Shown here: positions 1 through 27,951 of the stretch, piece after piece
Layout: each line of letters begins with the position of its first letter
How positions within the stretch are numbered: the stretch's first letter is position 1
Made by a program: the position numbers and the translations under genes
Notes under the pieces: model-generated
Seen by the model: the letters and a program-made list of their open reading frames with translations, nothing else
The model's database searches: none
Told to the model about the DNA's origin: nothing
Source: a virus
Virus record (IMG/VR): IMGVR_UViG_3300027963_000269
Coordinates: 1-27,951 of that record
Strand: one strand, 5' to 3'
Length of the DNA stretch: 27,951 nucleotides

Positions 1-1
1 G

Positions 2-685
2 ATGAATACAAATATCATTCATTATGCAAAGAAATATAACGTAAAAAAGTTAATTGCATTTTTATCCACATGTGTTTTTCCTGATAAAGTAGAATACCCT
101 TTAAATGAAACTAAAATACAATTAGGGCCACCACACACATCGAACGACGCATACGCATATGCTAAGAGAATGTCACAAGTACAGATATCAGCATATAATG
201 AACAATACGGTACAAATTATTTTTGTGTAATTCCTACAAATGTCTATGGACCAAATGACAATTACAATTTAGAAAATAGTCATGTGTTACCTGCAATTAT
301 TCATAAATGCTATAATGCAATTACTAACAACACTTATCTTGAACTTTGGGGTGATGGTTCTCCTTTGAGAGAATTTATTTATTCAAAAGACATTGCCAAA
401 ATTTGTGATATATTAATTAACAAATATGATAGTACTGAACCTGTAATCTTATCAACATCACAAGAATTACCAATTAAAGATGTTGCAAATATGATTGCCA
501 AAATAATGGGTTACAAAAAAGAAATCAAGTGGGATATTACAAAACCATCTGGTCAATTTAGAAAACCATCAGATAATTCAAAATTAAAATCAATCATTGG
601 AGATTTTGAATTTACTTCACTCGAAAAAGGTTTGGAAGAGACTATCGACTCCTTTATACAAAACTATAAAGATTTGAGAAAATAA
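2..685 (+). CDS. fcl: GDP-L-fucose synthase, 5'-truncated (NAD-dependent epimerase/dehydratase)
   Basis: This looks like the C-terminal two thirds of an extended short-chain dehydrogenase of the GDP-L-fucose synthase (WcaG/Fcl) type. That enzyme epimerises and reduces GDP-4-keto-6-deoxymannose to GDP-L-fucose in the cytoplasm. Visible family features are the STCVFP segment (active-site Ser/Thr and Cys), the catalytic pair in AYAYAKRM (YxxxK), the PTNVYGPNDNY substrate-loop region, and the WGDGSPLREFIY motif that is very characteristic of Fcl. The N-terminal Rossmann glycine motif is missing, so the ATG at position 2 is internal and the gene begins before the window. The next gene, phoH-like, follows after 16 bp. 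Two glycosyltransferase genes 1.6 kb downstream suggest a sugar-nucleotide and transfer cassette. A general NDP-sugar epimerase is the alternative, but the WGDGSPLREFIY motif favours Fcl. Confidence 0.88.
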   Translation: MNTNIIHYAKKYNVKKLIAFLSTCVFPDKVEYPLNETKIQLGPPHTSNDAYAYAKRMSQVQISAYNEQYGTNYFCVIPTNVYGPNDNYNLENSHVLPAIIHKCYNAITNNTYLELWGDGSPLREFIYSKDIAKICDILINKYDSTEPVILSTSQELPIKDVANMIAKIMGYKKEIKWDITKPSGQFRKPSDNSKLKSIIGDFEFTSLEKGLEETIDSFIQNYKDLRK

Positions 686-701
686 ACTTTAAATAAGAAA
701 A

Positions 702-1433
702 ATGAGCAGAGGAACAAAAAAACAACCATTACAACCATCAACAACCGAAACCGTAGTAAAAACAAAAAAACAACTAATAAACACAATACTAAAGAAAAAA
801 ACAAAAGATAAATTTTTAAGCGAAAGTCAAAAGGAGTACTACACAAAATTAATAAATAATCAGATAACAATATGTTCAGGACCAGCGGGTGTTGGTAAAA
901 GTTATATTGCAATGAAATGTGCTATAGACCTTTTGTCTGACCCTGAAACAAGTTATGAAAAAATTATTATTGTAAGACCCGCTGTTGAAGCCGAAGAAAA
1001 ATTAGGTTCACTTCCAGGTAATGTTGAAGAAAAATTGGACCCTTACATTTTCCCTTCCTACTATTTGTTAAACAAAATTATAGGAAAAGAAAATAGGGAA
1101 AAATTAAAAGATATTGAAGCAATCGAAGTTTTTGCCTTAGCCTATATGAGGGGTATGAATATCGATAATTCTATTTTGATTTTTGAAGAAGCACAAAATT
1201 CAACTCCATCTCAAATGAAATTACTTCTTACAAGAATTGGTTTCAATTCAAAATTTTTTATCTCAGGTGACTTAGAACAATTTGACAGACATAAAGATAA
1301 AACACAGACTGGCCTTTGGGATGCCGTGAAAAAATTCCAAGATTTTAATGGCGTTGGTATTCATGAATTTAGTGATGAGGATGTTGTAAGAAATCCATTG
1401 ATAACTAAAATATTAAAAAGATACGAAGAATGA
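702..1433 (+). CDS. phoH: PhoH-like P-loop ATPase
   Basis: A 243-aa protein of the PhoH family, common in marine and freshwater T4-like phages. A basic Lys/Thr-rich N-terminus (residues 1-40) precedes the ATPase core. The core has a Walker A motif GPAGVGKS at about residues 60-67, IIVRPAVEAEEKLGSLPG (the conserved PhoH signature RP..E.gE.lGfLPG), Walker B ILIFEEAQN near residue 158, and the sensor-like ISGDLEQ near 188. The family binds ATP and is linked to RNA metabolism or phosphate stress; its exact role in phages is unsettled. The start at 702 is the first ATG after the fcl stop and has no Shine-Dalgarno sequence. The stop overlaps the next start by 4 bp (ATGA), so the two genes are probably translationally coupled. 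Confidence 0.93.
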   Translation: MSRGTKKQPLQPSTTETVVKTKKQLINTILKKKTKDKFLSESQKEYYTKLINNQITICSGPAGVGKSYIAMKCAIDLLSDPETSYEKIIIVRPAVEAEEKLGSLPGNVEEKLDPYIFPSYYLLNKIIGKENREKLKDIEAIEVFALAYMRGMNIDNSILIFEEAQNSTPSQMKLLLTRIGFNSKFFISGDLEQFDRHKDKTQTGLWDAVKKFQDFNGVGIHEFSDEDVVRNPLITKILKRYEE

Positions 1434-2020
1434 GAATTGCAATAGAATTGAATGGAGTTTTAAGAGATACCCTCAAAAAAATTCAACAAGAATATGAAAA
1501 ATGGTATTTAAATAATCCATTTAAAGAAGATGATGAAAAATCAAATTATGAAGTTTTGTCAGACTTAACTAGCTTAGAAATTTCAAAACATTTAAAATTC
1601 AAAGATGAAGATGAAGTTTACAATTTTTTATATAAAGAACACACAATGGAAATTTTTGGACATGCGGGTTCTGTTGAAACATCCAGTATGATGGACTTTA
1701 ACGATTTTTATATTGATATGAGAGACAACCATGACATTTTAATAGTATCTGATGAAATTGGTAAATCTAAGCCAGCATCTCTTTTTTTCATTTCCAAATT
1801 TGGGTGTCTTGTTGAAACTGTAAAATTTTATTCAGAATCCACAATTAATTCGTTATGGGATTCAATAGACGTTTTACTTACCGCAAATCCTAAACTATTA
1901 TTAAACCATCCTGAAAATAAAATTGTGATAAAATATAACACAATTTACAATTCAAAAGTAGAAACAGAACACTCAATATCAACAATTAAAGAACTTAAAT
2001 CAAAAATAGAAAAATTATGA
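1430..2020 (+). CDS. HAD-like protein with degenerate catalytic motif
   Basis: A 196-aa protein whose start, MRIAIELNGVLRDT, matches the HAD hydrolase motif I pattern hhhhDxDGxhxxT. Both catalytic aspartates are replaced: Glu at residue 6 and Asn at residue 8. Later segments also fit a HAD layout: ILIVSDE (motif II position, Ser), then a Lys in GKSKPASLFFISKFG, and an IDVLLTANPKLLL segment where the motif IV acids would sit. With the nucleophile lost it is probably not an active phosphatase and may have a binding or structural role. It overlaps phoH by 4 bp and the next gene by 4 bp, so it is in the same transcription unit. The HAD assignment is by pattern only; a non-HAD Rossmann fold cannot be excluded. 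Confidence 0.6.
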   Translation: MRIAIELNGVLRDTLKKIQQEYEKWYLNNPFKEDDEKSNYEVLSDLTSLEISKHLKFKDEDEVYNFLYKEHTMEIFGHAGSVETSSMMDFNDFYIDMRDNHDILIVSDEIGKSKPASLFFISKFGCLVETVKFYSESTINSLWDSIDVLLTANPKLLLNHPENKIVIKYNTIYNSKVETEHSISTIKELKSKIEKL

Positions 2021-2298
2021 TAAATGTATTAGGAGAAAATTATTACATTGATTTAGATGAAATTGAACAATACTTAGATATGTCTGATGAAAGTTCTAAC
2101 GAAATTTTATCAGGAAATACTGAAATGAAAATTAACATCATAAAATTTGAAATGGTTAAAATGTTATTGGAAACAATATTATCTGAACAAGAAGTTATAG
2201 ACGAAAAACTAGGAATGAAAAGTAATTCAAACACAAGTATCCCATTCAGACTGGCATTTAACAGTCTTTTAAATAAAAAACTTATCAATCATTATTAA
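2017..2298 (+). CDS. Small conserved-looking protein of unknown function
   Basis: A 93-aa acidic protein I do not recognise. The N-terminal half has a short hydrophobic-acidic segment (NVLGENYYIDLDEIEQYLDM). The C-terminal half is predicted helical by eye (KFEMVKMLLETILSEQEVIDEKLG) and ends in FRLAFNSLLNKKLINHY. No Cys motif, signal peptide or membrane span is visible. It is coupled by a 4-bp overlap to the HAD-like gene and lies 1 bp before the GT-B gene, so it is an integral part of the plus-strand unit. Tight packing and phage-like codon use support it as real. Its function is unknown. Confidence 0.7.
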   Translation: MINVLGENYYIDLDEIEQYLDMSDESSNEILSGNTEMKINIIKFEMVKMLLETILSEQEVIDEKLGMKSNSNTSIPFRLAFNSLLNKKLINHY

Positions 2299-2299
2299 T

Positions 2300-3352
2300 A
2301 TGGAAAAAACAACTCAAGAAAAAATTAAAAAATCAATTGAGATTTTACGTGACAAAAAAGCAAGAATTTATTTTCTTGTACAAGACACAAAAGGAAACGC
2401 CAAAGCTTCAGTTAGATTTATCTATCAAATGGCAAAAGCGTTATACGACAATGGGTATAACCCAATAATTCTTCACGAAAAAAATGACTACACTGGTGTT
2501 GTGGCTTGGTTAGAAGAAGAGTATATGAAAATACCACATAAATCAATCGAAGGACAAAATTTGGAAATTTCACCTGAAGATTTTTTAATCTTACCTGAAA
2601 TTTTTGGTTTTGTTATGGACCAAGTTAAAAACTTACCTTGTGGTAAAATTGTTCTAACACAACAATATGCATTTATGTTAGAAACTTTACAACCAGGTCA
2701 ATCGTGGAATCAATTTGGGTTTTTTAAATGCATGACAACAACAGAAACTCAAAAAGATTACATTGAAAAGATTATGAGACAGTCGTCTTTTGACATTGTA
2801 AAACCATACATAAGTGAATCATTCTCACCAAAAGAATTACCAGCAATGCCTATTGTTGCCGTTCATGCTAAAGAACAAAATGATGCCATCAATTTAATTA
2901 AAGCATTTTATTTAAGATTCCCACAATACAGATGGTTTACATTCAGAGACATGAGAGGATTATCTGAAAAGGAATTTGCAAATTCTTTAAAGGATTGTTT
3001 TTTAAGTGTATGGATTGATGAAAAAAGTGGATTTGGTACATTCCCATTAGAATCTATGGCAACTAATGTTCCTGTTATTGGAAAAATTCCTGACTTAAAA
3101 CCAGAATGGATGACCGAAGAAAATGGAATTTGGATTGATGACGTTACGTTAATGACAGAATTTATTGCAGACTTTATACAAAATTGGTTAGAAGATAACA
3201 TCAAACCTGAATTATATTCTGCAATGAAAGAAACCGCATCAAAATACCAAAATAAACAAGAATTCGAATCAAAAGTTTTATCCATCTTTGAAGGATATCT
3301 AAACGTAAGAGCAGATTCTTTTGAACAACAAATTTCTAAAACCGAAGAATAA
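2300..3352 (+). CDS. Glycosyltransferase, GT-B fold (GT1/GT4-like)
   Basis: A 350-aa protein resembling retaining GT4-type glycosyltransferases. The N-terminal Rossmann-like half starts near residue 22 with ARIYFLVQDTKGNAKASVRF, where the small-residue loop precedes a helix as in GT-B acceptor domains. The C-terminal nucleotide-sugar half includes VAVHAKEQNDAINLIKAF and, at about residues 244-260, GFGTFPLESMATNVPVIG, which matches the E-x7-E/“EamA.G.PVi” donor-binding motif. It would transfer a sugar from a nucleotide donor in the cytoplasm; donor and acceptor cannot be read from sequence. It is followed after 1 bp by a GT-A transferase and is preceded upstream by fcl, so GDP-fucose is a plausible donor by context only. 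Confidence 0.82.
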   Translation: MEKTTQEKIKKSIEILRDKKARIYFLVQDTKGNAKASVRFIYQMAKALYDNGYNPIILHEKNDYTGVVAWLEEEYMKIPHKSIEGQNLEISPEDFLILPEIFGFVMDQVKNLPCGKIVLTQQYAFMLETLQPGQSWNQFGFFKCMTTTETQKDYIEKIMRQSSFDIVKPYISESFSPKELPAMPIVAVHAKEQNDAINLIKAFYLRFPQYRWFTFRDMRGLSEKEFANSLKDCFLSVWIDEKSGFGTFPLESMATNVPVIGKIPDLKPEWMTEENGIWIDDVTLMTEFIADFIQNWLEDNIKPELYSAMKETASKYQNKQEFESKVLSIFEGYLNVRADSFEQQISKTEE

Positions 3353-3353
3353 T

Positions 3354-4160
3354 ATGAATAACAAATTTCCAGTATCAATTATACTACCAATTAAATCTTC
3401 AAAATCAAAAAACTTTGAAGAATATTTTAATAAAGCAATTCAATCAATACACACCCAAAAAGTTGGTATTGAAGAATTAGTTATTGTACACACATCAGAA
3501 GAATCTCTTGTTGAACATTTAAACAATTATGATTTCAGCGGATTAACTGTAACAAAATTGGAATATAAAGACACTCCAAACTATTGTTCTCAAGTTAATC
3601 ATGGAATTAAAAATGCTAAAGGTGAATGGATTTCATTATTTGAGTTTGATGATGAATATTCTTCGATTTGGTTTGATAATGTGAAAAAATATTCGGAATC
3701 ATATCCTAACGTTCAAATGTTTTTACCTGTTGTAGTAGAAACTGACGAAAAGGGTGTCTTTGCAGGATTTACTAATGAAGCAACCTTTGCAGCAAATTTT
3801 ACACAAGAAATGGGATTTTTAACTAATGAAACTCTTCAAGATTATCAAAACTTTCAAACCGCAGGTTGTGTCATCAAAAAAGAAGTGATTGAAGATTTTG
3901 GAGGTTTCAAACCTTCGATAAAATTAACTTTCGTATATGAATTTTTATTAAGATTATCATACAATTCTGTTTCAATTATGACAATTCCGAGGTTAGGATA
4001 TAAACACACAAATATGAGAGAAGGTTCAATTTTTTGGAACTACAAATTTGGTGAAGTAAAAATGATTGAAGATGAAGTTAAATTTTGGGTACAAACAGCG
4101 AAAAAAGAATATTTCTTTGTTGACGACAGAGTCATAAAATATGAATCAGCAAATGCATAA
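3354..4160 (+). CDS. Glycosyltransferase family 2-like (GT-A)
   Basis: A 268-aa protein starting MNNKFPVSIILPIK, the usual GT2 first strand (VSIIIPxxN-like). After it come HGIKNAKGEWISLFEFDDEYS, where the “a.Ge.i.flDaDD” strand carries an FDD-type metal/nucleotide motif, and FQTAGCVIKKEVIEDFGGFKP, the common “g.....k.v.e.iGgFde” acceptor segment. I chose the ATG at 3354, 1 bp after the preceding stop, over an in-frame ATG 33 bp upstream inside the previous gene. The earlier start would only add a repeat-like peptide and lose the tight gene junction. The stop overlaps the next start (TAATG at 4158-4162). The first Asp of the canonical DxD is Glu-Phe-Asp-Asp here, so activity is likely but not certain. 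Confidence 0.82.
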   Translation: MNNKFPVSIILPIKSSKSKNFEEYFNKAIQSIHTQKVGIEELVIVHTSEESLVEHLNNYDFSGLTVTKLEYKDTPNYCSQVNHGIKNAKGEWISLFEFDDEYSSIWFDNVKKYSESYPNVQMFLPVVVETDEKGVFAGFTNEATFAANFTQEMGFLTNETLQDYQNFQTAGCVIKKEVIEDFGGFKPSIKLTFVYEFLLRLSYNSVSIMTIPRLGYKHTNMREGSIFWNYKFGEVKMIEDEVKFWVQTAKKEYFFVDDRVIKYESANA

Positions 4161-4906
4161 TGTCAGAAACACTATCTGCAATCACAGAAGATGTTTCGTC
4201 CAAAAAAAGAGGTAGAAAAGCAGTTAAAGAAAATTATTTTGATGTTAGGGAAGAAACTGCGGTTAGGAATTTTTTAATCGCAGAAACTTCATATGAAAAA
4301 AATAAAATATATAATGAATTTTTAAGAGCTCCTCTTGATAAGATGATTTCATCTATCATAAGACGATACAAACTATATCGTAAAGATATGGATTTTAATG
4401 AAATCCACGTGGATACTCATTCCTTTTTGATGACCAAAGTGGACAAGTTTAAACCAGAGAAAAATAAAAAAGCATATTCTTATTTTGGTACAATTTGTAA
4501 AAACTATTTGATGGGTCAAATTATTAAAGACCAAAAAGAAACAAATAGGAAAGTTTCGTATGAGGATATTTCATCAAGCATTGAAGAAAGACCTGATTTG
4601 GTTTATCGAATTGACGATGATATTGTTGATACCGATATAATCATTAATGAATATTTGAAGGAACTGAAAGAATTTATTGAAGGAGAATCTTTGAACGATA
4701 ATGAAAAAAAATTAGGATATGCCCTAATAGATTTATTTGACAACTATCAAACAATATTTTCAGGGGCCGATAACAACAAATTTAATAAGAATGTTATACT
4801 TCTTTCTTTAAGAGAGATGACAAACTTGAGTACAAAAGAAATTAGAAGTTCTATTAAACGATTCAAAAAGTTATACTTGATAGTTCAACTTAGAATGAAA
4901 AACTAA
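4160..4906 (+). CDS. 55: Late-transcription sigma factor, T4 gp55-like
   Basis: A 248-aa protein resembling the divergent sigma factors of T4-like phages, which direct host RNA polymerase to late promoters together with the sliding clamp. The basic SSKKRGRKA tail near the N-terminus precedes a helical core. The segment from IHVDTHSFLMTKVDKFKPEK to KAYSYFGTICKNYLMGQIIKD (residues ~93-122) has the sigma region 2 look of gp55: KFdp.kg..AfsYF.tI..n.l. The C-terminal third contains a helix-rich LSLREMTNLSTKEIRSSIKRF segment resembling a helix-turn-helix. T4 gp55 is 185 aa, so this form is longer. It starts inside the GT2 stop and is 19 bp before the next gene. Its likely targets are the structural genes of this window. 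Confidence 0.8.
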   Translation: MSETLSAITEDVSSKKRGRKAVKENYFDVREETAVRNFLIAETSYEKNKIYNEFLRAPLDKMISSIIRRYKLYRKDMDFNEIHVDTHSFLMTKVDKFKPEKNKKAYSYFGTICKNYLMGQIIKDQKETNRKVSYEDISSSIEERPDLVYRIDDDIVDTDIIINEYLKELKEFIEGESLNDNEKKLGYALIDLFDNYQTIFSGADNNKFNKNVILLSLREMTNLSTKEIRSSIKRFKKLYLIVQLRMKN

Positions 4907-4913
4907 TCAAAAA

Positions 4914-4922
4914 CTATTTATA
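4914..4922 (+). promoter_or_regulatory. CTATTTATA element before the 121-aa gene
   Basis: This variant of the recurrent upstream element lies 3 nt before the ATG at 4926, much closer than elsewhere. If it is a promoter core, this start could not be used from it, so it may be a chance match or belong to a downstream start. Weakest member of the set. Confidence 0.2.
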
Positions 4923-4925
4923 GGT

Positions 4926-5291
4926 ATGCCTAGACCACAAAGAAAAGAAATTAATTTTAGCAAAGAATCAATATTGTCTTTGATGCAAGAAATTTACAAC
5001 GAACTTGTAGAACAAAGAAATACTGCTATCAGAATCCAAAATAAAATGTTATCGATGCTGAAAGATGCTGAAGACATGACAACTATTGGACCTGTAATAG
5101 AAAAACAACAAAAAATTGTTAATGATTGTGTTGAAAAAAAATTGAGTCTTTCCAAGCTCCAATCAAGTATTTGGGAAAAATCTAATAATAATATAGAGTC
5201 ATTTACTCTATCTGATTTGGATGATGACATTATTCAAAATCTAATTGAGAAAGACGTAACTAATGACGAAGAAACATATAAATTAAGATAA
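4926..5291 (+). CDS. Small helical protein of unknown function following gp55
   Basis: A 121-aa protein beginning MPRPQRKEINFSKESILSLM, followed by a long amphipathic helical region (residues ~10-85) and an acidic tail (LSDLDDDIIQNLIEKD). It has no Cys, signal peptide or membrane segment. The ATG at 4926 is only 3 nt after a CTATTTATA element. Its place next to gp55 makes a late co-activator (gp33-like, 112 aa in T4) worth considering. I see no sequence motif that proves it, and the next genes are tail/baseplate-like, so a small structural or chaperone role is equally possible. Confidence 0.7.
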   Translation: MPRPQRKEINFSKESILSLMQEIYNELVEQRNTAIRIQNKMLSMLKDAEDMTTIGPVIEKQQKIVNDCVEKKLSLSKLQSSIWEKSNNNIESFTLSDLDDDIIQNLIEKDVTNDEETYKLR

Positions 5292-5292
5292 G

Positions 5293-7383
5293 ATGTCTCA
5301 ATTACAACCAACGGTTGATAGTATCAATTCACAAATATCATCAATTAAAGATGCAGTTGAGATTTCTAAGTCAGAAAAACAACTTAAGAAAAGCGCGGGT
5401 AATTCTTTATCTAAAGGAGTATCTCAACTTGCAACCCAATTAGATAAAATTTCACAACAACAAAAAAGATATCAAAGAGAACCACCTAGTTCTATGGATA
5501 ATCTTTTTAACATGATTACTGCAACAAGTGGTGGTGGTTCACAATCTTTACAATATCTTAGAAAAACTTTATTAAATGTTGCTGTTAAAATTCAACCAGA
5601 CGTTCAAAGAATTATTAGAGAAGAATCATTAAAAGCTTTAGGTTGTTCTCAAGAACAAACATATAAAGGAATTTCTAAATCTAATTTACAATTAAACCCT
5701 ATGTCTACGCTTCCCGCGTCTCAAGGGATTTATATTCCAATTTCAAATTTAGATTTTTTTGGAAATTTGAAAAATTCACCAGATTCTAAAGTAGGTAAAG
5801 TTTATTATGAACAACCTGAGCCATCTACTGACGATACATTTATCCCTTATGGCGGAGAAGAGGCTTTCCCTATGAATAAAGAGTTCTATAATAGAACTGA
5901 TTCACAAAATGTTAGCAGGTCTTTTTATGACCAATATGGAAAGTATTACCAAGGAAAATCACAACAAGACTTATTTGATATACAATACACTAAAACAAAT
6001 GAGTTTGGTGTTAGTGGTGATTATTATAGAGTTATATTAATTGATAGAGAAAATTTAAATTTATCAAATAGTTCAACTACCGTGTCATCAGCGGCTAATC
6101 AAGTAGGAGAATTCCTTAATGATTATTATTCAACTATAAAATTAATTGACCCTGTTGATATTGGAGCTCAAGTAGTAAACTTACTTTCAGGTGCAGTTAA
6201 AATGGAAGCAAATTTAGGAACGTCACAACTTTCGGACCAATCTAAATTTAGTATTATTCTCCAAAGAATTTTGGGACTTTGTTTTGATAATAGAAGAGAA
6301 ATTGATGTTAGTGGTATTTCAAAAATTGCCGAGTTAGATGGTGTGGATGATACTTTTTTTGAAATGACTGAAATAGATTTGAGAAACATTGACTTACAAA
6401 TTACAAATATTCAAAATCGTGTAATGGAATTTGAAGATTGTGACAACATCAAAGTTCCTGTTGATTATGGTTCTTTAGTTGATGAGTTGATTGAATTTAG
6501 AGAAACTTTAAGTGGTCAAACTACACAACAACAAGTTGCAACAATAGAAAAAATAATTGATAGTATATCTCAAAATCCTGATTGGAAAATTTATTTAAAT
6601 GCAGATTTTAATCCAAGTGTTAGTATAAACACTAACGTAATTAAAAAACTTCCTTTAGCGGTTGCTGCAGGGGTGTTAACACCAAAAGTATTGTTTCCAA
6701 TTTTTACCATGTTATCTGTTATCCAAACAGAAGGAAAAAATAGTTTAAATACTGCAATCACATCTGCCAACACTTTCATCGCTTCAGGTAACACCGTAGG
6801 TGGAAAAGTTAACAATATTGTAAATGATGGTTCTGATTATTTACAAAAATTTAGAAAATTCAACATAGAAGTTGTTTCAAAAATTGGTGCAATTTTTTTG
6901 AGAACTTTGTTTGAAGTTCTTAAAAAAGATATCATTAACTTACTCAGTGTTGTAATTGGAGATATTGCCAATTCGAATAAAGCAAAGCAATATGCCATTA
7001 TTTTAAGATTGGTTCAGATAGCCCTTCTTGTATTGCAAATACTTGATGATGCGAGAAAATGTAAATCGTTACTTGACAATATTCTTTTATTATTAAAATT
7101 AATAAATAATGCTGCAGGAGGTATCAAATTACCAGCAGGTTTAGCGGGACTAGCAAGTGCCTTACCAGGGACAAGTCCTGAACGAGCAACAATAAATGGA
7201 TTACAAGTTTTACAATCAGTTGGAATACCGACAGGAACATTACCTGATGGTAGTCCTAATTTAATGGGATTTTATATGAAAGCAGTTCATAGAGGTGCCG
7301 ATAAAGAAAATGCCGAAAATGGTAAATTAATAATCGAACCAGATTTACTTAATCCAGGTAAACTTACAGGAAAACCAGTTTAA
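5293..7383 (+). CDS. Large virion structural protein, probably tail/baseplate-associated
   Basis: A 696-aa protein I do not recognise by family. The first ~80 residues are rich in Gln/Ser/Lys and coiled-coil-like (SINSQISSIKDAVEISKSEK). The middle is a soluble alpha/beta region with Tyr/Asn/Gln-rich stretches typical of virion proteins. Residues ~530-620 are strongly hydrophobic (e.g. VVIGDIANSN, IILRLVQIALLVLQILDD, LLDNILLLLKLI) and could be membrane-interacting or a buried helical bundle. A Gly/Pro/Ala-rich segment and an ordered tail follow. It lies 1 bp after the previous gene and is separated from the gp5-like gene only by a 68-aa gene, which argues for a tail hub or baseplate role. The hydrophobic C-terminal block also fits a tape-measure or ejected protein. 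Function is by context only. Confidence 0.72.
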   Translation: MSQLQPTVDSINSQISSIKDAVEISKSEKQLKKSAGNSLSKGVSQLATQLDKISQQQKRYQREPPSSMDNLFNMITATSGGGSQSLQYLRKTLLNVAVKIQPDVQRIIREESLKALGCSQEQTYKGISKSNLQLNPMSTLPASQGIYIPISNLDFFGNLKNSPDSKVGKVYYEQPEPSTDDTFIPYGGEEAFPMNKEFYNRTDSQNVSRSFYDQYGKYYQGKSQQDLFDIQYTKTNEFGVSGDYYRVILIDRENLNLSNSSTTVSSAANQVGEFLNDYYSTIKLIDPVDIGAQVVNLLSGAVKMEANLGTSQLSDQSKFSIILQRILGLCFDNRREIDVSGISKIAELDGVDDTFFEMTEIDLRNIDLQITNIQNRVMEFEDCDNIKVPVDYGSLVDELIEFRETLSGQTTQQQVATIEKIIDSISQNPDWKIYLNADFNPSVSINTNVIKKLPLAVAAGVLTPKVLFPIFTMLSVIQTEGKNSLNTAITSANTFIASGNTVGGKVNNIVNDGSDYLQKFRKFNIEVVSKIGAIFLRTLFEVLKKDIINLLSVVIGDIANSNKAKQYAIILRLVQIALLVLQILDDARKCKSLLDNILLLLKLINNAAGGIKLPAGLAGLASALPGTSPERATINGLQVLQSVGIPTGTLPDGSPNLMGFYMKAVHRGADKENAENGKLIIEPDLLNPGKLTGKPV

Positions 7384-7384
7384 T

Positions 7385-7591
7385 ATGGAAAAAATAGAAT
7401 TAGAAAATATTATTAACGAACAAAAAAATTTAAAAAACATACCAAATTTAAAATTGGTTGAATACATGGATGTGTTAACTCAAGATTTTGAAATGACTAA
7501 ACAAAACATAATAAATCTTACACATTATTTAGATAAGGTGGAAGAGTTATATGAAAACATACTTAAAGAATATCAATTAAGAGCCAAATGA
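7385..7591 (+). CDS. Small coiled-coil protein between two baseplate-type genes
   Basis: A 68-aa, highly charged protein. By eye almost the whole chain can form helices with heptad-like hydrophobics (LENIINEQKNLKNI, YMDVLTQDFEMTKQNIINL, LDKVEELYENILKEYQL). It starts 1 bp after the upstream stop and its stop overlaps the gp5-like start by 4 bp, so it is co-translated with both. It could be an assembly partner or small structural subunit. No family is recognised. Confidence 0.7.
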   Translation: MEKIELENIINEQKNLKNIPNLKLVEYMDVLTQDFEMTKQNIINLTHYLDKVEELYENILKEYQLRAK

Positions 7592-9117
7592 CCGATTCAA
7601 TTTTTTTCCAGTGTAAAGTACTAAACAACCAAGACCCACTTATGTTGGGTAGAATTAGAGGTGTGCTATTAATTGACAACTATGATGATATCATAAAAGG
7701 AATAACAGACCCTCCTTGGAATGAAGAAGTTGATTCTTGGACTTCAAGAGACCCTTTTATTTTTAATACTTTACTACCTTATTTTGTTTATGCAATACCA
7801 AAGGTTAATGAATTAGTTCAAGTAATATATGTAAACAAAGATTTCAAATATCAGAATCAGTATTACATTCAAAATACTTTTTCAACCCCAACAGCGACGT
7901 ACCAAGAATTTTATTTCGGTGGAAATAAATTTACAGGTACAGGTATGCAAATTAAAAATCCAAAACCATTAAAGAACAAAGATGGTACATACACCGATAA
8001 AGGAATTCAGAAAGGTGTATTTCCAGAGCCAGGTGATAACGCAGTTTTAGGCAGAGGTAGTGCTGATTTAATTGTAAAACAAGATGAAGTTTTATTAAGA
8101 GCGGGAAAATTCAAAGGGTCGGCTCTTGCACCAAATGAAACACCAATAGCAAACCAACAAAGAGGATTTTTACAACTATCAAGATTTCCGAATGTCAGAA
8201 CAAAACTACCTGATAAAAAAGTTTTACAGATTAACGAAAAAATTCTCCCTGTAAATTATTTAATTGAGTGGGTTATTACCAATCCAGAAAATACTCAAGA
8301 TAAATTCGCTGGTAGTGTTTATCTTTATCAATTAAAGGCAGACCAATCAACGAATTCAAAAAATTTAACTGTTGGGAGTGTTGTTAATGAAAAACTAAAA
8401 ACATTGTCGGCATCAGAATCGTTCACCATGTTATCTAAACAAGACGCAATTAATTTTATTAATGGTTTTATTAAATCTTGTAATGATTCGTTAAGAACTG
8501 CATCTGGAGTGAAATTATTTTCAAGTAATCAAAATAAATTCCCAATTTTTTACAGACCAAATAATTTAACATACTCTCAAATGTTACCATCGAGTGCCGC
8601 AGGTTCTCAAGCATCGGGAACTGTGTTACAAAATTTGAAAGATATTTTTAATAAAATTAAATTAACCCCTGCTTTAAAAGAAGGTGGATATGGTTTAATT
8701 TATACAAAAAGTAAAGTAGGAGTTCCAACAACACCTGAAACAATGATTGTACCTCAATCAAAAATAACAAATACTCCTTTAACATACGGAGCATTTGGGG
8801 CCGATAAAGTTTACATATTATCTCAAAGTTCATCAATACCTGGTAAAGGAAAAATTAATTTTGATGATACCTTATATGGGATTTCCCAAGATATTTTTAC
8901 AGATGAAATACTTCCTAAAACTTCAAGTATGGTTAGAGGCGAAGAATTATTACAACTCATAAATTTGATTGTTAGATTCCTCTCAACACATACTCACGCA
9001 TATCCTGGACTACCACCAGTACCTGTTACTCAAGACGGAACATCAACGACACAAATACTTACAGAGTTACAAAATGCTGTAAATAAAGTGTTAAACAAAA
9101 ATATCAGACTTAATTGA
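7588..9117 (+). CDS. 5: gp5-like baseplate hub/central spike protein (OB-fold N-terminus)
   Basis: A 509-aa protein whose first ~100 residues read like the OB-fold of T4 gp5/VgrG proteins. VLNNQDPLMLGRIRGVLL (a strand after “...D..g.GRVkv”) is followed by DPFIFNTLLPYFVYAIPKVN and ELVQVIYVN, matching the “.lP.....P..G..V.v.f” pattern. A long beta-rich, Gly/Asn/Thr-rich middle region follows. The C-terminus has LSTHTHAYPGLPPVP, a His-x-His segment often seen near the end of phage spike/hub proteins (possible metal binding). No lysozyme motif is visible, unlike T4 gp5. The start overlaps the preceding stop by 4 bp. A related baseplate hub subunit is possible, but baseplate function is well supported. 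Confidence 0.75.
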   Translation: MTDSIFFQCKVLNNQDPLMLGRIRGVLLIDNYDDIIKGITDPPWNEEVDSWTSRDPFIFNTLLPYFVYAIPKVNELVQVIYVNKDFKYQNQYYIQNTFSTPTATYQEFYFGGNKFTGTGMQIKNPKPLKNKDGTYTDKGIQKGVFPEPGDNAVLGRGSADLIVKQDEVLLRAGKFKGSALAPNETPIANQQRGFLQLSRFPNVRTKLPDKKVLQINEKILPVNYLIEWVITNPENTQDKFAGSVYLYQLKADQSTNSKNLTVGSVVNEKLKTLSASESFTMLSKQDAINFINGFIKSCNDSLRTASGVKLFSSNQNKFPIFYRPNNLTYSQMLPSSAAGSQASGTVLQNLKDIFNKIKLTPALKEGGYGLIYTKSKVGVPTTPETMIVPQSKITNTPLTYGAFGADKVYILSQSSSIPGKGKINFDDTLYGISQDIFTDEILPKTSSMVRGEELLQLINLIVRFLSTHTHAYPGLPPVPVTQDGTSTTQILTELQNAVNKVLNKNIRLN

Positions 9118-9126
9118 TATTTATTG
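9117..9126 (+). promoter_or_regulatory. ATATTTATTG element before the 502-aa structural gene
   Basis: This is a one-mismatch copy of the recurrent ATATTTATTA element, 10 nt before the ATG at 9137. It begins at the last base of the gp5-like stop codon. The candidate late promoter core would give a very short leader. Confidence 0.4.
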
Positions 9127-9136
9127 AAAAAGATAG

Positions 9137-10645
9137 ATGTCAATTTTAAGGTCTTATATAGATAAGAATAATACAATTATTTCAAACTCATATGTGAATA
9201 CAGGAAGAAATCCTGTCATTGAGTTAAACTTTGGTGCTTCAGATTATGTTGTTCCAAACTATGGATATTCAAGACTTATTTTCAATTTAGATTTAGATTT
9301 ACTAAGACAAAATATTGCATCAGGTGTAATATCAACAGGATGTACATCAGCAATGACTCACACACTAAAGATGACAAACACATCATCTTTTGATAACGAG
9401 TTATTAAATTCTTTCATGTCTAATGAAAGAAGAAGAGCAACTTCATTTGATTTAATCTTATTCAGAATACCTCAAACTTCAGGAGCAACAGGTTCCCCAC
9501 AATATTGGGATGAAGGTGTAGGATATGATTACAATGATTTTAATATTGCCAAAAGTTCAGCTATTGGTGGTTCATCTCCATTAACTTACGTTGACCCAAG
9601 AAGTTTTTCTACAAGACCTTCGAATTGGTATCAAACAACAACAATTGACAATTGGTCTCAACAAGGAATTTACAATAACAAAAATGAAGGCACTGTAAAC
9701 TATTCAGGACTTACAATCATAACAAGACAACATTTTGAGTTTGGTAACGAAGACATCGATATGGATATGTCAGATGAAATTAATGGAATTCTAAATGGTT
9801 CGATAACTGGTGTTACTGGTTGGGGACTTGCTTACTTACCTCAGATAGAAAACATTACAGGATTGACAGAAAGTTATAGTGTTGCATTCTTTTCAAGACA
9901 CACTCAAACATTTTATCAACCTTACTTGTTAACTAACTATGATGATTTAATACAGGATGATAGAAACTTATTTCTAAAAAACCAAGAAAATAAATTATAC
10001 TTATATATTTTTCAGAACGGTGATTTAGTTAATTTAGATTCTGACCCAATTGTTAGAATTGAAGATAGAAACGGAGAAGCTGTAACAGGTATGGGTACTT
10101 TATCAACTTGTCTTAAAACGAGAGGAGTTTATGAAGTTATTGTACCAAACGGATTTAGTGGTTCTCCAACACCTTGTCAGTACTACGATGTATGGTCAGG
10201 ATTAACAATCAATGGACAAAGTATCCCAAATGTACAAAATCAATTTGTATTACAACCATATACTGCAGGTATTCAAATAGGAAGTCTATCGAAAGAACCA
10301 CAAATTTACGGATTCAATTTTTACGGTATATTACAAAACGAACAAATTTTAAATACGGATATCAGAAAGGTTGGTGTAACAATTAAAAAAGCCTACACTG
10401 GACAACAATTGCTTGATAACATTTCAGCATTCTATAGAGTATATGTTACAGAAGGAACAACTGAAGTACAAGTTCAAGAATGGACTCCTATCAACAGAAC
10501 CCCTAATGAATATTATTTCATTTTTGACATGAGAGATAAAATTCCAAATCAATATTACGTTGATATACAAGTTAATTCTTCGGGAGAAAAAGATACTTAT
10601 AAAAAACAATTAACATTTAACATTGTAAATAAGAAATATGAATAA
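9137..10645 (+). CDS. Probable virion structural protein, beta-rich
   Basis: A 502-aa protein starting MSILRSYIDKNNTIISNSY, rich in Asn, Thr, Ser, Gly and Tyr and mostly beta by eye, with no signal peptide or membrane span. The region around residues 30-95 (ELNFGASDYVVPNYGYSRLIF, then MTHTLKMTNTSSFDNELLN) looks like one jelly-roll-type domain. The Tyr/Trp-rich middle and the C-terminal VRIEDRNGEAVTG and YYVDIQVNSSGEKDTYKKQL segments look like further Ig-like or beta-sandwich domains. This composition is typical of baseplate wedge, fibre-connector or adhesin-like virion proteins. It follows the gp5-like gene after 19 bp that hold a candidate promoter element. I cannot name a T4 homologue. Confidence 0.7.
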   Translation: MSILRSYIDKNNTIISNSYVNTGRNPVIELNFGASDYVVPNYGYSRLIFNLDLDLLRQNIASGVISTGCTSAMTHTLKMTNTSSFDNELLNSFMSNERRRATSFDLILFRIPQTSGATGSPQYWDEGVGYDYNDFNIAKSSAIGGSSPLTYVDPRSFSTRPSNWYQTTTIDNWSQQGIYNNKNEGTVNYSGLTIITRQHFEFGNEDIDMDMSDEINGILNGSITGVTGWGLAYLPQIENITGLTESYSVAFFSRHTQTFYQPYLLTNYDDLIQDDRNLFLKNQENKLYLYIFQNGDLVNLDSDPIVRIEDRNGEAVTGMGTLSTCLKTRGVYEVIVPNGFSGSPTPCQYYDVWSGLTINGQSIPNVQNQFVLQPYTAGIQIGSLSKEPQIYGFNFYGILQNEQILNTDIRKVGVTIKKAYTGQQLLDNISAFYRVYVTEGTTEVQVQEWTPINRTPNEYYFIFDMRDKIPNQYYVDIQVNSSGEKDTYKKQLTFNIVNKKYE

Positions 10646-11369
10646 GCTAGTAAAATTAAAAGAATCAGATTTAATTAATTTAGTAAATAAAATAATTAAA
10701 GAACAAAAAGAAGTTGGTTCTGACTCCTTTGAAGATTATGCGTACGAAATTGAACAAATTTATCAGAATGTTTTTGTTTTAAATCCTGACGAAGTAAGTG
10801 AAGAAGATTTAGATAATGCTAAAGACGATTTAGGTCAATTGTTAAATAACGCGGAAAACGATGATAATATAAGTGATGATGAATTTGAAGAACTTTATCA
10901 GATAACTGATGGAATAATGAGAGACATGGATTTAGAATTTGAACTAAAACATGGGTTAAATGAACAAATGGAAGAGTCTCAAAACTATATGTTTTTTTCA
11001 AACTTGGAACAAATTAAAAGACAATGTGAAAAGTTATTAGAACTTGACCCTCATATGATTGATGACATTATTAATAATGGTCACGATTGGGCTGATGACC
11101 ATGTAACAGAAGCCAAAACAAATATGGACCAAGTTTTTGATTTTTTAATGAATGAAACAAAAAAACAAAAATCTTATGTAGATTTTGAAGACATTCATGA
11201 AGGAAGAAAAAAAACAGGTACAAAACTTTGTGCAAGAGGTAAAGCAGCTGCAAAATCAAAATTCAAGGTTTATCCATCCGCATATGCTAACGGATATGCG
11301 GTAAGCGTTTGCAAAGGTAGAATCAAAGGTTTAGATGGAAAAAAACATTGCTCAGGTGCCTATTGTTAA
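10638..11369 (+). CDS. Acidic protein with IxE-type N-terminal peptide and C-terminal Cys/Lys module
   Basis: A 243-aa protein in three parts. Residues 1-23 form an amphipathic basic helix, LKESDLINLVNKIIKEQ, ending in I20-K21-E22/Q23, which fits the (I/L)-x-E cleavage rule of T4-type prohead proteases. Residues ~25-185 are strongly acidic and helical. The last ~50 residues are a compact basic module: GTKLCARGKAAAKSKFKVYP, SAYANGYAVSVCKG and HCSGAYC, with four Cys. I recognise this last module as one that recurs at the ends of phage proteins without an assigned function. The start overlaps the previous gene by 8 bp. The likely role is a protease-processed accessory or internal head protein, by inference; no enzymatic motif is seen. 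Confidence 0.8.
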   Translation: MNKLVKLKESDLINLVNKIIKEQKEVGSDSFEDYAYEIEQIYQNVFVLNPDEVSEEDLDNAKDDLGQLLNNAENDDNISDDEFEELYQITDGIMRDMDLEFELKHGLNEQMEESQNYMFFSNLEQIKRQCEKLLELDPHMIDDIINNGHDWADDHVTEAKTNMDQVFDFLMNETKKQKSYVDFEDIHEGRKKTGTKLCARGKAAAKSKFKVYPSAYANGYAVSVCKGRIKGLDGKKHCSGAYC

Positions 11370-11393
11370 TTTCTAAAATTATTCATATCTTTG
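11363..11393 (+). promoter_or_regulatory. Candidate Bacteroidota-type promoter (TTG-N20-TATCTTTG)
   Basis: TATCTTTG at 11386-11393 matches the Bacteroidota -7 consensus TAnnTTTG. A TTG lies 20 nt upstream (11363-11365) where the -33 element is expected. The box ends only 4 nt before the ATG at 11398, so the transcript would be leaderless or nearly so. The motif is short and common in AT-rich DNA. Confidence 0.4.
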
Positions 11394-11397
11394 GAAA

Positions 11398-11808
11398 ATG
11401 GAAAACAAAGTTGTGGGATATATTCCACGTTTATTATTCAAAATTTATTTGTATCTCAAAGAAAGGTTTGACCCTACCCCTCCTATACCAGAAGAAGAAA
11501 GAATTACTGTCGAAATTTGTAAAAAATTAATTATCGACCCTGAATCAAAGTTAACTTATGCGCCCATTTCAAGTAAAAGATTTATTAAGAATGAGGCCAA
11601 AAGTATGTTTGTCGTAATCGAAAATAACACAATTAATTTAATAAATCACGTTTATAGTTATTCTGTATACCTTTCAAGTCAATCAGACTATAAAGATATC
11701 ACACAAAGTTTTGATGGTATTTTAGAAAACAAAAGACAATGTTTAGAAGATGAAATTAGAAGTAATATTCAACATTCTTTACAAACTATTTTGAAGAAAC
11801 TCGATTAA
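11398..11808 (+). CDS. Conserved-looking phage protein of unknown function
   Basis: A 136-aa soluble alpha/beta protein. It starts MENKVVGYIPRLLFKIYLYL, has a proline patch (RFDPTPPIPEEE), then KLIIDPESKLTYAPISSKRF, a strand-rich core (MFVVIENNTINLINHVYSYS), and ends in a helix (EDEIRSNIQHSLQTILKKLD). The pattern resembles small hypothetical proteins I associate with T4-like phages, but I know no function. Its 3' end overlaps the convergent minus-strand gene by 23 bp, and its start is just behind a possible host-type promoter box. It probably marks the end of the plus-strand block. Confidence 0.72.
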   Translation: MENKVVGYIPRLLFKIYLYLKERFDPTPPIPEEERITVEICKKLIIDPESKLTYAPISSKRFIKNEAKSMFVVIENNTINLINHVYSYSVYLSSQSDYKDITQSFDGILENKRQCLEDEIRSNIQHSLQTILKKLD

Positions 11809-12484
11809 AACTTTCTCTAATAACTTTTCTTATTAGATTTGTTAGTTCCTCATTTTTTGGTTCATAATGAGTCATCTTAGGCTTATTGCCTGTACCAGAT
11901 TTTGAATGGGTTTTTTCTGCTTTTCTTTTTTGTTGACAAGCCGATTTCTTTTCAGATGCAGACATTTTAGCAGCAACCCCAACCGCTCTACATTTTGGAT
12001 AACCTTTATCTTCAGCATGTGACCTACCACATGGAGGATGTTTACCATTTTCTTTTCTACAAATATTAACCCAAGGACCTTTAGGTTGTTTACTACCTTT
12101 TGGTTTTTTCTTTGTACCAAACCATACTGCCAAATCTTCTTTAAGGGGACCTACTGCTTGACTAATAATTTTACTAGGTGGTTCAATATCTCCCAAATTA
12201 CTACCCTCATCATCATTTTGGTCGGTATAGAAATGTTTCAAATATGTATCCAATTTAGATAATTTTTCAGTTCTTTTTTCTATTTCTGCTCTTTTCTTTG
12301 GCGTTTCTTTAAAATCCCCATCAGCCTCTTCATACGCCAATTCAGCATTTGTATATTTGTAAACAGGAATGTTGAATGGAGCAAGTTGGTCTTGTTGCCA
12401 ATCTTCAGGTGCTAATACGATTGGAACTTTAAAATGTCCAGAACTTCCTGAACCAGTTGCTTCATTTATTCTTTTTTTATTCAT
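11786..12484 (-). CDS. Basic Cys-module protein with INE/A processing-like site
   Basis: A 232-aa protein starting MNKKRINEATGSGSSG. I6-N7-E8/A9 has the same residues as the predicted capsid maturation site (INE/A) and is followed by a flexible Gly/Ser stretch. Residues ~20-120 are a mixed region (VPIVLAPEDWQQDQLAPFN, then a Glu/Lys-rich helix). Residues ~133-205 are very basic with conserved-looking Cys and Trp: KGPWVNICRK, HPPCGRSHAEDKGYPKC, AAKMSASEKKSACQQKRKAE. The last ~20 residues, EELTNLIRKVIRESF, resemble the N-terminal helix of the protein encoded at 10638-11369. I recognise the Cys module as recurrent in tailed phages but without known function. A DNA-binding, head-packaged role is an inference from charge and site. 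Confidence 0.8.
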   Translation of the reverse strand: MNKKRINEATGSGSSGHFKVPIVLAPEDWQQDQLAPFNIPVYKYTNAELAYEEADGDFKETPKKRAEIEKRTEKLSKLDTYLKHFYTDQNDDEGSNLGDIEPPSKIISQAVGPLKEDLAVWFGTKKKPKGSKQPKGPWVNICRKENGKHPPCGRSHAEDKGYPKCRAVGVAAKMSASEKKSACQQKRKAEKTHSKSGTGNKPKMTHYEPKNEELTNLIRKVIRESFNRVSSK

Positions 12485-12495
12485 ATATTTCTACA

Positions 12496-12505
12496 TAATA
12501 AATAT
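12496..12505 (-). promoter_or_regulatory. ATATTTATTA element (minus sense) before the Cys-module gene
   Basis: Exact copy of the recurrent 10-mer, 11 nt before the ATG at 12484. It is one of three identical copies placed 11-12 nt before minus-strand starts and is a candidate late promoter core. Confidence 0.45.
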
Positions 12506-12521
12506 ACATTAATTTTACTTT

Positions 12522-12746
12522 ATGGAAGAGCAAAAACAACCTGCGGGAATTTTATTTGATAGTATTGAATACTTCAAACCTGAAGATGTTAATAAACTAA
12601 CTGACAACCTAACATTTGAACAATCTTTTTATGTTTTGACTCAAGCAATAGAATACGCTTACAAATCAGGAGTTTATTCCATACAAGAAACAGAGTTGGT
12701 TTCAAAGTCTTTAAGAATATTAAACACAGAGTTATTAAAAAAATAA
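12522..12746 (+). CDS. Small helical protein of unknown function
   Basis: A 74-aa protein, MEEQKQPAGILFDSIEYFKP and onward, with helix-forming segments FEQSFYVLTQAIEYAYKSG and ETELVSKSLRILNTELLKK. The sequence is balanced and globular-looking, without Cys or a signal. It is divergently placed from the minus-strand gene at 12484 (37 bp between starts) and ends directly on a strong bidirectional terminator, which supports it as a real monocistronic gene. Its function is unknown. Confidence 0.7.
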   Translation: MEEQKQPAGILFDSIEYFKPEDVNKLTDNLTFEQSFYVLTQAIEYAYKSGVYSIQETELVSKSLRILNTELLKK

Positions 12747-12769
12747 AAGGACCTCACGGGGTCCTTTTT
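12745..12769. terminator. Bidirectional intrinsic terminator
   Basis: A perfect 9-bp stem, AAAAGGACC/GGTCCTTTT, with a TCACGG loop, flanked by an A-run on the left and a T-run on the right. It works in both directions for the convergent genes ending at 12746 and 12774. The GGACC core resembles the terminator at 15553-15577. Confidence 0.9.
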
Positions 12770-12773
12770 CATT

Positions 12774-13595
12774 TTATAGTTTGTTTCCACAAGACGGACA
12801 GAATTTGTAATTCTTTTTTGTCTTGGTTCCACATTCGGTACAATATTGTCTGATTTCTTCCACACTTACATTTTTTGTACTTAATGGTTGAATTTTTAAC
12901 TTAATTGTGTGAGATGTGTGATAGTAAAATTGTTCATATGAATTGGTAAAGTTCTGATTAGATTGTTCCCCTTTTTCGACTCTACCTGTTTCAATTGATT
13001 TTTTCTTTGACTTACTTCTCAATAAACTTGATGGTTCAAAATCACTAAGTGAGTCCATAGTAACTGAACTTGTGTAATTCGCGTTTGAAGTATTGTAAGT
13101 CGATGTAGTTGTTGTATATCCTACACCGCCAGTTGTACTTATTGTGGTTCCGAATTTTGGTATATAATCATTACTTCTTCCACCATAAGTAAATCCACTA
13201 TCGTATGTTGTTCTACCATTCGAAATCAAAAAATTGTTTCTTGATAATTGTTCATCATAGAATTCAATTAATACATCTCCGTTTAAAACAATTGCAGACC
13301 TATTTTCTGACGTATCTTTTACTTTGTAGGTAGAGAACTCAAACTTGTTATTAGTGTCAAGGAAACGTTCTAAAAACACTCTCTGACCTGGTCTTAATAC
13401 AACACCGCTATTGGAAATGTATTCACCATTTAATTTAATTTTACAGAGAACCGATTTTTGTTTAGGATTGTGAATTTCAAATTCAAAATTGTCTTTATCG
13501 TTTAAGAAGACAATGTGGCCGTTATAGACCTTAAGACGTGACTTTTTCTTTGTGATGTGCGCAGTCGGTTTGCCCACTTGTGTTGCGTAATTCAT
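12774..13595 (-). CDS. Virion-like beta domain with C-terminal zinc ribbon
   Basis: A 273-aa protein with three regions. Residues ~20-125 look like a beta-sandwich (LKVYNGHIVFLNDKDNFEFE, GVVLRPGQRVFLERFLD, then KFEFSTYKV). The middle, ~130-200, is Gly/Ser/Thr/Tyr-rich and probably disordered. The C-terminus carries C252-x2-C255 and C266-x2-C269 (CTECG...CPSCG), a clear zinc-ribbon. The N-terminal domain pattern, with “PGqRVFLeRfLD” followed by a “f.TY.V” strand, is one I associate with phage and large-virus hypothetical proteins. It is transcribed toward the bidirectional terminator at 12745-12769. The protein could be a nucleic-acid-binding or virion protein; the role of the ribbon is not evident. 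Confidence 0.8.
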   Translation of the reverse strand: MNYATQVGKPTAHITKKKSRLKVYNGHIVFLNDKDNFEFEIHNPKQKSVLCKIKLNGEYISNSGVVLRPGQRVFLERFLDTNNKFEFSTYKVKDTSENRSAIVLNGDVLIEFYDEQLSRNNFLISNGRTTYDSGFTYGGRSNDYIPKFGTTISTTGGVGYTTTTSTYNTSNANYTSSVTMDSLSDFEPSSLLRSKSKKKSIETGRVEKGEQSNQNFTNSYEQFYYHTSHTIKLKIQPLSTKNVSVEEIRQYCTECGTKTKKNYKFCPSCGNKL

Positions 13596-13719
13596 TTTTT
13601 TAATTTTATATTAGCTTTATGACTACGTTACCAATACCTTCGTGTCCGTGAATACTCTACAGTCATTGAGACTGGGGACTGATAAACTAAAATCTATTAA
13701 TAATTATACAAAAAATTAT

Positions 13720-13750
13720 TTTGATGAAAACAATAAATTACATATATTTG
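13720..13750 (+). promoter_or_regulatory. Candidate Bacteroidota-type promoter (TTTG-N19-TATATTTG)
   Basis: TATATTTG at 13743-13750 fits TAnnTTTG, and TTTG at 13720-13723 is 19 nt upstream, the usual -33/-7 spacing for Bacteroidota primary sigma promoters. The box ends 5 nt before the ATG of the lipoprotein gene. It is the best host-type promoter in the window and suggests expression by unmodified host polymerase, hence possibly early in infection. Confidence 0.55.
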
Positions 13751-13755
13751 TATCT

Positions 13756-13965
13756 ATGAAAAAATTACTTTTTATTTTATTGTCGATAGGGTTTGTTTCT
13801 TGTTCTTCTCCAAAGAAAGCATTAGTCAAAATGCCTAAATGGGAAAAAGAACATGTTGGTAGTAAAAGACAAATAAGAAAATACACAAAAGTATTTGTTA
13901 AAAATCTCTACGATACTACAAAATTAAAGGATACTGTTGAAATTGAAACTATTATTCAAAACTAG
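13756..13965 (+). CDS. Small predicted lipoprotein
   Basis: A 69-aa protein, MKKLLFILLSIGFVSCSSPK at the N-terminus: two Lys, a 10-residue hydrophobic core and a lipobox-like FVSC with the lipidated Cys at residue 16, then Ser-Ser-Pro. The mature part is about 54 residues, basic (KKALVKMPKWEKEHVGSKRQ) and soluble, so it would be membrane-anchored and face the periplasm or cell surface. I chose the ATG at 13756 over a GTG at 13642, because it puts the signal peptide at the N-terminus and sits right after a host-type promoter. The 3' end overlaps the convergent gene by 14 bp. Possible roles are superinfection exclusion or an outer-membrane spanin (Rz1-like); neither is proven. Confidence 0.72.
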   Translation: MKKLLFILLSIGFVSCSSPKKALVKMPKWEKEHVGSKRQIRKYTKVFVKNLYDTTKLKDTVEIETIIQN

Positions 13966-15514
13966 GTCTAACTATAACACCCATAGTATTTTTGGTGTTA
14001 GGTAAGTTGTACGGTGAAAAATATAATCCTTCTCCAACAGAAATTAATCCATTTTCTCTAATATATTTACCTTCCCTTTCTTTAGTAGAAATTGGTACAA
14101 TAGGTAGACTAACTTTGAATTGTGTATTTATTTTAGTGTTGTACTTTGCCAATTTGTTTGAATAAGGATTCATAAAAAATTGAACATAAGTTTTAACTTT
14201 TGGAAGAACCGTAACTAATAATGATTCTCCTTGATTAACTTTTTCTACAATTTCAAAATTATCATTATTACTAAATAAATCGGTATTTGGTTTACCAGCA
14301 ACAAAACTTAATCCTGTCGTTTGAATGTCATTCAAAAATTTTTGTTGGTTTTCAACCTCTATTTGTTTTTCTTTTGCAATTCTTTCTTGTTCCGCCTTAG
14401 TTGCTGCATCTTTTTTGTCTTTCTCTGCTTGTGCATCTGCATTCATTTCGTCACCTAATCTCTTCATTTCTGCCGCTGAAGTTGTTTGGTCAACTTTAAT
14501 AGGATTTCCACAACCATCTAAAAACATAAGTACTTTACTACTTAAATCTCCTCTAGTTGCTTGAGGTGCAACGCATGGATTTGGAAACGTTTGATTAGGA
14601 AATAATACGTTTTTTTTATCATTATATATATAAATTTCAGGTACAGACGAATGACAATGTGCCGACTTACATTTGTACCATAACATTAATTTGTTGTTGA
14701 AATTTGGTTGATTGACTATTGAATTGACCATGTCTTGAGTTACAGTTAAATCTGCTCGTCTATTACAATTTTCTCCAGTACAACCCTCATTATTAAGATT
14801 GGCAACACCAATTAAAGTTTTATTCAAATAAACGTCAAACATTGCCTCATCACAAGTATGACCACCTCTACAAGGACGCTCATTTGATGGAGTTTGATTT
14901 ATATACATAAACCTTATATTCAAACCTAACAAACATTCTGTAGTTTCTTTTCCTGATGATTCAACTGAAAATTTAATAAATTGGTCTTTTAAAAATTTTG
15001 GGTCTCCTGGATTATCTCCTGGTTTAAAAGGTTCACGTTTTAAACCAAGCTGAACATTTGTTTTAGGCTCAGGAATTGTTGGCATGTATGGTATGATTTT
15101 TTTATCGTATAAACCTTGAAAAAAGTCTGTTAATATTTTTTTCATAGTATCCCCTCTTAACTTTGCCAATTCACCAGAATTTAACTTTTTGTTGTTTTCT
15201 TTGTCATAATTACTTGGTGTAGATTCTCCAGTTGTGATTTGGATACTCATAGGGACACCTTTTTTATCATTGATGTAAGTTGCAATTTGGTTCAACACAT
15301 TTTCAATTTGTTGTTTTTGAGATGGGTCTAAAGCATTTTGAGAGTGATAACCTGATTTAAATGTTTGAGCAGGCAATTCAAATTGTTTAGATGGTAAATC
15401 CGTTGTAATTTTCATTTGCTCATTTATCAAATAATGATTCTTTGTTGCACTTTCATGCATCATTAATATTCTTTTAACTTCATCTGATGAGATATTCCAA
15501 GATTGCTTAATCAT
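13952..15514 (-). CDS. Cys-rich OmpA-like protein with INE/Q processing-like site
   Basis: A 520-aa protein. Residues 1-33 form a helix ending in I30-N31-E32/Q33 (KRILMMHESATKNHYLINEQ), again fitting the prohead-protease rule. Residues ~66-132 resemble an OmpA/MotB-type peptidoglycan-binding fold (IENVLNQIATYIND, SIQITTGESTPSN, LNSGELAKLRGDTMKKILTD). Residues ~190-335 hold nine Cys (194, 215, 221, 245, 250, 282, 287, 314, 335) in a beta-rich domain. Residues ~345-395 are a Glu/Lys/Ala coiled coil, and the C-terminus is beta-rich. I chose the ATG at 15514 over a TTG at 15544, because the TTG abuts the capsid-gene terminator and would place the candidate promoter element inside the gene. It is a solitary gene downstream of gp23. 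It is possibly a virion protein contacting the cell wall. Confidence 0.78.
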   Translation of the reverse strand: MIKQSWNISSDEVKRILMMHESATKNHYLINEQMKITTDLPSKQFELPAQTFKSGYHSQNALDPSQKQQIENVLNQIATYINDKKGVPMSIQITTGESTPSNYDKENNKKLNSGELAKLRGDTMKKILTDFFQGLYDKKIIPYMPTIPEPKTNVQLGLKREPFKPGDNPGDPKFLKDQFIKFSVESSGKETTECLLGLNIRFMYINQTPSNERPCRGGHTCDEAMFDVYLNKTLIGVANLNNEGCTGENCNRRADLTVTQDMVNSIVNQPNFNNKLMLWYKCKSAHCHSSVPEIYIYNDKKNVLFPNQTFPNPCVAPQATRGDLSSKVLMFLDGCGNPIKVDQTTSAAEMKRLGDEMNADAQAEKDKKDAATKAEQERIAKEKQIEVENQQKFLNDIQTTGLSFVAGKPNTDLFSNNDNFEIVEKVNQGESLLVTVLPKVKTYVQFFMNPYSNKLAKYNTKINTQFKVSLPIVPISTKEREGKYIRENGLISVGEGLYFSPYNLPNTKNTMGVIVRPSFE

Positions 15515-15529
15515 TCTAAAAACTTTATA

Positions 15530-15539
15530 TAATAAATAC
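15530..15539 (-). promoter_or_regulatory. GTATTTATTA element (minus sense) before the Cys-rich gene
   Basis: One-mismatch copy of the recurrent 10-mer, 15 nt before the chosen ATG at 15514 and directly after the capsid-gene terminator. That is where a new promoter is needed. Candidate late promoter core. Confidence 0.45.
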
Positions 15540-15552
15540 TCCAATAAATAAA

Positions 15553-15577
15553 AAAGGGTCCCTTGTGGGGACCCTTT
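15553..15577 (-). terminator. Intrinsic terminator of the capsid gene
   Basis: A perfect 10-bp stem, AAAGGGTCCC/GGGACCCTTT, with a 5-nt TTGTG loop. On the minus strand it lies 20 nt after the gp23 stop and is followed by a T-run. It closes the head operon before the Cys-rich gene. It is nearly symmetric and could also act on the plus strand. Confidence 0.92.
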
Positions 15578-15597
15578 ATATAATTGGTTGGACCAGA

Positions 15598-17403
15598 TTA
15601 TCTTAATTCTCTCAAATCAAATGTTCTTACTCCATCAACTGTGATTCTACCGTAGAATCTGTTGTTCACCATTTTCTTAGCGTATCTAGTCATGATACCT
15701 TTGATTGGTGTGAAGTTGAATGGATTGTACATTGTTGGAGTTAATTGTAATGGTACATACGGTGCGTAGATGTAACCTGTGTCAAGTAAAGATGTACCTT
15801 TGTGTCCCATTAACACTTGGTTTGGTGGGAAGTAAGGGTCTCTATACACTTGGTATCTACCAGCTAAAGTACCAACTCTTTCAATACCCATGTTGTATTG
15901 GTCTTGCTCTGGAGCCGCGTTTGATACGTGGAAATATTCCAAATCATCAAAGATTGCAGAGATTTCAGAAGAAACCACAATCCAGTTAGCACCACCTCTT
16001 AAAGTAGATTTGTGGATTTGAGCTGAAATTTGGTTAATTGCTGTAATCAATGTTTGGTTCCAGTCTTTTTGAGTGTAAGGAACAGCAGAAGAACCTAATC
16101 TCTTCCAACCGTTGTAATCCCATCTCAAGTTCCAAGCTGCACCTTTTCTAAGGTCTCTTAAGATTTCTCTATCGATTTCAGCAGCAACTTGCTCAGATAA
16201 TAAAGCTGTTAATTCAGCTTCAGCATCGATGTTATGGAATGCTGCAACGTCTTGTGCCATTTCTGGAGACCATTGAGCTCTTAATTTTCTTTCAGTTACA
16301 GAAACTGTTACTGACATAAGGTCAAACGAAACTTCACCAATCTTATCTTCGAATTCTAAGTTCTTATAGATTCTATAAGTAGCTGTGAATGCATTGTTAA
16401 TAGCCGTTGAAGAAGAGAATGTTGAACCTGTGTAACCGTCTAATGAACCACCGCAAGTGATACATACAGGAACCTGTAAGTCAACTTCTAAGTAGATTTT
16501 ACCTTGAGCATCACATAAGTTGTCATATTGACCACCGTCTGTTTTAGATGCTGGGAAAGTTAATGTAGCGTTGTTGTTACCATACTGAACAATACCTTTA
16601 CCATATCTTTGAGTTACAACTCTGAATAAGTAAGGGTTCGAAGTGTTACCTGAAGTGTAATCATTACCTGAAACACCATAGATAGTTAAATCAGATAAGA
16701 AAGCTTCATTATCCATTGGTTGACCATCAGGACCGATTAATTTACCAGCTCCATCAGATGCGAAACCTGACATAACAACTAATACTTTTCTATAGTTACC
16801 TGTAGTGTAAGCAGAAGCTACTAATTGGTCAGCTAACCATGCAACAGTAGCAACTGGTGCTGTGATAGCTGAATATTGTCCTTTAGAATAGTCAAATAAA
16901 CCTGGAGGGTCTAATGCTGGTTCGTTACCTTCGTAGAATCTATCATAAAGGTCTTTAGTGTTGTTGTAGTCATAACCACTGTTTGGAGTTTGGTCATCGT
17001 TAGCATTAGGTGCTCCGTAAGGTGCGAAATGCTCTCCTGTGTTTGCCAAATTCAAAGGGTCTTGATATGACTGAATGTTAGGTACAAAGTAGAATAATTT
17101 ACCGATTGGTAAGTTCATTGCTTGTACAGAAACGATGTCGTTTGCTAATAATTTAGAGAAAACTCTTCTAACGATAGGGAAAACAACTGTTTCAAATGCA
17201 CCTGTATCAGATGTAGATGATGCTTCATTGATTAAAAATGATGCTTGGTTTTCGTAAAGTTGAGCTACGTTCTCTCTCATGTGACCTTTAAGACCTTCTA
17301 AAAAGCCTAATTTGTCCCATTTGTTGATTGTGTCTTCTTTGATAACTTTAAGGTGCTTAAGACCGATGTTACCAACAAGACCTGATTCTAATAATGCTCC
17401 CAT
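15598..17403 (-). CDS. 23: Major capsid protein, T4 gp23-like (precursor)
   Basis: A 601-aa HK97-fold major capsid protein of the T4 family. Residues ~43-60 (RENVAQLYENQASFLINE) align with the end of the T4 propeptide, which finishes FLTE/A; cleavage here is predicted after E60 (INE/A). Other gp23 signatures follow: VFPIVRRVFSKLLANDIVSV and QAMNLPIGKLFYF, the P-domain helix RKLRAQWSPEMAQDVAAFH with AEAELTALLSEQVAAEIDRE, and the C-terminal DTGYIYAPYVPLQLTPTMYN, GIMTRYAKKMVNNRFYGRI and VDGVRTFDLRELR. It is longer than T4 gp23 (521 aa). The extra length probably lies in the variable region around residues 160-320, which includes a VCITCGG Cys pair. It is the last gene of the head operon, 35 bp after the scaffold-like gene, and is followed by a strong terminator. 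Confidence 0.97.
   Translation of the reverse strand: MGALLESGLVGNIGLKHLKVIKEDTINKWDKLGFLEGLKGHMRENVAQLYENQASFLINEASSTSDTGAFETVVFPIVRRVFSKLLANDIVSVQAMNLPIGKLFYFVPNIQSYQDPLNLANTGEHFAPYGAPNANDDQTPNSGYDYNNTKDLYDRFYEGNEPALDPPGLFDYSKGQYSAITAPVATVAWLADQLVASAYTTGNYRKVLVVMSGFASDGAGKLIGPDGQPMDNEAFLSDLTIYGVSGNDYTSGNTSNPYLFRVVTQRYGKGIVQYGNNNATLTFPASKTDGGQYDNLCDAQGKIYLEVDLQVPVCITCGGSLDGYTGSTFSSSTAINNAFTATYRIYKNLEFEDKIGEVSFDLMSVTVSVTERKLRAQWSPEMAQDVAAFHNIDAEAELTALLSEQVAAEIDREILRDLRKGAAWNLRWDYNGWKRLGSSAVPYTQKDWNQTLITAINQISAQIHKSTLRGGANWIVVSSEISAIFDDLEYFHVSNAAPEQDQYNMGIERVGTLAGRYQVYRDPYFPPNQVLMGHKGTSLLDTGYIYAPYVPLQLTPTMYNPFNFTPIKGIMTRYAKKMVNNRFYGRITVDGVRTFDLRELR
17221..17226 (-). other. Predicted gp23 propeptide cleavage site (E60/A61)
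   Basis: The codons for E60 (17224-17226) and A61 (17221-17223) follow I58-N59. The I-x-E/A pattern and its place just before the first conserved core region match the T4 gp23 maturation site (FLTE/A). The site is inferred by analogy. Confidence 0.7.
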
Positions 17404-17438
17404 TTTTAGTATTTTTTTGTTTTTATTTATTTTATTTT

Positions 17439-19028
17439 TTACCCTAATTTACCCATTAAATCTTTCATTCTTAAGAATTGAGGATTTTCATAAGTTTTTG
17501 ATTCAATTAGAGTTGATGAAGAACCTGTAGAAACTTGTTTGTTTAATTTTGTTTCAACTGATTCATTCATTGGTTTTGAATCAACTTTAGATAATTCACC
17601 TTTAATTGATTGATAAAGATTTTTAGATTCTTTCAAAGTTTCAACATCGTCAAATCTTCTTAAAATATTAATCTTTTCTTTCTTAGTTGTTGAATGTTCA
17701 GTAAACAATCTTGTAGCATAAGCTAAGTTAGAATTGAAAATAGCAACTTCATTAAGTTTTTCTCTGAAAACATTTAATGCTTTTCTATATTCTTCATTCT
17801 TTTCTCTTAACATACTAACTTCAGAATTAACTGATTCATTTTTGATTGCTGTGTTAAATTTAGAATGAGCTCTTTGTTTTGGTAAACCGCCCTTTCTAAA
17901 ATCAGAACCCATACCTAGTGTTCTAGCAGCTTCTTTAGTTTCTTCCTTATCGGAAACTTTCTTTTTTAAAGTGTTAACTTTTTTAGTTACATCACCTTCT
18001 TTTGTTTCTGCCTTTACAACTTTAGATTTACCTTCCATGTTAGCTCCCTTCTTGTAGTCGAATTTAGCTTTACCAGTACCCATTGTTTTAGGACCTTCTT
18101 TTTTGTCCTCTTTAAATCCACCAGAAGCTTTTGACTTGTAAGTGAATTTAGGGCCTGAACCAATTCCAACACCTTTAGGTTTAACTGTAGATTTTGCTTC
18201 TCTAACAGTTCTTCTTGGGTTATAAGATTCGTCCAAATCGTCCATTTCTTCTTGTTCGTCCATTTCGTCTTGTTCGTCAAGGTCAGACTCTTCGTCCATT
18301 TCTTCCTCTTCGTCCATTTCGTCTTGTTCGTCCATTTCTTCTTGTTCGTCCATTTCGTCTTGTTCGTCAAACTCAATTTCGTACATAATTTCTTCTTCGT
18401 CATCAACTTCAAATTCATCATCAGTTTCATCTAATGAATGACCTTTTTTATTAAAAATTGCATCAATAACTTCATCAGTTGTCATGTCGTCATCTTGAGA
18501 TTCTTCAGAATCATCAAATTCAAAATCCATGTCCATTTCTTCTTTAATTTTCATTTTTTTATTTTTTGAATTATCCTTGGACTCTCCAAGCTTTACAAGA
18601 TATTCAGAATCAGTATCGTTGTCTGTAAGGTGAATGTTCTCTCCGTCTTTTTTAACGATGATACCATCTTCTTCACCCATAGCTTTAAATACCTTTAAAA
18701 TTTCCTCGTCAGAAGCGTCAGTCAAATCTATTGGACTTTCTTCATCAGAATCCATGTCTATGTCCATATCAACGTCCATATCCATTTCATCATCATTATC
18801 AGTATCCATGTCAACGTCAACATCTGTATCAGTGTCATCGTCTTCCATGTCTACATCTAACCCAACCTCTTCTTCATCGTCTTGTTCAGATAGAGATTCT
18901 TTTACTAACTGGTTGATTTCTTCCTTCATTGTAGAAGCAAGTATTCCTTTTGCATTTTCGGCGATTGCCTCTTCAACATTTTTCATTTGAATGAGTGCCT
19001 CTTGTACTACATTTTTATTTTCTTGCAT
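17439..19028 (-). CDS. 22: Prohead core scaffolding protein, gp22-like by position; very acidic with repeats
   Basis: A 529-aa protein between the protease block and gp23, the place of T4 gp22. The first 49 residues are helical and end EEINQLVKESLSEQ, so L46-S47-E48/Q49 is a good protease site. Residues ~52-95 are an Asp/Met/Val repeat tract (DVDMDTDNDDEMDMDVDMD) and residues ~198-264 a Glu/Asp/Met/Gln repeat tract based on DEQ(D/E)EM. Residues ~270-395 are Lys/Gly-rich, and the C-terminal ~130 residues are helical (MLREKNEEYRKALNVFREKL, VAIFNSNLAYATRLFTEHST), the part most like a scaffold. T4 gp22 is 269 aa, so this is about twice as long. It has its own upstream element at 19051-19060. The scaffold role is inferred from position, charge and helicity. 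Confidence 0.75.
   Translation of the reverse strand: MQENKNVVQEALIQMKNVEEAIAENAKGILASTMKEEINQLVKESLSEQDDEEEVGLDVDMEDDDTDTDVDVDMDTDNDDEMDMDVDMDIDMDSDEESPIDLTDASDEEILKVFKAMGEEDGIIVKKDGENIHLTDNDTDSEYLVKLGESKDNSKNKKMKIKEEMDMDFEFDDSEESQDDDMTTDEVIDAIFNKKGHSLDETDDEFEVDDEEEIMYEIEFDEQDEMDEQEEMDEQDEMDEEEEMDEESDLDEQDEMDEQEEMDDLDESYNPRRTVREAKSTVKPKGVGIGSGPKFTYKSKASGGFKEDKKEGPKTMGTGKAKFDYKKGANMEGKSKVVKAETKEGDVTKKVNTLKKKVSDKEETKEAARTLGMGSDFRKGGLPKQRAHSKFNTAIKNESVNSEVSMLREKNEEYRKALNVFREKLNEVAIFNSNLAYATRLFTEHSTTKKEKINILRRFDDVETLKESKNLYQSIKGELSKVDSKPMNESVETKLNKQVSTGSSSTLIESKTYENPQFLRMKDLMGKLG
18238..18368. repeat. In-frame ~18-bp tandem repeats inside the gp22-like gene
   Basis: About seven imperfect 18-bp units of the type TCGTCCATTTCNTCTTGT on the plus strand, encoding the hexad DEQ(D/E)EM on the minus strand. 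They are directly adjacent and in frame, so expansion and contraction would change the acidic tract length without a frameshift. They are not a CRISPR: there are no spacers. Confidence 0.85.
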
Positions 19029-19050
19029 AGAAAAATTTAATTTATTTAAC

Positions 19051-19060
19051 TAATAAATAG
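19051..19060 (-). promoter_or_regulatory. CTATTTATTA element (minus sense) before the gp22-like gene
   Basis: One-mismatch copy of the recurrent 10-mer, 22 nt before the ATG at 19028. It lies in the gap after the upstream gene stop at 19088. Candidate late promoter core for gp22-gp23. Confidence 0.4.
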
Positions 19061-19087
19061 TGTCAACTTCAAAAAAGTTTATTTTAA

Positions 19088-19408
19088 TTATAGTGAAATG
19101 AATGTTTTATTAAAAAGTATTATACCTTGAAGTGTGTATCCTGTTTGAGAATTAATCCATCCTAAAACATATTCATACGTATCAAAAATCTCGGTAGTAA
19201 TTGTTTCGTTTGTAATTTCGTTTTTTATTCCAACACTATAACAATATCCCTGATTGGGATAGTTAGGAATAACATTATTATTTTGTAAAGTAATTGTCTT
19301 AATTGTTTTACCTGTTCCCTCTAAATAAGACAAACAGTTAGACCATGAGTTCCCACTTAAAGTGAGATTTTCTGATGTCGTTGATTGTATGATTGCGCTG
19401 AATAACAT
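19088..19408 (-). CDS. Small protein of unknown function in the head operon
   Basis: A 106-aa protein, MLFSAIIQSTTSENLTLSGN at the N-terminus, rich in Thr, Asn, Ile and Tyr and beta by eye (KTIKTITLQNNNVIPNYPNQ, YEYVLGWINSQTGYTLQGII). It has two Cys and no clear signal peptide. It lies between a terminator and the gp22-like gene with its own upstream element, so it may be expressed with the scaffold and capsid genes. It could be a small head-decoration protein by place and beta composition, but this is speculation; no family is recognised. Confidence 0.68.
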   Translation of the reverse strand: MLFSAIIQSTTSENLTLSGNSWSNCLSYLEGTGKTIKTITLQNNNVIPNYPNQGYCYSVGIKNEITNETITTEIFDTYEYVLGWINSQTGYTLQGIILFNKTFISL

Positions 19409-19420
19409 ATTTTATGTTTA

Positions 19421-19430
19421 TCATAAATAT
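19421..19430 (-). promoter_or_regulatory. ATATTTATGA element (minus sense) before the 106-aa gene
   Basis: One-mismatch copy of the recurrent 10-mer, 12 nt before the ATG at 19408 and right after the terminator at 19444-19466, where re-initiation is needed. Confidence 0.45.
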
Positions 19431-19443
19431 GTTATAAAATAAA

Positions 19444-19466
19444 AAAAGTGGTCAGAGACCACTTTT
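19444..19466 (-). terminator. Intrinsic terminator inside the head block
   Basis: A perfect 10-bp stem, AAAAGTGGTC/GACCACTTTT, with a 3-nt AGA loop. On the minus strand it follows the 69-aa gene and is followed by a T-run (TTTTATTTTAT). It separates the protease unit from the gp22-gp23 unit, so capsid genes would be transcribed mostly from the next promoter. Confidence 0.9.
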
Positions 19467-19468
19467 AA

Positions 19469-19500
19469 ATTACTTATTCAATTACTTATTCAATTACTTC
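19469..19500. repeat. 12-bp tandem duplication spanning a stop codon
   Basis: Two perfect 12-bp copies of ATTACTTATTCA (19469-19480 and 19481-19492), then a partial third copy ATTACTTC. On the minus strand each full copy reads GTAATTGAATAA in phase, so the stop codon of the 69-aa gene is present twice. Confidence 0.9.
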
Positions 19501-19695
19501 ATCAATTTTACTTTCTGAAACTGATGTTATCCTCCAATCATGAGAAAACCCTTCATATTTCTTTGTTACTTTTGCCTCGACATCTGTAACTGAAAATCCT
19601 TTAACAAGTTTTTCTTCTCTAATTTTCTTGATTTTTCCTGAATTTTCATCAGGTAAATCATAAGTGATTTTTGCAACAAAAAATTTTTCGTCCAT
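19486..19695 (-). CDS. Small DUF4494-like protein
   Basis: A 69-aa protein, MDEKFFVAKITYDLPDENSG at the N-terminus, then KKIREEKLVKGFSVTDVEAK and YEGFSHDWRITSVSESKIDE. The pattern “.fF..k..Y....e.G..kk..E..lvda.sftdaEa....” is that of the small Bacteroidota family DUF4494, found in these hosts and their phages; I recognise it by eye only. Its function is unknown. It starts 10 bp after the gp21 stop and ends in front of a terminator, so it is expressed with the protease. The stop codon region is tandemly duplicated. Confidence 0.72.
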   Translation of the reverse strand: MDEKFFVAKITYDLPDENSGKIKKIREEKLVKGFSVTDVEAKVTKKYEGFSHDWRITSVSESKIDEVIE

Positions 19696-19705
19696 AGATT
19701 TAATT

Positions 19706-20422
19706 TTATTTACCTAAATAATCGGATAATTTTTTCATTAAATCAATAGATTTACCAACTGATGGTGATTCTTGTTTAATTTTTTTCTCTTCATCTAAAT
19801 TTTCTTCGTACTTATGTCTATCATCAGCATTTGAAAATAAATAAGCACCTGGTGTTGATGGAGACGAAACTAAGTCAAAACAAATTAATTCGAAGTCATC
19901 TTGTACTTCATTTCTTTCTCCCACTTTTTTTAATGAGCCAACCCCTCTTGAAGAAACACCCATAGTAACTCCTTGTCTCATCAAATTTGCCGCTTGGTCT
20001 CCTTTTGTTGAAACAATTCCTCTTTCGTGAAAACCAGGAGAGGTTAAAAGTTTTAACTTTCCCATCAATATATTTTTATCCCACCAAATGTCTGTAATGA
20101 TGTGGGATACTCTATCTAAATCAATTAGTGAAGATTCAGGGTGATTCAATTCAGATGTAGATAAACCTTTGGCAATTGTTTGTTTGTATCTATCGGCCTC
20201 TCTCTTTAGTATTTTTTCAGGATAAAATCTTCCGTTTCTATTAGGGGTGTCATATTTTTGTAAAACAGCATAAAATTCAAAAGGATTTCTATAATCCATT
20301 GCCGCCGCTTCTTTAAGCATTTTAAAATTTAAATCATCTTTTGGGGAAACCCAACCAGCATCCATCTCAATTAAAATGCCATGACCTAATTCATTTGCCT
20401 CTAATATTCTTAAATTTTTCAT
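19706..20422 (-). CDS. 21: Prohead core protease, T4 gp21-like
   Basis: A 238-aa serine protease of the herpesvirus assemblin-like fold used for head maturation. The N-terminal strand GHGILIEMDAGWVSP leads to FYAVLQKYDTPNRNGRFYPE, a hallmark of phage prohead proteases. STSELNHPESS holds the catalytic His at residue 94, and GVTMGVSSRGVG holds the catalytic Ser at residue 157 or 158. T4 gp21 is 212 aa. It is expected to cleave capsid, core and internal proteins after (I/L)-x-E, and itself; NLDEE near residue 214 is a possible self-cleavage site. An exact ATATTTATTA element lies 12 nt before the ATG. The position between portal and scaffold is canonical. Confidence 0.95.
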   Translation of the reverse strand: MKNLRILEANELGHGILIEMDAGWVSPKDDLNFKMLKEAAAMDYRNPFEFYAVLQKYDTPNRNGRFYPEKILKREADRYKQTIAKGLSTSELNHPESSLIDLDRVSHIITDIWWDKNILMGKLKLLTSPGFHERGIVSTKGDQAANLMRQGVTMGVSSRGVGSLKKVGERNEVQDDFELICFDLVSSPSTPGAYLFSNADDRHKYEENLDEEKKIKQESPSVGKSIDLMKKLSDYLGK

Positions 20423-20434
20423 TTAGTCTTTTTG

Positions 20435-20444
20435 TAATAAATAT
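20435..20444 (-). promoter_or_regulatory. ATATTTATTA element (minus sense) before gp21
   Basis: Exact copy of the recurrent 10-mer, 12 nt before the ATG at 20422 and inside the gap after the upstream gene stop at 20460. Candidate late promoter core. Confidence 0.5.
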
Positions 20445-20459
20445 ACAATAACCAATACT

Positions 20460-20900
20460 TTATTGCTCTTTAAGTTTTTTAGAGGTGGAAAACTCAAAAT
20501 ATTTATTTTGATTTATATTGTTTTTGAATATGTTTTTCACAATTGATTTAATTGAATCTTTAATTTCTTGTGATTTGAAATCCAACTCACAATTAGTATA
20601 TAAATTTACCTCTAAATTAAAAAATGATTTTTTTTCATGTGATATTCCACTTGTTCTTAAATCTAAATCAACAATACTTTTTTCTTGGAAAACTGATAGA
20701 TTAATTGAATTGAAAACTGAATGTTTTATTTCTCTACTTAAATTACAAACTACTCTATTCCAATTATCATGTTCAAATTTTGGAGAGACCCATGATTGAA
20801 TGTTAATGTATACTGATTTTAAATCTTTGGAGTCTACCGTTCCGTAAATTGATTTTATTGGGTTAAAAAGATTTAACTTTACACTTTTCCCTTTCTTCAT
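20460..20900 (-). CDS. Protein of unknown function between portal and protease genes
   Basis: A 146-aa protein, basic at the N-terminus (MKKGKSVKLNLFNPIKSIYG), with a mixed alpha/beta body: SVYINIQSWVSPKFEHDNWN, REIKHSVFNSINLSVFQEKS, FFNLEVNLYTNCELDFKSQE, and a helical basic C-terminus. There is no known motif. It lies in the interval that in T4 holds the small prohead core genes 67 and 68, so a head-assembly role is possible. The sequence is not obviously like either, and it is not strongly acidic as gp67 is. The 95-bp gap upstream also carries the start region of the divergent bS21 gene. Confidence 0.7.
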   Translation of the reverse strand: MKKGKSVKLNLFNPIKSIYGTVDSKDLKSVYINIQSWVSPKFEHDNWNRVVCNLSREIKHSVFNSINLSVFQEKSIVDLDLRTSGISHEKKSFFNLEVNLYTNCELDFKSQEIKDSIKSIVKNIFKNNINQNKYFEFSTSKKLKEQ

Positions 20901-20995
20901 TAATTTTCATATTAATAATGTTTATTTTATTAAAAAATAAGACATATTAATCCCATAGTCAAAAATTTTTGAAAATATTAAGATATTTGTAATAT

Positions 20996-21181
20996 ATGAT
21001 AATAGTTGAAATTAAAAATGGTGATAACATTGAGAAGGCATTGAAGTCCTTGAAATCAAAGGTTATCAAAACAAAACAAAACCAAATTCTGTTTGAAAGA
21101 AAAGAGTTTACTAAAAAGTCTGTATCAAAAAGAACACAAAAATTAAAAGCGATTTATATTCAAAAGAAAAAAATAAGTTAA
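20996..21181 (+). CDS. rpsU: Ribosomal protein bS21, phage-encoded
   Basis: A 61-aa basic protein with the full layout of small-subunit protein bS21. It starts MIIVEIKNGDNIEKALKSLK (family: “.v.v.dgE.id.AlkrfKrk..k”), continues KVIKTKQNQ, then FERKEFTKKSVSKRTQKLKA (family: “RreFekPs..rr.k...”), and ends AIYIQKKKIS. The form with KAIY at residues 51-54 matches Bacteroidota bS21, where Tyr54 is, as I recall, one of the residues that hold the 16S anti-Shine-Dalgarno tail. No Shine-Dalgarno sequence precedes the ATG. A TAnnTTTG-like box with one mismatch (GATATTTG, 20982-20989) ends 6 nt before it. It is the only plus-strand gene in the head block, and its stop overlaps the convergent stop at 21178. 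Confidence 0.88.
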   Translation: MIIVEIKNGDNIEKALKSLKSKVIKTKQNQILFERKEFTKKSVSKRTQKLKAIYIQKKKIS

Positions 21182-21876
21182 ATTGATTCTTCTAAATTTT
21201 TCAATTTTAGAAAATTAATTTGGTCAAATTTTTCATTTTCAACTCTACTAATTGTTTCAGAAATTTTAGTTTTTAATTCAAATTCTTCTTCTTTATCTAA
21301 AATTGTTTTTAGCTTATTAATTGCACTTTCTTTTATTGTTTCAAATTTTGTTTCAAGTGACGAAACATCTTCAGATATTATTTGGAAAAATTCTTTTTTT
21401 GAACTTTCATCAAGAGTTTCAATATAATTCATTAAAGTTTGATTAGCAATGTTAACCATAGATTTAATTGGAATGTTAATTGATTCTTTGATTGATGTAT
21501 TATTTGAAGTTAAAATAGATATAATATTTTTCTTGGCTTGAATTCTTTCATGAAGGTTTAATTTATTAACATAAACTAATGTATCAATATCAGAGTATTC
21601 GTTTTCAGATGATTCATTTAAAGTTTTTGGTAATTTAATAGATGGTAAAATCTTATTTAAAAGACTAATACCTTCTTCTAAAAATTCTTTGGCGTCAGAT
21701 TCAGATAATCCTTGTGGTCTACTCAATTGGTCATACAATGAATATGCTTTTGAAATAGACTTATCATTCAACACATTATGTTTGAACTCTCTTAAAGACT
21801 TCTTGAATTCTTTTTCGTTTTTATACGACTCAAGAAGATTTTTTTCAATTATGGATTTGATTTTACCGAAGGTCAT
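21178..21876 (-). CDS. Helical protein after the portal gene; candidate prohead core protein
   Basis: A 232-aa, almost wholly helical Lys/Glu/Ser-rich protein starting MTFGKIKSIIEKNLLESYKN. It continues with FKKSLREFKHNVLNDKSISK, FLEEGISLLNKILPSIKLPK, a segment NLHERIQAKKNIISILTSNN, and a C-terminal coiled-coil-like region. It follows the portal gene, where T4 has the core genes 67-68. It contains several (L/I)-x-E sites (NLLE/S, TLNE/S, IISE/D) that a gp21 protease could use. These support, but do not prove, a prohead core role. An exact ATATTTATTA element lies 12 nt before the ATG. It is convergent with and overlaps bS21 by 4 bp at the stops. Confidence 0.75.
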   Translation of the reverse strand: MTFGKIKSIIEKNLLESYKNEKEFKKSLREFKHNVLNDKSISKAYSLYDQLSRPQGLSESDAKEFLEEGISLLNKILPSIKLPKTLNESSENEYSDIDTLVYVNKLNLHERIQAKKNIISILTSNNTSIKESINIPIKSMVNIANQTLMNYIETLDESSKKEFFQIISEDVSSLETKFETIKESAINKLKTILDKEEEFELKTKISETISRVENEKFDQINFLKLKNLEESI

Positions 21877-21888
21877 CTGAATATTTTT

Positions 21889-21898
21889 TAATAAATAT
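21889..21898 (-). promoter_or_regulatory. ATATTTATTA element (minus sense) before the helical core-like gene
   Basis: Exact copy of the recurrent 10-mer, 12 nt before the ATG at 21876, ending at the last base of the portal stop codon. Same sequence and spacing as in front of gp21. Confidence 0.5.
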
Positions 21899-23745
21899 TA
21901 GGAGTTTAGTAACTTATCCAATTCTTTTGAAATTTCTCCCAAAGATTCTTGTCCATGCCCTAAATCAATGAATTTTTTTCCTTCAATTAAGTCATTTTCA
22001 ACTAAAATATTTAAATTACTTAATTTAGATTCAGGCGCTAATTCAGGACCTGGTGGAGGAGGTGCTTCTCCTTCAGCTGGTGGTGGCGGTGCACTCATAT
22101 CTTCTCCACCTGGTGGTAGTGAAGGAGCGGCTCCCATATTTGGTGGTGTCTCAGTTCCTGTAACAATTCCACCCGAAGCAGCACCTGTTCCACCAGAAGT
22201 GTTACCATATAATTTATCTATATTATCAAATACTCCTGATTTTGTAATAACTGTTGCAGTTGCTTTCAATTCTTCACCCACAGCTCTTTCTAACCTTTGT
22301 TGTTGTAAATCAAGTTTAACTTCTTCATCAGACCAACCAAAAATATGTTTTTTAGCCCATGTAGATGAAGTCGCTTGTATTCCGTTTCCAGGGTCTGCAA
22401 CCAAATCTTTATATAATAATACTTTTTCTTTCCAAACATCAATTTTTAACAAATCAGCCTGAGTAGAAGGATTACTTAATCCTAATGTAAAATTAGATAA
22501 CTCATCTTCAAATCCTAATAAAAATAAATGTATAATTGCAACTTTATTTAATTCTTGCAACATACTTTTTTGAATTCTATTAATTGTACGAGCAAATCTA
22601 ATATCCTGTAATGATAAGTTTTTACCATCACCCACAACTTCTTCAAATCCTAAAAACGCTTTAGGTACACGAAGTGCTGTTAATAATTTCTTTTGGATAT
22701 ATTCTATATCGGCAATCTCAGATAAGTTTGTGGCACCTGGTAAAGTTGTAATTGGGTCTGGTGCTGCAGGGTCTCTAACAGGAATAAAATAATCTTGGTC
22801 AACTGCCATCTGATTAAATCTCATATCCACATTACCTGTCTTACTATCTACAATTTGTTCTCTTTTGAATTTGTTGGCCACACGTTGTACATATGCTTCA
22901 ACATCATCATCGTTCATGTTTCCAACAAACACTTTGAACATTCTTCTTTCAGGAGCTCTTGAAGTACGATAAATCAACATCGCATCTTCCGATAACAATA
23001 ATTGTTTCCAAATTCTTCTTGCTTTTTCTAACATAGAAGTACCATATGGAAGCTTTCTATCATCACCTAACAATCTAAAGTGAGCAATTTCCCATGATTG
23101 GAATGTCATATTCTTATTTTTCCAATCAAAATGTAATGGCTTTCTATCTTCAGGATTTTCAGGTTCTACAGTAATTTTTTGACTTGTTCCTGCCTCTCTG
23201 CGTTCAATTTCGATTGTGGGTAATTGTTGACAACCTACAACACCTCTTTCAGGGTCTAACTTCAAATAAACGAAGTTATCACCATACTTACAAGTGTTTC
23301 TTGTCCACATTGGTAAGTTGGTATTAATATCTAAGTTGTTGTTGAATAAATCCGCCAACACTCCCTTGATTCTTTTTGATTCAGAATAAATTTGTAAAAT
23401 AAATCCATCTTCGTTTGTTGTTGTGGATTCTTCAGCATAAATGTCTAAAGCTGCTGAAATTTCAGGAGTATACTCCATCGATTCGTAATCGTACTGTGCA
23501 GATAATCTTGATGGCTCATAATAAATTGCTTGAGAATATAAGTTGTTTTCAACCTTAGCCCATTGATTTGATAAGTAATATGATTGTTGTGCCTGTAATT
23601 TTTCTTTTTCGTATTCTTCTCTACTTTTGGTGCGTAACAGCTCCTTTTTATCAAACTTGTACGTTGGATAATCCTGATTTAATAATGAATTTGGACCAAA
23701 GGTTTTTGATAACCTTTGCCACACCGTAAGATTTTGTTCGCTCAT
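21898..23745 (-). CDS. 20: Portal vertex protein, T4 gp20-like
   Basis: A 615-aa portal of the T4 type, the dodecameric ring at the DNA-packaging vertex. Clear signatures are SAQYDYESMEYTPEISAALD and IYAEESTTTNEDG near the N-terminus, then LPMWTRNTCKYGDNFVYLKL, a YGTSMLEKARRIWKQLLLSE wing/stem helix, RTSRAPERRMFKVFVGNM, and TALRVPKAFLGFEEVVGDGK. T4 gp20 is 524 aa. The extra length includes a Gly/Pro-rich disordered stretch (residues ~520-570, PPGGEDMSAPPPPAEGEAPP) followed by a short ordered tail (FIDLGHGQESLGEISKELDK). It lies 40 bp after the terminase gene, with an upstream element in that gap. Confidence 0.95.
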   Translation of the reverse strand: MSEQNLTVWQRLSKTFGPNSLLNQDYPTYKFDKKELLRTKSREEYEKEKLQAQQSYYLSNQWAKVENNLYSQAIYYEPSRLSAQYDYESMEYTPEISAALDIYAEESTTTNEDGFILQIYSESKRIKGVLADLFNNNLDINTNLPMWTRNTCKYGDNFVYLKLDPERGVVGCQQLPTIEIERREAGTSQKITVEPENPEDRKPLHFDWKNKNMTFQSWEIAHFRLLGDDRKLPYGTSMLEKARRIWKQLLLSEDAMLIYRTSRAPERRMFKVFVGNMNDDDVEAYVQRVANKFKREQIVDSKTGNVDMRFNQMAVDQDYFIPVRDPAAPDPITTLPGATNLSEIADIEYIQKKLLTALRVPKAFLGFEEVVGDGKNLSLQDIRFARTINRIQKSMLQELNKVAIIHLFLLGFEDELSNFTLGLSNPSTQADLLKIDVWKEKVLLYKDLVADPGNGIQATSSTWAKKHIFGWSDEEVKLDLQQQRLERAVGEELKATATVITKSGVFDNIDKLYGNTSGGTGAASGGIVTGTETPPNMGAAPSLPPGGEDMSAPPPPAEGEAPPPPGPELAPESKLSNLNILVENDLIEGKKFIDLGHGQESLGEISKELDKLLNS

Positions 23746-23773
23746 ATTACAATTTTACTTATTACCTTGATAA

Positions 23774-23782
23774 TATAAATAG
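23774..23782 (-). promoter_or_regulatory. CTATTTATA element (minus sense) before the portal gene
   Basis: A variant of the recurrent element in the 40-bp terminase-portal gap, 28 nt before the ATG at 23745. Its reverse complement is TATAAATAG, the T4 late promoter core, on the plus strand. Confidence 0.35.
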
Positions 23783-23785
23783 TTA

Positions 23786-25543
23786 TTACGCACCAAATAA
23801 CCATCCATATTTTTGGTAATCGGCTCTACTTGGTCCACTATTTGCTGGTCTACCATCTCTACCCATCTGTGGTACCATAGGGTTAAAAAATTCTGAAGCG
23901 TTTTTATTTTCATTAACCACTGTTGACCATGAGTTCAACATTGCCTTTGTATGATTTACTACTTTGGTTAAAGATTGGAAAGATTTTTCCGCAACATAAA
24001 TTGCCATAGACATTCCCATTATACAGTCATCATGATGTCCTTTTTGGTGGTCGGGTCTACCATTTACATAAATGAAAGTATTCATTTCATTATATAATCT
24101 ATGAGAGTAAACTTTGAATCCATGTCTTACAGATTCTTCAAATGAAGCAATAATTTGAACCCTTTTATTGTTAAAATTAATACCAGGAATTTTTTCATTC
24201 ATTTTTGGGTCAAATTTCCATTTGTTTGTTGTATCAATGTTATCAACATACAATCCACCTCCATATGAAAGTTCTTGCATTTTTCTCGCTGTTGAAACTC
24301 CCATACCACCTGTAATATCAATCACACAATATGCGCTATATAAATTTCCCCACTTGTAAGCAATTTCGGCAATTACATCTGGTGGAACTTTTCCAACATA
24401 TTCTAACACTTGTTCTCTTTCGTCAAAATCAATGATTTGGATACACGAGAAGTCTTCTGAATCTCCACGAGATACATCGACACCCATAACGTATTTGTGA
24501 CCGTTTACGGGTTCTTTGAATATCCACAGTGACCCTCCCATAAGTTTTGCTTGGGGTTCACGTAATGTGTTTTTGGCAATACCTTGCATTAATTCTGATT
24601 CGAATACGTTGTCACCTGAACCTAAGAAGTTACATTCCAACTCCTGAGCCACCTTACGTCTGTCAAACTTCAATTTTTTAACCATCCCCTCAAACCAAGC
24701 GGAACATGGTTTATATCCTTGTTCCATATATTCTGTGGTAATTGAATGGTCTCTTTCGTATGGATTTTCTATCGATAAATTAATTACATCTTTTTCAGAA
24801 TATTCTTCCCTGTTTAATAAGAAGTGAACCAGGTCATTTGTTTTAACCATAAACAAATCTTTAGTATATCTTGGGTCACGGTACCAAAACATTTCAGATA
24901 TTTTAAAATCGTTCATGTTTCTTAATGACTGGTCGTAAATTTCGTAATAGATTTGGTCGTATCCGTTTGGTGTGGATACAACAATAACCTTACCACCCGT
25001 AGAAAGTGAGGCCATACACGCTGACCAGAAATCTCCGTCAGCCTCAATGAACGCCGCCTCATCAAAAATAAGTATAGTAGGGGTATAACCTCTCAACGCA
25101 TCCTTTGATGTTGCAACCGCTTTTACTTCACAGTCGTTAGTTAGTTTAAAATGTCTTTGTGAATTTTTTTCTTTTGAAAACCCTATACCAACCCATGATG
25201 GCCATTGTTCTGTAAAACTTCTAATCTTATTAGCCATCTCCACGGATGTATCTAATTTGTTGGCAATGATTAGAATTTTTTCAGGTTTTTGTTTTTTAGC
25301 AAATACTAATTTTTTAGACGCCCAAGCAGCAGTAACCGTTGTCACACCTGCCTGACGATACTTCAAAGCAATATTTTCATTGTAAGAATCATAATCTTCA
25401 ATAAGACTAACTTGGTCAGGAAATAAATCTAAGGGAACATACTTTGAAACCGTATTATCGTATGTTTGTAAGTAAGTACGAAGTGCGTAAGGAGTATTCC
25501 TCATACACTTCGTAACTTCTATAATTAATTGTTCTTTAGTCAC
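23786..25543 (-). CDS. 17: Terminase large subunit, T4 gp17-like
   Basis: A 585-aa packaging motor ATPase and nuclease. The Walker A segment is K61-Y-R-Q-A-G-V-T-T69, where the usual Lys before Ser/Thr is Val67; K61 at the start of the loop resembles the deviant Walker A of some terminases. Walker B TILIFDEA holds D161 and E162, and motif III is S190-T-P. The RNase H-like nuclease has D356 (VMGVDVSRGD), D409 (YCVIDITGG) and D505/D506 (HHDDCIMGMSMA). T4 gp17 is 610 aa. The start codon is GTG at 25543, 8 bp after the preceding stop; no ATG gives a complete N-terminus. It is followed directly by the portal gene, without sheath and tube genes between. Confidence 0.95.
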   Translation of the reverse strand: MTKEQLIIEVTKCMRNTPYALRTYLQTYDNTVSKYVPLDLFPDQVSLIEDYDSYNENIALKYRQAGVTTVTAAWASKKLVFAKKQKPEKILIIANKLDTSVEMANKIRSFTEQWPSWVGIGFSKEKNSQRHFKLTNDCEVKAVATSKDALRGYTPTILIFDEAAFIEADGDFWSACMASLSTGGKVIVVSTPNGYDQIYYEIYDQSLRNMNDFKISEMFWYRDPRYTKDLFMVKTNDLVHFLLNREEYSEKDVINLSIENPYERDHSITTEYMEQGYKPCSAWFEGMVKKLKFDRRKVAQELECNFLGSGDNVFESELMQGIAKNTLREPQAKLMGGSLWIFKEPVNGHKYVMGVDVSRGDSEDFSCIQIIDFDEREQVLEYVGKVPPDVIAEIAYKWGNLYSAYCVIDITGGMGVSTARKMQELSYGGGLYVDNIDTTNKWKFDPKMNEKIPGINFNNKRVQIIASFEESVRHGFKVYSHRLYNEMNTFIYVNGRPDHQKGHHDDCIMGMSMAIYVAEKSFQSLTKVVNHTKAMLNSWSTVVNENKNASEFFNPMVPQMGRDGRPANSGPSRADYQKYGWLFGA

Positions 25544-25551
25544 TTGTAGAA

Positions 25552-26847
25552 TTATTTAGGTCTCGATATACCCAAACTACTGAAGAAATCGTCAAGTCCG
25601 TCATCTTCATCTTCAGAATCGATACCTTCCTCTTCTTTGTAATCTTCAAATTCTTCTTTCATCGTCATAGCTTCTTTCATAATTTCTCTGAATCTCGCAG
25701 TTGCTTTTTTTACTTTTGATTCATCTTCAGAGATTGTGTTTCCTATGATTTCTAAGAATTCTTGAGCAGGTATTTGGTATAACAAGATATGAAACCAGTT
25801 TATTAGACCTTTATTTGACTCGTCGAATATTTCATCTGGCATCGCGTGTCTAAGTTTTTCCACAATTTCAGGTCCTATTCTTAATTGCATTGGTTCGTTA
25901 GATAATACATCTACAGCACCTCTCACTTTTTCACGAATATCAGGATTTTTAGAATGTCCGTGTCTTCCTTTAGCTTCTTCTAACCCTTTAATAATTTCAT
26001 GACATAAAATTGGAAATATCATTCCTACCGCTACAATTTTTGTATCAGGTTGTTCTTCTCCTTCTTCACCACCACCTTCTTCTCCTTCATCGTCAGCATC
26101 TTCTAATGATACTTTACCAGCAACACCTTGACCTGATTGACTCATCATTTCAATCATTTGTTCCATGGTAAAATACATGAAGTCGTTAATTGCCATGATT
26201 CCTAAGTAATCTCCATATAGAGATGGGTCAATCGCATCTAATCTTGCTTTAATTGAAGGTTCTTGAAAGATGTAATGACCTCTTTTGGCAGAACCTTGAA
26301 TGATTGCATTGATAATATTTCTTTTATGTTTTTCTAATTCTAATTCCTCTTCATGTGTTAAATCTTCAATATCAAAAGAAGGTATTTCTAATTTTTCTTT
26401 CTCATCATCTTCTTTATCTTCTGGCTCTTCTGGTTGATATCTAAAATCTGAAGTATCTGGTTGTTCTCCCAAATGTGGTTCAATTTGATACCATCCTTCA
26501 GGTACTTGTTGTTCTTGTAAACAAGCATCAACAGCTAACTGTTCAAGTTCATCTTTATGTCTGGCTTCAATTGACATGATATTCCTAAGCTTACCCATCA
26601 TTTCATGGTAAATCATTCCTTGAACTTGTCGAGAGTTGATATTTCTATTACCTACAACTTCTTTTAACTTGTCCGCAACTTTACCAAATCTTTGGCTAAC
26701 CAATCTTTGTACGTCAGCAGGACCCTTTCTCATTGCAGGATTTTGTGCATATAAACTGTCAGGACTAGCCAATTTTCTTTCCAAACTTGGGTCCATTCTT
26801 TCGGGTCTATTACCGTAATCTAACTGTTCTTTTAATTTTTTTGCCAT
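25552..26847 (-). CDS. Acidic protein of unknown function directly upstream of the terminase
   Basis: A 431-aa protein I do not recognise. Residues ~1-125 are helical (VQRLVSQRFGKVADKLKEVV, MIYHEMMGKLRNIMSIEARH). Residues ~130-165 are acidic and probably flexible. ELELEKHKRNIINAIIQGSA begins a helical core to ~240, an acidic Gly-rich linker (DDEGEEGGGEEGEE) follows, then a second helical core (IVAVGMIFPILCHEIIKGLE, LINWFHILLYQIPAQEFLEI) and an acidic tail ending DDFFSSLGISRPK. It is 8 bp before the terminase start and 4 bp after the previous gene. In T4 this slot holds gp16, the small terminase (164 aa), so a packaging partner is a context-based guess; no DNA-binding motif is visible. Confidence 0.8.
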   Translation of the reverse strand: MAKKLKEQLDYGNRPERMDPSLERKLASPDSLYAQNPAMRKGPADVQRLVSQRFGKVADKLKEVVGNRNINSRQVQGMIYHEMMGKLRNIMSIEARHKDELEQLAVDACLQEQQVPEGWYQIEPHLGEQPDTSDFRYQPEEPEDKEDDEKEKLEIPSFDIEDLTHEEELELEKHKRNIINAIIQGSAKRGHYIFQEPSIKARLDAIDPSLYGDYLGIMAINDFMYFTMEQMIEMMSQSGQGVAGKVSLEDADDEGEEGGGEEGEEQPDTKIVAVGMIFPILCHEIIKGLEEAKGRHGHSKNPDIREKVRGAVDVLSNEPMQLRIGPEIVEKLRHAMPDEIFDESNKGLINWFHILLYQIPAQEFLEIIGNTISEDESKVKKATARFREIMKEAMTMKEEFEDYKEEEGIDSEDEDDGLDDFFSSLGISRPK

Positions 26848-26851
26848 TTTC

Positions 26852-27646
26852 TTATTTTTGTAAAAGTTTCATGATTGCATCAATAACCTCATCTTTCGCC
26901 TGTTCAGGTGAAACTCTCTTTGCCTTTGGTGATTCTTTCTCACCAGGATTTGGATTTTTACCAGGATGTGATGGTCTTGGTTTTTTATCAGGTGCTCCTG
27001 GCTTAGTTGTTGGTGATGTTTTAGGTTTTGAAGGTGCTGTTGCAGGGGCTTCAGACAAATACTTAATCAAATCACCTTTGGTTATTTTTGGTGGTAAATT
27101 TCTTTCAACAATTTTCATAATTTCGTTTTCTAAAAACAAAGATACGGGATTTTTTCCTTCTCCTAATTGTTTTTTTACTTCTTTTACACATCTTTCCCAT
27201 TTTCTTGACTTTTTAGGTCCTACTTGAGAATGACAGATAGCCCATGGATTAGGCTTGTTTTTTGCTTCTTCAATAGATTCTATAGTACCAACCGCATTTT
27301 TTTCGTTTGGATTGTCTAAATCATCATCCATTCCATCAGGAGCTGATTTTTGAGGCATGTCTTGAGTATATTCACCTGAACTTGCATTGTCTTTATCAGC
27401 TTCTACACCACCCTGTTCATCAAGTTCTTCCTCATATGCGATGAACGATTGTTTTTTAGCCATAGCTTCTTTTTCTTGAGGTGAGCCTTTAGCAACTTTT
27501 AAAACTCCAGGTGTTGTTTGTTCACTTAACAAATCTTTAAACAATTTGTTATGTAACACATCAATTTGTGATTCAGTTAATTTACTTACTGTTTTGGCAG
27601 ATAATCCTTTTTCAATTAATTGAAATGCTTTTATATTAGTTTTCAT
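26852..27646 (-). CDS. Protein with LSE/Q processing-like site and basic Trp-Cys module
   Basis: A 264-aa protein. Residues 1-43 are a helical leader (KLTESQIDVLHNKLFKDLLS) ending in L40-S41-E42/Q43, a good prohead-protease site. Further such sites are EELDE/Q at 75-78 and KYLSE/A near residue 200. Residues ~128-160 hold a basic module, NPWAICHSQVGPKKSRKWER with CVKEVKKQLGE, that I recognise as recurrent in phage proteins without known function. A second helix segment (ENEIMKIVERNLPPKITKGD) is followed by a Pro/Lys/Thr-rich disordered tail and a final helix (AKDEVIDAIMKLLQK). Its start overlaps the preceding gene by 11 bp. Likely a processed head-associated protein, by inference. Confidence 0.78.
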   Translation of the reverse strand: MKTNIKAFQLIEKGLSAKTVSKLTESQIDVLHNKLFKDLLSEQTTPGVLKVAKGSPQEKEAMAKKQSFIAYEEELDEQGGVEADKDNASSGEYTQDMPQKSAPDGMDDDLDNPNEKNAVGTIESIEEAKNKPNPWAICHSQVGPKKSRKWERCVKEVKKQLGEGKNPVSLFLENEIMKIVERNLPPKITKGDLIKYLSEAPATAPSKPKTSPTTKPGAPDKKPRPSHPGKNPNPGEKESPKAKRVSPEQAKDEVIDAIMKLLQK

Positions 27647-27951
27647 ATACTACTTTCTTTTCGAATTCTAAAATTAAATCTCGTTCGTAGAGTTTATCTT
27701 TTATTTCTTGTTCTGTTTGTCCAAATCTAAATACCAATCTTTTTTGTCCTTCAGATTCTTCACTTTCCCAGGCTAATGCAACAACATCATCCATTGCATC
27801 TATCATAGAAAAAAAATCGGAGTTCTGAATCAATTCCAACTTTACATCAGTATTTCTCAGAACTCCTACCTTTTTAATATGTTTTAAATCGGGAGGAGAA
27901 GGATAACCATTTGACGGTTTACTTTCCCATGATTCCCCCCACACATCCAGA
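27636..27951 (-). CDS. Unknown protein, 5'-truncated by the window edge
   Basis: At least 105 codons are open to the window edge. The reading frame continues upstream of the GTG at 27944 without a stop, so that GTG is not necessarily the start. Visible sequence includes WGESWESKPSNGYPSPPDLK, then KKVGVLRNTDVKLELIQNSD, FFSMIDAMDDVVALAWESEE and a C-terminal LYERDLILEFEKKVVYEN. It is soluble alpha/beta by eye, and no family is recognised. Its stop overlaps the start of the next gene by 11 bp, so it is the upstream member of the minus-strand head operon. Confidence 0.7.
   Translation of the reverse strand, partial: LDVWGESWESKPSNGYPSPPDLKHIKKVGVLRNTDVKLELIQNSDFFSMIDAMDDVVALAWESEESEGQKRLVFRFGQTEQEIKDKLYERDLILEFEKKVVYEN

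Follow-up and report, generated by a model that had tools for sequence, protein, structure and literature searches.

A phage bS21 gene without a Shine-Dalgarno sequence carries a late-promoter-like element almost on its start codon

To our knowledge, bS21 is the ribosomal protein found most often in phages, and in Bacteroidota the level of bS21 decides whether ribosomes read Shine-Dalgarno (SD) sequences. Why, then, does a phage of Bacteroidota carry a bS21 gene, and how does the start region of this gene compare with that of host rpsU? These questions are raised by an rpsU-like gene in the window, by which we mean the whole viral record of 27,951 bases, probably a fragment, that was analysed here. 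Searches with Pfam and PHROG profiles identified terminase, portal, prohead protease, a gp23-type capsid protein and PhoH, as in a T4-like phage (Table 1), and contigs related to the window reach 317–321 kb, with phage genomes of 293–331 kb reported by Chen et al. 2022 (PMC9723584). Adjoining the capsid gene, positions 17,439–19,028 encode a long, acidic, repeat-rich protein (EEMDEQDEMDEQ...) that is scaffold-like, and positions 2–4,160 hold sugar-modifying genes, as in surface-modifying phages.

Table 1. Features of the window discussed in the text.
Feature	Coordinates	Strand	Evidence or remark
Epimerase	2..685
Glycosyltransferase-like	2300..3352 and 3321..4160
Candidate gp55-like late sigma factor, 248 aa	4160..4906	+	AlphaFold2 model, pLDDT 65
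Major capsid protein (gp23)	15598..17403	-	Pfam Gp23 4.5e-72
Prohead protease	19706..20422	-	Pfam Peptidase_S77 1.7e-22
Conserved neighbour, 146 aa	20460..20900	-	divergent from bS21
Late-promoter-like element TATTTGTA	20984..20991	+	ends 4 nt upstream of bS21 ATG
bS21 gene (rpsU-like), 61 aa, ATG start	20996..21181	+	Pfam PF01165, 7jil_z alignment
Codons 19–30 (LKSKVIKTKQNQ)	21050..21085	+	per-position comparison, 111 host vs 44 phage sequences
Tyr54 codon (anti-SD contact in F. johnsoniae)	21155..21157	+	translation, alignment
Conserved neighbour, 232 aa	21178..21876	-	convergent with bS21, stop codons overlap 4 nt
T4-type portal protein (gp20)	21898..23745	-	Pfam Portal_T4 1.4e-74
Terminase large subunit	23786..25543	-	Pfam Terminase_6N 2.5e-13; PHROG 2 6.8e-38

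The product of the rpsU-like gene matches the Pfam family Ribosomal_S21 (E = 4.5e-9; 36.3 bits, above the cut-off of 27), and in a phmmer search against the PDB its residues 1–59 aligned without gaps on residues 1–59 of F. johnsoniae bS21 (1.2e-8), bearing out a first-pass annotation that had called it a phage bS21 of Bacteroidota type. The alignment also places its Tyr54 on Tyr54 of the F. johnsoniae protein, the residue that stacks on A1534 (McNutt et al. 2023, PMC9976891), as that annotation had expected for an anti-SD contact. Two further IMG/VR contigs encode an identical protein (100%). The scan turned up 564 stretches coding for a relative, and 80 of these were kept as the bS21 loci examined here; no isolate record carries the phage gene. 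A median dN/dS of 0.04 over 322 pairs, which are related and non-independent, indicates purifying selection. The profile match, the hundreds of relatives and the low dN/dS rule out a chance or decaying reading frame, and the head-gene neighbours together with identical synteny in 80 loci rule out host contamination. We take the gene to encode a working bS21 that belongs to a large, T4-like phage of Bacteroidota, and this forms part of the best explanation of the locus.

Phages of this kind have been described before. Chen et al. (PMC9723584) reported 47 bS21-encoding phages with predicted Bacteroidetes hosts and a GC content of 31–34%, in which bS21 lies on the opposite strand between two hypothetical genes, near terminase, portal, protease and capsid, and in which residue 54 is tyrosine or another aromatic residue in all cases; they proposed that phage bS21 joins host ribosomes late. 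The window agrees with these phages at every point that could be checked, including its GC content of 31.3% (31.0–33.7% in the bS21 phages of that study), so that phage type, gene order, opposite-strand bS21, Tyr54 and the ribosome-substitution argument are already published. In our set, bS21 stands on the plus strand inside the minus-strand head-gene cluster, and the 232- and 146-residue genes flank it on the opposite strand in 80/80 bS21 loci.

We scored SD sequences as the pairing energy with a verified 16S tail, ACACCUCCUUUCU, which is present in 7 Flavobacteriales assemblies out of the 60 searched, a set in which rRNA genes are often missing; the 16S-tail pattern GGATCACC proved wrong for Bacteroidota and gave no matches, GGAACACC being the right one. 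The 30 starts of the window have a median of −1.8 and a best value of −6.0 kcal/mol, none lying at or below −7, which upholds the earlier impression that no start here has a convincing SD. Strong SD sequences are also rare elsewhere in related contigs, where 1.6% of 434 dereplicated starts reach −7 kcal/mol, as against 9.9% of mock windows. The bS21 start itself pairs at −0.6 kcal/mol, an extended SD being scored below −13, and an SD is absent from 48/48 distinct phage bS21 copies of the clade (best −2.4 kcal/mol), in line with the annotation's reading of the single gene. Against this, 111 Bacteroidota host rpsU genes, a set partly picked by similarity, show a median of −10.4 kcal/mol, with 32% at or below −13 and extremes to −21 (host mock windows, −2.05).

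McNutt et al. (PMC9976891) showed that hosts autoregulate bS21 by way of an extended SD in rpsU, which occurs in ~80% of their genome set. When Flavobacteriales were sampled evenly, −13 kcal/mol was reached by only 7 of 55 distinct rpsU genes. Another four have TGAGATG, a sequence complementary to an alternative anti-SD core, UCUCA, that has been reported in Chryseobacterium and its relatives, and most small-genome Flavobacteriales in this sample have an rpsU without SD. The fraction is far under the published one, the likely reason being that our sample takes in small uncultivated genomes. The statement that host rpsU is SD-dependent thus holds for part of the Flavobacteriales and fails as a general one; with only 7/55 host genes carrying the SD, escape of the phage gene from such autoregulation, which had also been proposed, therefore depends on the phage's host and is plausible where that host has SD-dependent control.

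Other phage bS21 lineages are also SD-less. A huge uncultured phage (LR756501, 735 kb; locus L494) has a bS21 that retains an SD, AAAGGAGGA, at −12.1 kcal/mol. Separately, a Tenacibaculum genome (G001) has, beside its SD-carrying bS21 gene (L211), another chromosomal copy that lacks an SD (L205), and a 72-kb 'viral' contig (L463) bears bS21 with a TGAGATG start region of Chryseobacterium type, and may be a host stretch or a provirus.

At the position of the extended SD of many hosts, the window has the promoter-like element TATTTGTA. It resembles [A/C]TATTTAT[A/T], the commonest upstream sequence of phage starts, which occurs within 45 nt of 193 of the 434 dereplicated starts (reverse complement, 32) and in at least half of the members of 15 of 34 gene families with at least three members (control, 3), counts that are inflated by shared ancestry and A/T richness. 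Counted across the whole window, bare TATTTAT is not enriched, with 17 occurrences against an expected 16.7. The gap from box to ATG peaks at 12–15 nt, with smaller classes at 3–5, 22 and 28 nt, and the bS21 box, taken as the motif or a variant with one or two mismatches, ends 3–8 nt from the ATG. Among 44 distinct bS21 upstream regions, 70% lie within one mismatch of the motif (19% in shuffles); the box is often TATTTGTA or TATTTTAT and not the exact consensus, and exact TATTTAT occurs in several of the most divergent representatives. The gene at 13,952–15,544 is listed with a TTG start that is probably wrong, as its relatives start at ATGATTAAACAA (MIKQSWNISS), directly after a GATATTTAT box.

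In T4, late transcription starts ~5 nt past the box. The fifth base past the phage box is A in 86% of cases with families equally weighted, and at the bS21 gene of the window this base coincides with the first letter of the ATG. Given a T4-like transcription start, the bS21 mRNA would be leaderless or nearly so, and we predict a transcript start at the ATG or a few nucleotides away. In F. psychrophilum, 5.5% of the mRNAs that have been mapped are leaderless (PMC9723704). In other phage bS21 lineages the box lies 14–16 nt upstream, and a leaderless mRNA is therefore not general. A host-type sigma promoter (TTG at −33, TAnnTTTG at −7) was considered and rejected for bS21, as the −33 TTG is missing at the right spacing; GATATTTG resembles the −7 element and, if real, would also leave a leader of only a few nucleotides. 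Published work on late promoters in T4-like phages of Bacteroidota was sought, and none was found. The window does encode a candidate late sigma factor: the helical model of the 248-residue protein matches sigmaE (Z 8.7; for region 2, Z 8.5 over 91 residues at 2.7 Å) and T4 gp55 (7d7c_F, Z 7.6), which suggests, with the modest confidence of the model, a sigma- or gp55-like protein, while a sequence search for sigma-factor identity returned no match. Elsewhere in the intergenic region that holds the bS21 box, TTGACT-N17-TATTTT (20,900–20,965, minus strand) precedes the 146-residue gene, a promoter type unlike the late box.

The absence of an SD and the element almost on the start codon suggest how the phage gene could be expressed when host rpsU is not. 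In F. johnsoniae, rpsU is poorly translated by ribosomes with intact bS21, an effect that is relieved by Y54A or by removal of the C-terminus, either of which frees the anti-SD (PMC9976891). The phage protein keeps the host-type docking end, its K51, A52, Tyr54 and Q56 being as in hosts. The reading that we prefer, tentatively as a whole, begins with late, SD-free and probably leaderless or nearly leaderless transcription of bS21, as the start region suggests. Such an mRNA would be translated without a free anti-SD, and a full complement of bS21 on the ribosomes would not silence it; unregulated late synthesis would leave the phage protein free to fill ribosomes by entering the bS21 site as 30S subunits assemble or exchange the protein. 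By analogy with F. johnsoniae genetics, these ribosomes may keep their anti-SD docked, and host bS21 synthesis would then stop where rpsU needs its extended SD, letting the phage copy win over host bS21 without any protease. That the phage has in this way hijacked the host feedback loop, its leaderless mRNA escaping while its product hides the anti-SD, silences host rpsU and leaves ribosomes phage-marked without destruction of host bS21, would be an unlikely extension.

Position 54 holds tyrosine in nearly all sequences of either kind, host (96%, n = 111) or phage (98%, n = 44), and this residue alone is therefore not diagnostic of a phage strategy. What sets the phage copies apart is the segment of residues 19–30, away from Tyr54, which is nearly invariant among them and differs from hosts (R21S, F23V, E/D24I, G27K, Q28, Q30). 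Phage bS21 is fixed for S21 (100%), I24, K27, Q28 and Q30 and nearly fixed for V23 and E5, as against R21 (100%), F23 and P5 in hosts; a similar segment, KxKV[IY][KQ][TS]KQ, recurs in divergent phage bS21 lineages. The window protein carries S21 and V23, at the positions of divergence noted by Chen et al., residues 21 and 23 (PMC9723584). An invariant block absent from hosts implies that selection also preserves something that the host protein lacks, and any altered behaviour of ribosomes carrying phage bS21 probably runs through these residues. This supports the specialised ribosomes of Chen et al., in which phage bS21 replaces the host's and its altered N-terminal half shifts mRNA choice to late phage transcripts, escape from autoregulation being incidental; the divergent residues were mapped to the mRNA side in that study. 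However, beyond short A-rich leaders no known motif sets phage mRNAs apart, and host mRNAs are SD-less too, so that we regard this as a possible but less likely account, and one compatible with the mechanism that we prefer.

The first-pass annotation had offered another purpose, that phage bS21 serves only to maintain replete, anti-SD-occluded ribosomes, which SD-less phage mRNAs would require. The SD-less phage starts, the retention of Tyr54 and the poor initiation of bS21-lacking ribosomes on SD-less mRNAs in vitro (PMC9976891) are all consistent with this idea. A replete ribosome is, however, the normal host state, and occlusion gives the phage no advantage because host mRNAs are SD-less as well. 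A natural comparison bears on the question directly: of 80 loci found through the 232-residue neighbour, 23 keep both neighbours without bS21, and for a 24th candidate (L333) the contig ends too early to judge. In 18 bS21-less loci inspected, a gap of ~138 nt contains a terminator-like hairpin and TTGACA-N17-TATATT, which the promoter-like sequence before the 146-residue gene of the window resembles. In the neighbour tree the bS21-less phages, represented by only four distinct proteins, form one clade (SH-aLRT 99) nested among bS21-bearing phages, and a single loss of bS21 is therefore the simplest history. A search for bS21 elsewhere in bS21-less contigs found none in 10 records of 13–75 kb, all fragments. 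Close relatives in which the gene is cleanly absent include L321, L329, L362, L363 and L378, along with other loci.

The bS21-less clade is equally SD-less and has kept the late-box motif, as judged from only 12 distinct starts; SD-less late genes as such therefore do not need bS21. Together with the residue 19–30 segment, which that purpose leaves unexplained and which lies outside the Tyr54 helix, this counts against the view that the phage carries bS21 just to benefit its SD-less mRNAs, and we consider that version improbable. The 232-residue gene was also considered as an obligate partner of bS21, an idea stemming from the bS21_CN statement of Chen et al. if it is the same gene (PMC9723584), and is ruled out in this role by its persistence in the 23 contigs. 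An extra-ribosomal or virion role, such as RNA binding or packaging of the protein, is suggested by the fixed place of bS21 in the head-gene cluster, with the same two neighbours and portal and protease nearby, but is very unlikely given the conserved ribosome-docking residues and the entry of a pelagiphage bS21 into E. coli ribosomes (PMC6375957).

Overall, this is a sound observation on a kind of phage gene already described, to which the testable start-region detail and the natural bS21-loss clade are new; as sister phages with and without the gene exist, the purpose of phage bS21 is directly testable.

The closest known systems are clades a–e of Chen et al. (PMC9723584), which share T4-like head genes, an opposite-strand bS21 between conserved hypothetical genes, an aromatic residue 54, a GC content of 31–34% and a bS21 closest to Bacteroidetes. 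The parts of that paper considered here do not treat the start region, to which we add the absence of an SD from all 48 phage copies set against host rpsU and the promoter-like element abutting the ATG in the SD's place; the invariance of the 19–30 block and its echo in divergent lineages are further additions. Chen et al. found bS21 gone below ~70% TerL similarity, whereas the newly found loss clade of 23 contigs, still SD-less, lacks it at 79–82% TerL identity. They mapped RNA reads with Bowtie2, and strand handling goes unmentioned in the same parts of the paper; the stop codons of bS21 and the 232-residue gene, which has its own late-promoter-like TATTTAT upstream, overlap and leave no space for a terminator, and read-through from this neighbour would therefore mimic bS21 expression if those data were unstranded. 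The autoregulated rpsU of Flavobacteriales (PMC9976891) encodes the same protein family with Tyr54 and predicted anti-SD docking, but the phage gene differs in lacking the extended SD, in its late-promoter-like element and in its replaced residues 19–30; McNutt et al. speculate on phage bS21, and the sections considered here say nothing of its start region. The bS21 of pelagiphage HTVC008M (Mizuno et al. 2019, PMC6375957) is likewise phage-encoded, and its entry into E. coli ribosomes has been shown, but it is of Alphaproteobacterial type, belongs to another host and lacks the context of anti-SD sequestration. Finally, the T4 late promoter TATAAATA, read with gp55, is also an A/T box of 8 bp that closely precedes late genes, and the window encodes a gp55- or sigma-like candidate of its own; the phage box, TATTTATA/T, is a different 8-mer at the expected place, with start sites that are predicted.
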